Below are positions 1 to 64,000 of a stretch of DNA of 64,000 bases, piece by piece. Source of the stretch: Candidatus Flemingiibacterium merdigallinarum. GTDB lineage: Bacteria > Bacillota > Clostridia > Oscillospirales > CAG-272. The stretch is taken from contig CAJFKR010000004.1 of the NCBI GenBank assembly GCA_904386005.1, forward strand, positions 38,001 to 102,000, read 5' to 3'. The notes below the pieces were generated by a model. It was not told the DNA's origin and made no database searches. It saw nothing but the letters and a program-made list of their open reading frames with translations. The translations under genes and the position numbers were made by a program. Positions within the stretch are counted from its first letter, which is position 1; each line of letters begins with the position of its first letter.

Positions 1-881
1 TGAACCAAAAGGCGAGGGAGCTCGGCGCGGTCAACACAAACTACATGAACCCGACGGGTATGCACCACCCCGCGATGGTGACGACCGCGGCGGATACCGC
101 GCTGATCGCGGCTGAAGCCGCGAAAAACGAGCTGATAGTCGAGATGTCGACCGTCGAAAAATACACGATTGAAGCCACGAACAAGCAGCCGCAGCGGATT
201 ATCTTCAACAAGAACTACTACTATTCGTCGAATATGGAGTATATCTACCGCTGGAGTGTGCCGCGCGGACTGAATGCCGGCTACACCGCGGAGGGCGGCT
301 ACTGCATCGCGACGTCGGCGGCGCGCGACGGACTGACTTATATAATCATCGTAATGGGCGCGCGGGCGGACGACAAATATATCTACTCCTACACCGAGGC
401 GGCCGACCTCATCAATTGGGCGCTGTACGCTTATGGCTACGTGAAAGTGCTGACCACGTCGAGTATGATCTGTGAGGTGCCGGTCAAGCTCGCGAGCAAG
501 GTCGACTATGTGACCCTGTTCCCGTCGTCCGACATCGAGCTTTACCTGCCGGTCGACGTCGACCTGTCGAACGACGTGCAGATAAGCTGGCAGCTGACGG
601 TCGACTCATTCACCGCGCCGGTCGATGAGGGAGAGGTCGGCGGAACACTGACCGCGACCTACAAGGGCGAGAGTCTCGGCAGCTACGAGCTGATTACGAA
701 AAGCAGTGTGAACCGAAGCAACATATTGTATATAGTTGACCTTGCGAGACAGCTGGTCGAGACGCAGCAGTTCAAGACGGTGGTTGTCATTGTCGTCATA
801 CTGTTTGTCGGATATATCGGTGTCTCGTTCCTGCTCGCGTACAATTCGCGTCAGCGCAGAAGCCGCGGTCGGAGACGATAG
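1..881 (+). CDS. D-alanyl-D-alanine carboxypeptidase (DacF/PBP5-like), C-terminal part, truncated by window start
   Basis: Frame is open from the window edge: NQKARELGAVNTNYMNPTGMHHPAMVTTAADTALIA matches the S11 peptidase motif region; C-terminal TM helix plus basic tail. Confidence 0.8.
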   Translation, partial: NQKARELGAVNTNYMNPTGMHHPAMVTTAADTALIAAEAAKNELIVEMSTVEKYTIEATNKQPQRIIFNKNYYYSSNMEYIYRWSVPRGLNAGYTAEGGYCIATSAARDGLTYIIIVMGARADDKYIYSYTEAADLINWALYAYGYVKVLTTSSMICEVPVKLASKVDYVTLFPSSDIELYLPVDVDLSNDVQISWQLTVDSFTAPVDEGEVGGTLTATYKGESLGSYELITKSSVNRSNILYIVDLARQLVETQQFKTVVVIVVILFVGYIGVSFLLAYNSRQRRSRGRRR

Positions 882-1047
882 CCGTTCAGAAAAAGTTTAC
901 AAATGACCGGTTGCAGTGTCGAGCTTTATATGATATAATATTTTTGTATAGGCAGTGGGATCAGCGAGTGAATGGCTTAGCGATGACATTGAGAAGATTC
1001 GCTAAAACAAATTAACTTTAATTTTCACTCATATCCGGAGCTCGCGC

Positions 1048-1076
1048 TTGACAACACTGAACACAAAATAGGATAC
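1048..1076 (+). promoter_or_regulatory. sigmaA-type promoter candidate for the T-box/pheS transcript
   Basis: TTGACA (1048-1053), 17-nt spacer, GGATAC (1071-1076). Confidence 0.45.
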
Positions 1077-1093
1077 AACTTGATTAAATGCTA

Positions 1094-1440
1094 TGATGAG
1101 GTCTGCGCCCGCGGCACTGACAGACAGAGAGAACCGTCACCGGCTGAAAGCGGTTTTGTTATGTGCGTGGGATTGCGTTTCGCCTCGGAGCAGAGTCGGT
1201 CAACATGATGCGTGGCGGGATGGCAGGGTCGCCTGTCCGTTGATATTTGTGACAAGCGCAAAATATTTGCGGAAAACACAAATATACGTAAGTAGCCGAC
1301 TACGTTTACCGGCGTTATTCGGTCAGAGTGCATCGTCCGTACACGGACTGTGAACACAGGTGGTACCGCGGGGTACGCATTTTCCGTTATCGGAATTATG
1401 CCGCTTCGTCCTTGTTTATACGAGGACGGGCGGCTTTTTT
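1094..1440 (+). ncRNA. T-box leader (probably tRNA-Phe responsive)
   Basis: Conserved T-box core AGGTGGTACCGCGG near 1359, upstream antiterminator-region signature (CGGCGTTATTCGG..AGAGTGCATC), then a terminator; precedes pheS. Confidence 0.9.
1400..1440 (+). terminator. T-box intrinsic terminator
   Basis: GCCGC TTCGTCCT..CGAGGACG GGCGGC followed by TTTTTT. Confidence 0.85.
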
Positions 1441-1530
1441 AGTTAGGAATGAGGAGTTAGGAGTGAGGAGTTGAGGTTGAAAAATTCCCTGCGAGAATTT
1501 TTCAACATTATATTTTCCATATTATATAGC
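1441..1530 (+). repeat. TTAGGAGT-rich repeat plus AT hairpin (degenerate MITE-like)
   Basis: GTTAGGAATGAGGAGTTAGGAGTGAGGAGTTGAGG followed by inverted repeat TTGAAAAATTC..GAATTTTTCAA. Confidence 0.55.
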
Positions 1531-1714
1531 GAGTGATTTATTAGAAGGATGTTTGGTGTCAAGTGAGAAGTGAGGCTGAAACCCGCTATGGCAGGCACGA
1601 ATTGATATTCAGTGCTTGATTTCACATTATTCCATACTTGATTTTACATCATAATTATATTTTTCATTACCGCATTGACAGTGATAATAGCAATTTTTGG
1701 AAAGGATTTTTGCC

Positions 1715-2728
1715 ATGAAAGAAAAACTTGAACAGATACGCGCCGCGGCGGCTGAACAGCTGAACGCCGTGGGAGCCGACCTCGAGGCGATACGCATTCG
1801 CTTCCTCGGCAAAAAGGGCGAGCTGACCGCGGTGCTGCGCGGAATGGGACAGCTCTCCTCCGAGGAGCGTCCGGTCATAGGTCAGCTCGCGAACGAGGTG
1901 CGCGAGTATATCGAGCGATTGATTGCCGAAAAGACCGAGTCGCAGAAGCGCGAAGCGCTTGAAAACAAGCTGAAAAGCGAGCGGCTCGACGTCACTATGC
2001 CCGGCAGGGCTCCCGAGCTCGGCTGCCGCCATCCGCTCGAGCAGGTGCGCCGCGAGCTCGAGGACCTGTTCGTCGGCATGGGCTTCAGCATCGTCGACGG
2101 TCCCGAGGTCGAATACGACTACTACAACTTCCAAGCGCTGAACATCCCCGAAAATCATCCGGCGCGCGACACGCAGGACACCTTCTACATCACCGACAAC
2201 ATTCTGCTGCGCTCGCAGACCTCGTCGGTTCAGGTGCGCGTAATGGAGCAGCAGAAGCCGCCGATCCGCGTGATCTCGCCCGGCAGAGTCTACCGTTCGG
2301 ACGCGGTCGACGCGTCGCACTCGCCGATGTTCCACCAATTAGAGGGCTTGGTCGTCGAGCGCGGGATAACGATGGGCGACCTCAAGGGCACGCTCGAGAC
2401 CTTCGCTAAGGCCATGTTCGGCGAGTCGACGCAGATTCGCTTCCGTCCGCACCACTTCCCGTTCACTGAGCCGTCTGCCGAGGTCGACGTCTCCTGCTTC
2501 GCCTGCGGCGGCAAGGGCTGCAAGCTCTGCAAGGGCGAGGGCTGGCTCGAGATTCTCGGTGCGGGCATGGTACACCCGAACGTGCTGCGCGGCTGCGACA
2601 TCGACCCGGACGAATACAGCGGCTTCGCGTTCGGCATGGGTATTGAGCGCGTGACAATGATAAAATACGGCATTGATGATATGCGCTATCTGTACGAGAA
2701 CGACATCCGCTTCTTGTCGCAGTTCTAA
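1715..2728 (+). CDS. pheS: Phenylalanyl-tRNA synthetase alpha subunit
   Basis: Class II aaRS alpha-chain sequence ([60 protein letters not shown]); ATG 1715 after GGAAAGG. Confidence 0.97.
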
Positions 2729-2841
2729 AAAATAATAACAGCGGATTGACCATATACGACAATGGAGCCGCGATTTGCGCGGCAAATAAACGACCACGCA
2801 TACGATATGAGCTAAGTCTGAAAATAAATTTTCAGACACGA

Positions 2842-2896
2842 GTTTTGTGACTTCGCGGTCTTCAACCGCGATTTGCTTCGCAAACCGTCACAAAAC
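2842..2896 (+). other. Predicted three-way-junction RNA structure between pheS and the kinase gene
   Basis: Outer stem GTTTTGTGAC/GTCACAAAAC with inner hairpins CGCGGT/ACCGCG and TTTGC/GCAAA; preceded by a 10-bp hairpin at 2816-2837. Confidence 0.5.
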
Positions 2897-2980
2897 ATCG
2901 ACATAGAAAGGTCCATATACGCAATAGTGTTTCGGCTGTATACGATACAAAACCACGATATACGCGATTGGAGACGGACA

Positions 2981-3541
2981 ATGTATACAATAGGAGTCGC
3001 GGGCGGCTCCTGCTCGGGCAAGACTACACTGACCGGCGCGCTCGAGCGCCGCTTCAAGGACGGCGGGCTGAATACAAGTGTCATACACATGGACTCCTTT
3101 TTCAAGAATCCGCCGCCGAGGACTGTCGCCCCATTTACGGGCGTCGAATACAAAGACTGCAACCACCCGAATTCGTTCAGGCTCGACGATTTCTACGCCG
3201 CGATAGACAACGCGAGGGCTTCGGCGACCGATATCGTCATAGTCGAGGGGCTGTTGGTGCTGTGGCTCGACGAGGCGCGGCAGAGGCTTGATTTGCGGAT
3301 ATTTGTCGACCTCGCGAGCGACGAGCGGCTCTACCGGCGCATCAAGCGCTTCATGCGCGACACAAACGAGACTATCGACGAAATCGCGTCGCGCTATCTC
3401 GATACGGTGCGCTTCAGGTACGACGAATTCATCGAGCCGTCGCGCTGGTACGCCGACCTTGTCATAAACGGCTCTGCCGACACGAATAGAAGCTCGGAGA
3501 TAGTATATCGCTATGTAAACGGTGAAATCCACGGCAAATAA
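2981..3541 (+). CDS. Uridine kinase/phosphoribulokinase family P-loop kinase
   Basis: MYTIGVAGGSCSGKTTLTGAL Walker A; uridine kinase-like length and HMDSFF motif. Confidence 0.85.
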   Translation: MYTIGVAGGSCSGKTTLTGALERRFKDGGLNTSVIHMDSFFKNPPPRTVAPFTGVEYKDCNHPNSFRLDDFYAAIDNARASATDIVIVEGLLVLWLDEARQRLDLRIFVDLASDERLYRRIKRFMRDTNETIDEIASRYLDTVRFRYDEFIEPSRWYADLVINGSADTNRSSEIVYRYVNGEIHGK

Positions 3542-3585
3542 AATACGATGTATAGTTTTCAGCAATCTGAAAGGAATGAATATAT

Positions 3586-5997
3586 ATGAATTTATCGCTT
3601 GAATGGGCAAACGATTTCGTAGACCTTAATGGAATCGCACCCAAGGAATACTGCGACCGGCTGACCGCGACCGGCTCGAAGGTCGAGGGCTGGGAGACTC
3701 TCGGCGACGATATCGAGAACGTGGTCGTCGCGCGCGTTATATCGCTCGAACGCCACCCAGACTCCGACCACCTCTGGGTCTGCCAGGTCGACGTCGGCGA
3801 GGCGGAGCCGGTGCAGATTGTCACCGGCGCACAGAACCTGTACGCCGGAGCTGTCGTGCCAGCGGCAAAGGCACCGTCGCGTCTGCCGGGCGGCGTTAAT
3901 ATCAAGGCGGGCAAGCTGCGCGGAGTCGAGTCGAACGGAATGCTCTGCTCGATTGCCGAGCTGGGACTGACAACGCACGATATGCCCGGCGCGGCTGAGG
4001 ACGGAATCTTCATTCTGAGCGACTCGGCTATCGATACCGACAAGCTGACCTGCGGCATGGACATCCGCGACGCTCTACGTATGCGCGACACGGTCGTCGA
4101 GTTCGAGATAACATCGAACCGCCCCGACTGCCTGTCGGTCATCGGACTCGCGCGCGAGAGCGCGGTATCGTTCGACCGCGAGTTCAATCTGCCGACTCCG
4201 GTCGTCACATACACCAAAGACGGCGACGACATCTCGAACTACCTGTCGGTCGAGGTCACAGACTCGAAGCTCTGTCCGCGCTACACGGCGCGCGTCGTCA
4301 AGAACGTGAAGATCGCGCCGAGCCCATTGTGGCTGCGTATGCGGCTGCGCGCGTCGGGCGTGCGGCCGATAAACAACATCGTCGACATCACTAACTATGT
4401 AATGCTCGAATACGGACAGCCGATGCACGCGTTCGACTACTCCTGCCTTGACGGCAAGAAGATAATCGTCCGCACCGCCGCCGATGGCGAGAGCTTCAAG
4501 TCGCTGGACGACACCGACCATGTGCTCACATCGAAGAATCTCGTCATAGCCGATGAGAAAAAGGCGGTCGCGCTCGCCGGAGTCATGGGTGGAGCGAACA
4601 GCGAGATCAAGGACGACACCGCTACGGTCGTATTCGAGAGCGCGAACTTCCTCGGCAGCTCGGTTCGTGTGACCGCGAAGAGTCAGGGTATGCGCACCGA
4701 ATCGTCGAGCCGCTTTGAGAAAGGACTTGACCCCGAGAACACGCTGCCGGCGGTCGACCGTGCCTGCGAGCTGGTGACGCTGCTCGGCGCGGGCGAGGTC
4801 GTCGATGGTACCATCGATGTATACGGCGGACGCGAGGAGCCGTACAAGATGAAGCTCGAAGTAGATCGCATCAACTCGTTCCTCGGGCTTAATGTCAGTG
4901 CCGACTACATGAAGCGGGTGCTCGAACGACTCGAATTCAAGGTCGATGGCGACACGCTGACCGTTCCGTCCTTCCGCGCCGACTGCCGCTGCATGAACGA
5001 CATCGCCGAGGAGATACTGCGCATCTACGGCTACAACACGATTGAAGCCACGAATTTCGTCACGCCTATCGTCGCCGGCGGCCGCACGCCCGAGCAGAAG
5101 TTCGAGTTGAAGTGCGCCGACACGCTCTGCGCGATGGGGCTTTACGAGTGCGAGACCTTCTCGTTCATCAGCCCGCGTTACTATGACAAGATAAATATGC
5201 CTGCCGACGACCCCCGCCGCAATTCGATTGTGATATCGAATCCGCTCGGCGAGGACACGAGCGTAATGCGCACGACCGCGATACCGTCGATGCTCGAGGT
5301 GCTTGCGCGCAACAACAACTACCACGCCGACAAGACCGCGCTGTATGAAATGGCGCGCGTGTATATTCCGAGGGAGGACAAGACGCTGCTGCCCGACGAG
5401 CGTCGTCGCATTGTAATCGGCTTCTTCCGTGACGGCGACTTCTACACGCTGAAGGGTATGTGCGACGCGCTGCTCAAAGCCGCCGGAATCGACGACGCCG
5501 CGTATGTCGCCGAGTCGAACGACGCCGCGTTCCATCCCGGACGCTGCGCGAAGATCGTATTCGCTGACGGCGAGGTGCTGGGTGTGTTTGGCGAGATTCA
5601 CCCGTCGGTGCAGGAGAACTACGCGATCGACGCGCCGGTATACATCGCCGACCTCGACTTCGCGACTCTGTTCGCGCATTCGAAGCGAGACCGTATGTTC
5701 AGCCCGCTGCCGAAATTCCCGGCGGTCACTCGCGACTTCGCGTTCGTCTGCGACGACGAGCTCGAGGTCGGCAAGATCGAAGCGGTGATGAAGCTGGCAG
5801 GCGGCAAGACAGTCGAGTCGGTGAAGCTGTTCGACGTATATCGCGGCAAGCAGCTTGGCGAGGGCAAGAAGAGCGTGGCATACAGTGTCAGCCTGCGCGC
5901 CGCCGACCACACGCTGACCGACGAGGAGGCAGACAAGACCGCGAAGAAGATACTGACTCTGCTCGAGCGCGAGCTGGGCATTACTCTGCGCGCGTGA
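3586..5997 (+). CDS. pheT: Phenylalanyl-tRNA synthetase beta subunit
   Basis: 803 aa with N-terminal tRNA-binding domain, RPINNIVDITNYVMLEYGQPMHAFD, C-terminal FDX-ACB (FPAVTRDFAFV). Confidence 0.97.
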   Translation: MNLSLEWANDFVDLNGIAPKEYCDRLTATGSKVEGWETLGDDIENVVVARVISLERHPDSDHLWVCQVDVGEAEPVQIVTGAQNLYAGAVVPAAKAPSRLPGGVNIKAGKLRGVESNGMLCSIAELGLTTHDMPGAAEDGIFILSDSAIDTDKLTCGMDIRDALRMRDTVVEFEITSNRPDCLSVIGLARESAVSFDREFNLPTPVVTYTKDGDDISNYLSVEVTDSKLCPRYTARVVKNVKIAPSPLWLRMRLRASGVRPINNIVDITNYVMLEYGQPMHAFDYSCLDGKKIIVRTAADGESFKSLDDTDHVLTSKNLVIADEKKAVALAGVMGGANSEIKDDTATVVFESANFLGSSVRVTAKSQGMRTESSSRFEKGLDPENTLPAVDRACELVTLLGAGEVVDGTIDVYGGREEPYKMKLEVDRINSFLGLNVSADYMKRVLERLEFKVDGDTLTVPSFRADCRCMNDIAEEILRIYGYNTIEATNFVTPIVAGGRTPEQKFELKCADTLCAMGLYECETFSFISPRYYDKINMPADDPRRNSIVISNPLGEDTSVMRTTAIPSMLEVLARNNNYHADKTALYEMARVYIPREDKTLLPDERRRIVIGFFRDGDFYTLKGMCDALLKAAGIDDAAYVAESNDAAFHPGRCAKIVFADGEVLGVFGEIHPSVQENYAIDAPVYIADLDFATLFAHSKRDRMFSPLPKFPAVTRDFAFVCDDELEVGKIEAVMKLAGGKTVESVKLFDVYRGKQLGEGKKSVAYSVSLRAADHTLTDEEADKTAKKILTLLERELGITLRA

Positions 5998-6046
5998 CTA
6001 TCTGACTTTGTCAAAATAATATTTTTCAGAAATATTATTTTTTCAC

Positions 6047-6075
6047 TTGACATACCTGCGTTTTTATAGTATAAT
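6047..6075 (+). promoter_or_regulatory. sigmaA promoter of rpsU
   Basis: TTGACA (6047-6052), 17 nt, TATAAT (6070-6075). Confidence 0.8.
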
Positions 6076-6128
6076 ATTCTGGAGATAAAAAATCTCTTTT
6101 CCACTTGCGGAGGGAGGGATTGTAGTTA

Positions 6129-6305
6129 ATGGCAGAGGTCAGAGTAAAGGAGAACGAATCGCTCGACAGCGCTCTTCGCAGATTTAAGAGACAGTGCGCA
6201 AGATCCGGTGTGCTTTCGGAACTCCGTAAAAGAGAGCATTACGAAAAGCCGAGTGTAAAACGCAAGAAGAAATCTGAAGCGGCTAGAAAGCGCAAGTCTA
6301 AATAA
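6129..6305 (+). CDS. rpsU: 30S ribosomal protein S21
   Basis: [58 protein letters not shown], read directly from the sequence (absent from the ORF track because short); GGAGGGAGGG RBS. Confidence 0.95.
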
Positions 6306-6334
6306 TATTCCGCAAGATGTTTTATACTTCTGGA

Positions 6335-6368
6335 TTTAAGGGGGTGGCAGCAATGCCATCCCCTTAAA
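6335..6368 (+). terminator. Intrinsic terminator after rpsU
   Basis: TTTAAGGGGGTGGCA GCAA TGCCATCCCCTTAAA. Confidence 0.75.
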
Positions 6369-6395
6369 TTTGCGTATTTAAAATTGTTATTGTTC

Positions 6396-6424
6396 TTGAC
6401 ATTTTATAATAACAATGATATAAT
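6396..6424 (+). promoter_or_regulatory. sigmaA promoter of solute-binding protein 1
   Basis: TTGACA-17-TATAAT. Confidence 0.8.
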
Positions 6425-6458
6425 ATTTCTGTAAATTTAATTTCATGGAGATGTGAAT

Positions 6459-7910
6459 ATGAAAAGGTTATTTTCGATATTATTGCTTTTTCTGCTCATC
6501 ACACAAACGGCGTGCGGTGATAAATCGGATGATGTGCCGTCAGACGATACTGAAAAAGTGAGTGAAACAGTAACTGACGAGACTGAACCCGAGTATGTAT
6601 TCCCAAATTTAGACTGGGATGGAGATACGTTCACTGTGCTGAACGCCAACACGACGTGGGGCTTCTACCACTATATGGATTTTGAGGAGCAGACCGGCGA
6701 GAAGCTCGACGACGCGATATATGAACGCAACCGTTCGGTCGAGGAAATGTACAATCTGACGCTTGAAATTGTCGAGGACGATATAGACACGAACTACGAA
6801 AAATATCGCACCTCGATACTCGCGCAGGACGATGTGTACGACGTCGCTTACATACGCTGCGACCGGATATCGTCGTTCATGGAGGAGGGCTATTTATACA
6901 ATCTGCTCGACTACCCAGAGTTTCAGCTCGACGAGCCGTGGTGGGATCAGGTCATACGTGAAAAATCACTGATCGGCGACAAGACAAAGCTCTATTTTGC
7001 CGGCAACGATTTCTCGCTGATCGGCTTTGAGGGCACGCTCTGCTGCTATTTCAACGAGAATATGCTCTATGACCTCGGACTCGAGACGCCGTATGATCTG
7101 GTTCGCGACGGCGCATGGACAATTGACAAGCTCCACGAATACGCGACCGCGGGCGCGAATCTTAATGGCGACAGCAGCTTCGCATGGGACGAAAACGGCA
7201 GCGCGATATACGGTCTCGCGTCATACGAGGACTCGTTGAACGCGTTTATAACCGGCGGCGGCGAGAGCTATGTTTCGATTGACGAAAATGGTCAGCCGGT
7301 GCTGCTGAATAACGCCGAGAAGTTCTACGATATTATAGACAAGGCATACAGCATATACAACACCGAGGGTGAATTTATATTTATGAACGGCAGCGGCAAC
7401 AGCCACTACGAGATGATATTCAAGAACGGTCGCTCGCTGTTCACTATAGCCGAAATCAAGGCAAGCTCGAAGTACCGCGATATGGAGGACACATTCGGTA
7501 TAGTTCCGATTCCGAAATACGACGAGGAGCAGGAGCAGTATTACAGCCATCGCACACACATATGTTTAGTGATGAGCGTACCGGTCACAAATCAGCGACC
7601 GGAGGACACCGGAAAGATCATGGATACATTCTCGTATCTGTCCTATACCGACATCTTGCCGATATTCTACAATGAAAAGGTCGCTCAGAAAGGACTCCGC
7701 AACGAGGAATCGATTGAAATGCTCGGCATCATTGCCGAGACTCGCAGCTTTGACATCGGCGAGGCTTACGCGTGGACCGAGGAGCTGTCCGGCGCGGTCA
7801 ATACATCGGTCGTAAATCAGAAGAACAACAACGTCGCGTCGCTGGTCGAGTCCTATCGTTCGGCGATTGAGGAGAGCTTCAAAAAGACGCTCGAATTTAT
7901 GGAGGGTTGA
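6459..7910 (+). CDS. Extracellular solute-binding lipoprotein (paralog 1)
   Basis: Lipobox signal MKRLFSILLLFLLITQTACGD; family 1-type sugar SBP features; similar to the CDSs at 18655 and 58413. Confidence 0.75.
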   Translation: MKRLFSILLLFLLITQTACGDKSDDVPSDDTEKVSETVTDETEPEYVFPNLDWDGDTFTVLNANTTWGFYHYMDFEEQTGEKLDDAIYERNRSVEEMYNLTLEIVEDDIDTNYEKYRTSILAQDDVYDVAYIRCDRISSFMEEGYLYNLLDYPEFQLDEPWWDQVIREKSLIGDKTKLYFAGNDFSLIGFEGTLCCYFNENMLYDLGLETPYDLVRDGAWTIDKLHEYATAGANLNGDSSFAWDENGSAIYGLASYEDSLNAFITGGGESYVSIDENGQPVLLNNAEKFYDIIDKAYSIYNTEGEFIFMNGSGNSHYEMIFKNGRSLFTIAEIKASSKYRDMEDTFGIVPIPKYDEEQEQYYSHRTHICLVMSVPVTNQRPEDTGKIMDTFSYLSYTDILPIFYNEKVAQKGLRNEESIEMLGIIAETRSFDIGEAYAWTEELSGAVNTSVVNQKNNNVASLVESYRSAIEESFKKTLEFMEG

Positions 7911-8055
7911 TCGGACAAGACCGGTTAGTGAGATCAGCGGAAACCGCCGCTTCGGTCAAAGCTGTCACTACATCCAAACCCGCTTCGGTCAAAGCCGCCG
8001 CTTCTGATATAACGGCTACAGTCAAGCAATCGTTGATTTTATCAATAATCTGCGA

Positions 8056-8084
8056 TTGACTTGACTATTTTTTTATTGTATAAT
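8056..8084 (+). promoter_or_regulatory. sigmaA promoter of the araC-like gene
   Basis: TTGACT-17-TATAAT. Confidence 0.7.
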
Positions 8085-8101
8085 AAAAGCGGGGCGGGGA
8101 T

Positions 8102-8995
8102 GTGATGATTAAATTACGAGGTGAATATCAAGTCGAGCGAAATGGCGAAACGCTTCATGTTACAAAAAGCGGCGAGGATTTCACGATCGGCAGCTATGTA
8201 AAAACGCCGTCGAAATTCAAGCGCCGGCTGCATTATCATGACTTCTATGAGCTTGAATTTGTTGTGGACGGCTGCGGCGCCAACATCATCAACGGTCTAC
8301 GGTTTGAATTGCGGCGTGGGTCCATGTTTCTCTGCCGTCCGACCGATATGCACAAATACGAAATTGGCGAGGGCGAGCGGCTCGAGGTTTACAGCGTCAG
8401 ATTCAGCGGCGCGATGCTGTCGGGTGAAATTGACCAAGCTCTCAATGAAAGCTCTGCTCTCTGCGGTAATTTCAATGCCGAATACCGTGAGCTGAAGCGA
8501 ATATTTGACAACGCGGTCAATGAATATCGGCATCCGGACCGCTATTCAAATTATATCTATAAAACAGCCGTGACACAGCTGGTGGTCAGACTGCTGCGCG
8601 TGAGACGCGATAATTCCGACGGTAAGTTTGTTTCGCGGCTCGCTGCCGAAGCGCAGCGATATATCAACACTCGGTTTGCGTCTCACATCACGCTGCGAGA
8701 TGTGGCCGCGAGTCTGGGTGTGTCGCCGAATCATCTCGGCAAGATATTCAGTGAGAGCATGAATATCAGCTTTTGTCAATACCTTAAACGTGTGCGGCTG
8801 CTGTACGCGATGAATCGTATCGTCAATACCGATGATACTATACAATGTATCGCGCTTGAATGTGGGTTTTCATCGGCGAGTGTGTTCGCGCGTGAATTCA
8901 AAAGCTATTATGGCAATCCGCCCACGTTCTACCGGGATGGCAGTCATAATGATATGGACAAGCGAAAATCAATACAAATAGATAATCAAAATTAA
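8102..8995 (+). CDS. AraC family transcriptional regulator
   Basis: Cupin-like N-terminus and two C-terminal HTHs (ITLRDVAASLGVSPNHLGKIFSESMNISFCQYLKRVRL...SIALECGFSSASVFAREFKSYYGNPPTFYR-type). Confidence 0.9.
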   Translation: MMIKLRGEYQVERNGETLHVTKSGEDFTIGSYVKTPSKFKRRLHYHDFYELEFVVDGCGANIINGLRFELRRGSMFLCRPTDMHKYEIGEGERLEVYSVRFSGAMLSGEIDQALNESSALCGNFNAEYRELKRIFDNAVNEYRHPDRYSNYIYKTAVTQLVVRLLRVRRDNSDGKFVSRLAAEAQRYINTRFASHITLRDVAASLGVSPNHLGKIFSESMNISFCQYLKRVRLLYAMNRIVNTDDTIQCIALECGFSSASVFAREFKSYYGNPPTFYRDGSHNDMDKRKSIQIDNQN

Positions 8996-9006
8996 GGGGT
9001 GGTTTT

Positions 9007-10116
9007 ATGAACGGTCAGTGGACTAAGGAACAGGCATGGAGCTGGTATAACTCGAAGCCATGGATTCGCGGCTGCAACTTTATGTCGAGCGACTGCGCGA
9101 ACCGTATCGACGAATGGCAGGAGTTCGGCTTCGAGGATAAGTTTGCGACTACGGCTCGCGAGATTGAGCTTGCCGAGGCTATCGGCTACAACTCGGTGCG
9201 GGTTATACTCGAGTTTGAGGTTTGGGATAAGCAGCACGACGGATTCATGCAGCGGCTGGACCGCTACCTTACATTGTTTTGGCAGCATGGGATCAGCGCG
9301 ATGCTTGTGCTCGCGAACGACTGCTCCGTGCCGAAATCGCTCTGGCAGCCGGCAAAATTCGGCGAGCAGAAATATGATATCGGATATCACGGCGGTAAGA
9401 AGAACTCACCGCATAAGAAACACGGCGAATTGAGCTGGCACCTGCTGGATGATCCTGACATCGCGGCGAGATATTATGAATTTGTAAAAGAGATAATATC
9501 TGTTTATGCGCACGACGAACGTGTGATTGTATGGAACCTGTTCAACGAGCCGGGCAACAATCGCGGAAATCTGAGCCTTGGTCACATGGAGAAGTTTTTT
9601 GAGATAGCTTGGACGATAGCACCCGACCAGCCGCTCTGCGCTGATATATGGTCAGGATTGCGCGGTTCGAGAGCGACGACAGAGACCGAACAGCGCGCGC
9701 TTGAGCTGTCTGACGTGATCAGCTATCACAATTACGGCAGTTATGACTCGAATGTTATGCTGGTTGAACAGCTTAAAGCAATCGGTCGACCGGCGCTGAA
9801 TACCGAGTGGCTGAATCGGATACTGCACAACAATGTAAATGAGCTGTATCCGTTGTTCTACCTTGAAAAAATCGGTTGCTACAACTGGGGCTTTGTCGCG
9901 GGGAAGTATCAGACCTTTGAGCCGTGGGAGGGCTTGTGGCAGCAGGTCGAGTCGGGCGGCGGCAAGAATCTCGACCTTACGAAATGGCAGCACGACCTGT
10001 TCCGTCCGAGTCTGCGGCCATATGATCCGGCGGAAATTGATATAATCAAAACCTACAACCGGCGTGCCGATGAGAGGTTCAAGTCTGGGCTTGATAAGCG
10101 TCTGTTTGGCAAGTAG
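9007..10116 (+). CDS. Glycoside hydrolase, TIM-barrel cellulase/GH5-like
   Basis: WIRGCNFMSSDCANRIDEWQ..., VIVWNLFNEPGNN (acid/base NEP), PALNTEWLNR. Confidence 0.75.
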   Translation: MNGQWTKEQAWSWYNSKPWIRGCNFMSSDCANRIDEWQEFGFEDKFATTAREIELAEAIGYNSVRVILEFEVWDKQHDGFMQRLDRYLTLFWQHGISAMLVLANDCSVPKSLWQPAKFGEQKYDIGYHGGKKNSPHKKHGELSWHLLDDPDIAARYYEFVKEIISVYAHDERVIVWNLFNEPGNNRGNLSLGHMEKFFEIAWTIAPDQPLCADIWSGLRGSRATTETEQRALELSDVISYHNYGSYDSNVMLVEQLKAIGRPALNTEWLNRILHNNVNELYPLFYLEKIGCYNWGFVAGKYQTFEPWEGLWQQVESGGGKNLDLTKWQHDLFRPSLRPYDPAEIDIIKTYNRRADERFKSGLDKRLFGK

Positions 10117-10394
10117 CGGCAGTTTACATTAAATAATGGTTCATAATGAAGAGATGATGTTTTTTAACCATCTCTTCATTTTTATATAAATTTTCGATTC
10201 AAAATCAAGCTAAAGGTTTACTTTTATATCGCGTGGTAGTATAATAAACTTGCCGTAGGCGTTAAAATAAAAAGATAAATTCTGTCAACTTTGCCTTGAC
10301 ACACCGACCGGTATTCGTTACAATTATTGTGTATGCGGCATATCATGCCCGAATATCGAGCCTGCGCCAACGCGGGCTGAAAGGTTGTGTTAAA

Positions 10395-12518
10395 ATGAAA
10401 ATAAGCTACGATGAAACACGGAAATTGTTCCGCATGGTCTCGAGTGAGATGGAATACGCGTTTGCGGTGAATCAATATGGACGGCTGATTAACCTGTACT
10501 GGGGCGCACCCAACCGCTCGGAGAGCGACTATGATATATTGCTGTCGTATAATCCGGTAATAAAGCCCGGACCGCGCGGAGTTCAGCGCGCCGAATATCC
10601 GTCGCGCGACAGCTTCGACTTTGGCGAGCCTTGCCTGCGCGCCGCGTTCGACGATGGCGCGGAGACGCTGCGGCTGGTCTATTCGAGCCATGTAATCAGC
10701 GGTGGCGAGCTGCGCGTGACACTGCGCGACGAATACTACCCGCTCGAGGTCGAGTTGGTCTATACGACCTGGGGCGACCTGCCGCTTGTGGGCAGGCGCG
10801 CGGTCATAAAAAATACCGGCAGCGAGCCGGTGCGCCTCGATTCGGCTAAGAGCGCGGCATTCTGGCTGCCGTATGGCAGAAGGTGGCGGCTCACGCACTA
10901 CGCGGGCGACTGGGCGTCCGAATATCAAAAGCAGCAGCAGCTTTTGACGCAGTCGAGTCTGCGGCTCGAAACCTCGCAGCTGACCGACGCGGCGGCACAC
11001 CACACGCCCTTCTTCGCGCTCGACGCGGACGGCGGCTCGACCGAGGAGCTGGGCGAGGTCTATTTCGGTATGCTTCACTGGAGCGGAGATTTTCAAATGA
11101 CCTTCGAGACGCAGCACACGCAGCAGCTCGACTGCCTTGGTGTGACCGGCGGCGTCAGCGACTATATGTCGCGACCGGTGCTTTGCGGCGGTGAGAGCTT
11201 TGTGACGCCGTTGTTCACCTGCGGATTTTCGTCGCGCGGTTTCGGACATATGAGCGAAATTTTGTACGACTGGCAGTTCGACTATATTCTGCCGCGCGGG
11301 GACAAGACTGACAAGGGGCACGGCGAGCGCCCGATAATCTGCAACACGTGGTACCCGTATGAGTTCGACATCGACGAAAAGAAGCTGCTCGATTACATAC
11401 CCAAGGTAAAGCGGATCGGCGGCGAGCTGTTTGTCATCGACGACGGCTGGATGAGCGGCAGGACAAATGACCGCGCCGGTCTCGGCGACTGGGTCGCCGA
11501 CCCGAAACGCTTCCCGGGCGGGCTCGGCAAGATCGCCGACGCGGTGCATGACGCCGGACTCCTGTTCGGAATCTGGGTCGAGCCGGAGATGGTCAACCCC
11601 GACAGCGACCTGTACCGCGCGCACCCCGACTGGATTCTGTCCGAGCCGAACCGAAATCCGCTGACCATGCGCAGTCAGTACATACTGGATATGTCGCGCG
11701 AGGATATACGCGACTGGGCGATTGACTGGCTCGACGAGCTTATCGAGTCGGCGAAGCTCGACTATCTGAAATGGGACATGAACCGTCAGGCGAATGAGCT
11801 GGGACTGTACGCGCTCGAGCGCGCGGTCTCGGTCAAATATATGCGGTCGATCGAATATATCTGGCGGCACATAAACGAGAAATACCCCGACCTGCTGCTC
11901 GAAAACTGCGCGGGCGGCGGCGGGCGCGCCGACTTCGGTATGCTCGGCTTCGCCGACCGGATGAACCGCTCAGACAACGCCGACCCTATCGACGTCATGA
12001 CGATACACGAGAATTACTCGACCTTCTTCGTGCCGAAGCTCGCCGGCGGCGCGGGCAACGTCTCGCCGTCGCCGAACGGAATTAACGGTCGGGCAGTGCC
12101 GCTCGAGTTCCGTATCGCGAGCGGAATGACCGGCTCGATGAGCATCGGTATCGATCTGCTGACGGCTGACGACGCGACGCTCGAACGGCTGAAATCGGCG
12201 ATTGCCGAGTTCAAGCTGCACCGGCGCGCATTGCAGAACTCGTATGTATATCGAATCGCGTCGGTATACGACCATTCGTATCAGGTGCTCGAATATCTTG
12301 AGCGGGATAAAAATGAGTTCACGGTATTCGCGTTCGGGCACAACCTGCACCAATGGGACAAGCAGCTGCCGCGCTTCCGTATGCGCGGGCTCGACCCCGA
12401 CGCGGTATACGAATCGGACGGAGTGCGGATGTCGGGCGCGGCGCTTATGAATATCGGCATACAGCTTCGCTTGATGGGCGACTATACGAGCTCGGTCAGC
12501 TTCTGGCACAGGGTCTGA
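10395..12518 (+). CDS. Alpha-galactosidase (GH36)
   Basis: FVIDDGWMSGRTNDRAGLGDW, LKWDMNRQANE nucleophile motif, ENCAGGGGRADFGML. Confidence 0.93.
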   Translation: MKISYDETRKLFRMVSSEMEYAFAVNQYGRLINLYWGAPNRSESDYDILLSYNPVIKPGPRGVQRAEYPSRDSFDFGEPCLRAAFDDGAETLRLVYSSHVISGGELRVTLRDEYYPLEVELVYTTWGDLPLVGRRAVIKNTGSEPVRLDSAKSAAFWLPYGRRWRLTHYAGDWASEYQKQQQLLTQSSLRLETSQLTDAAAHHTPFFALDADGGSTEELGEVYFGMLHWSGDFQMTFETQHTQQLDCLGVTGGVSDYMSRPVLCGGESFVTPLFTCGFSSRGFGHMSEILYDWQFDYILPRGDKTDKGHGERPIICNTWYPYEFDIDEKKLLDYIPKVKRIGGELFVIDDGWMSGRTNDRAGLGDWVADPKRFPGGLGKIADAVHDAGLLFGIWVEPEMVNPDSDLYRAHPDWILSEPNRNPLTMRSQYILDMSREDIRDWAIDWLDELIESAKLDYLKWDMNRQANELGLYALERAVSVKYMRSIEYIWRHINEKYPDLLLENCAGGGGRADFGMLGFADRMNRSDNADPIDVMTIHENYSTFFVPKLAGGAGNVSPSPNGINGRAVPLEFRIASGMTGSMSIGIDLLTADDATLERLKSAIAEFKLHRRALQNSYVYRIASVYDHSYQVLEYLERDKNEFTVFAFGHNLHQWDKQLPRFRMRGLDPDAVYESDGVRMSGAALMNIGIQLRLMGDYTSSVSFWHRV

Positions 12519-12639
12519 AAATGACAGTATGCCGCATAGTCGTGCCGCGGCGACCGATTTGTCCGATTCAGCGCGGTCAATCAATTAAAAACGAAGCACA
12601 GGCTTCAATAAATATATCTGACACAAGGTGGTTATAAAA

Positions 12640-13683
12640 ATGAAAAACGGAAAAATCGGTTATGCCGTGGTAGGTCTCGGCATAGGCAAAGCACACGTCG
12701 ACGCGGCGGCGGCATCGAAAAAATGCGAGCTTGTCGCGGTCTGCGACCTGATACAGGCGAAGCTCGACAAGGTTGTAGAGCGCTATCCGGGCACGCTTAC
12801 CTATCTCGACTTTGACGAGATGCTTAAAAATCCCGAGATCGACGTCGTCAGCATCTGTCTGCCGAGCGCGATGCACGCTGAATTCGCGGTCAGAGCTATG
12901 GAAGCCGGCAAGAACGTGCTCGTCGAAAAGCCGATAGACATCACGGTCGACGCGGCGATGAAGATTGAGGAGGCGCGCGTCCGCACCGGCAAGATCGCCG
13001 GCGTGATTCACCAGAACCGCAACAACGCGGTCATGAAGCCTATCAAGGAGGCGCTCGACTCGGGATGTCTCGGCAAGCTGATCCTCGGCACGTTCGCGGT
13101 CAAGTGGTACCGCGACCAGCACTACTACGAGGGCTGGCACGGCACGTGGGACATGGACGGCGGCGGCTCGCTGATGAATCAGGCCGTACACACGGTCGAC
13201 CTCATGCAGTGGCTGATGGGCGACGTCGAGAGCGTACATTCGACTATGGGAATATACGACCACGACATCGAAACCGAGGATTTGACCGCGTCGATTGTAA
13301 AGTTCAAGAGCGGCGCGACCGCGACCTTTGTCAGCACGACCTGCGCCTACCCGGGTATCAGCACCGACATCCAGCTTTACGGCACGGGCGGCACAATCGA
13401 GGCTGACGCGGACATATTGAAGCGCTGGATTCTGCGCGACTCTGACGACGCGGAGGAAGAGGAGGCAGAGATGCTCGAAAAGTACGGCGGAGGCAATCGC
13501 GCCGCCGAGAAGAACGACCCGATGCTTGTCACCGGACACGCGTCCATGGTCGAGAATATGCTCGACGCCGTCATCAATCACACCGACCCGCAGATTCTGC
13601 CGCTCGAGGCTATCAAGAGCGTGCGCATAGTCAACGCGGTATACGAGTCGGCGCGCACCGGCAAGACGATATATTTTGACTGA
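12640..13683 (+). CDS. Gfo/Idh/MocA family oxidoreductase
   Basis: GYAVVGLGIGKAHVDAA Rossmann motif; VLVEKPIDITVDAA; GGGSLMNQAVHTVDLMQWL. Confidence 0.9.
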   Translation: MKNGKIGYAVVGLGIGKAHVDAAAASKKCELVAVCDLIQAKLDKVVERYPGTLTYLDFDEMLKNPEIDVVSICLPSAMHAEFAVRAMEAGKNVLVEKPIDITVDAAMKIEEARVRTGKIAGVIHQNRNNAVMKPIKEALDSGCLGKLILGTFAVKWYRDQHYYEGWHGTWDMDGGGSLMNQAVHTVDLMQWLMGDVESVHSTMGIYDHDIETEDLTASIVKFKSGATATFVSTTCAYPGISTDIQLYGTGGTIEADADILKRWILRDSDDAEEEEAEMLEKYGGGNRAAEKNDPMLVTGHASMVENMLDAVINHTDPQILPLEAIKSVRIVNAVYESARTGKTIYFD

Positions 13684-13808
13684 TATCCGCCCGCGCGACA
13701 GACGAATTCAATTGCATGGCGCGATTCGGGCTGATATACAGTCGAAGCAAATGCGAAGCTAATCGTACAGCCATTTTGGCTGTGATAACAGAAAAGAGGT
13801 AATTTGAA

Positions 13809-14567
13809 ATGATAAAAACACTTGGTGTACAGCTGTTCACAATCCGCTCGGCTATGACCGACGAGGACAGCATCAGAAGCAGCTTTTTAAAGCTAAAGGA
13901 GCTCGGCTACGAGGAGGGACAGACGGCGGGATTCTTTGTCGGCGCGCCCAAATTCGCCGAGATCGCGAAGGAGACCGGACTGAAGATCTGCGGCACGCAC
14001 TGCGGCTTCGGCGAGCTCATCGCCGACCCCGACCGCGCTATGGAGGAGCACGACCTGCTGGGTACTAAAAACATCGGTATCGGCGGTATGCCGGGCGAGG
14101 CGCGCGAGAGTCTGGACGCGCTCTATCGCTTCGTCGAACAGTTCAACGAGTTCGCGGCGAAGGTCAACAAGTACGGCTTCAAGTTCACCTACCACAACCA
14201 CAGCTTTGAGTTCGCGCGTCTCGGCGGCAAGCGGATAATCGACGTGCTGGTCGACGGTCTTGACCCGAAGACCACGTCGTTCGTGCTCGACACCTACTGG
14301 GTACAGCACGGCGGCGGAGATGTAATCTGGTGGATGAACAAGCTCGCCGGACGCATTGACATTCTGCACCTCAAGGACATGGCTATGGCTGACAAGCAGT
14401 ACATAACCGAAATCGGTCAGGGAAATATCAACTTTGACGGAATCATTGCGACGGCAGAGAAGATCGGCGTAAAGCACTATGTCGTCGAGCAGGACACCTG
14501 CCCGGGCGATCCGTTTGACAGTCTCAAGATAAGCTACGAATACATCAAGTCGAAATACATGGCGTAA
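13809..14567 (+). CDS. Sugar phosphate isomerase/epimerase (xylose isomerase-like TIM barrel)
   Basis: LGVQLFTIRSAMTDE..., FTYHNHSFEFARLGGK, FVLDTYWVQHGGGD. Confidence 0.88.
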   Translation: MIKTLGVQLFTIRSAMTDEDSIRSSFLKLKELGYEEGQTAGFFVGAPKFAEIAKETGLKICGTHCGFGELIADPDRAMEEHDLLGTKNIGIGGMPGEARESLDALYRFVEQFNEFAAKVNKYGFKFTYHNHSFEFARLGGKRIIDVLVDGLDPKTTSFVLDTYWVQHGGGDVIWWMNKLAGRIDILHLKDMAMADKQYITEIGQGNINFDGIIATAEKIGVKHYVVEQDTCPGDPFDSLKISYEYIKSKYMA

Positions 14568-14585
14568 GGTCCGCGCCGAGACGAG

Positions 14586-15695
14586 GTGAACAGCATGAGC
14601 GCAATTGTCAGATATACCGAGACGATGTCGCCGAAGGAGCGTGTGCGCCGGACATTCGAGTTCGATAAGACCGACCGTGTGACGATCGGTTATGAGGCAA
14701 ATGGAGCGGTACATATGCGGCTTTCACAGGCGCTCGGCATTCCCGACGGCAACCTCGAGCTGGTATACCGCGCGCTCGGTGTCGATTACCGCGGAGTGAA
14801 TCCGGCGTATACCGGACCACAGCTGTTCACCGCCCCCAAGGGACGGCAGGTCGACCCGCTCGAGGGTTTCATCATGCGCTGGGTGCCGAACGAGAACGGC
14901 GGCTACTGGGATTTCTGCGACTTCCCGCTAAAGGACGCTGACGACGAAGATTTCGACAATTTCCCGATACCGAATCCCGACGACTTTGACTATGCCGGCG
15001 CGGCCGAATACGCCGCGTCGGTCGGTCGCGAATACGCGCTGTACGTCGGAAATCCGGGCGTGCCGGATATAATCAACTCAAACGGTCGAATTATGGGTAT
15101 GGAGGATGTGCTCTGCCACCTGATGCTCGGCGACGAAGCCGCGCTGTCGCTGATTCAGCGCCGCAGCGATTTCTTCCTCGCGCGCATGGAGCGGACGATC
15201 GAAGCCTGCCGAGACTACATCGATTTTGTATGGCTCGGCGAGGATCTCGGCACGCAGATTGCGCCGATGATCAGCCTGGAGCTGTACCGCAAAGAGATAA
15301 AGCCGCTGCACAAGCTGTTTGTCGACCTCGCTAAGAGTTATGATCTGCCGGTGCTCTTTCACACCTGCGGCAGCTCGAGCTGGGTATACGAGGACTTCAT
15401 TGAGCTGGGCGTGCGCGGCGTCGACACGCTCCAGCCCGAAGCGCACAACATGAGCCCCGAATATCTCGTCTCGCGTTTCGGCGGCAGGCTGAACTTTCGC
15501 GGCTGCATATCGACCGCCGGACCGCTCGCTTACGGCACGCCTGAGGACACCGAGAGGGTCTGCCGCGAGACGCTCGAGACGATGATGCCTACCCGCGGCT
15601 ATCACTTCGCGCCGACTCACGCGATACAGGACAACACTCCGGTCGAGAACATCATCGCGATGTACAACGCCGCGCACAAATACGGAAGATATTGA
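14586..15695 (+). CDS. Uroporphyrinogen decarboxylase (UroD/MtaA-like) family protein
   Basis: MSPKERVRRTFEFDKTDRVTIGYEANGA N-terminus; PVLFHTCGSSSWVYEDFIELGVRGVDTLQPEAHNM; start may be ATG 14595. Confidence 0.8.
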   Translation: MNSMSAIVRYTETMSPKERVRRTFEFDKTDRVTIGYEANGAVHMRLSQALGIPDGNLELVYRALGVDYRGVNPAYTGPQLFTAPKGRQVDPLEGFIMRWVPNENGGYWDFCDFPLKDADDEDFDNFPIPNPDDFDYAGAAEYAASVGREYALYVGNPGVPDIINSNGRIMGMEDVLCHLMLGDEAALSLIQRRSDFFLARMERTIEACRDYIDFVWLGEDLGTQIAPMISLELYRKEIKPLHKLFVDLAKSYDLPVLFHTCGSSSWVYEDFIELGVRGVDTLQPEAHNMSPEYLVSRFGGRLNFRGCISTAGPLAYGTPEDTERVCRETLETMMPTRGYHFAPTHAIQDNTPVENIIAMYNAAHKYGRY

Positions 15696-15848
15696 GGCTT
15701 GCGGTGGCTTTGAGCTTGCTGGCGTTGGTGCGGTTTATGCGGGCTTTGAGTTAGGAGTTGCGGAACACATAAATTGCCGCAGGCAATTTTTGTGATTCAA
15801 TATATTTGATTTACGGATTGATATTATATAGTGAAAGCAGGTGAGAAT

Positions 15849-17042
15849 GTGATTTATCTGAATGGGCAGGGGATTGACAAATACAGGATATATACGACCG
15901 AAGAAATTCCGGTCGACATATTGAATTCGCTCGAATATCTGCGCGGCAGAATTGAGGATTTGACCGGACACAGGCTGACGATTTCGTCGGAACGCGGTGA
16001 GCTGAATATTGAGGCGCGGATTGCTGACCTCGCGCCCGAATACGCCGAGTGCGGATTCGATGGCGGCGACCTGATATTTGCCGGCGGGCATTATCTGTCA
16101 GCCGCTGAGCTTGTGCGCTCGTTTGCCGACTCGCTGCGCGACGGCGACTACGACGCCGCGTTTACGCTGTCATACAGCTACGACAAGCAGCCGCTGTATT
16201 CGACGCGCTATCCCGAGATGAAGCTGGTCTGGGACGACGAATTCGACTATACCGGAGACCTGTACGACCGCAGAAAGTGGGTGCAGCGTCCGCAGATGCG
16301 CGCGAAGGATGTCGTCAACGGCACAGGCGAGCGCAATGTCGTCGTGCGCGACGGCAAGCTCGTGCTGCGCTCCTGGAGCGAGGACGGCGACAAGCCTTAT
16401 TCGACGAATATGTCAATGACGACCTACGACTCGCTCAATTACAGCTACGGCTATCTTGAAATGCGTGCGAAGGTGCCGTTCGGAAAAGGCTGCTGGCCAT
16501 CGTTCTGGATGATCTCGAAGCCCGAGTATTCGGACCAGGTATACAACACCGAGATCGACATTTTCGAGGTGTTCGCGTCGCCCGACTCACTCTGGCCGAA
16601 CATACACAAGTGGTTCCACGACGGCAGCGGCTACCACTCGCAGCTGGGCGGCGACCGCAAGTGTCCGTATGTGTTCGGTCACACCGCGGGGCTGTCGGAC
16701 GAATGGCACACCTACGGCTTTTTCTGGGACGAGACGCGGATGATATTTTCGGTCGACGGTCAGGATTACTGCACGTTCGACATTACCGAGACCGGCGATT
16801 TCGGCGACAGGCCGGGCATGGGCGGATTTCATGTGCCCTGCTATGTGATACTGAACAATTTCATCTTCACTCCGCTCGCGCACTGGAAGCCGAACGGCGA
16901 CGCGTCGCTCGTCGACGAGCGGACGGTCTATCCGGTCACCTACACAATCGACTACATCCGGCTCTATCAGGGCGAGAACGGAATACTGCACAAGCCGAGC
17001 GAGCGGGCGGGATATGTGCCGCCGGTCGTCGTCGGCGAGTGA
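15849..17042 (+). CDS. Glycoside hydrolase family 16 protein
   Basis: WDDEFDYTGDLYDRRKW, EIDIFEVFASP (ExDxxE catalytic motif), HTYGFFWDETRMIFSVDG; GTG 15849 in frame with AGGTGAG upstream (ORF track starts at 15831). Confidence 0.85.
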   Translation: MIYLNGQGIDKYRIYTTEEIPVDILNSLEYLRGRIEDLTGHRLTISSERGELNIEARIADLAPEYAECGFDGGDLIFAGGHYLSAAELVRSFADSLRDGDYDAAFTLSYSYDKQPLYSTRYPEMKLVWDDEFDYTGDLYDRRKWVQRPQMRAKDVVNGTGERNVVVRDGKLVLRSWSEDGDKPYSTNMSMTTYDSLNYSYGYLEMRAKVPFGKGCWPSFWMISKPEYSDQVYNTEIDIFEVFASPDSLWPNIHKWFHDGSGYHSQLGGDRKCPYVFGHTAGLSDEWHTYGFFWDETRMIFSVDGQDYCTFDITETGDFGDRPGMGGFHVPCYVILNNFIFTPLAHWKPNGDASLVDERTVYPVTYTIDYIRLYQGENGILHKPSERAGYVPPVVVGE

Positions 17043-17124
17043 CGGCAGCTTGTGGTCGACAAATAACTCGATTTCGGGTTTGTGAATGGATGACGTATAC
17101 AACCACACGATATTACGCATAACA

Positions 17125-17152
17125 ACAAGCCGGAGCGAACGCTCCGGCTTGT
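17125..17152. terminator. Intrinsic terminator between convergent genes
   Basis: ACAAGCCGGAGC GAAC GCTCCGGCTTGT, 12-bp arms. Confidence 0.75.
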
Positions 17153-17205
17153 ATTTGTATTCGCGATGTGTGCCGCGACCGCCGCGCAAATATACGGCAG
17201 GCGCG

Positions 17206-17313
17206 ACTTTAGTGTCTGATATGACAGATGTAGCTTTAACGTCCGATATGACAGATGTAGCTTTAGTGTCCGATATTACAGCCGTGGCTATAATATCAGA
17301 TGCGGCAGGCGAG
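17206..17313. repeat. 27-bp tandem repeat, about 4 degenerating copies
   Basis: CTTTAGTGTCYGATATGACAGATGTAG units starting at 17207, 17234 and 17261, then a diverged copy. Confidence 0.8.
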
Positions 17314-18351
17314 ACCGTGTCCCTCTTCCTCGGACTTGAACAGCAGGTCGATGACCTTCATAACGCGCAGTGCCTGCGCCGGTTTTACAATCAGCTCAGC
17401 TTCACCGTCCAGCACGCCGAGGATGTTCTTGTAATAGTCGCTCCAGTCGGACGAAACGTCGGGCAGCGGCAGCTCTGTAAGCGAGGTCTTGGGTCTCGGC
17501 ACCATAGTGCGTGTCGGTCCGGCTTCGGTGTAGACAATCTCGTCGTCCCACGCCATCTCGGCGTTGGTGTTCAGCTTGACCATCTTGCCCTTGCAGCTCC
17601 AGTCCTCGATTATAGCCGTGCCGTCGGTGCAGGACATATGCCAGCGCGGCAGATTTATAAAGCAGTTGGTCGACATTTCGAGCAGCGCGGACACGCCGTT
17701 CTCGAAGCGGAGCATCAGCTTGATGTTGTCGTCGACGTCGCTGCCGAACAGCTTTAAAAGGTGCGCGTTGACCGATACGACCGGCGAGTCGATCAGGTTC
17801 ATCATCTGGTCGATGAGGTGTACGCCCCAGTCGAGCAGCATTCCGCCGCCGTTGACCTTATGGTTGCGCCAGCCGTGCATCGAGCCGCGCGAGCCCTGAA
17901 CCCGGCTTTCGATGAAATAGGGCTTGCCGATGACGCCGCTCGCGACTATCTCCTTGATTATACAATAGTCGCGGTCCCAGCGGCGGTTCTGGTGGATCGA
18001 GAAGAGCTTGCCATTCATCTCGGACGCGGCGATGATCTCCTCGAGCTCGGCTGAATTCAGTGTGACCGGCTTCTCGCAGATCACGTTCTTGCCGGCGTTG
18101 AGGCAGGCTATAGCCAGATCCTTGTGGAAGTTGTTCGGTGTGGCGATTGTGACAAGGTCGACCTCCTTATCCGCGAGTAGCTCGTCGAGCGACGAATATG
18201 GATACAGCCCTTTCTCCTCGGCCGATTTGAGTGCCTCCGGACGTATGTCGTAGGCTCCTTTTGTATTGAGCTCGGGCAGGCGCGACTTGATATTGCTGTA
18301 GTGCCAGCCGCCCATTCCGCCGAATCCGATAAGTGCCCATGTATGCTGCAT
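17296..18351 (-). CDS. Gfo/Idh/MocA family oxidoreductase
   Basis: WALIGFGGMGGWHYSNI, VICEKPVTLNSAELEEII, HQNRRWDRDYCII; ATG 18351 with AAGGAG. Confidence 0.9.
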   Translation of the reverse strand: MQHTWALIGFGGMGGWHYSNIKSRLPELNTKGAYDIRPEALKSAEEKGLYPYSSLDELLADKEVDLVTIATPNNFHKDLAIACLNAGKNVICEKPVTLNSAELEEIIAASEMNGKLFSIHQNRRWDRDYCIIKEIVASGVIGKPYFIESRVQGSRGSMHGWRNHKVNGGGMLLDWGVHLIDQMMNLIDSPVVSVNAHLLKLFGSDVDDNIKLMLRFENGVSALLEMSTNCFINLPRWHMSCTDGTAIIEDWSCKGKMVKLNTNAEMAWDDEIVYTEAGPTRTMVPRPKTSLTELPLPDVSSDWSDYYKNILGVLDGEAELIVKPAQALRVMKVIDLLFKSEEEGHGLACRI

Positions 18352-18654
18352 ATTGACAACTCCTTTCATATATCCTGCCGCCGGACACATCCGGCGGGAA
18401 TTCGATTATCCGCTGCTGTCTATGCGGCGCGGTAATATGTCAAACAGTAATGAACCACACGGCAATACATTACATAGTAATACATTACACAGTAATGTTC
18501 ACACAGTCATTATAGCACCAAATCCCGATGATTTCCAGTCAATATTTCGGTTTGAATGGACAGATTTTGTGTTCTTGCGAATTTTGATATCTCCGAGGAC
18601 GTTTTGTTTTTGACTATTCAGTATATTATATGATACATCATTTCATGCGGTCGG

Positions 18655-20130
18655 TCATTCGAGCTCGCGGAAAAAGCTGTTGACCTTTTCCAGCTCGGCT
18701 TCGATTGCGGCGCGTTTTGATTCCATTGTAGACACGAGCGTGCGGTCGTTTTTCTTGAACATCTGCGCAAAGATGCCGTCGCGTATCTGCTCGCACCAGA
18801 AGGTGTCGCCAAGGTCGTAGGTGCGGTTTTTTAGTATCAGGTCGAACATCTCAGCCGAGTCGTCGTCGCGCGAATATTTCGCCTTGATCGTCATCTCGTA
18901 ATAAGCCGGAATCACATTCTGGTACGAATACGAGCACATCGCCTCGATGACCGCTCCGGCGACTTCGGTGTCGGCGTTCGTGATCGGTACGATGCAGACC
19001 TGCGCTCCGCCCTCGACGCGCGAGTAGTAGTCGGTCTGGCTCTCGTCCCACTTCGGATAGGGAAGCACGCCGAAGTCGTCGACCATGTCACGCAGCTGCC
19101 CGACCGAGTAAAGCGTATGCGCGGCGAAGAGTGAGTGACCCTCCTGAAATTGGCGCAGCGTCTCATAATATGTGTTGCTGTCGTTGGTGTTGACATACCA
19201 GATATTGGTATCCCAAATCAGCTCGTAGATTCGGTCAAAAACATCGGCGAAGTGCGTGTCGGCGGGAATCGAAAAATACGGATAGCCGTCGTCGTCCTTT
19301 TTGATCGACTGCTCGCCGGCGGCAATCCAGAAGCAGGGAAGTATCTGCTTCGGCGCAGAGACAAAGCCGTACATATCGTCCTCGTCCTGAATCGAGTTGC
19401 CGTTCAGGTCGGATGTGACCGCTTTCGCCAGATCGGCGAACTTGTCGTAGGTCCATTCGCCGCTTCGAACGAGGTCATACGGATTCTCGAGCGAGTAGTC
19501 GGAAATCAGCCGCGAGTTGAACGCGATGAGGTGCGTGTAGTCGAGCGCGGTCATCGATATGTCGCCGAACAGGAAGTAGAGCCGTCCGCCTACCCGCATC
19601 GCGTCGTTGATCTGCCGCGTCCAGTAAGGCTTTTCGGTGTCGATATACGGAATTTCGTTCATATCGTATATGGTGTTTTGCAGAGCGAGTTGCAACGCGT
19701 AGCGGTCGGTCATCATACAGAAGTCGTAGGTGCAATCGCCGGCGGCAACCTCCTTGATGATGTTGTCGCGAAGGACGCCCGACGTGCCGTTTGGGAATAT
19801 CTCCTCGTCAATGCTTACGTTAAAGCGTTCCTCTATCGTCTGCTCGCGCGACCAGAGCGCGTCGTTGTAGACCTCGCCGTTCTGCTCGTCGGTTGTGAGG
19901 TCACCGTTGTAGTGTGTGTTGTCGGGCGTGCCGATGAGGATTTCGGTCCCGTCGAAGTTCAGAGCGGGGACGCTGTCGCTGCCGTCGTCGACTGTCGTTT
20001 CAGCCGCGGTCGACGTCGTCACGTCGTCAGTGACGACGTCCGCATCGGACATATCGCCGCAGGCTGAAATCGAGAACGATAATGACAATATGAGCAGGGC
20101 TGTGAGCTGTCGGTGGCTTTTTTGTGACAT
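18655..20130 (-). CDS. Extracellular solute-binding lipoprotein (paralog 2)
   Basis: Lipobox SFSISACGDM; shares blocks with paralogs 1 and 3 (IDTEKPYWTRQI, NPYDLVRSGEWTYDKFADLA). Confidence 0.75.
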   Translation of the reverse strand: MSQKSHRQLTALLILSLSFSISACGDMSDADVVTDDVTTSTAAETTVDDGSDSVPALNFDGTEILIGTPDNTHYNGDLTTDEQNGEVYNDALWSREQTIEERFNVSIDEEIFPNGTSGVLRDNIIKEVAAGDCTYDFCMMTDRYALQLALQNTIYDMNEIPYIDTEKPYWTRQINDAMRVGGRLYFLFGDISMTALDYTHLIAFNSRLISDYSLENPYDLVRSGEWTYDKFADLAKAVTSDLNGNSIQDEDDMYGFVSAPKQILPCFWIAAGEQSIKKDDDGYPYFSIPADTHFADVFDRIYELIWDTNIWYVNTNDSNTYYETLRQFQEGHSLFAAHTLYSVGQLRDMVDDFGVLPYPKWDESQTDYYSRVEGGAQVCIVPITNADTEVAGAVIEAMCSYSYQNVIPAYYEMTIKAKYSRDDDSAEMFDLILKNRTYDLGDTFWCEQIRDGIFAQMFKKNDRTLVSTMESKRAAIEAELEKVNSFFRELE

Positions 20131-20234
20131 GATTTTACATTCCTTTCAGACACGACTGCGTAAGGTCGCTTATTATAAATAGATTATACCAAACTGCAAC
20201 TGATATGTCAATACAATTATAAAAAATATTAAAA

Positions 20235-20267
20235 AATGCACCACATGGATATACCATGTGGTGCATT
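20235..20267 (-). terminator. Intrinsic terminator of the SPFH/RHH operon
   Basis: AATGCACCACATGG..CCATGTGGTGCATT, 14-bp arms, T-tract on the minus strand. Confidence 0.85.
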
Positions 20268-20271
20268 TTGT

Positions 20272-20466
20272 CTACAGCTTGAAATCGGGCGGCTTATCGA
20301 TTTCATCCGAGACATATTTTCCGCTCTTCTTGTGCTGTTTTACACATTCGGTCAGGATATACTCGATCTGACCGTTGACCGAGCGGAAATCCTCCTCCGC
20401 CCACGCCGCGAGCTCATTGTACAGCTTCTCGGACAGGCGCAGTGGTATCTGCTTCTTCTCCGGCAT
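20272..20466 (-). CDS. Small Arc/CopG-type ribbon-helix-helix protein
   Basis: KKQIPLRLSEKLYNELAAWAEEDFRSVNGQIEYILTECVKQHKK. Confidence 0.75.
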   Translation of the reverse strand: MPEKKQIPLRLSEKLYNELAAWAEEDFRSVNGQIEYILTECVKQHKKSGKYVSDEIDKPPDFKL

Positions 20467-20467
20467 A

Positions 20468-21496
20468 TCAGTAAAGCGAACCGGAGTTGACTACCGGCTG
20501 TGCGTCGTGATTGCCGCAGAGGACTACGAGCAGATTCGAAACCATTGCCGCCTTGCGCTCCTCGTCGAGCTCGACCGTGCCCTTTTCGGCGAGACGTTCG
20601 AGCGCCATTTCGACCATGCCGACCGCTCCGTCGACTATCATCTTGCGCGCGTCGATTATTGCCGACGCCTGCTGACGTTGAAGCATGACCGCGGCGATTT
20701 CGGGCGCGTAAGCGAGGTAGGTGATCCGCGCTTCGATTATTTCGAGCCCGGCGTCGGCGACGCGGCTTTGCAGTTCGTCGCGTATGCGCGAGACCACGAC
20801 CTCGCTCGAGCCGCGAAGGCTCCCGTCGTCGGCGAAGCCGTCGCCGGTAGTGTCGACATTCGGCGCGACGTCGTAGGGATATATTCTGACGATGTTTCTA
20901 ACCGCGCTGTCGCATTGAAGCGACAGATATTCTTTGTAATTGTCGACGTTGAAGACAGCCTTTGCCGTGTCGACGACCCGCCACATTACGGCGATGCCGA
21001 TTTCGACCGGATTGCCGAGACAGTCGTTTATCTTCTGCCGGCTATTGTTTAGTGTCATAATCTTGAGCGACAGCTTGTTGTTCGGCATCTCGAGCGAATT
21101 GTTAATCGAGTTCAGCCCGATGTTGATGTGACTCTGCTGATTCGACACGTCGCCGCTCTGTCCGAGCCGAGTCTTTGCGGCAGGGTTGACTGCGATGCAG
21201 AAAGGATTGACAAAGTAGAACCCTTCGTTTTTGAGCGTGCCGATGTATTTGCCGAACAGCGTGAGCACAAGAGCTTCCTGCGGCTTTAGGATTTTAAGCC
21301 CCATAAACGGTATCCAGCCGACGGCGAGCCATACCACGCCGACGACAATCATAATTATCGCCAGCGGGGGATATTTCTCGTTTTCTGTCATGATCGCGCC
21401 GACTATGACCAGCGCGATTGCCGCAATGTAGGCTATAATGATCCAGACCAATGCAGCCATGCCGTTTTTGTGTTTTTCGATGATTTTTTCATTCAT
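20468..21496 (-). CDS. SPFH/band 7 domain membrane protein
   Basis: Two N-terminal TM segments, [76 protein letters not shown]. Confidence 0.85.
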
Positions 21497-21585
21497 AATT
21501 AATACAACCCTTCATGTGCGATTGATGTAATCTTGATATCAATATGATATCACAAAATTCCGCGATTGTCAATAGGCAAAATAAA

Positions 21586-21612
21586 AAATCCGGAAAAAAA
21601 CTTCCGGATTCG
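21586..21612 (-). terminator. Intrinsic terminator
   Basis: AATCCGGAAAAAAACTTCCGGATT downstream of the minus-strand permease/synthase gene. Confidence 0.7.
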
Positions 21613-21615
21613 ATT

Positions 21616-23295
21616 TTAACTGCCGGTCAATTCGGAAATCAGCCCGAGGAGCCCTTTTTCATGAAAAACCTGCTTGTAATAGCCGAGTTCGTCGGAGATA
21701 AGCCCGTCAATCACGCCCATTCCGAGCAGCTCGACCGGCGCGCGGTCGTCGGTGAAGATATTGTCTCCGCCCGAATAGGGAGTCAGCCCCTCGGCAACCG
21801 AGAGCATACGGGACTCAAAGTCAATGTCGCCGAAGCCCTCGGGCGCTCCGTCAAAGTCGAGCAGCGATATACTGCCGTCAGCCGCGCCGCCATCGGACGC
21901 GCGCGCGAACAGCTCGCGGTTGGTAGTGCCGGGCACGTCCACTGTGACGACATCGTCGAACACCGAAGCTATTGTGTCGCACAGCCATTCGTTAATGCTG
22001 CCCTCGCCGTCGCTGACCATGTTGAGGTTGACTACCATCACACCGCCCGGCTTTAAGTGGTCGCGCACAAGCGTGAAGAATTCGGCGCTCGACATCTGGA
22101 ACGGTATCGTTATGTCCTGATACGCGTCGACCATGATGACGTCGTATTTGTTCGGGTCGACCTCGAGATAGGCGCGTCCGTCGTAGGTTATTGACTCGAC
22201 CGTCTCGGGCAGACCGAAGTATTCGTGCGCGAGGTCGGTTATATTCTCGTCTATCTCGACGCCGGTGACGGTCGACCCCGGGTAATATTTCTGGCAGAGG
22301 GTCGCGTAGGTGCCGCTGCCCATGCCGAGGACGAGTATATCGAGCTTGTCCGAGCTGCTGCCGGTTGTGTCCATGCTCATCAGCGGCGCGGCGAGCGCGG
22401 TGTCGTAGTACATACCGGTGAGTCCGCCGTCCTTCATCGCGACCGACTGCACGCCGAACAGGACATTCGTAGACAACAGTATGCTGCGGTCGGTCTCCTT
22501 GACCTGTAGGTAGTTGTAGATCGACTCGCCCTCATACAATAGATCCTTTTCCCAGAACGCGAAGCTGTCCGAATGACCGAATATTGAGCAGACGACAAAT
22601 ATAACTACCGACACCGCGGACGCTATGAGCTTTGTCTTTGTCGATATAAAATAGATAAGTCCGAGTATCAGCAGCACCGACGAGAATATCAGGAAGGTTA
22701 TCGATGTGCCGACCGCGGGTATCGTCACAAAGGTCGGGAGAAATGTTCCGAGTATGCTGCCGACCGTGTTGAACGCTTCGAGCCGACCGACAGTGCGTCC
22801 GCTGTCGTCCATTGACTCCATCGCGAATTTGACGAGCGACGGCGTCGCGGTTCCGAGCAGGAACAGCGGGTAGGCGAATATCACCATACAGGATACGAAA
22901 GCCGCGACGACGAGGTAGCCGGTGTCGACCGCGAGGACGAGCAGTCCGGATATGCCGATTATAATATACTTGCCGACGAGCGGTATGCAGGCGATCCAGA
23001 CAGCCGCGACGACGAGCCGCATATACAGCCGTCCCGGGTCGGGGTCGCGGTCGGCGATACGCCCGCCCCAGATATTGCCGAGGGCGAGCGCGATCATAAT
23101 TGTGCCGATGATTATCGTCCAGACGATCTGCGACGAGCTGAAATAAGGAGCGAGCAGGCGGCTCGCGCCGAGCTCGACCGCCATTACGGCGATTCCCGAG
23201 AAGAATTCGGTCAGGTAGAGATAGAGCTTGTTTTTGAGCAGTTTGTTCTGCGCGATTTTGGCTTTTAAGTCTGACAATTCTGATTTTTCAGTCAT
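21616..23295 (-). CDS. Fused membrane (MFS-like)/spermidine synthase-like methyltransferase-fold protein
   Basis: N-terminal multi-TM region, then DKLDILVLGMGSGTYATLCQKYYPGSTVTGVEIDENITDLAHEYFGL and YDVIMVDAYQDITIPFQMSSAEFF. Confidence 0.8.
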   Translation of the reverse strand: MTEKSELSDLKAKIAQNKLLKNKLYLYLTEFFSGIAVMAVELGASRLLAPYFSSSQIVWTIIIGTIMIALALGNIWGGRIADRDPDPGRLYMRLVVAAVWIACIPLVGKYIIIGISGLLVLAVDTGYLVVAAFVSCMVIFAYPLFLLGTATPSLVKFAMESMDDSGRTVGRLEAFNTVGSILGTFLPTFVTIPAVGTSITFLIFSSVLLILGLIYFISTKTKLIASAVSVVIFVVCSIFGHSDSFAFWEKDLLYEGESIYNYLQVKETDRSILLSTNVLFGVQSVAMKDGGLTGMYYDTALAAPLMSMDTTGSSSDKLDILVLGMGSGTYATLCQKYYPGSTVTGVEIDENITDLAHEYFGLPETVESITYDGRAYLEVDPNKYDVIMVDAYQDITIPFQMSSAEFFTLVRDHLKPGGVMVVNLNMVSDGEGSINEWLCDTIASVFDDVVTVDVPGTTNRELFARASDGGAADGSISLLDFDGAPEGFGDIDFESRMLSVAEGLTPYSGGDNIFTDDRAPVELLGMGVIDGLISDELGYYKQVFHEKGLLGLISELTGS

Positions 23296-23343
23296 ATGTG
23301 ATACTTCCGGCTTTGATAATTAACTGTTTAGCAACGAATAAAT

Positions 23344-24243
23344 TCATTTTTTACGTCTGCCCTGATAGCCGCGGTATTCATTAGGACCGTCGAAGAATTC
23401 GACTCCGCCGCGGCAGCGTTTCAGATAATCGAGTGAGGTCAGCTGCGCCGACCATTCGAGGTCGTCGAAGAACACCGGATCATGGTAGCCCTCGATGTCG
23501 CAGCTGCCGACAAAGCCGTGCTGCATCAATATCGTGAAGATATCGACCCAGTCGGTGTCGCCGAATCCGGGCGTACGGTTCCAGCAGAACGGCGACGTGC
23601 CGGTTATGCCCTCGTCGCGGATGATGTCCCACGCGATGTGCCCGTCCTTGCCGTGGACGTGGACTACCTTGCCCGCCCAATGGTGCAGCTGGATTATCGG
23701 GTCGGCGAGCGTCTCTATCGCGTGAGTCGGCTCCCATTCAAGCCCGAGCGCGCCGCTCGGAACGGCGTCGAACATCAGCTCCCACGATTTGGGACAGAAC
23801 GCGATATTCGTCGAACCGCGATGCCAGCCGCCGCCGCAGCCCTCGAACGCGATGCGGACGCCATTCGCTTCGGCGCGGCGGGCGAGCTCGTCGAATACGC
23901 GCTTGAACTCGGGGATTGTATCGGGCACGCTCTTTTCGGGATTGCCGCCGGCGAATACTGAAACGATATTCGTGCCGTAAAGCCGCGCGCTGTCAATCAG
24001 CTTTTCGACCGCGCGGCGCACCTTTTCGTCGAGCAGAGTATTGCCGTAGCGACCGAGCGCGCCGACCGTTCTGCCGTCGAGCGAATCGCGTATACGCGCG
24101 GCGTGTTCTGTGAGGTCGACCTCGTCGATATCCCAGCTGTTGAAATCGAGCTCGTAGCTCTCGAAGCCCTTTGGGTTGAGCTGCGGGATCATCGCCGCGG
24201 CCTTTTCGGCGGGGATAAGCGTACCGATTTTGATGTCAAACAT
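23344..24243 (-). CDS. Sugar phosphate isomerase/epimerase
   Basis: TIM-barrel AP-endonuclease-2-like: NGVRIAFEGCGGGWHRGSTNIAFCPKSWELMFDAVPSGALGLEWEPTHAIE; ATG 24243 after AGGTG. Confidence 0.85.
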   Translation of the reverse strand: MFDIKIGTLIPAEKAAAMIPQLNPKGFESYELDFNSWDIDEVDLTEHAARIRDSLDGRTVGALGRYGNTLLDEKVRRAVEKLIDSARLYGTNIVSVFAGGNPEKSVPDTIPEFKRVFDELARRAEANGVRIAFEGCGGGWHRGSTNIAFCPKSWELMFDAVPSGALGLEWEPTHAIETLADPIIQLHHWAGKVVHVHGKDGHIAWDIIRDEGITGTSPFCWNRTPGFGDTDWVDIFTILMQHGFVGSCDIEGYHDPVFFDDLEWSAQLTSLDYLKRCRGGVEFFDGPNEYRGYQGRRKK

Positions 24244-24248
24244 TGAAA

Positions 24249-24674
24249 TCACCTCTGTGTGCGTCTATATTTATAGTTTCGGTAGTCGTCAAAAAAAGTC
24301 CTATGCAGCCGCCGTAGCAAAATAGATATTCCTATCCCGACCGCCAGCGGCACAAAGCTGACAGCGATAATCATGACGGTCATATCGGCTGTCTCGGGCA
24401 GGAACCCGCGTATAAGTCCGGCAAGCATGAACACAAGCAGGTTCACGATGAGATAGCCGTTGTCGCGGAACGCGAGCGGCAGCGCGAGAAGTCCGTAGGC
24501 AAGCGCGAAGATAAAGCAGTATAGGGTTGTAGCCATTCCTTTTGTGTCAACCTGCATTGTTATCATACCCTCGTCCGGCGTCCAGCCGCAGTATATGATG
24601 AAGAACCATACCGCGACCGCACCGAGCAGAAGGGAAGATATCAGCTTTGCTTTGAGCCTGGCACATCGAAACAT
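24249..24674 (-). CDS. Hypothetical multi-TM membrane protein
   Basis: 141 aa, four hydrophobic segments, GAGGTAAAG RBS. Confidence 0.5.
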   Translation of the reverse strand: MFRCARLKAKLISSLLLGAVAVWFFIIYCGWTPDEGMITMQVDTKGMATTLYCFIFALAYGLLALPLAFRDNGYLIVNLLVFMLAGLIRGFLPETADMTVMIIAVSFVPLAVGIGISILLRRLHRTFFDDYRNYKYRRTQR

Positions 24675-24741
24675 TGTCTTTACCTCATTGATTTTGGCGT
24701 CGCTGTTTTCGATTATTTATTCAGCTGTTATTCTTGTGTTT

Positions 24742-24782
24742 ATTCAACATTGAATATTCAGCATGAATATTCAATGTTGAAT
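24742..24782. repeat. Perfect 19-bp-arm AT-rich palindrome immediately 3' of ftsH
   Basis: ATTCAACATTGAATATTCA GCA TGAATATTCAATGTTGAAT. Confidence 0.85.
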
Positions 24783-24784
24783 AT

Positions 24785-26650
24785 TCAGCCGTTCAGAATC
24801 TTCATGAACTCGTCGCCGGTGATAGTCTCGCGTTCGAGCAGATACGCCGCGAGCTCATCGAGCTTCTGACGGTTGTCGGACAGAATCGATATCGCCTTTT
24901 CGTGTGCCGCGCGGATGGTCTCGACGACCTTTTCGTCGATCTTCGCCGCCGTCTCGTCTGAGCAGGCGAGCGATGTGTCCTGTGTCAGGTACTTGCCGCT
25001 GACCGTCTCGAGCGCGACCATGCCGAACTCGTCGCTCATGCCGTAGCGCGTGATCATCGCACGGGCGAGCTTGGTCGCCTGCTCGATGTCGTTCGACGCT
25101 CCGGTCGTGGCGCGACCGAACACGATCTCCTCGGCGGCGCGTCCGCCGGTGAGGGTAGCGAGCTTGTTCTTTATCTCCTCGCTGTTCATCAGACTGCGCT
25201 GTCCGTCGTCTACCTGCATAGTGTAGCCGAGCGCGCCGGATGTGCGCGGTACGATCGTAATCTTCGTGACCGGAGCCGAATCCGACTGGCGCGCGGCGAC
25301 GAGTGCGTGGCCGATTTCGTGGTATGCGACTATGCGCTTCTCGCTGTCCGAGATAACCGCGTTCTTGCGCTGATAGCCGGCGATGACCGTCTCGACACTC
25401 TCCTCGAGGTCGGAGTCTATGACCTCGCTTCGTCCGAGCCGAACCGCGCGCAGCGCAGCTTCGTTGATGATATTCGCGAGCTCCGCGCCGGACGCTCCGG
25501 CGGTCATGCGGGCAATTTTCGCGAAATCTGCGTTAGGCGCGATTTTGACGCCTTTGGCGTGGACGCGGAGTATGGCTTCACGTCCGGCGAGGTCGGGCAG
25601 CTCAACCGGAACACGTCGGTCGAAACGTCCGGGGCGCAGCAGCGCCGGGTCGAGCGTTTCGGGACGGTTGGTTGCGGCGAGTATCACGACGCCGCTCGCC
25701 GGGTCGAAGCCGTCCATCTCGGCCAGCAGCTGGTTTAAGGTCTGTTCGCGCTCGTCGTTGCCTCCGATGCCCGACGTGTCGCGCTTTTTGCCGATCGCGT
25801 CGATTTCGTCTATAAATACGATACAGGGAGCTTTCTCGTTCGCCTGCTTAAAAAGGTCGCGGACCTTTGCCGCGCCCATGCCGACGAACATCTCTACAAA
25901 TTCCGATCCGGAGATCGAGAAGAACGGAACCTTCGCCTCACCGGCGACCGCCTTTGCGAGCAGGGTCTTACCTGTGCCGGGAGGTCCGACGAGCAGCACG
26001 CCCTTCGGCAGCTTCGCGCCGATCTCGGCGTATTTTTCCGGCTCGTGCAAAAAGTCAACGACTTCGGCGAGCGCGTCCTTAGCCTCGTCCTGACCGGCGA
26101 CGTCGGCAAAGGTCTTACCGGTCTGCGCCGCGACATATACCTTGGCGTCGGCCTTGCCGAACGACATCACATTGCCGCCCGGGAAGCCGCCGTTCTTGAG
26201 CTTTTTCATCATCATACGGTTGAAAATTTCGCCTATGATGAGGAAAAAGGCGATCGGCAGAACCCAGCTGACTATAAATGAAATGAGCGGGTCCTGCTGT
26301 GTCGGTATCGCCGCGCTAAATACAATATCGGAATTATCACGCAGCTGTGAGAGCAGGCGCTGACCGTCGTCGGGCCAGATGCCGGTGCTGTAGAGCTTCG
26401 CGGTGCGCGCGTCGGTGCCGCTGATGAAAATTATCTCACCGGCTTCGGCGTCATACGCTACCTCATTGACCTGCCCCGCGTCGATCATATCGAGAAATTC
26501 GTTATACGGGATCTCGGTGACCTGCTTGTGAAGTAACGACGGAAACAGGAATATATTGAGGAGAATGATAATGATCATTGCAATTCCGGCGTAATAAATC
26601 AAAGGTTTTTTCGGAGTTTTGGATTGGTCATCGTTTTTTTCTTCAATCAT
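24785..26650 (-). CDS. ftsH: ATP-dependent zinc metalloprotease FtsH
   Basis: [18 protein letters not shown] Walker [16 protein letters not shown] region, [12 protein letters not shown] zinc site. Confidence 0.97.
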
Positions 26651-26789
26651 GCGTTTGAATCAGTCCTTTCCTAAATAGTAATCCTATCCACGGCTCTGTG
26701 TTGAGACGCGGGGATTGTATAATAGTATAGCATATATTTATAATCGAGTCAACTATTTTTATCTTAAATATAGGTTAATAATGATAGTA

Positions 26790-26825
26790 CACGGCTATGA
26801 CGAATAATATTCGCACATAGCCGTG
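26790..26825 (-). terminator. Hairpin between ftsH and the GH36-like gene
   Basis: CACGGCTATG..CATAGCCGTG, 10-bp arms with inner CGAAT/ATTCG. Confidence 0.55.
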
Positions 26826-26837
26826 GGCTGAATTGCT

Positions 26838-28841
26838 TCATTTGTGGTATTTTATAAACGCGTAGCCGCGTTTCTTGCCGAAATGAGCAGTTAAGGCGTC
26901 ATTCTGGCAGTCGATCTCGACCTTCGTATTTGACGCGAGCAGGTCGAGCTTCGCGCCCTGAGGAAGCGCGACATTGTAACTGTAGCTGTCGATGTCAGAC
27001 GATTCGCGCAGGAGTATCAGATATCCGTCGCTCTCGCCGCAGCGCGCGTGGAAGCCGGTGTAGACAATGCCGTCGGGCTGCTCGCCTATCGGCAGGACGT
27101 CGGCTGTATACAGCTTGTCGCGCTCGATGCGCCAGAGGTGACAGATGTGCGAAAGCCGGTCGAGCTGCTCGTCCGACAGGTGCTGCATCTCCATCCAGAT
27201 AAGCGGGTTCGCGACCATGATCGAAGCGAACAGCCAGTCGATGTCGTAGTTTGCCGGAGCGAGCTCATCGCCCGGCGCGACCGACTCGTAGCGGTCGGCG
27301 TTGCGCTGATTGTTCAGTATCTCGAACTGGAACTTGCGGGTTGGAAAGAACTCGGACAGCATCCAGAGGTTCTTCAGCGTGGCGTGCGGGTAGTAGTTCA
27401 TGAAGTCGGTGTAGCGGTTCTCGACGAATATCGTTCCGATTTCCTTCATCGCGAGGTAGCCGAGCCGGACGCCGGCGGTGATATCTATGTTGTAGCTGAG
27501 CTCACAGCCCGACTTCTCGCGCGCAAGGCTCATGAAGCGACCGATATTGCGCTCGCCGAGCTTGTTTTTCAGTATCATTCCGTCGAGCTTGAACTGCTTT
27601 ATGCCGTACTCGCGGCTGAGTGTGGCGAGCCTCTCCGCGTCGCGCTCGCAATTCTGATAGTCGCCCTCGCCGTCCGGACTGAACCAGAGCGCGAGCTCGA
27701 GGTTGTCGCTCATCAGCGGCGCGAGACCTGACGGGAAGCGGTCGGGGTCGACGTCCCAGAAGCGCGGGTCGTTCTTGTAGTAGCCCTCCGACCAGATGCT
27801 GCCCTTCGGCTTCTGACGCGACGAGTTCGCGGTCACGCCCTTTTCCCAGCCGTCGTCGATCTGCATCACATCGACACCGATTTTGGTCGCCGCGTCGCGC
27901 TCACGGAGCATGAATTCCTCACAGATCGCGGCGTCTCGGCTGCGGTCGCCCCAGGTGTTCGACATCGCGAACAGGCTGCCGCCGCCAAGGCAGACCTTCG
28001 CATACAGCCGCTTATACAGGTTCGGCAGAGTCTTTGCCCTGCCGGTGCCGACAGTCGAGCCGTAGAGCGGCAGCTCAACGTCGCCGACCTCGTCGGTTCT
28101 GACGCCGCTGCCGCAGAGCCGGGCATATCCGCCGGCGCGCGAGCGGAGCTTCAGGTCGCGGCTGTGTCGATTGAGCTGTGACGAGATGCAGGGAGCTTCC
28201 TTGACAATGAGCAGCGCGTGGTCGGTTTGGTATTCGTCGAGAATGAACATCGAGCCGTCGAACGAATTCTCGCGGTGGTCGTAAATCAGCTCGCTGCCCC
28301 GACGGACAAGGCAGTCGTTGACGTCGGTCTGTTCAACGAATGTGATTGCGTCGACCCGTATATGCGGCGACGACAGGGTTAAGCAGTCGACCGTGTCGTC
28401 CTCGGGCAGCAGCTTATTTATCGCGGCGCGCTCGTCGCTCTCGATACCGCTCGGGCGCTCGTCCGGGGCTGTTTCGCCCGACGCGGTCGGCTTGCCGCTG
28501 ACATAAAGCCGCGTGGTGACAAACGGCGAGCCGTCGTATACCTCGAAGCACTGCCTGATTTTCGCGGTCGGATTTGTATAGACAAGCTCGGCGGTGATAT
28601 GCGGCGCGGACAGTCCATCGTTGTCGGAAACATACTGTCTGAACTCGACCGAAGCGGTCGCGAAGTCAAATCCGCAGACATTGAACATCGCGGTCGGGCA
28701 GTCGCTCTCCCAGCACTTGTTCGCGAGCTTGTCGAGGATATATTCGCTGTGCGGCAGCGCGCCGTCAAGTCTCACCGCGCGTTCGATTTGCTCATTGCCG
28801 ACCTTGAGCAGATTGTCTTTATAAATAGCGTAGGAATTCAT
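26838..28841 (-). CDS. Alpha-galactosidase-like glycoside hydrolase (clan GH-D/GH36-like)
   Basis: VDVMQIDDGWEKG, GIKQFKLDGMILKNK; ATG 28841 with upstream GGAAAGGAA and an intervening hairpin. Confidence 0.8.
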   Translation of the reverse strand: MNSYAIYKDNLLKVGNEQIERAVRLDGALPHSEYILDKLANKCWESDCPTAMFNVCGFDFATASVEFRQYVSDNDGLSAPHITAELVYTNPTAKIRQCFEVYDGSPFVTTRLYVSGKPTASGETAPDERPSGIESDERAAINKLLPEDDTVDCLTLSSPHIRVDAITFVEQTDVNDCLVRRGSELIYDHRENSFDGSMFILDEYQTDHALLIVKEAPCISSQLNRHSRDLKLRSRAGGYARLCGSGVRTDEVGDVELPLYGSTVGTGRAKTLPNLYKRLYAKVCLGGGSLFAMSNTWGDRSRDAAICEEFMLRERDAATKIGVDVMQIDDGWEKGVTANSSRQKPKGSIWSEGYYKNDPRFWDVDPDRFPSGLAPLMSDNLELALWFSPDGEGDYQNCERDAERLATLSREYGIKQFKLDGMILKNKLGERNIGRFMSLAREKSGCELSYNIDITAGVRLGYLAMKEIGTIFVENRYTDFMNYYPHATLKNLWMLSEFFPTRKFQFEILNNQRNADRYESVAPGDELAPANYDIDWLFASIMVANPLIWMEMQHLSDEQLDRLSHICHLWRIERDKLYTADVLPIGEQPDGIVYTGFHARCGESDGYLILLRESSDIDSYSYNVALPQGAKLDLLASNTKVEIDCQNDALTAHFGKKRGYAFIKYHK

Positions 28842-28853
28842 TTTTATTACCCT

Positions 28854-28873
28854 GACTTCGCGGCGGCGAAGTC
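28854..28873 (-). promoter_or_regulatory. Hairpin between SD-like tract and start codon (copy 1)
   Basis: GACTTCGC/GCGAAGTC 8-bp arms; GGAAAGGAA (minus) at 28874-28882; ATG at 28841. Confidence 0.6.
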
Positions 28874-29165
28874 TTCCTTTCCGTGTATAACGCCGCGATT
28901 CATGCGCGGGCTTGTTTTCGGATACAAACAGATATATGTTGATTTCAGTATAGCATATCACACGGGTAATGTCAAGCTTATATGTGAGATTTCGAAAGAA
29001 TGGCGGATCGGCTGAAAGAATTGCGATGACGGTATGAATATCGCTTCCGTTAATTGGTTGTGACTTGCATATGTGATTACAAATACGCTTTCGGCTGAAT
29101 TTGTGTCAAAATCCCAATAAACGGATATACTGCATAGTGAAAACACATATAAGGGGGCTTTGCCA

Positions 29166-29573
29166 ATGGAAAGTACGCAAAACAACGGCTATCTCATCGT
29201 CAACGTCGTGACCGCGCGCGGCGCGATACCTGTGGCGGGAGCTAAGGTAACGGTATACGACAACACATCCGACGCGAATCCGCCGGTCGCTGTCATCTAC
29301 ACCGACTCCGCCGGCAAATCCGAGAAGCTGGAGCTTCCGGCGCCGTCAAGGTCGCTGAGCGAGCAGCCGGGGAATGTCAAGCCTTACGCGACCTATCTCA
29401 TTGAGGTTGACAAGGAGGGATACTATCCGGTCACGAAAAACGACGTGCCGATATTCACCGGCGTTACGTCGATACAGCCGGTCGACCTGATGCCGCTCGC
29501 CGAATACGACTCAGACAGCGTCTACCCGCGTTACGGACTTGTGACCGACGAATACGAGAATCCCGAGCTGTGA
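29166..29573 (+). CDS. Carboxypeptidase-regulatory-like (Ig-fold) domain protein
   Basis: GYLIVNVVTARGAIPVAGAKVTVYDNTS...; 10 bp upstream of the peptidoglycan-binding protein. Confidence 0.6.
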   Translation: MESTQNNGYLIVNVVTARGAIPVAGAKVTVYDNTSDANPPVAVIYTDSAGKSEKLELPAPSRSLSEQPGNVKPYATYLIEVDKEGYYPVTKNDVPIFTGVTSIQPVDLMPLAEYDSDSVYPRYGLVTDEYENPEL

Positions 29574-29583
29574 GGAGGTATAT

Positions 29584-30978
29584 ATGCCCGAACTTCCATA
29601 TATTCCCGAATACATCACAGTACATCTCGGTCCTCCCGACTCGCCGGCGCAGAATGTGACAGTTCCGTTCAACGAATACATCAAGAACGTCGCGTCGAGT
29701 GAAATCTACCCGACCTGGCCCGAGAGCGCGATCCGAGCCAACATCTACGCGCAGATATCATTCGCGCTCAATCGCATCTACACCGAATACTACCGCAGCC
29801 GCGGATACGATTTTGACATAACGAACTCGACCGCGTACGACCAGTCGTTTGTGAACGGCCGCGACATCTTCGAAAATATCAGCCGGATTGTCGACGAGAT
29901 TTTCACCGACTACATAAGCCGTCAAGGCACGGTCGAGCCGCTGTTCGCGCAGTACTGCGACGGCACGAATGTGATCTGCGACGGACTTTCGCAGTGGGGC
30001 ACGGTCGAGCTTGCGAACCAGGGACTGACACCGTACGAGATACTGACCTACTATTATGGAAACGATATAAATATCAACCGCGACACGCCGATTCGTCCGA
30101 TCGAGGGGAGCGCGCCGCTGCGTCCGCTTCGCCCGGGCGACGCGGGAGAGGATGTGCGAACCGTGCAGCTAAGGCTGAACCGAATTTCACAAAACTATCC
30201 GTCGATACCGAAGATATATCCGGTCGACGGAGTTTACACATATGAAATGCTGAACGCGGTGCAAGAGTTCCAACGCATATTCGACCTGACGCCCGACGGC
30301 ATTATCGGCAACGCGACTTGGTACAAGATATTGCAGATATACAATGCCGTCAAGCGGCTGAACGAGCTCGATTCGGAGGGTCTCGAGCTGTCGGAGGTCG
30401 AGAAGGTATTTCCCGAGGAGCTGTCGCGCGGCGACACCGGAGTTTATGTCAAGGTCGCGCAGTACTATCTCGCGGTCATCGCGCAGAATCTTGATACAGT
30501 GCCGGAAATTGACATTGACGGAATCTTCGGTCCGAGAACCGAGGCGGCGGTCAAGGCGTTCCAAAGGGACTACGGCCTGCCCGAGACCGGAATAATCGAC
30601 GAGCGCACATGGAACGATATGTATAATGTCTACCGCGGAATTGTCGAGTCGACGCCCGAATACTACACGGGAGTACCGGTCGCGCCCTATCCCGGGTTTG
30701 TATTGTCGATAGGTATGCGCGGCAACGAGGTGCGGCTTTTGCAGGAATATCTCTCGAAGCTGTCCGAGGTATACCCCGAGATACCGCAGATCGCGGTTGA
30801 CGGCGTATTCGGTCCGGCGACCCGCAGCGCGGTCATGGCCGCGCAGCAGCTGTTCGGTTTGCCGGTGACCGGAATCGTGTTCGCGCTCACATGGGACGCG
30901 ATAACCAGCGCGTATCAGGACGTCATATCGGGCGAGACTGCCGCCGAGGGGCAATACGCGGGCTATACGCTCGGCTGA
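29584..30978 (+). CDS. Peptidoglycan-binding protein with three PG_binding_1 repeats (spore cortex-lytic-like family)
   Basis: Repeated LRPGDAGEDVRTVQLRLNRI...IDGIFGPRTEAAVKAFQRDYGLPETGIIDERTW-type units. Confidence 0.8.
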   Translation: MPELPYIPEYITVHLGPPDSPAQNVTVPFNEYIKNVASSEIYPTWPESAIRANIYAQISFALNRIYTEYYRSRGYDFDITNSTAYDQSFVNGRDIFENISRIVDEIFTDYISRQGTVEPLFAQYCDGTNVICDGLSQWGTVELANQGLTPYEILTYYYGNDININRDTPIRPIEGSAPLRPLRPGDAGEDVRTVQLRLNRISQNYPSIPKIYPVDGVYTYEMLNAVQEFQRIFDLTPDGIIGNATWYKILQIYNAVKRLNELDSEGLELSEVEKVFPEELSRGDTGVYVKVAQYYLAVIAQNLDTVPEIDIDGIFGPRTEAAVKAFQRDYGLPETGIIDERTWNDMYNVYRGIVESTPEYYTGVPVAPYPGFVLSIGMRGNEVRLLQEYLSKLSEVYPEIPQIAVDGVFGPATRSAVMAAQQLFGLPVTGIVFALTWDAITSAYQDVISGETAAEGQYAGYTLG

Positions 30979-31051
30979 CTCCCGCCGCCGCGATATTCCG
31001 AGCAGTCACAGTTAAAGAGCACAACGACCGAACACGAAAGGATGACCGCGA

Positions 31052-31576
31052 ATGATAAACATAACCGGAAACGAGCCGATCTACGAGGCGCAAAGATTTC
31101 TGCGCGCGCTGCACTTCGACACCGGCGGCGCGATACCGCTGGTGTCGCCCGACGGGATATACGGCAGCCGCACGCGCGAAGCCGTGAATGAATTCCAACG
31201 GCTGTATGGTCTGCCTGTGACGGGAATGATCGACTATGACACTTGGACCGCGCTCTACCGCGCCTACGTCGACTCGCTGACCCGAAGCGAGCTTCCGCTG
31301 CCGCTCGATCTGTTCCCGACCGCGCGAGGTTATACAATCGCGCCAGGCGAGAAATCGGACATTGCGTATATAGTCCAGTTCATACTCCGCGCGCTCGCCG
31401 ACAGCTACGCCGACATAGACGGAGCCGACCCCACCGGAGTCTATGACGACGCTACGCGGAATGACATAAGACGCTTCCAGCGATACTATCGGCTGCCAGA
31501 GACCGGACTCACCGACCGGATCACCTGGAACCGTCTGACCGAGGCTTACATAAAGAATTCGTATCAGTATCAATAG
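31052..31576 (+). CDS. Peptidoglycan-binding protein with two PG_binding_1 repeats
   Basis: DGIYGSRTREAVNEFQRLYGLPVTGMIDYDTW and GVYDDATRNDIRRFQRYYRLPETGLTDRITW. Confidence 0.8.
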   Translation: MINITGNEPIYEAQRFLRALHFDTGGAIPLVSPDGIYGSRTREAVNEFQRLYGLPVTGMIDYDTWTALYRAYVDSLTRSELPLPLDLFPTARGYTIAPGEKSDIAYIVQFILRALADSYADIDGADPTGVYDDATRNDIRRFQRYYRLPETGLTDRITWNRLTEAYIKNSYQYQ

Positions 31577-31609
31577 AATGAGTCTCCGGCAAAGCCGGAG
31601 ACTCATTCT
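31575..31609. terminator. Strong bidirectional intrinsic terminator
   Basis: AGAATGAGTCTCCGGC AAA GCCGGAGACTCATTCT, 16-bp perfect arms. Confidence 0.9.
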
Positions 31610-31653
31610 TGCGGGAATTATACTGCGCGCCTGATTAGACCACGGCGTGCCGA

Positions 31654-34600
31654 TTATTTTTCGCCTTCATCGGCGATATAGCGAATCCCGAACGGCTCGT
31701 ATTCGCTCTTCTCGATTATTTCGTAGCCGAGCCATTTGCCGTCGGTTGTCAGCGTGTAGGTGATTTTGTGCGACCTTATCAGCGCGTTGCATTCAGCCCA
31801 GAACTGAACCGTGACCATGACCTCGTCGCCGTCGCGGTCGGCTGACACAACTTCCCAGCAGCTCTGATCGCCGTACTCACCCGACTGAATATATGTGATG
31901 CCGTCGCGCTCGTAGGTAAATGCGTCGACCCCGAGCGCGTCATAGTCGGTGCAGCCGAATTTTTCGGCGGCGAGCCGCTTGTATTCGTCGAGCGTCAGTC
32001 TAATGCCTCTTCCGTAGTAGTTGCACAGATAGTTGTGCATACCCGGGTAGGTTGTGCCCTCGCCGTAGGTCGGGCAGTTCCAGATAAACGTGCTCCAGAT
32101 GAAGGTCTCGACCATATCGACCGCTTCGGAAAGCGCCGGATCGTTTTCCCAGTCATGTGTTTCTTCGACCGGTTCGAAGTCATTCATCCAGCAGCAGGCG
32201 CCGTCAACCACCTGCTTGGAGTAGCTGCCGGGCGGCAGTGTATCGAGCCCCGACTCGCTGACCGTGAAGTCAAAAGTCATGTATAAATCCTCGCGCGTGT
32301 CGGTGAAGGTGAGCGCAAAATCAGGAATTATTACGCTGTTGTATTCGGGAAAAGAAACGCTTTTTCCGGACAGCAGATCATAGAAGAACTGGTAAGCGGT
32401 TTCGCTTATCAGCCCGCGGTCATACGCCGACTTTATCTCGGCTAGCGAGGTCGCGGTATGGGTCGAGCCATCGGACGGCGGGTAACCGTCGGGGTAAGAA
32501 TACGAGAGCCGGACAGCGTAGATTTCGCCGCGGGGAGACGCGAGGTAGTCCTCGCGCCAAGCGGCGAGTCCGGCGTCATAATCGATATCCGGGTTGTCGA
32601 CAAAGCTTGTGTCGCCGATGTCGCCGAGCATGAGAACGTCGAGCTTTATTCCTTCGACGACTGTATACAGGTGCGCGCCGCCGTTCATGAATTCATAATC
32701 GCAGCTGTACCACTCGATGCCCGAGCCGCAGTCGGAAATGTCGCTGCCGATAGTCAGACCGAACACGCTGTCGACTCCGGGATAATCAGCGTTTATCATG
32801 ACCTCATTCGGGATGTAATTGTCGTCAGGCGGCGTGTCCATGTCGAGTCCGTGAAAGACGAGCAGCACTCCCGGGAATCCCGCGATCGAATATACCGGCT
32901 GCCCGGGTCCGTGCTCCGAATACTCGAGCTTGAGCCCGCCGTACCGTCCGCGTATCTCCCCGACCGTAGCCGACAGAAGGTCGATGAGCTTCTGCTCTAT
33001 TGTCGTCGGATAATCGTCGTCGCCGGCAATCGCGAGCCGCAGTTGTATAATTTTACCGAGCGGCTGCTTGCGGTATTCCTCGCCCCAGCCGGACAGCCAG
33101 AGACCGTATACATCGCCGTTTCCGATGTCGGGCGGAGACGCGCCAGAATCGGTCATTTTCGCGGTGAGCCTGACGCCGTCGACGACGGTTGACACGTTCG
33201 CGATTCCGGTGGTGAATGTAAAGCCGGTGTGATACCATTCGTACAGATCATAGTCGTCGATCTCTGTGCCGAGCTTCAGCCCGTACAGGCTGTCGATGCT
33301 CGCATTGTCAGTGCCGATATCCGAGTTGTCAATGTCGATCATCACCTCGTCGGGATATCTGTCGTCGTCGGGCGGTGTGTCCATATCAAGGCTGTGAAAT
33401 ACTATCAGCGCGCCGGGAAATCCCGAGATCGAATATACCGGCTGTCCGGGTCCGTTCTCCGAATACTCGAGCGTGAGCTCGCCGTACCTTTCGCGTATCT
33501 CGGCGACTGTCATATACAAAAGCTCGGTCAGGCTTTTGTCATAATCGCTGGCTGGATCGGACGAGTCGGCGTTCGAGGTATCGGCTTGATTCTGATTTTC
33601 TGAAATTGTCGTTGTATCCGAATACGCCTGGTCGGTCTCGCAGGCAAACGATGCTCCCGCGATCAGACAGACTGCCAGTGCCGCGGTCATGACCGCAAGC
33701 CCTCGCTTTTTTGCTGTGTTATCCATAATATTGATAAACCTTTCCTTTACCGCTGTACGGCGCGGATTGAAATGGGTCGTCAGTGTCGACGGCATATCGC
33801 CGCAGCCGCGGATGATTTCGAGCAGTACTCGCCCGTATGAGCCGCGCGCTTCGTTGTCAAGACCGGCGAGCAGCTCCTCGTCACAGGCGAGCTCTATCGT
33901 CTGTGACGACTGCCTTGACGCGAAATGCACTATCGGATTAAACCAGTGCAGCGAGCAGGCGACAACGCCTATGAGCTTGATCCAAAGGTCATGCCGCTTG
34001 TAGTGTATCAGCTCGTGACCGAGTATTCCGACCGCGGAGTTGTCGCTTATATCGAGCACCGGCAGTAATATTTTCGGCTTGACGAAGCCGCAGAGCATAG
34101 GACTGTGTATGCAGCCGCACACATACAGCTCGGGAGGACGGCGTATGCCGAAGCGCTCGCACAGCCGCAGATAGAGCGTCTGCCGCTCGCTTTCGACCGG
34201 ATAACATCCGCGCGACAGCTTTTTCTGCATGACGACGCAGCCGATAAGCTCATACGACAGGCAGCCGACCGCTCCGGCCGCCCAGCCGACAAAAATTATA
34301 CTGCAGATCAATGTAAAAGCGTCCGGCGAAATCAGTATATCGCGCGGCGTATCGCTGTCAGCTCTGCTGTCAGCTCTGCTGTCAGCAGCTAGGTCGGCTT
34401 TGCCGCCGGAGGTGCCGACGCTGTTCGGCTGGGAGCTTGTGTCTTGCGGCGGGGCGGTCGGCAGGCTGACAATACCCGAAATCGAGCTGTCCGAGACTGC
34501 CGGCTCGACCGCGGATATGTCAGACTCGGAGTCCGTATCTGCCGTATGCGGAATTTGGAACGTCACGATCGACGGCAGCAGCTCGAACGGCAGGCAGAGA

Positions 34601-34743
34601 CAGACTATCACCGCAGCCCAGACGAACCTGCGGCAGCTCTGCGAATATCTTTGTCTTGACAGGCGTAGAAAAAGATATATCAGTAATATCGCCGCCGACA
34701 GGACGGCGGACTTTAGAAAATAGGACAATATGAATTCGGTCAT
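31654..34743 (-). CDS. BlaR1/MecR1-type M56 metallopeptidase sensor with long C-terminal extension containing a duplicated domain
   Basis: N-terminal TM segments, GHELIHYKRHDLWIK zinc site; two ~170-aa C-terminal repeats (TVAEIRERYGELTLEYSENGPGQPVYSISGFPG / TVGEIRGRYGGLKLEYSEHGPGQPVYSIAGFPG). Confidence 0.85.
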   Translation of the reverse strand: MTEFILSYFLKSAVLSAAILLIYLFLRLSRQRYSQSCRRFVWAAVIVCLCLPFELLPSIVTFQIPHTADTDSESDISAVEPAVSDSSISGIVSLPTAPPQDTSSQPNSVGTSGGKADLAADSRADSRADSDTPRDILISPDAFTLICSIIFVGWAAGAVGCLSYELIGCVVMQKKLSRGCYPVESERQTLYLRLCERFGIRRPPELYVCGCIHSPMLCGFVKPKILLPVLDISDNSAVGILGHELIHYKRHDLWIKLIGVVACSLHWFNPIVHFASRQSSQTIELACDEELLAGLDNEARGSYGRVLLEIIRGCGDMPSTLTTHFNPRRTAVKERFINIMDNTAKKRGLAVMTAALAVCLIAGASFACETDQAYSDTTTISENQNQADTSNADSSDPASDYDKSLTELLYMTVAEIRERYGELTLEYSENGPGQPVYSISGFPGALIVFHSLDMDTPPDDDRYPDEVMIDIDNSDIGTDNASIDSLYGLKLGTEIDDYDLYEWYHTGFTFTTGIANVSTVVDGVRLTAKMTDSGASPPDIGNGDVYGLWLSGWGEEYRKQPLGKIIQLRLAIAGDDDYPTTIEQKLIDLLSATVGEIRGRYGGLKLEYSEHGPGQPVYSIAGFPGVLLVFHGLDMDTPPDDNYIPNEVMINADYPGVDSVFGLTIGSDISDCGSGIEWYSCDYEFMNGGAHLYTVVEGIKLDVLMLGDIGDTSFVDNPDIDYDAGLAAWREDYLASPRGEIYAVRLSYSYPDGYPPSDGSTHTATSLAEIKSAYDRGLISETAYQFFYDLLSGKSVSFPEYNSVIIPDFALTFTDTREDLYMTFDFTVSESGLDTLPPGSYSKQVVDGACCWMNDFEPVEETHDWENDPALSEAVDMVETFIWSTFIWNCPTYGEGTTYPGMHNYLCNYYGRGIRLTLDEYKRLAAEKFGCTDYDALGVDAFTYERDGITYIQSGEYGDQSCWEVVSADRDGDEVMVTVQFWAECNALIRSHKITYTLTTDGKWLGYEIIEKSEYEPFGIRYIADEGEK
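34356..34390. repeat. 12-bp in-frame tandem repeat in the blaR1-like gene
   Basis: TGTCAGCTCTGC x2 plus partial; encodes ADSRADSRADSD on the minus strand. Confidence 0.8.
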
Positions 34744-34857
34744 ATTAAATCACCTCGGAACAGTGGACAGGGAAAGGGTTATCGAGCTGTGTATACGCAC
34801 TAGCATATATGCTTTTGCATAACACACTTGCGTATACATTATAATCATAATCGCGGC

Positions 34858-35238
34858 TTACTTTCCGCGGCGGATTATCTCCTCGAGCTCGGCGATGTCG
34901 TCGTCCGAGATTTTGCCGGTGTCGACGAGGTTCGCGATCAGATTCTGCCAGCGTCCCGAAAACAGCTTCGAAATGAATCCGTCCGACGCGCTGCCGCAGT
35001 ACTCATCGCGCGTGACGAGCGGCGACACGAGCTTATATGGCACCGGCGCGTCGACATTCTCGATTTTGACGTATCCTTTTTCACACAGTCGGTCGACGAG
35101 GATATGCACCGCCGCCTTGCTGCATTTGCGGCGGCTTTGCATAGCGCGGTGTATATCGGCTATAGTCGACGGGCAGTCAAGCTCCCACAGCGCGAGCATG
35201 ACGTCGAGCTCCGAGTCGGGCAATTCTTTTCTTTTCAT
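34858..35238 (-). CDS. BlaI/MecI/CopY family transcriptional repressor
   Basis: LPDSELDVMLALWELDCPSTIADIHRAMQSRRKCSKAAVHILVDRLCEKGYVKIEN; AAGGGAG upstream of ATG 35238. Confidence 0.88.
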   Translation of the reverse strand: MKRKELPDSELDVMLALWELDCPSTIADIHRAMQSRRKCSKAAVHILVDRLCEKGYVKIENVDAPVPYKLVSPLVTRDEYCGSASDGFISKLFSGRWQNLIANLVDTGKISDDDIAELEEIIRRGK

Positions 35239-35355
35239 TGTACTTTGCTCCCTTATGAATTTCCACGCGAAGGTCTGAAAATGGATTCTGACTATGCTGG
35301 CTTCCGATAGCGTGGATTGAAACATGATATCAACTTATGTATATAACAATAAACA

Positions 35356-35367
35356 ACTGTATACAGT
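35356..35367. promoter_or_regulatory. Candidate BlaI-type operator palindrome
   Basis: ACTGTATACAGT perfect 12-bp palindrome overlapping the -10 of the blaI promoter. Confidence 0.6.
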
Positions 35368-35393
35368 ATAGCACAAAAATTCCCAACTGTCAA
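35365..35393 (-). promoter_or_regulatory. blaI-like promoter
   Basis: On minus: TTGACA (35393-35388), 17 nt, TATACT (35370-35365). Confidence 0.8.
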
Positions 35394-35637
35394 TAGGTCG
35401 GACTGAATTGTCAGAAATTTCTGCGTCGGTTGTGATAAGATAAACTTGAATTCGATAGTAATTCTCATTATTAAATAAATCAACAAGCGTATCGCGGTGA
35501 CAAACCAAAATATCCACGAACCGGCGTTATTCTTCGCGTTCTCCCCAGATAAATAGAATAAAAATGAGTGTGAAGTCCCGCGATGACCGCGCATAACGCG
35601 GAGGCGAAAAATTTTTTTGCGATTTTCACAATAACTA

Positions 35638-35666
35638 TTGCAAAATCCGCGAATATGATTTATAAT
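35638..35666 (+). promoter_or_regulatory. Promoter of the 35754 oxidoreductase
   Basis: TTGCAA-17-TATAAT. Confidence 0.65.
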
Positions 35667-35753
35667 ATAGTCATGTACTACGAAAACAGGTCGGGCGGTC
35701 GTCCGGCGTGGCTTCGTTTGCATACTTTACATATACACGGAGGATAACTCAAA

Positions 35754-36917
35754 ATGGCTGATGAAGTATTGAGCCAATTTCAGCAGGCTGCCGCTGAAAA
35801 GGAAATCGACGCCACAAAGAAGCTGAAGGTTGGTATCATTGGTACAGGTTGGATCGCAGAATCCCACATTCAGCAGTATAACGTAATGCCTGACGTTGAG
35901 GTTGTAGCTATGGCTGACCTCATCCCCGGCAAGGCAGAGGCTTTCAAGGAAAAGTGGGGCGTCAAGGGCGACGTTCACTTCTATCCCGATCACAAGTCGA
36001 TGATCGACAACGAGGAGCTTGACGCGGTCAGCGTCTGCACCTACAACGCAACTCACGCGGAGTGCACAATCTACGCTCTTGAGCATGGTATCAACGTCCT
36101 GCTTGAAAAGCCGATGTGCGTAACTCTCGACGAAGCAGCTGAAATCGTAAAGGCAGAGAAGAAGAGCGGAAAGATTCTTTCCATCGGCTTCCAGCCGAGA
36201 TACGACGCCAATATGCAGATGATCAAGAAGATCGTTGAGTCGGGCACTCTCGGCGAGATCTACTACATCCAGACCGGCGGCGGACGCCGTCGCGGCATTC
36301 CGAACTCGACCTTCATCGAGAAGAGAACCGCCGGAATCGGCGCGCTCGGCGATATCGGCTGCTACTCGCTCGATATGGTGCTGAACGCTATCGGCTATCC
36401 GACTCCGAAGACCATCTCGGCTTACAAGTCGAACTTCTTCGGCACGAGCACCGAATATCAGTCCGAATACGACGCTAAGCGCTTCGACGTCGACGACTTC
36501 GCAGCCGCTTTCATTCGCCTTGAGCCGGGCAAGTACGGCGACAAGGACGGCATAATCCTCGACTTCAGAATCGCTTGGGCTATGCACGTCGACACCCCTG
36601 GTGACACGATAATCTTCGGTAAGAAGGCAGCTCTGCGCATTCCGTCCACCGACTGCTGGAACGGCTCGGTCGGCGGTCCGATGAAGATTTACCACGACAT
36701 CGCGGGCGCAAGAGTCGAGACTGTTGTTCCGATCATTCAGAACAAGGGTCAGGGTCTGTTCTACAAGAAGGTTCGCTCCTTCCTCGACGCTATCAAGACC
36801 GGCGGCACCTCGCCCGTTCCGTCCAGCCAGATCATCAAGAATCAGGCTATCCTCGACGGTATCGTAAGATCGGCAGAGGCAGGCAAGGAAGTCGACATCG
36901 TTATGCCTGAGGTCTGA
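35754..36917 (+). CDS. Gfo/Idh/MocA family oxidoreductase (apparently highly expressed)
   Basis: LKVGIIGTGWIAESHIQQYN, VLLEKPMCVTLDEA; CGGAGGA RBS; codon usage looks less biased to GTC/GAC/CGC than neighbours. Confidence 0.9.
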   Translation: MADEVLSQFQQAAAEKEIDATKKLKVGIIGTGWIAESHIQQYNVMPDVEVVAMADLIPGKAEAFKEKWGVKGDVHFYPDHKSMIDNEELDAVSVCTYNATHAECTIYALEHGINVLLEKPMCVTLDEAAEIVKAEKKSGKILSIGFQPRYDANMQMIKKIVESGTLGEIYYIQTGGGRRRGIPNSTFIEKRTAGIGALGDIGCYSLDMVLNAIGYPTPKTISAYKSNFFGTSTEYQSEYDAKRFDVDDFAAAFIRLEPGKYGDKDGIILDFRIAWAMHVDTPGDTIIFGKKAALRIPSTDCWNGSVGGPMKIYHDIAGARVETVVPIIQNKGQGLFYKKVRSFLDAIKTGGTSPVPSSQIIKNQAILDGIVRSAEAGKEVDIVMPEV

Positions 36918-36983
36918 GCATACGGCTCGACATACTGAGCATACGACTCGACATTGAGCGTACAGCTTGATTTTGATTTATCG

Positions 36984-37012
36984 AACAATTCCCTGCTTTG
37001 CGGGGAATTGTT
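36984..37012 (+). terminator. Intrinsic terminator
   Basis: AACAATTCCCTGCTTTGCGGGGAATTGTT followed by TTTT. Confidence 0.8.
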
Positions 37013-37186
37013 TTTTGCTCGCGTCAATTAGCACAAAACGAATCGGCGGTAATTGGTCACCTCGCATATTTACAGCCGCGGATCGATGTGATATAATCAT
37101 ATATGAAATGATGTGACAAAGTCACAAATATGAAATTATGTGATATAGGCACATATTATTTATACTGATTGCGTGAGGTGAATTGA

Positions 37187-37798
37187 TTGGAAAATGTAAA
37201 GCCCGAAAAGCTGCTCACAGCCTGCGCGGCACTTGGCTTTGTACTGCTCGTGCTGCTTGTCGGCGTCAATGTCATGGCACGGAGGGCGGCGCGCGCCTTT
37301 GACGAGACGGTCGAAGCCGAGAGAAGCGAGTATATGGTCTCCGGGATTTTCGGCGACTTTGTTTATAACGGGGATGAGCTGACCGAATATTACGGCGACG
37401 GCGGCGACATCGTCTTTGACGAGAGCATCTACGGCTTGACGGCGGATGACATCACGATATGCACCGGAGCGTTCAACCAGTACCGGCTGAACGAATATGG
37501 CATCGAGCCCGAGACTGTCTATCTCGGAAACGCGGTCACACGAATCGAGGATCGCGCGTTCTACGCGACGACCGCCGAGGAGATACGCCTGCCCGCCGGA
37601 CTCACGTATATCGGCGCGGAGGCGTTCGCCGACTCGCCGAATTTGAAGCGGGTATACTTCGACTGGCCGACGACGGGTGACCTGATGATTCACTCGGACG
37701 CGTTCAAGGGATCAGTGAATGTTGAATTGGTGAATTTTCCGGACGGGATTGTATTTGACGAGAACATGGTCATATTCGGGGGAGGTGACATCGGATGA
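37187..37798 (+). CDS. Single-TM protein with BspA-type (LRR_5-like) repeat region, copy 1
   Basis: TTG start after GAGGTG; N-terminal TM; VTRIEDRAFYATTAEEIRLPAGLTYIGAEAFADSPNLKRVYF. Confidence 0.65.
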   Translation: MENVKPEKLLTACAALGFVLLVLLVGVNVMARRAARAFDETVEAERSEYMVSGIFGDFVYNGDELTEYYGDGGDIVFDESIYGLTADDITICTGAFNQYRLNEYGIEPETVYLGNAVTRIEDRAFYATTAEEIRLPAGLTYIGAEAFADSPNLKRVYFDWPTTGDLMIHSDAFKGSVNVELVNFPDGIVFDENMVIFGGGDIG

Positions 37799-38367
37799 AG
37801 CCGGACAGAATCGCGATTTTGGCAATAGTGAATCTCGCGCTGGCTGTTATGCTGCTTGTCGCGGGAATATTTACCTACAACAGTATTGACCGGCTGTGCG
37901 GCATCGCCGAATACGACCTTTACGATATAACCGACTATTCGTACATAGTACCGACCGAAGCCGAGGGCTTGATGGTCACAAATTACCTCTCATACGGCGG
38001 CGACCTCGAGATTCGCTATGGCGCGACCGCTATCGGCGCGGGGGTGTTCAACGGCGTGCGCCTATTAAATCAGGCGAATCCGCAGGTAATTGACAGCATT
38101 TATCTGTCCGACGGCGTAAAAGTCATTGAGAGCAGTGCGTTTTTCGGCACGCAGGCCAAGTGGGTGCGGCTGCCGAGCGACGTCACGTATATCGGAGACC
38201 TCGCGTTTGCCGAAGCGTATTCGCTCGAGCGGGTCTATTTCGACGAGGTTCCCGACCACCACATCGAGATTTCGCCGACGGCGTTCGCCTATCTCGAGGG
38301 AGTCGAGTTTGTGAATTTTCCGGATTACATTGTGTTCGGCGAGGACAATTTAGTCAGTTATAAATAG
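37795..38367 (+). CDS. Single-TM protein with BspA-type repeat region, copy 2
   Basis: Overlaps copy 1 by ATGA; VKVIESSAFFGTQAKWVRLPSDVTYIGDLAFAEAYSLERVYF; similar layout to copy 1. Confidence 0.65.
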   Translation: MKPDRIAILAIVNLALAVMLLVAGIFTYNSIDRLCGIAEYDLYDITDYSYIVPTEAEGLMVTNYLSYGGDLEIRYGATAIGAGVFNGVRLLNQANPQVIDSIYLSDGVKVIESSAFFGTQAKWVRLPSDVTYIGDLAFAEAYSLERVYFDEVPDHHIEISPTAFAYLEGVEFVNFPDYIVFGEDNLVSYK

Positions 38368-38377
38368 GAGGCTGAAA

Positions 38378-38590
38378 GTGGGTTCTATTTCAAGCATACT
38401 GAGAATAATTATCATGGAGCTGATACTGCTTGCGGTATTTTTGGTTTGCGGTGCTTTTGTCATGATAATTCTTGACAATATGTTCGCAATCAAGATGGAA
38501 AACACGGTCGGACGGGGAGTCATAATAGGCTTCATTTCATGGATTGTGTTTTCGGTGATTCTGTGGATTTATGTGATTCGGTCAAAATAA
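38378..38590 (+). CDS. Small two-TM membrane protein
   Basis: 70 aa, hydrophobic, GGAGGCTGAAAG RBS directly after copy 2. Confidence 0.5.
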   Translation: MGSISSILRIIIMELILLAVFLVCGAFVMIILDNMFAIKMENTVGRGVIIGFISWIVFSVILWIYVIRSK

Positions 38591-38636
38591 GCATCAGAGC
38601 GCATAAAGGCGTGTGTTTCCTGCCTTTATGCGCACA

Positions 38637-38661
38637 TAACCGCCGGCGAAGCCGGCGGTTA
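38637..38661. terminator. Hairpin between convergent genes
   Basis: TAACCGCCGGC GAA GCCGGCGGTTA; a second hairpin lies at 38601-38631. Confidence 0.6.
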
Positions 38662-39444
38662 TGATTCAATCGGCTTCGCCGTTATCTGCACCCACGCCGG
38701 CTTGAACCCCGACGCGAGCGCGCAGCGCACGCTGCGCACATTCGACCACGCCGCGCAGTAGAACGGCACCTTGCCGAGCTTGATTATCTCCTGCGCGAGC
38801 AGAGTGACGATAGTCTTCGCGATACCGCACCGCCGGTATTCGGGAAGCACGTCGATTCCGATCTGGTACATACTGTCGCAGTCGGCGCTGCACGCGGCAA
38901 GTCCTATCAGTCTATTTCCGTCATACGCGCCGACTCCGAGCGTGTCGAGCTCGGCGCGGTGCGCGCAGAGCGCGTTCGACCATTCGGGCGTGTAGAGCGG
39001 CGCGAAGTCGGATTTATACAGCAGCCGTGTCTCAAAGCCGCGGCTATTGCCGAGATTTATTCCGCGTTCATTGCGTTGTGCCGCGCGCTCAAGCTCTTGA
39101 ATGTCCGGCAGGAAGTATTCAGCCATATGTAATATATGGTGTCCATATTTTGCCAGCTCGCGGTTCAGCTCGTATATCGCCGGCGTCTCGAAGCAGTGGC
39201 AAAAGTCGTCACGAGATATGAATTTTGCCGCGAAGTCCAAAATCTCGGGCGATCCGGACGCGACGATGTTGCCGCCGTAGGACGTGAGGTCTAAAAAGAA
39301 CGGCAGCTTCAGATATCGACGGGCGTCGGGATGCGGTCGCGACTCGACTGTGACCGGCTCGGATTTCGTAAAGTCGTCAGGTGCGCAGCCCGAGTCGATT
39401 GCCGACTGCGCCATCGCGGTTTTTAATATGTATTCGTTTGTCAT
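38659..39444 (-). CDS. GNAT family acetyltransferase
   Basis: C-terminal MYQIGIDVLPEYRRCGIAKTIVTLLAQEIIKLGKVPFYCAAWSNVRSVRCALASGFKPAW. Confidence 0.8.
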   Translation of the reverse strand: MTNEYILKTAMAQSAIDSGCAPDDFTKSEPVTVESRPHPDARRYLKLPFFLDLTSYGGNIVASGSPEILDFAAKFISRDDFCHCFETPAIYELNRELAKYGHHILHMAEYFLPDIQELERAAQRNERGINLGNSRGFETRLLYKSDFAPLYTPEWSNALCAHRAELDTLGVGAYDGNRLIGLAACSADCDSMYQIGIDVLPEYRRCGIAKTIVTLLAQEIIKLGKVPFYCAAWSNVRSVRCALASGFKPAWVQITAKPIES

Positions 39445-39635
39445 GTGGGTTAACCTCATCGTAATAAATGCGCAGGATTGCGGAATATATTTGTTGACAC
39501 CTCGGTCAGAATTGTGATACAATAATACTAAAGGCAAGATCGCGTCGGTGCTGTCTATGGGATGTACGATTTCATGGCGATACTGTCTATGGTATGGACA
39601 ATTTCATGTCAATGGTGTCTATTGTATACGCAGTA

Positions 39636-40514
39636 TCACGACCGATTATTCCTTGTTCGGTATTCGCTCGGCGTCATGCCGGTCACTTTGCGGAACGCGC
39701 GGTTGAAATTGGACGCGTTGTTGAAGCCGCAGGAATTCGCGACCTCGAGTATGTTCATGTCCCGCCGCGTGAGCAGCGCGTAGGATTTCTCGATGCGCCG
39801 CGCGGTCAGGTATTCCCACGGCGTCACGCCGTTCAGCTTTTTGAACAGGGTTGTGAAATAGGTCTTGTTGAGATTCGCCTTCGCCGCGATTTCGTCGAGC
39901 GTGAGCGGCTCGGCGAGATTTTCGTCGATATACTTCATCGCGCCGCTTATCTGGCTGTATTTCGCCGATTCGACATAACTTGTGCCGTCGCTGACATAGT
40001 CGTATTCGCGCAGCAGTAGGACGAGCAGGGAGAGCAGCTTTATTTTGACCATAAGCTCGTATTCCTCGCGCCGCTCGGCGGCCTCGCGCTCGATTTCGAC
40101 AAGCAGGCGCACGATTTCCGGAGTCGCGGGATTTTCGCGGTCGAGCCGGTTGCGAAAATTATCGCTCCGGTCGAAGAATATGCGCAGATACTTCACGTCG
40201 AACAGGTCGCTGCCCGCCCAGATGAAGCGCGGTTCGAAGTGTATGTTCATCAGCCGCAGCCGCTCGCAGCCCGAGATGTCGGTGATGTAGTGCTCCTCGT
40301 GCGTGCCGAACAGAAACACGTCGCCGGGGCTAATCGTATACTGCGCGGCTCCGACTGTATACACGCCCTGCCCCTCCTTGACCAGCGAAATTTCGAGCTC
40401 GGTGTGGTGATGCTCGCGCCATTCGCGCTTTTTCGGCAGAGCCTCGGAGTAGAAGATTCTCAATAGACAGTCTCCATTGTCGCCGCTTTTGATTTTTATC
40501 TGTTCAAAATCCAT
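39636..40514 (-). CDS. AraC family transcriptional regulator
   Basis: LTLDEIAAKANLNKTYFTTLFKKLNGVTPWEYLTARRIEKSYALL...NSCGFNNASNFNRAFRKVTGMTPSEYR. Confidence 0.93.
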   Translation of the reverse strand: MDFEQIKIKSGDNGDCLLRIFYSEALPKKREWREHHHTELEISLVKEGQGVYTVGAAQYTISPGDVFLFGTHEEHYITDISGCERLRLMNIHFEPRFIWAGSDLFDVKYLRIFFDRSDNFRNRLDRENPATPEIVRLLVEIEREAAERREEYELMVKIKLLSLLVLLLREYDYVSDGTSYVESAKYSQISGAMKYIDENLAEPLTLDEIAAKANLNKTYFTTLFKKLNGVTPWEYLTARRIEKSYALLTRRDMNILEVANSCGFNNASNFNRAFRKVTGMTPSEYRTRNNRS

Positions 40515-40640
40515 ATCCCGCCGCTCCTTTGCTTGTGCTACAGTTTATTATACAATATTTACAACGCCACGTCAAGTCTAAAATATATTTTCATGCCGCC
40601 GTGGTGAAAACCATGCGCGGACAGAAAGGAAGAATTGGGA

Positions 40641-41387
40641 ATGTTTGATTTAACCGGAAAAAGAGCCCTGATCACCGGCTCGACGCAGGGAATCGGCTTT
40701 GCGATAGCCGAATGCTTCGCTCACTGCGGCGCGGATGTGATTATACACGGCTCGAAGAGCTATGACAAATGCGCGTCGGCGGCCGAGCGCATATACACGC
40801 CCGACCTTGCCGGCAAGCTCGGTATCGCGGTCGCCGACCTGTCGAGTCCGGACGGCGCGGACAAGCTGTACGACGCGGTCGGCGATGTCGACATCCTTGT
40901 GCTGAACGCGAGCATACAGTTCCGCAAGAAGTGGATTGACATCACACCCGACGAGGTTGAGACTCAGCTCCAGACCAACTACAAATCCTCGCTGCGGCTG
41001 ATACAGCTGTGCGAGCCGTATATGGAGAAGAACGGCTGGGGACGCGTCGTCACGGTCGGCAGTGTGCAGCAGTACAAGCCTCATCGCGATATGGCGGTCT
41101 ACGCTTCGTCCAAGGCGGCGCAGCTGAATCTCGTCACGAATCTGGCAAAGCAGCTCGCGCCGTGCGGAATCACGGTGAACAACCTGTCGCCCGGAGTCAT
41201 CGCGACTCCGAGAAACGCCGACGCGCTCGCCGACCCGCTATATTCGAAGCAGGTAATGGCGGGCATTCCGGCAGGATTCGCCGGAGACGCCGAGGACTTG
41301 GCTGGAGCCGCGCTGCTGCTCTGCTCAAGCGAGGGGCGCTACATCACCGGAATCGACCTCGTCGTCGACGGCGGAATGAAGCTGTGA
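40641..41387 (+). CDS. SDR family oxidoreductase
   Basis: GKRALITGSTQGIGFAIAECF, YASSKAAQLNLVTNLAKQLAPCGITVNNLSPGVI. Confidence 0.93.
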   Translation: MFDLTGKRALITGSTQGIGFAIAECFAHCGADVIIHGSKSYDKCASAAERIYTPDLAGKLGIAVADLSSPDGADKLYDAVGDVDILVLNASIQFRKKWIDITPDEVETQLQTNYKSSLRLIQLCEPYMEKNGWGRVVTVGSVQQYKPHRDMAVYASSKAAQLNLVTNLAKQLAPCGITVNNLSPGVIATPRNADALADPLYSKQVMAGIPAGFAGDAEDLAGAALLLCSSEGRYITGIDLVVDGGMKL

Positions 41388-41417
41388 TGAACTATTGATT
41401 ATATAAGGCAACACGCT

Positions 41418-41439
41418 TAGGACAGCAAATGCTGTCCTA
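41418..41439 (+). terminator. Intrinsic terminator
   Basis: TAGGACAGC AAAT GCTGTCCTA then TTTTTAT. Confidence 0.8.
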
Positions 41440-41664
41440 TTTTTATATAAATTTTCCTCCGGCTATTGATTTTTAATATTATATATGGTATATTATTAGC
41501 GTAACAAAGCGATGTGGTGTAAGATAATATAAACCGGAATGGAATGAAGTTTGAAAAAATCCAAGCTCACGAGTTTTGCGGCTTCGATGCCGGGCGTCGA
41601 ATGACGTTGTATACATCGAATTGGCTTTGCAGAACTGCCGCAAACCGACGCAAAAAATCGACAA

Positions 41665-43539
41665 GTGAAAGAAATGATCATAGTTATGAAGCTGCTGACA
41701 AAATATTACGAAACGCTGGGAGGTAAAGTCCTACCGCTCGACAAATTCCGCCTGTTCATTGACCTTGCCGAGCCAATATCCGCGAGCGGAGATATCGGTC
41801 TTGACAATATCTCCGAGTCCGACCGCGACGGGATCATTGCCGCGGCAGAGAAAATATTCGACAACCCCTATCCGCTGACGCTCGCGAGCGATTTCATCCG
41901 CTTCTGGCGCGACGGAAACCGCAGTATATTCGAAGGATTCTACTTCACCCGCCGCAATATGCTGCTCACCTTTGCGCTCGCCGAGGCGATCGAGCGAAAG
42001 AATCGCTTCACCGACCGCGTTATGGACGGCATAATGCTGATCTGCGACGAATACGACTGGGTCATTCCGGCGCACATAGACCACAGATACGCGTTGAATC
42101 CCTGCTTTTATCACAAGCATAACAACCTCGACCTGTTTTCGGCGATGACCGGCGCGACGCTCGCGCTCGTCACAACACTGCTGCGCGGTGAACTCGACGC
42201 GACCGCGCATGAGATTCGCGAGAGGGTGATATATGAACTGCACGAGCGCATCTGCGCGCCGTTCATGGAGCGCGACCTCGGCTGGATGGGCTTCGCCGGA
42301 AACGCCGTCAACAACTGGAATCCGTGGATCGTGTCGAATGTGCTGCTCACAGCGGCTCTGACCGAAGCCGACGGCGAGTACCGCGAGTCGCTGACACTGC
42401 GCGCCATAAAAATGGTCGACAACTTCATCAACGGCTACCACACCGACGGCGGCTGTGACGAGGGGCCGAGCTACTGGGGCGCGGCGGGAGCGTCGCTGTT
42501 CGATGTGCTCGAGCTGCTGTACGACCTGACCGACGGATATGTAGACATATTCGGCGAGGAGCTGATCCGCCGCATGGGCGAATACGAGGCCGACTTCAAT
42601 ATCAGCGGCAGCTACTACATAAACTTCGCCGACTGTCCGGCGCACGTGCGCCCCGACTTCCGGATGATCGCGCGCTACGGCAGACGGGTCGGCTCGCCGC
42701 GTCTGACCGCGTTCGGCACGTCGTCGCTTGCAAAATACGCGCGCCCCGGCTTCTCGGGCAACCACTGGCAGCTCTACCGCACACTTAAAAATCTCGTCGA
42801 GCCGCCGTATGAGACGGGCGAATACAAGCCGGCGCGCCAGTGCTGGTACGACGGCATCTGCGTCGCTATCGAGCGCGAGACCGACGAATACGACAAGGGC
42901 TTCTTTGTCGCGGCAAAGGGCGGTCACAACGCCGAAAGCCACAATCACAACGACGTCGGAAACTTCATCGTCTATCACGACGGAAAGCCGGTGCTGCTCG
43001 ATGTCGGCGTCGGCGCGTATACGAAAAAGACGTTCAGCTCCGACCGCTACAAGATCTGGTCGATGTGCTCGGACTACCACAATCTGCCGACTGTGAACGG
43101 CATAACGCAGCGCGCGGGCAAGAATTTCCACGCCGAGGACATTGCCTACGACAAGGCAGGTCACTCACTGTCGCTCGACATATCAAAAGCTTATCCGGAC
43201 GAAGCCGGACTGGTATCGCTGTGTCGGCGCGTATCGCTCGACGACGGCGTTGTGACGGTGTCGGACGACGTCAAGCTCAAAGCCGAGGGCGAGGTCTGTT
43301 TCACGCTTATGTGCGCGCGCGGCGTAGACTTGTCGCAGTCGGGTGTGATCAAATTTGACGGCGGTATCGAGCTATGCTATTCGCCGAATCTGACCGCTGA
43401 GCTTGACGAAGGCTTCGATGTCTCGGCTGAGGACGATTCTATCAAGAATAATTGGAAGGAACTGACAATAAGCCGCGTTCTGCTCCGCTCGAAGGAATTC
43501 ACCGAGGATAAGTTCGAAGTGAAGCTCCGCAAGGTATGA
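41665..43539 (+). CDS. Heparinase II/III family protein
   Basis: AAKGGHNAESHNHNDVGNFIVYHDGKPVLLDVGVGAYTKKTFSSDRYKIWSMCSDYHNLPTVNG. Confidence 0.85.
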   Translation: MKEMIIVMKLLTKYYETLGGKVLPLDKFRLFIDLAEPISASGDIGLDNISESDRDGIIAAAEKIFDNPYPLTLASDFIRFWRDGNRSIFEGFYFTRRNMLLTFALAEAIERKNRFTDRVMDGIMLICDEYDWVIPAHIDHRYALNPCFYHKHNNLDLFSAMTGATLALVTTLLRGELDATAHEIRERVIYELHERICAPFMERDLGWMGFAGNAVNNWNPWIVSNVLLTAALTEADGEYRESLTLRAIKMVDNFINGYHTDGGCDEGPSYWGAAGASLFDVLELLYDLTDGYVDIFGEELIRRMGEYEADFNISGSYYINFADCPAHVRPDFRMIARYGRRVGSPRLTAFGTSSLAKYARPGFSGNHWQLYRTLKNLVEPPYETGEYKPARQCWYDGICVAIERETDEYDKGFFVAAKGGHNAESHNHNDVGNFIVYHDGKPVLLDVGVGAYTKKTFSSDRYKIWSMCSDYHNLPTVNGITQRAGKNFHAEDIAYDKAGHSLSLDISKAYPDEAGLVSLCRRVSLDDGVVTVSDDVKLKAEGEVCFTLMCARGVDLSQSGVIKFDGGIELCYSPNLTAELDEGFDVSAEDDSIKNNWKELTISRVLLRSKEFTEDKFEVKLRKV

Positions 43540-43581
43540 CAGTCCCCGCAGAACGACAGCAAAAGCAGGCTTAAATATAAG

Positions 43582-43611
43582 TGGCAGCGTTCGAATTGTG
43601 AAACGCTGCCG
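43582..43611. terminator. Intrinsic terminator
   Basis: TGGCAGCGT..ACGCTGCCG. Confidence 0.65.
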
Positions 43612-43762
43612 CTATATTATTATCGAGATATCATTGTTCAGGATATATGTGAAACGATTGCGGCAATGCGGGGCTAATACTTGCGCAATATGTCATTCAA
43701 GCCGGAAACCGGCGCCGCGTTAATATACTCAAACACTCAAAAGAAATTTTGACCGTCAGATG

Positions 43763-44488
43763 TCATCCGAATAGCTCACCCAAAAATTCAAGCAGTCTGA
43801 ACCGCACGGTCACGCGCGGCGAGTCGCCGGTGATAAGCTCGATCTGCGACGGCGTGAGTCCGGCGGCGATCAGCTTCTCGTCGTCATAATCAAAAGTGAC
43901 AGTCTCGTTTTGCCGCGTCGGCTCGTCGCTCACCGCCGGCGCGAGGCAGAGCTGCGGGAACAGCACGCACCACCAGTTGTGACCCTCGGCTTCGCCGATG
44001 AGTACGCGTAGCGATGTGTATTCTCCCGCCGGAAGCCGCAGCGAGCCGTATTCGCGTGTCGGGTAACTCTCGCGAGTCAGAGTCACGCGTATAGAATAGT
44101 CCGAGCCCTCGTTTTTTAGCGCTTCCTTCGCGGCGTCGGCGACAAGGTCGAGATTATCCGCGAGAATCGCGCGCGCCGCGGCGACGTCGGCGGCAGACTC
44201 GGACAGCTTTGCCGCGACCTCGAGTATGCCGTCACGCACCTTCAGCTTGAGCTGCTGGTCGTAGTCTGAATCTGAATTCGCGAGCACGTGCAGTCGAATT
44301 ACGCTGTCGTATATGTCATAATCGCTCGCGTCGGGCAGAAATCCGAACACCGGAAGCGATGTGGCGCAGAGAATCGAAAAGGTGACAAGGAACACACACA
44401 GCCGGTCGGCTTTGCTGATGCGGTCGGCTTTGCTGATGCCGCTGCGATTTGCGCGGCCGCGGAACACACGTGCGAATAGGCGTCTCAT
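43763..44488 (-). CDS. spoIIR: Stage II sporulation protein R
   Basis: VIRLHVLANSDSDYDQQLKLKVRDGIL..., LPAGEYTSLRVLIGEAEGHNWWCVLFPQLCL. Confidence 0.93.
   Translation of the reverse strand: MRRLFARVFRGRANRSGISKADRISKADRLCVFLVTFSILCATSLPVFGFLPDASDYDIYDSVIRLHVLANSDSDYDQQLKLKVRDGILEVAAKLSESAADVAAARAILADNLDLVADAAKEALKNEGSDYSIRVTLTRESYPTREYGSLRLPAGEYTSLRVLIGEAEGHNWWCVLFPQLCLAPAVSDEPTRQNETVTFDYDDEKLIAAGLTPSQIELITGDSPRVTVRFRLLEFLGELFG
44403..44438. repeat. 18-bp in-frame tandem duplication in spoIIR
   Basis: CGGTCGGCTTTGCTGATG x2, encoding ISKADR x2 in the N-terminal region. Confidence 0.85.
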
Positions 44489-44492
44489 AATA

Positions 44493-44545
44493 AAATCTCC
44501 CTGTTTATGTTGATATCATGAATATCGACCGAAACAGGGAGATTT
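44493..44545. terminator. Hairpin between CDF gene and spoIIR
   Basis: AAATCTCCCTGTTT..AAACAGGGAGATTT, 14-bp arms. Confidence 0.6.
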
Positions 44546-44547
44546 AT

Positions 44548-45738
44548 TCATTCAGTTGTGGAAACATAACTGCGGTCGCAGGTTATGACCGCGTTGTAGC
44601 TTGGCGAGAGCCGCTTTATTTTGGCTTCAATCAGCTCGCGCAGCGCGGAGTCCGACAGCTTCGAGTCAAGCGGCACGGTGATGTCGAACAGCAGATTCGT
44701 ATGCGTCTGCCTTTTGACGACGCGGAAGTCGTGCATAGTCAGCTCGCAGTGGATTTCGGACGAGATTTCCTTAATTATAAGGTCTACCTCCTCGTGCAGC
44801 CGCGAAACCTCGGGGTTGCCGGTGACGACCGGGTCGAGGTGGATAACGAGGTGTATTCCGGTTTCGCGCAGAAAGTCGAACTCGATGTTGTCTATAATAT
44901 CGTGGCTTTCGAGTATATCACGTTCGGCCGGAACCTCGGCGTGTACCGACGCGAAGCAGCGTCCTGGACCGTAATTGTGTACGACGAGGTCGTGATAGCC
45001 GAGTATACCTTCGTAGGACATGATCCGGTCGCCGATAGACTTGATGAATTCGGACGACGGAGCGAGTCCGAGCAGAGGATTCGACGTCTCGATGATCAGG
45101 CTGACGCCCGAATATATTATGAACAGCGCGACCGCGCAGCCGAGCCAGCCGTCGAGGTTCAGCTTAGTCAGCTTAGAGATTATCGCGCCGACCAGAACCG
45201 CGGACGTGGTCAACACGTCGTTTCGGCTGTCAGAAGCGGTGGCAATCAGTGTAGCCGAGTCGATATGACGTCCAACCGCGACATAGAAGCGGTTCTGCCA
45301 GAGCTTTATAACAATAGACACGGCGAGAATCGCGAAAGTGACCGGAGTATAGGTCGTCTCGGGTTCACTGAACAGCGACTCGACCGAGTTCAGGAAGAAC
45401 TGAACTCCGAGTATCGTTATCACCATTGACACGATAAGACCGGTGATATATTCAATCCGGCGGTGTCCGTAAGGGTGCTTTGCGTCGGCTGGCTTCGACG
45501 CGAGCCGAAAGCCGATAAGCGTGATTATCGACGAGCCGGCGTCGGTCAGGTTATTGACCGCGTCGGCAGTGATAGCGATGCTCTTTGTGACAATACCGAT
45601 TATGACCTTGATAATCGACAGGAAGATATTCGAGGCTATGCCGACGATACCGGCCGCCGACGCGCATCTCTCGCGGACACGCGGGTCGCCGGTGTTCTCA
45701 TAGTCACGGACAAAAAGAGATAAGATACGCAGATTCAT
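44548..45738 (-). CDS. Cation diffusion facilitator family transporter
   Basis: SIAITADAVNNLTDAGSSIITLIGFRLASKPADAKHPYGHRRIEYITGL. Confidence 0.93.
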   Translation of the reverse strand: MNLRILSLFVRDYENTGDPRVRERCASAAGIVGIASNIFLSIIKVIIGIVTKSIAITADAVNNLTDAGSSIITLIGFRLASKPADAKHPYGHRRIEYITGLIVSMVITILGVQFFLNSVESLFSEPETTYTPVTFAILAVSIVIKLWQNRFYVAVGRHIDSATLIATASDSRNDVLTTSAVLVGAIISKLTKLNLDGWLGCAVALFIIYSGVSLIIETSNPLLGLAPSSEFIKSIGDRIMSYEGILGYHDLVVHNYGPGRCFASVHAEVPAERDILESHDIIDNIEFDFLRETGIHLVIHLDPVVTGNPEVSRLHEEVDLIIKEISSEIHCELTMHDFRVVKRQTHTNLLFDITVPLDSKLSDSALRELIEAKIKRLSPSYNAVITCDRSYVSTTE

Positions 45739-45775
45739 AATAGTTGTTAGTTATTAGGTGTTAGTTGTTAGTTTA
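45739..45775. repeat. TTAGTTATTAG-type short repeat
   Basis: AATAGTTGTTAGTTATTAGGTGTTAGTTGTTAGTTT. Confidence 0.7.
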
Positions 45776-45889
45776 AGGTTGTTTGTGTTAGGAAAATTAA
45801 GCGAGTGCAAAAGTTTGACAAGAGTGAAGCTCACACATGTTATCGGTCGAACCTGCCGGAGCTTTGTATATCATCGAACTCACGTTGCA

Positions 45890-47143
45890 TTAATCGTTGT
45901 TTCCGAGAAGCCGTTTCGCGGCGCCGAGGACGCCGAGCTTGCCGCTCTCGTAGGTCAGTCCGCCCTGCATATACGCGATATACGGCGCGCGCATCGGTCC
46001 GTCGCAGGACAGCTCGATTGACGCGCCCTGCGTGAAGGTTCCGGCCGCCATTATTACCTCGTCGGCGTAGCCGGGGATCGGCGACGGCTCGGGCGAGACA
46101 TACGAGTCGACCGGCGACGCCGCTTGTATGCCCTTACAGAAGTCGACCAGCTTTTTCGGGTCTCCAAGGCGAATCGTCTGGATTATATCAGCGCGGCGTT
46201 CATTCCAGCGCGGCGAGACGTCGCAGCCGAGCGCCTCGAAGATATACGCGGCGAGGTGTGCGGTCTTGAGTGCCTGCGCCACCGTATGCGGGGCGTAGAA
46301 GAAGCCTTTTATCAGGCTCTTGTTCATACCGAGCGTAGCGCCGCCGTCGAGACCGACGCCGACAGACGTCATGCGGTAGGACGCGAGCTCTACCGCGCGG
46401 GCTGTACCGGCTATATAGCCGCCCGACTCGGCCATTCCGCCGCCCGGATTCTTGATGAGCGAGCCCATGATGAGGTCGGCTCCGACCGCGGTCGGCTCGC
46501 GGGTCTCGGTGAACTCTCCGTAGCAGTTGTCGACTACTACATACGCGCCACAGCGCGACTTTACGAATTTTACGATTTCACCGATTTTCTCGACGGTCAG
46601 GGTCGGGCGGTCGAGGTAGCCCTTAGAGCGCTGGATGAACACGACCTTGACGCGGCTTGCCTCGGCTTTGATGATCTCGTCGGCCTTGTCGAAGTCGATG
46701 CTGCCGTCGGAAAGCAGGTCTACCTGACGGTACCCGACCCCGAAATCAGCGAGCGAGCCGTTGCCGGGCTGACCCGAGATACCAACGACCTCCTCGAGCG
46801 TATCATAGGGCTTGCCGGTGATCGCGAGCATTATGTCGTGCGGACGGAGCAGACCGTACAGACCTATCGTTATCGCCATAGTGCCGTTCGCGATCGTATG
46901 GCGGACAAACGCTGACTCCGCGCCGAACACATCGGCATATATGGCGTCGAGCGTTTCGCGTCCGCGGTCGTCGTGACCGTACCCGCTTGTTCCGGCGAAG
47001 CAGGTGTCGTCGACACGGTGGGTGCGGAAAGAGTCGATGACCCGCTCGGTATTCTGATAGGCGATATCGTCGATATCGGCGAAGATATCGGCGAGGTCAT
47101 GTTCGGCTTTTTTTGTGAGCTCCATTAGATTTATGTCTGACAT
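45890..47143 (-). CDS. Methionine gamma-lyase family (YnbB/aluminium-resistance-type) PLP protein
   Basis: FAGTSGYGHDDRGRETLDAIYADVFGAESAFVRHTIANGTMAI; NPGGGMAESGGYIAG. Confidence 0.85.
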   Translation of the reverse strand: MSDINLMELTKKAEHDLADIFADIDDIAYQNTERVIDSFRTHRVDDTCFAGTSGYGHDDRGRETLDAIYADVFGAESAFVRHTIANGTMAITIGLYGLLRPHDIMLAITGKPYDTLEEVVGISGQPGNGSLADFGVGYRQVDLLSDGSIDFDKADEIIKAEASRVKVVFIQRSKGYLDRPTLTVEKIGEIVKFVKSRCGAYVVVDNCYGEFTETREPTAVGADLIMGSLIKNPGGGMAESGGYIAGTARAVELASYRMTSVGVGLDGGATLGMNKSLIKGFFYAPHTVAQALKTAHLAAYIFEALGCDVSPRWNERRADIIQTIRLGDPKKLVDFCKGIQAASPVDSYVSPEPSPIPGYADEVIMAAGTFTQGASIELSCDGPMRAPYIAYMQGGLTYESGKLGVLGAAKRLLGNND

Positions 47144-47202
47144 TTATACATTATCCTTTCATTAATACATAAACATCCGCCCTCATGAGAAGGCGGACAA
47201 GC

Positions 47203-47241
47203 GTATTAGTTATTAGTTATTAGCAATTAGTTATTAGTAGA
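47203..47241. repeat. TTAGTTATTAG-type short repeat
   Basis: GTATTAGTTATTAGTTATTAGCAATTAGTTATTAGTAG. Confidence 0.75.
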
Positions 47242-47293
47242 TACATTGTGTGAAAAGTGAAGGGGATTGCAGGCGCGCATTTTATGTTTTGCG

Positions 47294-48703
47294 TCATTTG
47301 AACGAATTGACTATTTCCTTGAAGCGATTGCCGCGCTCCTCGAAGTTTGTAAACATATCGAAGCTGGCGGACGCGGGGGAGAGAATCACGATATCGCCCT
47401 GCGACGCGGCACCTCGGGCGGACATAACCGCGCCCTCGAAGCTGTCGGCTTCGATAATCTCGGGGCTGCCGTTATATTCGGGGCAGGAAGTCAGCGCCGC
47501 CTTTATCTTCGGCGCGGTCGCTCCGACGAGCACGACCTTTTTCGCGCAGTCGATGAGCGGCTTCGCGAGCGGGGCATATGGGATATGCTTGTCATATCCG
47601 CCGCAGATTACGATCAGTGGCTGATTAAACGAACGAAGCGCGGCCTCGGTGCGGGTCGGGCTCGAATCGATCGAGCTGTTGTAGTATTTCACACCGTCGA
47701 ATTCGCGGACGAACTCGCAGCGGTGCTCGACGCCGCCGAATTCGCGGGCGAGCGAGACTATCGTATCGTTCGAGACATAGCCGCGGGTCAGCGCGATCGC
47801 GGTCATATAATTTTCGACGTTGTGTATTCCGGGCAGCTTGATATCCGCGCGGGACATTATTATTTCCGAGCCGGATTTTGTACTATATACAATATCCTCG
47901 CCGTCGAGGTACACAGCCGCTGACGCGTGATCGAGCGACGGCTTTGTGTGCGCCGAGAAATAGGTGATCTCGGCTTTCGACAGGCTGTACATATCGCGCG
48001 TAATCTCACAACCATAATTGAGCACAAGGCGTTCGTTTCCGTCGTGCAGGAAGATATTCTCCTTCGAGCGGATATATTCGCTCATGTCGGTGTGCCAGTT
48101 CAGGTGATTCGGCGACACGTTGGTGATCGCGGCCGCGTAGGGCGAGCGGGTCATTGTATGCAGCTGGAAGCTCGACAGCTCGAGTACGGCGTAATCTTCC
48201 GGCTTGATATTTTCGATTTCGGGCAGCAGAGGTTTTCCTATATTTCCGCCGACATAGACCTTAGCCCTGCTGCCGCGCGTCTCAAGCTCGCGGGAGAGCA
48301 GGAGGTAGGTCAGTGTCGTCGACGTAGTCTTGCCGTCGCTTCCGGTGACCGCGAAGATCTTGCAGGGGCAGAGCTCGAAGAAGAGCTCCATTTCGGACGT
48401 GACGCGCGAGCCCTTGGCGGCAGCCGCGACGAATTCGGGCTTATCGCGGCGTATACCGGGGGCTTTGAATATAATCTCCTCGTCGAGCTCCTCGAGGTAA
48501 TTTTCGCCGGTGATGAGCCGGACGCCTTTTGCTTCAAGCGAGTCGGCGAGGTCTCCGAGCTTATCGCGGGTTTTGATATCGCGCGCGGTGACGCTCGCGC
48601 CATGCGCAAGCAGGAACTCTATTAATGGCGTATTGGAGATTCCGATTCCGACCACGGCGGTAGTCTTTCCGTTTATATATTTGTAAAAATCGGTGAGCAG
48701 CAT
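47294..48703 (-). CDS. murD: UDP-N-acetylmuramoyl-L-alanine--D-glutamate ligase
   Basis: IFAVTGSDGKTTSTTLTYLLL, ITNVSPNHLNWHTDMSEYIRSKENIF, HRCEFVREFDGVKYYNSSIDSSPTRTEAAL. Confidence 0.93.
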   Translation of the reverse strand: MLLTDFYKYINGKTTAVVGIGISNTPLIEFLLAHGASVTARDIKTRDKLGDLADSLEAKGVRLITGENYLEELDEEIIFKAPGIRRDKPEFVAAAAKGSRVTSEMELFFELCPCKIFAVTGSDGKTTSTTLTYLLLSRELETRGSRAKVYVGGNIGKPLLPEIENIKPEDYAVLELSSFQLHTMTRSPYAAAITNVSPNHLNWHTDMSEYIRSKENIFLHDGNERLVLNYGCEITRDMYSLSKAEITYFSAHTKPSLDHASAAVYLDGEDIVYSTKSGSEIIMSRADIKLPGIHNVENYMTAIALTRGYVSNDTIVSLAREFGGVEHRCEFVREFDGVKYYNSSIDSSPTRTEAALRSFNQPLIVICGGYDKHIPYAPLAKPLIDCAKKVVLVGATAPKIKAALTSCPEYNGSPEIIEADSFEGAVMSARGAASQGDIVILSPASASFDMFTNFEERGNRFKEIVNSFK

Positions 48704-48938
48704 GGTTCGGCAGATTCCTTTTATTATTTTTGTTTTTCGGCTGTCGATATCAATATTATCGGCAGCCGATTCATTTTATGATTGCATTCGGATTGATTTA
48801 ACTCTTAACGATCACTACTATAATTATATACTCATCAATCGTCATTTGCAACCGCGAAATGTAAATATTGCCGCCAGAAGCAGAATGGATATGTGATTTT
48901 CGGGTATTTCAACGCTGGGCTTACATCCGACTGCCGGT

Positions 48939-49601
48939 TCATTTTGTAATACGGTCAATATCGGCGTTTTCACCGAGCAGCGCGACCGTTTCCTCGCCCG
49001 AGAAGGGCTTGGACGGGTCGGGGGAGATATCCATGCCGGTGACCGGGTCGTTGACGGCGAGAACGGTAACTCCGAGCTTGCGTCTGACGTCGAGCTCGGC
49101 GAGCGATTTGCCAATCCAGTTTTCGGGAACCGGAATTTCGACTATCGAATGCCGGTCGGAGAATTCGATATATTCAAGCACATTGTTGCGGTCGAGTATG
49201 CCGACCAGCTTTTCGCCCATGTCGCGCTCGGGGAAGACCACCATGTCAACCCCTAATTTTTCAAGCACGCGGCCGTGCTGGTCGCTGGCAGCGCGGGCTA
49301 CTATCTGTCCCACGCCAAGATCCTTTAGGTTTATTGTGGTCAGCACGCTGTCGGACAGGCGGGACGCTGTGGCGATAACTGCGCAGTCGTATTCGTGAAC
49401 GCCGGCAGCACGCAGCACGGCGTCATTGGTGGGGTCGCCCACCACGGCGTTTGTGACGATATCGCTGAGCGCGGTGACCAGATTGTCGTCGGGATCGATT
49501 ACCAGAACCTGATGTCCGGTTCGGGCGAGATTTGTCGCCAGAGTCTGACCGAAGCGGTCAAGACCGATGATAACGAATGAACGTGATTTGCTTTTTTTCA
49601 T
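48939..49601 (-). CDS. ktrA: Trk/Ktr potassium uptake regulatory subunit (RCK)
   Basis: FVIIGLDRFGQTLATNLARTGHQVLVIDPDDNLVTAL; RCK_C domain. Confidence 0.9.
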   Translation of the reverse strand: MKKSKSRSFVIIGLDRFGQTLATNLARTGHQVLVIDPDDNLVTALSDIVTNAVVGDPTNDAVLRAAGVHEYDCAVIATASRLSDSVLTTINLKDLGVGQIVARAASDQHGRVLEKLGVDMVVFPERDMGEKLVGILDRNNVLEYIEFSDRHSIVEIPVPENWIGKSLAELDVRRKLGVTVLAVNDPVTGMDISPDPSKPFSGEETVALLGENADIDRITK

Positions 49602-49613
49602 TGTATATAACCT

Positions 49614-49630
49614 GACTTTGTATCAAAGTC
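49614..49630 (-). promoter_or_regulatory. Hairpin between SD-like tract and ktrA start codon (copy 2)
   Basis: GACTTTG TAT CAAAGTC; AAGAAAGGC (minus) at 49632-49640; ATG at 49601. Confidence 0.6.
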
Positions 49631-49669
49631 TGCCTTTCTTAAAAATGAGCCCTGACAATAGAGCCCGGG

Positions 49670-51058
49670 TTAACCGATAAGCAGGTTTGCCTCGGGATAT
49701 TTTATTGAGCTTTGCAGCTTGGCTTGCTTTAGCATTATCGAGAAGGTTACCGTCAGAATTCCGACTCTGCCGAAAAACATGAGCAGCATTGTGACAATGT
49801 GCGATGCAAGCGACAGCTCCGGCGAGAGCGCAAGCGACAGACCGACGGTCGACATTGCCGATATAGTCTCGTAAAGCGCGGGAATAATCGGAACCTTGTC
49901 GACAAAACAGATGATAAGCGCGCCAATTGTGCCGAAGGAGAGATTTATCGTACAGATTGTCAGCGCGCGGCTTATTGTGTCGGCGGATATACCGCGGTGG
50001 AATACCGAAACGTCCGTGCGTCCGACCGCGTTGCTTTTTGCGGCAAGCAGCAGCACCGCAAACGAGCTTACCTTGATGCCTCCGGCGCATGAGCCCGAGG
50101 CTCCGCCGATAAACATCAGAACAAGGCAGACTATCTGAGTTGATTCGGTAAGATTATAGTTTAAGATTATGTCGTATCCGGCGGTACGCGTGGTAATCGA
50201 CTGGAAGAAGCAGTGGAGCAGCTTATGCCCGAGTGGCATATTGCCGATGGTCTTGTCGTTGTCCCACTCAAAAAAGCCGATGAGCAACGCACCGACAAGT
50301 ATCAGCGCCGCGGTCGTGATAATGACAAGCTTTGTATAGACCGAGACGCGCTTTTTTCTCAGTGCGAGGTTGACAAGATCGTCCCAGACAATAAAGCCGA
50401 TTCCGCCGATTACAATGAGCAGCATGATTGTGATTTCGACAACGTAATTTTCACGGAAGCCGGTCATGCTGTCAAGCAGGTCGAAGCCGGCGTTGCAGAA
50501 CGCCGATATCGAGTGGAAGGCGCCCATTCCCAGTCCCGACCAGAAGCCGAACTCGGGTATGAACTGCGTTGCGAGTATCAGCGCGCCCGTGCCCTCGATT
50601 ATCAGAGTTCCGATCAGTATCCGCCGTACAAGGCGGATCGCGCCGCCGGTTCCGGTAAGTCCGAGCGACTGTGCGACAACCACGCGTTCGCGAGGTGTTA
50701 TCTGCCGCCGTATGAACATCGACAGCATTACCGCCAGTGTCATAAAGCCAAGACCGCCGATCTGGATAAGCAGAATAATTACTATCTGACCGAACAGACT
50801 CCAATAAGCACCGGTATTCTGCACTATCAGTCCGGTTACGCAGGCGGCGCTGACCGAGGTGAACATCGCGTCTTCAAACGACGTGAATTCGCCCGAGCTT
50901 GAGGATATCGGAAGCGTCAGAAGTATGCCTCCGCAGAAAATCAGAATGATAAAGCCGATAATGATGATTTGCGGCGCGGTCAGCCTGTGCGAAACGTCGC
51001 CGCGCAGTCTCAGCCGCATCGAACGGCGTCTTGCGCGTAATTCATCGTTTATTTGCAT
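49670..51058 (-). CDS. ktrB: TrkH/KtrB family potassium transporter
   Basis: SAACVTGLIVQNTGAYWSLFGQIVIILLIQIGGLGFMTLAV, SISAFCNAGFDLL, TTRTAGYDIILN, GGASGSCAGGIK selectivity loops. Confidence 0.93.
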   Translation of the reverse strand: MQINDELRARRRSMRLRLRGDVSHRLTAPQIIIIGFIILIFCGGILLTLPISSSSGEFTSFEDAMFTSVSAACVTGLIVQNTGAYWSLFGQIVIILLIQIGGLGFMTLAVMLSMFIRRQITPRERVVVAQSLGLTGTGGAIRLVRRILIGTLIIEGTGALILATQFIPEFGFWSGLGMGAFHSISAFCNAGFDLLDSMTGFRENYVVEITIMLLIVIGGIGFIVWDDLVNLALRKKRVSVYTKLVIITTAALILVGALLIGFFEWDNDKTIGNMPLGHKLLHCFFQSITTRTAGYDIILNYNLTESTQIVCLVLMFIGGASGSCAGGIKVSSFAVLLLAAKSNAVGRTDVSVFHRGISADTISRALTICTINLSFGTIGALIICFVDKVPIIPALYETISAMSTVGLSLALSPELSLASHIVTMLLMFFGRVGILTVTFSIMLKQAKLQSSIKYPEANLLIG

Positions 51059-51117
51059 ATGTAGATGTGTCCTTTTCGTTTATTGACCGACTGGACGCCT
51101 GATGATATTTCAATTAA

Positions 51118-51912
51118 TCAGTCCGTCAGTCGGAGTGAGGCTATCAGCGGATAATGATCGGACGGATACAGGCCGTCATATGACGAGCGGATAACCTCGA
51201 AATCGGATAGTTGGAAATCCTTGCTGGCAAAAATATAGTCTATGCTGCGCGAGCCCTCGCCGCCGCGGTAAAAATGATAAGTGCCGCCGATTCCCTCCGA
51301 CAGATTGTAAAGCCTGACGTTTTCATATCCGCAGCCGTTATCTGCAAGCTCTTTTATTGAGCGCGAATCGGGCTTTGCGTTGAAATCGCCGCAAAGCAGC
51401 GTGGGCAGCGGGTCATGCTCCTGATAGGCGGAAATCTGCCGGCAGATAATGCGAAGCTCTATATAGCGCGCGGCGTCGCTCATAAGGTCAAGGTGTGTGT
51501 TGAAAACACGTATGCGCCGTCCGTTCTTGGTGATTTCGGCAACTGTGCATATGCGCGGAAATATCCAGGAAAGCGGCGAGCGCGGAGTCACCAGACGGCT
51601 TGAGCGGTCGGGGCGGCGCGTAAGCCAGAAGGTCTTGAGAAGCTTTGCGTTCAGTCCTTCCTTGACCGCGATATCGGCGTGCTCGTCAAAAAGCGCGCCG
51701 CCGCGCCCGACCCCGAAGAGACGCCAGCCGGCAAGATTCGAAACAAAATCCCGCCGCATGGACGGCGTCAGCTCCTGAACCCCGGCAACATCCGCGTCAA
51801 GCTCGCGGAACATACGGAAAATCAGCTCGCGCCGATATTTCCAGCGCCGTTCTCCGAACGCTATAAGCGAGCTTTTCAGGTTAAAGGTTGCAACACGCAG
51901 ATAGGTATCCAT
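51118..51912 (-). CDS. Endonuclease/exonuclease/phosphatase (EEP) family protein
   Basis: RVATFNLKSSL, DVAGVQEL, VFNTHLDLMSDAAR, LLCGDFNAKPDS, SDHYPLIASLRL. Confidence 0.9.
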   Translation of the reverse strand: MDTYLRVATFNLKSSLIAFGERRWKYRRELIFRMFRELDADVAGVQELTPSMRRDFVSNLAGWRLFGVGRGGALFDEHADIAVKEGLNAKLLKTFWLTRRPDRSSRLVTPRSPLSWIFPRICTVAEITKNGRRIRVFNTHLDLMSDAARYIELRIICRQISAYQEHDPLPTLLCGDFNAKPDSRSIKELADNGCGYENVRLYNLSEGIGGTYHFYRGGEGSRSIDYIFASKDFQLSDFEVIRSSYDGLYPSDHYPLIASLRLTD

Positions 51913-51971
51913 TTTTTTGAAATCAGAGCCTTCTTTGATTCGTTACTATAATCAACTATTTTATGCGCGAC

Positions 51972-52161
51972 TAAAAACAACACTGCCGGAAAAAGCGGCA
52001 GGTCAGCTATTACGGCAAAAATACAGTCGGGATGGATTCAGCGGACTTCGTTCTTCGGTCCGGTACATCCCGAAGCGATTATAACCGTGAGCCGCAGAGC
52101 GCAGTCTATTTACTTGCCGCCTGCCGGCTCTGCCGGATACTTTGCCTATAGAATCGCACAT
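51972..52161 (-). ncRNA. Candidate structured leader/ncRNA upstream of EEP-ktrB-ktrA, class unassigned
   Basis: Minus-strand promoter TATACA-17-TATAAT (52196-52168); stems TCGGGATG/CATCCCGA, CGGAC/GTCCG, CGGCAA/TTGCCG; 3' hairpin CTGCCG CTTTTTC CGGCAG followed by TGTTGTTTTT. Confidence 0.55.
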
Positions 52162-52296
52162 ATAATTATTATACCATAAAAAAATTATTATGTATATACT
52201 GTATGTAAATTTATTATTATATCACCGGTTCCTTGCCGGTAGATTGTGCATGCCGGCTGTCGGATTTATCTGAAAGCGTCAAAACGCGTCGGTTTA

Positions 52297-52785
52297 TTAA
52301 AGCGGCTTTTCGTAATACAGCACCAGCTCGTCGTCCTCTATATCCCAGCGGACCAGCCGCGTATAGCCCCAGTGCAGATAGATCGCGAGATTGCGCGTCT
52401 CCTTGGCCTCGACGCCGATAGTTATGCGCTCATATCCGAGCGACCTCGCGTGCGCCTCGATCATACGCACAAGCCGCGAGATGTGGTGCTGACCCTCGTA
52501 TTGCTTGTCGATTCGCAGCGCGTTGACGTTGGCGACCGAATGCCCGTCGGCGATCTCGGGGCGACCAATCGCCGCGCCGCACTCGGGAGACTGTATAAGC
52601 GTGCCCTCTCCGACCGGTATCCCGTCGGCGGCGACTATAAATGTAGTCGCCATCTGCTTTTCGTTATAGCCGATGTATATGTCCCGCCAAATCGGCCAGC
52701 GCGGGTCGCCGGGATTGTCGGCGATATTCTTTTCCCAGATGAGCTTCAGCTCGTTCATGTCTGCGATTTTATAATCAAATTTCAT
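52297..52785 (-). CDS. GNAT family acetyltransferase
   Basis: VANVNALRIDKQYEGQHHISRLVRMIEAHARSLGYERITIGVEAKETRNLAIYLHWGYTRLVRW; ATG 52785. Confidence 0.8.
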   Translation of the reverse strand: MKFDYKIADMNELKLIWEKNIADNPGDPRWPIWRDIYIGYNEKQMATTFIVAADGIPVGEGTLIQSPECGAAIGRPEIADGHSVANVNALRIDKQYEGQHHISRLVRMIEAHARSLGYERITIGVEAKETRNLAIYLHWGYTRLVRWDIEDDELVLYYEKPL

Positions 52786-52795
52786 ATATGAACAC

Positions 52796-52815
52796 GACTT
52801 TGCAAGGGCAAAGTC
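52796..52815 (-). promoter_or_regulatory. Hairpin between SD-like tract and GNAT start codon (copy 3)
   Basis: GACTTTGC AAGG GCAAAGTC; GAGGGAGGTA (minus) at 52816-52825; ATG at 52785. Confidence 0.6.
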
Positions 52816-52856
52816 TACCTCCCTCATGTTAATGTCACCAAACTCGCAGGCTGTTA

Positions 52857-53702
52857 TCACAGCAGCCGCATCCTTGCCTTGCGGTATTCGAGAGGGGATT
52901 TTCCGGTCTGCTGCCGGAACGCGCTGATGAAATAAGCCGCGGTCGCAAAGCCGCACAGCTCGGCGATTTTCGACACCGGATATTCGGTCGTCGCGAGCAG
53001 CTTTTCCGCGTTCTGCACACGGCAGGCGGTCAGGTAGCGGTGCAGCGTCAGCCCGGTCTGCGCGCGTATCAGCTTGTTGACATAGTATTCATGGTAATTC
53101 ACGCTGTCCGATATGTCGCGGTTGGTTATCGGCTGCGCGTAGTTTTCGCGTATGTAGGCGATTACGCGCTCGACTGTATTCGTCGTGCCGGCGTCGGACA
53201 GGGTCTGGCGCGCGGCGGTGCAGAGTATAGCCTTGAGCCGTGCCGACGCGGCTTCGCGGAAATAGAGCTTGCGCTCGCCGAGCTCGCGGACTATCGACAT
53301 CAGCTCGTCCTCGAGATATCGCATATTGTCGAGTATAAGCAGCGGCAGCAGCGACGCGCAGTCTTCAAAGGAATCGGTTTCGAGCAGCCGCTCGGGACTA
53401 AAATCCCGCTCGTGTACAATCGAAAGAGTGTGTGTCTTATCGCGGTTCGACTGCGTGAAGTCAAAATTCAGTAATATTATCTCGGCCTCCGATACGAGCT
53501 CGAAGCGGTAGGGGGTGCCTGACTGCCACATGAGCAGTGTGCCGACCGCGGCGTCGTGGACGGTGTCGCCATAATACAGCCGCAGCTCGCCGCGCCGGAC
53601 ATACAGCAGTCGGTGGTCGTATGAATATACCCGGAACGGCACCGGGTCGAGTATGAGATTTTCAGCAAAGCGTATGTGAGGGTTTATGTCGGATAGCTTC
53701 AT
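52857..53702 (-). CDS. AraC family transcriptional regulator
   Basis: ITNRDISDSVNYHEYYVNKLIRAQTGLTLHRYLTACRVQNAEKLL...AELCGFATAAYFISAFRQQTGKSPLEYRK. Confidence 0.93.
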   Translation of the reverse strand: MKLSDINPHIRFAENLILDPVPFRVYSYDHRLLYVRRGELRLYYGDTVHDAAVGTLLMWQSGTPYRFELVSEAEIILLNFDFTQSNRDKTHTLSIVHERDFSPERLLETDSFEDCASLLPLLILDNMRYLEDELMSIVRELGERKLYFREAASARLKAILCTAARQTLSDAGTTNTVERVIAYIRENYAQPITNRDISDSVNYHEYYVNKLIRAQTGLTLHRYLTACRVQNAEKLLATTEYPVSKIAELCGFATAAYFISAFRQQTGKSPLEYRKARMRLL

Positions 53703-53895
53703 TGGCTTTCACTCGTGGATATGATTTCGAAAGAGTTTGTTTTTTCGATATTTGATGTTGGTTTTTATACTTCCATTATAGCATATTCTGTGATATAATA
53801 CAAGAAAAATCGAAAATTTTACAAAGAATCCTGTTTTGAATTTATACGGGATACGGACGGCGGAGAGCGAGACCGTCACGGAAGGAAAGGAATAA

Positions 53896-54918
53896 ATGAT
53901 AAGGTTTTCTGTGGGCTATCCCACAAACGGAAGCCGCGCGTTTATCGACAAAATAATCGAGCGGCGCGAATACATAAACGAGGTCTATTTCGCCGCGCTC
54001 GGAGTCGCGAGCGGGCGCAGCTCGGTCTCGCCTGATACAGACGAGCTGCCGTGGGAGAGCGCCGAGCGGCTGCACTCTGACCTTGCGCGGCTGCGTGACA
54101 ATAAAATCAAGCTGAATCTGCTGCTCAACGGCAACTGCTACGGCGAGGACTCGCTGTCACGTCAGTTTTTCCTCAAGCTCGGAGATATCGTCGACTGCTA
54201 TCTGAACCGGTACGGGCTGTCGTCGGTCACGACCGCGTCGCCGGTGATAGCGCGGTTTATACACGACAACTTCGCCGCGCTCGAGGTGCGCGCTTCGGTC
54301 AATCTTGGAATTGGCGACATCCGCGCGATGGAGTTTTCGACCACTATTTACGACGGATACTACGCCGCGCGCGAGCTGAACCGCGACCTCGCGACCCTGC
54401 GCAGAATGAGCGAGTGGTGCCGCTCACACGGCAAGCGGCTGTATATGCTCGCGAACAGCGGCTGTATCAACAATTGTCCGGTCAGAACCTTTCACGACAA
54501 CCTCGTCGCGCACGAGTCGGCGATTGCCAGAATCGACAACGCGTATACGTTTAAGCCGCTCTGCCGCGAGTATCTGAGGGCGCGCGAGCACTATGTCAGC
54601 CTGATACGCGACATGAACTACGTCCGCCCCGAGGATATCGACCTGTATGACGACCTTGTCGACTCGGTAAAGCTCGCGACGCGGGTCAATCGCTGTCCCG
54701 AGCGGATACTCGACGCCTACTGCGACCGGCACTACCGCGGCGCGCTGACCGATCTGCTCGAGCCGGACAACGGCGTGTCGCTGCTGCCGTGGATTGTAGA
54801 CAACTCGCTGCTGCCCGACAATTTCGGCGAGTATGTCGCGACCTGCGGTCACGAATGCGAAGTCTGCCGCTTCTGTGAAGAAGCCCTTGAACGGAGCATG
54901 GTCAGGCTTGAGGAATGA
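53896..54918 (+). CDS. Peptidase U32-like TIM-barrel protein with C-terminal Cys cluster
   Basis: SVGYPTNGSRAFIDKII..., CINNCPVRTFHDNL, C-terminal CGHECEVCRFCEEA. Confidence 0.5.
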   Translation: MIRFSVGYPTNGSRAFIDKIIERREYINEVYFAALGVASGRSSVSPDTDELPWESAERLHSDLARLRDNKIKLNLLLNGNCYGEDSLSRQFFLKLGDIVDCYLNRYGLSSVTTASPVIARFIHDNFAALEVRASVNLGIGDIRAMEFSTTIYDGYYAARELNRDLATLRRMSEWCRSHGKRLYMLANSGCINNCPVRTFHDNLVAHESAIARIDNAYTFKPLCREYLRAREHYVSLIRDMNYVRPEDIDLYDDLVDSVKLATRVNRCPERILDAYCDRHYRGALTDLLEPDNGVSLLPWIVDNSLLPDNFGEYVATCGHECEVCRFCEEALERSMVRLEE

Positions 54919-55055
54919 AGGCATGAAATATGGTTGTGACAATGGACATTGACCACGATTTGTATATAATAAACGTGATTACAACTGAATAATGATATCA
55001 TAAAATTAAAGAACTCTATCAAATTCACATCAAATAAACCCAGAAAGGAATAATA

Positions 55056-56132
55056 ATGCTTACAAGTCAGATGATCAAGGAGGCGGCGAGACGTGCCGGA
55101 GCGGATGCCTGCGGCATAGCTCCGATTTCGCGCATGGACGGCGCCCCCGACGATATGAACCCGAAGTTCCTGTTCCCCGAAGCCAAGAGCATGATCGGCT
55201 TCATCTTCCGCATACCGCGCGGTGTGCAGCGCGGAATTGAGGAGGGAACGCAGTTCTTCCAGTACCCGTCGATGGCGTACGGAGGTATCAACGAGATATT
55301 CGCGCCCGCGGTGCTGTATACAGTCGGAAAGCTGATTGAGGACGAGGGATACGAGGCGTTCGTCTACCGCAACACCGGAGCGCGCGGCTCGGTCTCGGAT
55401 ATGGACGGCTCGCCCGGCAGCAGTCTGTCGCCCGAGGAGCAGATCGAGATCAACGAGAACGCCAAGATGTCGACGGCTCATCACCGCAGCGTGCAGTTCA
55501 CCCGCCCGACCCGAAGCGACAACGTCGCGCCCGATTTGCAGTTCCACTTCCGGCTCGCCGCGGTAGCCTGCGGGCTCGGCGAGATCGGCTACAGCAAGAT
55601 GCTGCTGACTCCGCAGTTCGGACCGCTGCAAAGACTCGCGTTCATATTCACCGACGCCGAGCTCGAATACGACGAGATGTACAACGGCGAGCCGCTCTGC
55701 AAGAAGTGTATGCGCTGCGTGCGCGAATGTCCGGGCAAATGCATACCCGACATCAAGTCAGGCAAGACAATCAAGGTGAATATCGCGGGCAAGGAGTGCG
55801 AGTGGGCGGACATCGATATGTGGAAGTGCTACGCGTTCTACACGCACGCCGGACGCTATCAGAACCCGTTCGTCCCGAAGGAGGTCTGGGACAAGAACGA
55901 GAACGGAGCGCTCGACCTGATGGAGGGCAAGGCTGAGGCGAGCGAGGTCGAAATTATGAAGGTGTACGGCGCACTGCAAAAATACTTCCCGAGCTGGGTC
56001 GGATACAATATGGCGAAGTGCGGCGGCTGCATACGCGGCTGTGTCAGCCGGCTTGAGATGAAGGACGGCTGTCTCGCCGGACGATTCGAGGCTCCGCTGC
56101 GGACAAAGAAGCCGTGGAAGCTTGAGCGATGA
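55056..56132 (+). CDS. QueG/epoxyqueuosine-reductase-like Fe-S protein, paralog 1
   Basis: ARRAGADACGIAPISRMDGAP, CKKCMRCVRECPGKCIP 4Fe-4S motif, CGGCIRGCV. Confidence 0.7.
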   Translation: MLTSQMIKEAARRAGADACGIAPISRMDGAPDDMNPKFLFPEAKSMIGFIFRIPRGVQRGIEEGTQFFQYPSMAYGGINEIFAPAVLYTVGKLIEDEGYEAFVYRNTGARGSVSDMDGSPGSSLSPEEQIEINENAKMSTAHHRSVQFTRPTRSDNVAPDLQFHFRLAAVACGLGEIGYSKMLLTPQFGPLQRLAFIFTDAELEYDEMYNGEPLCKKCMRCVRECPGKCIPDIKSGKTIKVNIAGKECEWADIDMWKCYAFYTHAGRYQNPFVPKEVWDKNENGALDLMEGKAEASEVEIMKVYGALQKYFPSWVGYNMAKCGGCIRGCVSRLEMKDGCLAGRFEAPLRTKKPWKLER

Positions 56133-56347
56133 GCGTAGATGGATGAGCGTAAATATTAATGATGCGGCAGCAGCGGCGATGATATAACAGCAAGTGCAAT
56201 TAATGACAGAAAATGCGATATATAAATGCGATTGTAATGATATAACAGCATATACAATGCAAACATCACCGGATTAACCGCCGCGGCAACACGGCATACC
56301 GGTTATAATAATAACTGCGTGAAAGGGCAGAATTAGAATATACTACA

Positions 56348-57304
56348 ATGAACAAACTTACATCCGAAATGATAAAGGCGAGAGCTTACGAGCTGGGCGC
56401 GCAGGTCTGCGGTATCGGCGGTCTCGAGCTGTTCGCAAGCGAGTCGCCGCAGCGCGACCCGAAGTCGATACTTCCGGCGGCGAGGTCGATAATCGGCTTC
56501 GGCTTCGCGGTGCCGCGCGGGTTATACTACGCAATGGCGCGCGGCAGCGCGGCATATGGCTACACGACGCTCGGTGTGAAATATCTCGACGAGGAGACTG
56601 CCGAGATATTCCTGCTCAAAATGGGCGGGCTCATCGAGGACCACGGCTATGACGCCTGCCTGCAAAAGTCGGTGCCGAATCTGCGCGTCAAGAGCGACAA
56701 GGAGACCAATCCCGAGGTCAAGTATACCTACGAGCTGATATACGCCGAGCCGGTCGCATCCGGCAAGCCCGCGCCAGATGTGATCATCGACTTTGGGGTC
56801 GCCACCGAAGCCTGCGGCATCGGCTGCCGCGGCAAGAGCGGTCATATCATCAGCCCGAAATACGGACCGTTTATGCGGTACTGCTTCATAATCACCGACG
56901 CGCCGCTCGAGCTCGACTCGCCGATTACCGAGTCGCTGTGCGACGGCTGCATGGAATGTGCTGCCGCCTGTCCGGGTCGGGCGATCAGTGAGTCGGGACT
57001 TGACAGCTGGCAGTGCGCGGTCTATTACAAGGGAGCGCATAAGTCTAACCCCTGCATGAACGGCGACGCAGCCGCGAAATTCCTTGCCGGAGACCCCGAG
57101 CGCGACGAGATACTCGACGGAAGCAAGCGCTTCGACGCTGAGTCAGCGCGCAAAATCTACCCGAAGCTCAATTTCCTGCCGCAGACGCAGTGGGGCTACG
57201 CGCCCTGTCTCTGTCGCCGCGCCTGCGACATCGCCTGCTTCAATCATTTGGCGAAGCGGCTTGGGCAGAAGCCGATTCCGGTAGAGCTGCCGAAATATAT
57301 CTGA
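56348..57304 (+). CDS. QueG-like Fe-S protein, paralog 2
   Basis: ELGAQVCGIGGLELFASESPQRDPKSILPAARSIIGFGFAVPRG, CDGCMECAAACPGRAI, CLCRRACDIACFNHL. Confidence 0.7.
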   Translation: MNKLTSEMIKARAYELGAQVCGIGGLELFASESPQRDPKSILPAARSIIGFGFAVPRGLYYAMARGSAAYGYTTLGVKYLDEETAEIFLLKMGGLIEDHGYDACLQKSVPNLRVKSDKETNPEVKYTYELIYAEPVASGKPAPDVIIDFGVATEACGIGCRGKSGHIISPKYGPFMRYCFIITDAPLELDSPITESLCDGCMECAAACPGRAISESGLDSWQCAVYYKGAHKSNPCMNGDAAAKFLAGDPERDEILDGSKRFDAESARKIYPKLNFLPQTQWGYAPCLCRRACDIACFNHLAKRLGQKPIPVELPKYI

Positions 57305-57319
57305 CGGGAGGATCAGACG

Positions 57320-58378
57320 ATGAGCGGTATTGAGCGAAATGGTATTGCACAAAATGGTGCTGCAGAAAACAGTATCGAACTAAATAATGACGAACAAAAT
57401 AATGATATGAACAATCCTAATAACATGAGTGAGGTGCGAAGCGAGATTATCCGGCTCGCGCGCGAGAATGGCGCCGACCTTGTCGGCTTCGCGCCGATTG
57501 AGCGGTTCGGCGGCGACTCGGCGGCGATGCGGCTGCTGCCCGAGTGCCGGACGGTCATCGGCTTCGGATTCCGCGTGCTGCGCGGCTGCTACCGCGGAAT
57601 TGAGGAGGGCTCGACCTACTATCAATACACGACGATGGGCGTCGAGAACATGGACGAGACTATTATCCCGGCCGCGCTGATGCGAGTCTCGGCATACATA
57701 GAGGAAAATGGCGGCATCGCTTTGCCGCAGAGACGGCACGACCAGATCATGAATACGTCGGACGGCACGAATCCCGAGGTACATTACAACCGCGTCTGGC
57801 ACAATATTAGCTCGGAGACGCTGCTCGACTTCGACGATACCGCGGTGAAGTGCGGGCTCGGAGAGCGCGGGCTGCACGGCGCGCTGCTCTGCGACGAGTT
57901 CGGACCGTTTGTGCGCTGCGGCTTTGTACTGTGCGACCTCGAATTTGAGCCGACTCCGATGTATGAGCCGCACCTCTGCGACAGGTGCGGAAAGTGCGTG
58001 GCCGGCTGCCCGGGTCACGCACTGTCGACCGACGGCAGCCGTGACGACTGGCGCTGCGCGGTATATTACTGCGGAGCGAACGGCACGAAGAATCCGTTCA
58101 TGCCGCCCGACGCGTACGCGGACTTCGCCGACCGTCTGGCGATAATCGCCGGAGAGGCTGAGATCACGCCCGAGAAGGCGAAAAGGATAATCGACGAGAC
58201 CTACTTCTATCCGGCGGCGCAGCACGATCACCCCTGCTCGATCTGCGGTCGCGCCTGCGATGTGGAGTGCTACATACATCTTGAGGAGCGGGGGCTGCTG
58301 ACGAGGAAATTCAAGCAGCCGTTCCGCCGCCGCGAGCAATGGCAGTTTGGGTTGGATTCGTTCGAGACGAAAGAGTGA
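57320..58378 (+). CDS. QueG-like Fe-S protein, paralog 3, with Asn-rich N-terminal extension
   Basis: RENGADLVGFAPIERFGGDSAAMRLLPECRTVIGFGFRVLRG, CDRCGKCVAGCPGHAL, CSICGRACDVECYIHL; GGGAGG RBS before 57320. Confidence 0.7.
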   Translation: MSGIERNGIAQNGAAENSIELNNDEQNNDMNNPNNMSEVRSEIIRLARENGADLVGFAPIERFGGDSAAMRLLPECRTVIGFGFRVLRGCYRGIEEGSTYYQYTTMGVENMDETIIPAALMRVSAYIEENGGIALPQRRHDQIMNTSDGTNPEVHYNRVWHNISSETLLDFDDTAVKCGLGERGLHGALLCDEFGPFVRCGFVLCDLEFEPTPMYEPHLCDRCGKCVAGCPGHALSTDGSRDDWRCAVYYCGANGTKNPFMPPDAYADFADRLAIIAGEAEITPEKAKRIIDETYFYPAAQHDHPCSICGRACDVECYIHLEERGLLTRKFKQPFRRREQWQFGLDSFETKE

Positions 58379-58412
58379 AAAAATAAAAATTTATCAAAGG
58401 AGATGAGATACA

Positions 58413-59912
58413 TTGACAACGAAAAAAATCACGGCGTTGACGCTTGTACTGGCGGAGCTTGCCGCAATGCTTGCCTGCGGCGACAGTGAGACTGCCGACA
58501 CTGATGAAACTAAGACAAACGATTCAGTTGCGGCTGAAGAAACATCCGCCGTCGACCGCGCGGACACTCCTGATTCACTGCCTGACGCCCTCGACTTCGA
58601 CCAAACGGTGATAAACGTACTCTTTCCCGAGAGCCACGGCGGTAGCGCCGACCAGATCGACTGGGTCAGCGAGGACGACGGCGAGGTCGTGAGCTCGGCG
58701 ATATATCAGCGCACAACAGCCGTCGAGGAACGGCTTGGTGTGGAGTTCGATGTGAACTACGACTACACCGTGACCGAGTGGCCGAACATACTGCGCAGCT
58801 CGATTATGGCGCAGGACGGAAGCTTTGACCTCGTCTGGGGCGCGCAGTATGAGACCGTACCGCTCGCGGCGGAGGGAATGTATCTCGACCTTTCCGACGC
58901 CGAATATATCGACTACAGCCAGCCATGGTGGAACAACGAATTTATGGAGGAAATTTCGGTCGGAGACGTGCGGTATCTGCTCGCCGGAGACATTTCATTG
59001 TCAATGCTCAGCTATATGAGCTGTGTATATTTCGGTAAGGAGCGCTTCGAGGAGATTTCGGGCGAGACCTCCGACGATTTGTATCAGCTGGTGCTCGACG
59101 GCGGCTTTACAATCGATAAATTGGCTGAATACTGCCGGCTTTCCTATTCTGATTTGAACGGCGACAGCGCGCGTGACGAGGACGACCGTTATGCCATGGG
59201 CGCGGTGACCGCGAGCACGACCGACCATCTCACATTTGACTCAGGCATAACCTTCACGACTCGGGACGCCAACGGGCTGCCGATGCTGACCATTGACAAT
59301 GAGCGTACATATCAATTCGTAGAAAAGCTGTACAGCCTGTTCTACGAAAACGAGGGAGTGTTTGTATATCCGCCGGTGCAGGATTCGCTTCGAATTGTTA
59401 TACCGAATAAATTTACGGGCGGCGATATGACCTTCATGTGCGGCTACTTCTATTCCGCCGATTTGCTGCGCGAAATGAAGTCGGATTACGGAATCATACC
59501 TTATCCGAAGCTCGACGAGAGCGTGCAGGATTACGCGTCGCTCGTTCACGATTCGGCAATGCTCGTCAGCGTTCCGATAACCTGCACCAAGCTTGACGCG
59601 GTGACGGCTGCAATCGAGGCGATCGCGGCCGAGAATTGGCGGACAGTCACTCCCGCATATTACGAGATTGCGCTGAAAACCAAATACACGCGCGACGACA
59701 CGTCCTGCGTCATTGTAGACATGATACATGAATCGGGCACGACCGATTTCGCGTACGCGTATAATCGTCAGCTCGGCGGAGTTGGACAGATTATGCGCAA
59801 GCTCGCCGAGCAGAAGTCGTCCGACTTCGCGTCGACATACGCCCAAATCAAAACGTCTGCCGAGGCGGGGCTTGTTGAGTTAATAGAATCTTTCGGAAAG
59901 AGCGGCTCATAA
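58413..59912 (+). CDS. Extracellular solute-binding lipoprotein (paralog 3)
   Basis: Begins TTG 58413; LTLVLAELAAMLACGDSET lipobox; same block order as paralogs 1 and 2. Confidence 0.72.
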   Translation: MTTKKITALTLVLAELAAMLACGDSETADTDETKTNDSVAAEETSAVDRADTPDSLPDALDFDQTVINVLFPESHGGSADQIDWVSEDDGEVVSSAIYQRTTAVEERLGVEFDVNYDYTVTEWPNILRSSIMAQDGSFDLVWGAQYETVPLAAEGMYLDLSDAEYIDYSQPWWNNEFMEEISVGDVRYLLAGDISLSMLSYMSCVYFGKERFEEISGETSDDLYQLVLDGGFTIDKLAEYCRLSYSDLNGDSARDEDDRYAMGAVTASTTDHLTFDSGITFTTRDANGLPMLTIDNERTYQFVEKLYSLFYENEGVFVYPPVQDSLRIVIPNKFTGGDMTFMCGYFYSADLLREMKSDYGIIPYPKLDESVQDYASLVHDSAMLVSVPITCTKLDAVTAAIEAIAAENWRTVTPAYYEIALKTKYTRDDTSCVIVDMIHESGTTDFAYAYNRQLGGVGQIMRKLAEQKSSDFASTYAQIKTSAEAGLVELIESFGKSGS

Positions 59913-60146
59913 AACAGCCCTTGGTTGCCTATAAATCGTATTTTTAGAGGTTACCTTTAATATAGTTGTGACTATAATTCCGCGTCAACAAAGTCTGTCT
60001 TACATTGACAATGATTTGTCAGGGTCTGCAAAGCAAAATCATGGTCGGTTATCACAGTCGAAGTCATGCGGCTTCGAAGCACAAAACTTGTGAGTGAAAA
60101 ATTAACAAACTTAATCCTTAATATGGTAAAAGAAAGGAACACAATC

Positions 60147-61889
60147 ATGAAAACAAGAGCAAAGCTGCTCCGCGGCGATACCGTGGAGCTTGACGCTAAG
60201 ATTGAGCGCGGGGACGGATACGAGCGAATCATACTCGCACCCGACTGCGGCGGGCTTTATGAGAAAATCGACTATATCGACGTCGCGTATGACCTTGCCG
60301 ACGCAGCTTGCGGCGACGACGGCTATTACGTCGTGCCGCGCGGCAAGAACTCGCCCGACGACCATATCTGCCGCTTTGAGCCGCGCGAGGACTGCGAGCT
60401 CGATATGGCTGACTTCCAGATGGCGATGTTCGGCTTCATCAGAGACGGCGCGGGCTTCTGCGCTATCGTCGAAAGCGGAACATTCGAGTATCATCTGATT
60501 CTCGGCGTCAAGGGCGGACACTACTATATGTTCGCGCGCTTTTACCTCGGCGGGAAGCCGATGTATGAGCCGATGTCAGTGCGGTTCTACACACTGTCCG
60601 GCGACGACGCCGACTACTCGGGCATAGCTCGCGCCTACCGCGGCTATATGCTGAACGACGTCGGCTGCAAGCCGATTCGCGAGCGCGTGGCTGACGGCAC
60701 CGCGCTTGAGCGCGAAGCACTCGGCTACGCGAAGGATTCGCTGTATATACGCATACGGCTCGCGTGGAAGCCGGTGCCGTCGCCCATTGAGGAGCAGACT
60801 CCCGATAACGAGCCGCCGCTCCATGTCGCGATGACCTTCGACGAGGTCGGCGAGCTTATGCGCCGTGTATACGACGCCGGAGTCAAGCGGGCTGAATTCT
60901 GCCTCGTCGGCTGGAACATCTCAGGTCATGACGGGCGTTGGCCGCAGCATCTTCCGGTCGAGCCGAAGCTCGGCGGCGAGGAGGGGCTGAAGCGGCTGAT
61001 CAAGCTGTCTCGACAGCTCGGCTACCGTGTCACCTGCCATACGAATGTCACTGACAGCTACTCTATCGCCGACAACTACTCGCCCGATTTGACCCGCAAG
61101 CTGCCGGACGGCAGCATCGCGCAGCATGGCTGCACATGGGGCGGCGGGCGCGCGAAGTGGGTCTGCCCGAAGATGTCGTATGAAATCGCGAAGTCGGAGC
61201 TTCCCAAGGTAGCGGCGCTCGGCTTTGTCGGACCGCATTACATCGACGTGATCAGCACGATCGCCTGCCAGCCCTGTTATGACGAGAAGCACCCGCTGAA
61301 CCGCCGCGAGGCCGCCGAATACTACAACAAGGTCGCGCAGCTCGCTCACGAGCTGTTCGGAGGCTTTGAGTCGGAGGGCGGCTACGACTACACGGCGCGC
61401 TATCTCGATTACGGGCTGTATATCAGCTTCTACAACACTGACAGCGAAAAGCTCCCCGCGCTCTTCTCCGAGTCGGTGCCGATCTGGCAGATCGCGTTTC
61501 ACGGTATAATCCTATCGAACCCCTACACAAGCGGCGTCAACTTCGCGATAAAGTCTCGCCGTCATCAGCTCGAGGTATACGAGCGCGGCGCGCGCCCGAC
61601 TGTATACCTATATTCGCGCTTCAAGTGGGACGGCGCGAACTGGATGGGCAACGACGACGTAGTCTGCACGACAAAGGCTGACCTTGACAACACAGTTGAA
61701 ATGCTCGCGAAAATATACCGGGATTTCGAGCCGCTCGCGTATCTTCAGGTCGAATATATCGACCGCCACGAGAAGCTGTCGGACGGCGTGTACCGGACGG
61801 TATATTCGGACGGCAGCACGGCGCTTACCGACTACATAAACGGCAGCTATGCTGTGACAAAGCCGGACGGCACCAAAATCGAGCTTTAA
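60147..61889 (+). CDS. Glycoside-hydrolase-like TIM-barrel protein (DUF5696-like guess)
   Basis: RAEFCLVGWNISGHDGRWPQHLPVEPKLGGEEGLKRLIKLSRQLGYRVTCHTNVTDSY; AAAGGA RBS; catalytic family uncertain. Confidence 0.5.
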   Translation: MKTRAKLLRGDTVELDAKIERGDGYERIILAPDCGGLYEKIDYIDVAYDLADAACGDDGYYVVPRGKNSPDDHICRFEPREDCELDMADFQMAMFGFIRDGAGFCAIVESGTFEYHLILGVKGGHYYMFARFYLGGKPMYEPMSVRFYTLSGDDADYSGIARAYRGYMLNDVGCKPIRERVADGTALEREALGYAKDSLYIRIRLAWKPVPSPIEEQTPDNEPPLHVAMTFDEVGELMRRVYDAGVKRAEFCLVGWNISGHDGRWPQHLPVEPKLGGEEGLKRLIKLSRQLGYRVTCHTNVTDSYSIADNYSPDLTRKLPDGSIAQHGCTWGGGRAKWVCPKMSYEIAKSELPKVAALGFVGPHYIDVISTIACQPCYDEKHPLNRREAAEYYNKVAQLAHELFGGFESEGGYDYTARYLDYGLYISFYNTDSEKLPALFSESVPIWQIAFHGIILSNPYTSGVNFAIKSRRHQLEVYERGARPTVYLYSRFKWDGANWMGNDDVVCTTKADLDNTVEMLAKIYRDFEPLAYLQVEYIDRHEKLSDGVYRTVYSDGSTALTDYINGSYAVTKPDGTKIEL

Positions 61890-61928
61890 TATAAATTAAC
61901 GCGAGTTCGATGGAGTTCTTAGTTTCAC

Positions 61929-61995
61929 TGGGGGAGCCCCTTTTGAAAAAGGGGCTCCCCCAGACCCCCACCCGAAAACTTTTAACAATTTGGGT
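61929..61995 (+). repeat. REP-like palindrome plus conserved tail, copy 1
   Basis: TGGGGGAGCCCCTTTT..AAAAGGGGCTCCCCCA then GACCCCCACCCGAAAACTTTTAACAATTTGGG. Confidence 0.8.
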
Positions 61996-62048
61996 CAAGG
62001 CGTGGATGATTATGACAACGTAAAGATTATATTACTGCTTGTTGTCAG

Positions 62049-62108
62049 AAACCACAGAGATGCGCCGCCTAATGGGACCCTGCTTCCCAACCGGCGGCTG
62101 GTTTCTAC
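62049..62108. other. 60-nt compound hairpin
   Basis: AGAAACCA/TGGTTTCT, GCCGCC/GGCGGC, TGGGA/TCCCA nested stems. Confidence 0.6.
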
Positions 62109-62413
62109 GTGGTAGCTTGAATCTTATAATGTTTGTTCAGTTGATTGCGTTATTACATTGTTATAATTCTCATCGAACTCACGTTAAATTAAGTCTTGTA
62201 CATCGTATACCGATATAAAAACCGGACTTGGGACAGAGCTTCCGAAATAATTTTTATCAGTAAAATATCGCCAAAACCATTTACAAATTCCCATTTATGT
62301 GGTATCATAATATCAGAACTCGGACATATGCGCCGTGTCGGATATTTTTGACAAGCAATTCGCCGGCGATACATAACGTTTGTGCCGCCGGACAGAGGAA
62401 AGGGAAGGCTAAT

Positions 62414-63646
62414 ATGGAAAAAATCAATGTCGGCTGGGTCGGACTCGGAGGTCGCGGCTACGGTTTACTTGGTATGGTGCTCGATACAATGCCCGACGTG
62501 AATATACTCGGCGTGTGCGATTTGTACGACGACCGCGTCGAGCGCGGACGCAAGCTGGTCGAGGACAAGCGCGGCACAAGTCCGGTCGCGGTCAAGGATT
62601 ATCGCCGTCTGCTTGAAATGAGCGAGATTGACGCTATCATCACACCGTCGGCGTGGGAAGCTCACATCGACGTCTGCATTGACTCGATGCTCGCCGGAAA
62701 ATACGTCGCGACCGAGGTCGGCGGCGCGTATTCGGTCGAGCAGTGCTGGGAGCTGGTCCGCACCTACGAGCGCACGCGCGTGCCCTGCATGATGCTCGAG
62801 AACTGCTGCTACGGCAAGGAGGAAATGACCGTCCTCAATATGATTAAGCAGGGACTTTTCGGCGAAGTCATTCACTGTGAGGGCGGCTATCGTCACGACC
62901 TGCGCGACGAGGTCTCGCTCGGAGGGGTGAACCGCCACTACCGCCTGCGCAACTACATGAACCGCAACGCCGAGCTGTATCCGACGCACGAGCTCGGACC
63001 TATCGCGAAATACCTCGACATAAACCGCGGCAATCGTATGATTATGCTGACCGCGATGGCGTCGAAGTCAGCCGGACTGAACCACTGGATCAAGGAAAAC
63101 AAGGGCGAGGATTTCGAGAACGCGAACTTCCGCTTCGCCGAGGGCGATGTCGTCACGACCTGCATCAAATGCGCTCACGGCGAAACGATAGTCCTGACTC
63201 ACGACACATCGCTGCCGCGCCCCTATTCGCGCGGAAACCTCGTTCAGGGAACCAAGGGTATGTGGTTCGAGGACACTCACGGCGTGCTGTTCGACGGGCT
63301 GGCAGATGGACCGTCGTGGGGACACAGATACACAAACCTCGATGAGTTCTACGACAAGTATCTGCACCCGCTCTGGCGCGGCTACGAGGCGGTCGGCGGT
63401 CACGGCGGCATGGACTACCTTGTAATGCGCGGCTTCGTTGAGGCGGTGATGAATCAGACGCAGACGCCTATCGACGTATACGATACCGCGGCGTGGATGT
63501 CGATAACCCCGCTGTCCGAGAACTCGATCGCGTGCGGCTCGATGCCGGTCGCGATACCCGACTTCACAAATGGAAAATGGACTCACCGCGAGGACTTCGT
63601 TCGCTCGAAGTGGTGCCTCGAAGCGGTTTGCGACGAGCAGTTCTGA
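62414..63646 (+). CDS. Gfo/Idh/MocA family oxidoreductase
   Basis: INVGWVGLGGRGYGLLGMVLDTMPDVNILGVCDLYDDR; YVATEVGGAYSVEQCWELV. Confidence 0.88.
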   Translation: MEKINVGWVGLGGRGYGLLGMVLDTMPDVNILGVCDLYDDRVERGRKLVEDKRGTSPVAVKDYRRLLEMSEIDAIITPSAWEAHIDVCIDSMLAGKYVATEVGGAYSVEQCWELVRTYERTRVPCMMLENCCYGKEEMTVLNMIKQGLFGEVIHCEGGYRHDLRDEVSLGGVNRHYRLRNYMNRNAELYPTHELGPIAKYLDINRGNRMIMLTAMASKSAGLNHWIKENKGEDFENANFRFAEGDVVTTCIKCAHGETIVLTHDTSLPRPYSRGNLVQGTKGMWFEDTHGVLFDGLADGPSWGHRYTNLDEFYDKYLHPLWRGYEAVGGHGGMDYLVMRGFVEAVMNQTQTPIDVYDTAAWMSITPLSENSIACGSMPVAIPDFTNGKWTHREDFVRSKWCLEAVCDEQF

Positions 63647-63660
63647 TATATTTTGGTATT

Positions 63661-63687
63661 TCGACCGGCGTGAATTCCGCCGGTCGA
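63661..63687 (+). terminator. Intrinsic terminator
   Basis: TCGACCGGCG TGAATTC CGCCGGTCGA, 10-bp arms. Confidence 0.7.
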
Positions 63688-63696
63688 AAATTTTAC

Positions 63697-63725
63697 TTGA
63701 TTTATTTGAGTATTCGTGGTATACT
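63697..63725 (+). promoter_or_regulatory. sigmaA-type promoter with no ORF downstream in the window
   Basis: TTGATT-17-TATACT. Confidence 0.55.
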
Positions 63726-63792
63726 TATATTAATGAAGTAATATAGCCGATTGTAAAAGTCGTAAAAAAGCAATAAAATTCGCACATATTAA

Positions 63793-63838
63793 GCCGCTGC
63801 TCGGGGCAGGGGTCCCCGAGTAAAGCGGCACGCCCCTG
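63793..63838 (+). ncRNA. Predicted pseudoknotted RNA
   Basis: GCCGCT/AGCGGC and CTCGGGG/CCCCGAG stems; loop CAGGGG complementary to downstream CCCCTG (63833-63838). Confidence 0.45.
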
Positions 63839-63899
63839 TGGTTACTAACGTTATATACAAATAATATATTACGCACTTTTAATAAATTATGGTTATAAC

Positions 63900-63965
63900 C
63901 AAATTGTTAAAGTTTTCGCGGTGGGGGTCTGGGGGAGGTGCCTTTTTCAAAAGGCGCCTCCCCCA
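63900..63965 (-). repeat. REP-like palindrome plus conserved tail, copy 2 (inverted relative to copy 1)
   Basis: CCAAATTGTTAAAGTTTTCGCGGTGGGGGTC followed by TGGGGGAGGTGCCTTTT..AAAAGGCGCCTCCCCA. Confidence 0.8.
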
Positions 63966-64000
63966 GGGAAAGCGAACAAGTTTGCACATTTACAATCGCC

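Follow-up and report, generated by a model that had tools for sequence, protein, structure and literature searches.

The hairpins that precede the start codons of three unrelated genes in the window (the whole stretch of 64,000 nucleotides that was analysed) are probably the 3' part of a MITE-like dispersed repeat, which in its intact form would act as a portable translation-initiation cassette. This reading builds on the insertion, the architecture, the covariation, the in-frame start and the synonymous constraint of the element, all of which are read directly from the sequences. In the proposed mechanism, insertion of the element would disable the Shine-Dalgarno (SD)-ATG pair of the host gene and the element would supply a replacement. 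The 30S subunit would pair with the element's own SD, and looping out hairpin C would shorten the 22-nt distance from there to the start to 2 nt and the width of one helix. Initiation would occur at the NTG codon that touches hairpin C. The protein would gain a short N-terminal M-V-I-x extension ahead of its native Met. Old copies would decay by losing the native SD together with modules A and B, all of which would be dispensable because the element's SD, hairpin C and tail suffice; in the decayed ktrA and GH36 copies, the native ATG would be used again, aided by AGGT or AGGG at 8 nt.

Architecture of the element and its copies in the window

The three hairpins of the original prediction read exactly as it had given them, and in a stem-agnostic scan of the window they marked the only real gene starts with this layout. 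Their parts, and those of a fourth copy, are the following:

48939..49601, minus strand: ktrA, a potassium channel regulatory subunit with TrkA_N and TrkA_C domains (Pfam PF02254, PF02080) and the same start Met in orthologues
49602..49613, minus strand: ktrA tail AGGTTATATACA, a decayed start in which AGG replaces NTG, with AGGT 8 nt before the ATG
49614..49630, minus strand: hairpin C upstream of ktrA, 17 nt with a 7-bp stem (GACTTTG/CAAAGTC)
49633..49638, minus strand: SD GAAAGG of ktrA, upstream of the hairpin and equal to the SD of hairpin-free orthologues
28842..28853, minus strand: tail AGGGTAATAAAA of the GH36-like gene, start decayed, with AGGG 8 nt before the ATG
28854..28873, minus strand: hairpin C upstream of the GH36-like gene, 20 nt with an 8-bp stem
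28874..28882, minus strand: SD tract GGAAAGGAA of the GH36-like gene
52786..52795, minus strand: tail GTGTTCATAT of the GNAT gene, with a GTG that abuts the hairpin and does not share the reading frame of the GNAT ORF (ATG at 52785)
52796..52815, minus strand: hairpin C upstream of the GNAT gene, 20 nt with an 8-bp stem
52816..52847, minus strand: collapsed module B remnant and SD of the GNAT copy (GCGAGTTTGGTGAC-ATTAACATGAGGGAGGTA)
2816..2837, plus strand: module A hairpin GTCTGAAAATAAATTTTCAGAC of the fourth copy
2838..2911, plus strand: module B and SD (..ACATCGACATAGAAAGG) of the fourth copy, without hairpin C

A usable in-frame NTG is absent from all three hairpin-bearing copies. These sites can be identified as decayed remnants of a larger element, because the fourth window copy has modules A and B and the SD, module B survives in collapsed form in the GNAT copy, and the larger element repeats upstream elsewhere; in the window genome (G000), the repetition extends upstream of many SD-hairpin-start copies. 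The GNAT remnant shows 2 and 3 mismatches to the ends of module B, for which the chance values are 0.00125 and 0.0005 per 60-nt stretch. A uridine-kinase-like gene (PRK domain, 2993-3541) lies approx. 80 nt past the fourth copy and uses its own SD.

The complete element is a dispersed, modular sequence of approx. 130 nt that comprises modules A and B, its own SD (GAAAGGWA), hairpin C and the codons NTG-GTN-ATH-ANN. Module A is an AT-rich hairpin (GTCTGAAAATAAATTTTCAGAC) and module B is branched, with a long stem (GTTTTGTGAC..GTCACAAAAC) around two hairpins; 3' of module B follow ATCGACATA, the SD GAAAGGTA, hairpin C and ATGGTCATAA. Compared with shuffled sequences, folding of the full element gave z = -7.9 in G000 and -5.1 in G060, and in the G000 fold the SD is single-stranded between B and C. 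Modules A and B also covary, with individual B-stem columns incompletely paired in alignment A2, partly through gap placement. In one copy (L087, G000:C48 about 7117-7250), TTTGAAGTCTTCGACTTCG hairpins are expanded in tandem within module B, which suggests slippage or duplication inside the element. Contigs C9, C12, C19, C20, C23, C24, C28, C36, C56, C80, C84 and C86 of G000 stop approx. 70-140 nt from an element or inside one; the element therefore breaks up short-read assemblies, and its copy number is underestimated.

That the hairpins are not due to chance, as had been claimed, is borne out by the counts. The palindrome GACTTYG-N3-12-CRAAGTC has 3 matches in the window versus 0.01 expected from dinucleotide shuffles, and 79 in the 3.49-Mb genome versus 2 for the reversed control pattern, which rules out chance or a simple repeat as its origin. 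The layout of SD, 2 nt, hairpin and start is found at about 58 of the 72 distinct genomic copies. Under a strict definition (SD at most 9 nt upstream and ORF start 0-21 nt downstream), 40 of the 72 palindromes qualified versus 14 of 4000 random positions, and the motif is thus not equally frequent away from starts. Approximately 14 of the 72 are part of other palindromic repeats (flanks GAGACCAC or CACATG), and most of the other 18 or so are copies of the element in which the hairpin is doubled, the SD is weak or the tail is broken. The geometry is tight: the gap between AAGG and hairpin is 2 nt in 99 of 118 copies, and that between hairpin and NTGG is 0-1 nt in all 120 copies having NTGG.

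A second palindromic repeat family with the same GACTTYG..CRAAGTC core has flanks GAGAGTGGTCTC/GAGACCAC or GTGGACAT/ATGTCCAC and is found in G000 at L017 2007-4300, L033, L036, L043 2006-2305, L046 and L054, with three tandem 49-nt units at L043. Searching Rfam with the window gave no match above the gathering score, the best other match having E=0.95. An intrinsic terminator was rejected, as no T-run follows hairpin A or hairpin C, and a transcription-factor operator was rejected because stem length, loop length and loop sequence vary yet the pairing is kept.

Insertion between the native SD and the native ATG

The complete element lies between the SD of the host gene and its native ATG, normally 2 nt before the ATG. 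An SD stands directly left of complete elements (..AGGAGGAAA|GTCTG, ..GAGGTGATA|GTCTG, ..AAGGAGGACAAA|GTTTG), and an SD match of at least 5 nt was found there in 33 of the 51 non-nested complete copies versus 5 of 51 control stretches. In-silico excision gave an aligned SD-ATG spacing of mostly 4-9 nt, near that of ordinary genes. Presence and absence at orthologous sites was observed between species: ktrA is hairpin-free in five out of five sister species, with AAAGG followed by ATG after 7-12 nt, ligA is hairpin-free in relatives and the GH36 orthologue in G005 lacks the hairpin. In G058, elements are nested directly behind the tail of an earlier element. Of the two sister genomes G103 and G280, the former has a complete copy, and the copy of G280 has lost the native SD, A and most of B and retains SD, C and tail. 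From copy dispersal, empty sites and nesting, we infer that the element has been mobile.

The ends of the element, GTCTG.. (GTCTGAAAA..) and ..GGTCATAA, are not inverted repeats; the element has no terminal inverted repeats (TIRs) and its flanks show no consistent target-site duplication (TSD). IS200/IS605-derived PATE/REP elements carry subterminal hairpins and have neither TIR nor TSD. The element resembles them in its hairpins and in lacking TIR and TSD, but differs in that a Y1 transposase is absent from the window genome and most carriers tested, and a guide/target motif is not demonstrated. No Y1 (HUH) transposase (Y1_Tnp) was found in G000, G001, G003, G005, G023 or G060; G058 and G103 each have one match with an internal stop, and G131 has one that is intact but weak. 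Mobilisation by IS200/IS605 was rejected because G000 lacks the Y1 transposase.

A more far-reaching proposal, which we put forward tentatively and with clearly less confidence than the cassette itself, is that of a mobile element that targets ribosome-binding sites (RBSs). Such an element would insert just after the SD, 2 nt before the start, its own hairpin-accommodated RBS and in-frame start would neutralise the insertion, and machinery that possibly works through single strands or RNA would have carried it across an order of Clostridia.

Start codons and proposed initiation across the hairpin

The original prediction had placed a spacer of approx. 12 nt between hairpin and ATG, and had taken this ATG as the start. 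The ATG is present, but in intact copies the supposed spacer consists of the four codons NTG GTN ATH ANN. Of 84 copies, 75 have the NTG in the reading frame of the main ORF and four more give ATGA overlaps. In a set of 51 distinct tails, GTN stands at codon 2 in 49 and ATH at codon 3 in 47; of the 36 changes at these two codons, 30 are synonymous versus 28% expected (p=6e-12), or 20 of 25 if each change enters only once per genome. Because of the in-frame NTG and the synonymous codons 2-3, intact copies probably start at the NTG abutting the hairpin and not at the downstream ATG, and the frame and codon tests led us to drop the native ATG as the universal start behind a 12-nt spacer. Among the intact-looking copies, a few have a broken tail or an NTG outside the frame.

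In a small number of copies, ktrA and GH36 among them, AGG or GGG has taken the place of the NTG, which would leave the native ATG as the start. With AGG in place of NTG in the window copies of ktrA and GH36, initiation is therefore probably back at the native ATG, for which AGGT in the ktrA tail and AGGG in the GH36-like tail may each serve as a local SD. The predicted ATG start is thus probably right for these two copies; NTG is favoured in most others.

SD and NTG lie 22 nt apart in the linear sequence, and the hairpin accounts for 20 of these. Leaving the hairpin out would reduce the distance to 2 nt plus the helix width, which is judged workable by analogy with T4 (PMC3014915) and agrees with the earlier claim that excising a hairpin between SD and start yields a usable distance. 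The 16S rRNA, including its 3' end, is absent from this MAG, and SD pairing was therefore judged with the general anti-SD. T4 genes 38 and 25 have an experimentally tested 'accommodated' (split) RBS with a hairpin between SD and AUG, and in gene 38 a 22-nt SD-AUG spacing is folded down to 5 (PMC3014915). The element likewise has a stable hairpin between SD and start, as a T4-type accommodated RBS requires, and the same linear 22 nt (here to the NTG) would be shortened by folding. In contrast to these single fixed genes, the element is dispersed on dozens of unrelated chromosomal genes, its probable start touches the hairpin, and its function is predicted from sequence. That the ribosome may loop out the hairpin is suggested by the T4 analogy and by the fact that housekeeping genes have kept this RBS.

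The best-surviving alternative, which we nonetheless regard as unlikely, is a parasitic palindromic repeat of the REP/BOX/RUP kind that is translationally inert, owes its position to intergenic tolerance and leaves translation to the native ATG and local weak SDs. It would account for the modular, lineage-specific, high-copy and nested organization, which is shared with BOX and RUP (PMC3049150), for the occurrence of the core palindrome in unrelated repeats, and for the AGG at normal spacing after the hairpin in ktrA and GH36. However, the insertion lies almost always between SD and ATG with fixed position and SD-hairpin gap, the NTG keeps its frame and synonymous bias, SD, C and tail are retained when A and B are deleted, and a downstream SD is absent from most tails. 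These observations argue against an inert repeat.

Stem variation, distribution and relation to known systems

The distribution was searched with a covariance model of SD, hairpin C and tail. The same architecture with different compensated stems was found in front of unrelated genes in further genera of this family and in one other family of the order, which extends the predicted dispersed element beyond the window genome. Stems differ by genome (GACTTCG, AACTTCG, GGCTTTC, AGCTTTCG, ACTTTTG, GCCTTCG) and partly vary within one genome; pairing alone is kept. Of the shared stem proposed earlier, the conserved pairing and a nearly invariant stem in G000 remain, but the stem sequence differs between genomes. 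Hairpin C covaries across genera with a score of 0.445 versus 0.215 for shuffled alignments, and with 23 two-sided changes versus 7.6 (0-4 in slid controls). Carriage is patchy, with at least 13 of 147 near relatives and at least 5 of 396 genomes order-wide, the latter being a lower bound because 15 candidates were scored per genome. Those carriers that have names are MAGs filed under Clostridia or Ruminococcus, and ruminants are the source of at least two of them (RUG11171, RGIG8808). Carriage by phages or plasmids was rejected, as no match to the element was found in phage and plasmid records.

The downstream genes include the housekeeping genes hisS, ligA, dapB, infB and recG (names mostly read from N-termini, part Pfam-scanned). 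They are seldom orthologous across genomes, with one clear pair (DJ-1-like) among 114 proteins plus the G103/G280 pair from the same genus; the comparison covered the sites fetched, which makes the absence of shared genes approximate. The association with related genes across species that is expected of a regulon leader or riboswitch was thus not observed. A trans-acting ligand for one shared stem, as suggested earlier, finds no support, since stems differ by genome and downstream genes are unrelated and unshared between carriers; a factor specific to each genome may still bind the stem.

A cis-regulatory regulon leader, in which a genome-specific factor binds hairpin C or an AUG-covering B5'-C3' pairing and switches translation, is slightly less probable than the inert repeat. 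It is consistent with the nearly invariant stem and variable loops in G000, and selection by a binding factor could also explain the homogeneity of stems within a genome. RNAalifold further predicts an alternative, covarying pairing of the B5' arm with the C3' arm plus AUGG (alignment A2 columns 36-46 with 125-135), which may mask the start or may just reflect the shared GACTTCG unit. Against such a leader stand the functionally unrelated and almost never orthologous downstream genes, the co-occurrence of several stem types in G005 and in G000, the frequent absence of A and B, and single-sequence folds, in which the switch pairing is less favoured than closed B plus C or local pairs. It is very improbable that hairpin C is an RNA insulator that keeps SD and start unpaired, with the native ATG reached over a loose 34-nt region by standby binding and sliding: the single-stranded SD between B and C in the G000 fold and the standby-site literature (PMC3936740) accord with it, but it leaves the conservation, reading frame and synonymous bias of the NTG unexplained.

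The element is short, non-coding, multi-copy and dispersed, as MITEs are. With BOX, RUP and SPRITE of pneumococcus (PMC3049150) and bacterial MITEs (PMC10969869), it shares a short, modular, palindromic, non-coding, high-copy, nested and lineage-specific nature. Unlike them, it lacks TIRs and TSD, is confined to the SD-ATG spacer and brings its own SD and start codon; the passages located in both sources describe no element of this kind. Rickettsia palindromic elements (RPE; PMC10969869) of approx. 150 bp are likewise palindromic, tolerated in many unrelated genes and a source of in-frame residues, but they lie inside coding sequences, whereas the element sits at the gene start and would add just 4 N-terminal codons. 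The element thus appears to behave like a T4 split RBS in its function and like a MITE in its dispersal, and without TIR and TSD it is assigned to neither family. As far as we found in the literature, an element with a complete translation start that settles in the RBSs of other genes is undescribed. Elements carrying promoters are familiar.

RBSs with a hairpin spacer are familiar from individual phage genes; in the present case, dozens of genes of one genome, including several essential ones, appear to be translated from such sites. Annotations may therefore give the wrong start codon and N-terminus for many proteins of these genomes, and the conserved parts of the element are candidate portable RBS insulators. 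If the proposal is true, the tolerance of the 30S subunit for structure in the SD-start spacer becomes testable, a question that tandem-hairpin copies widen. Four copies in G000 (L017, L038, L049 and L093) carry such a hairpin pair (TACTTTGC..GCAAAGTA and then GACTTYG..CRAAGTC) between SD and NTG, and each of them precedes an ORF of 270-633 codons.
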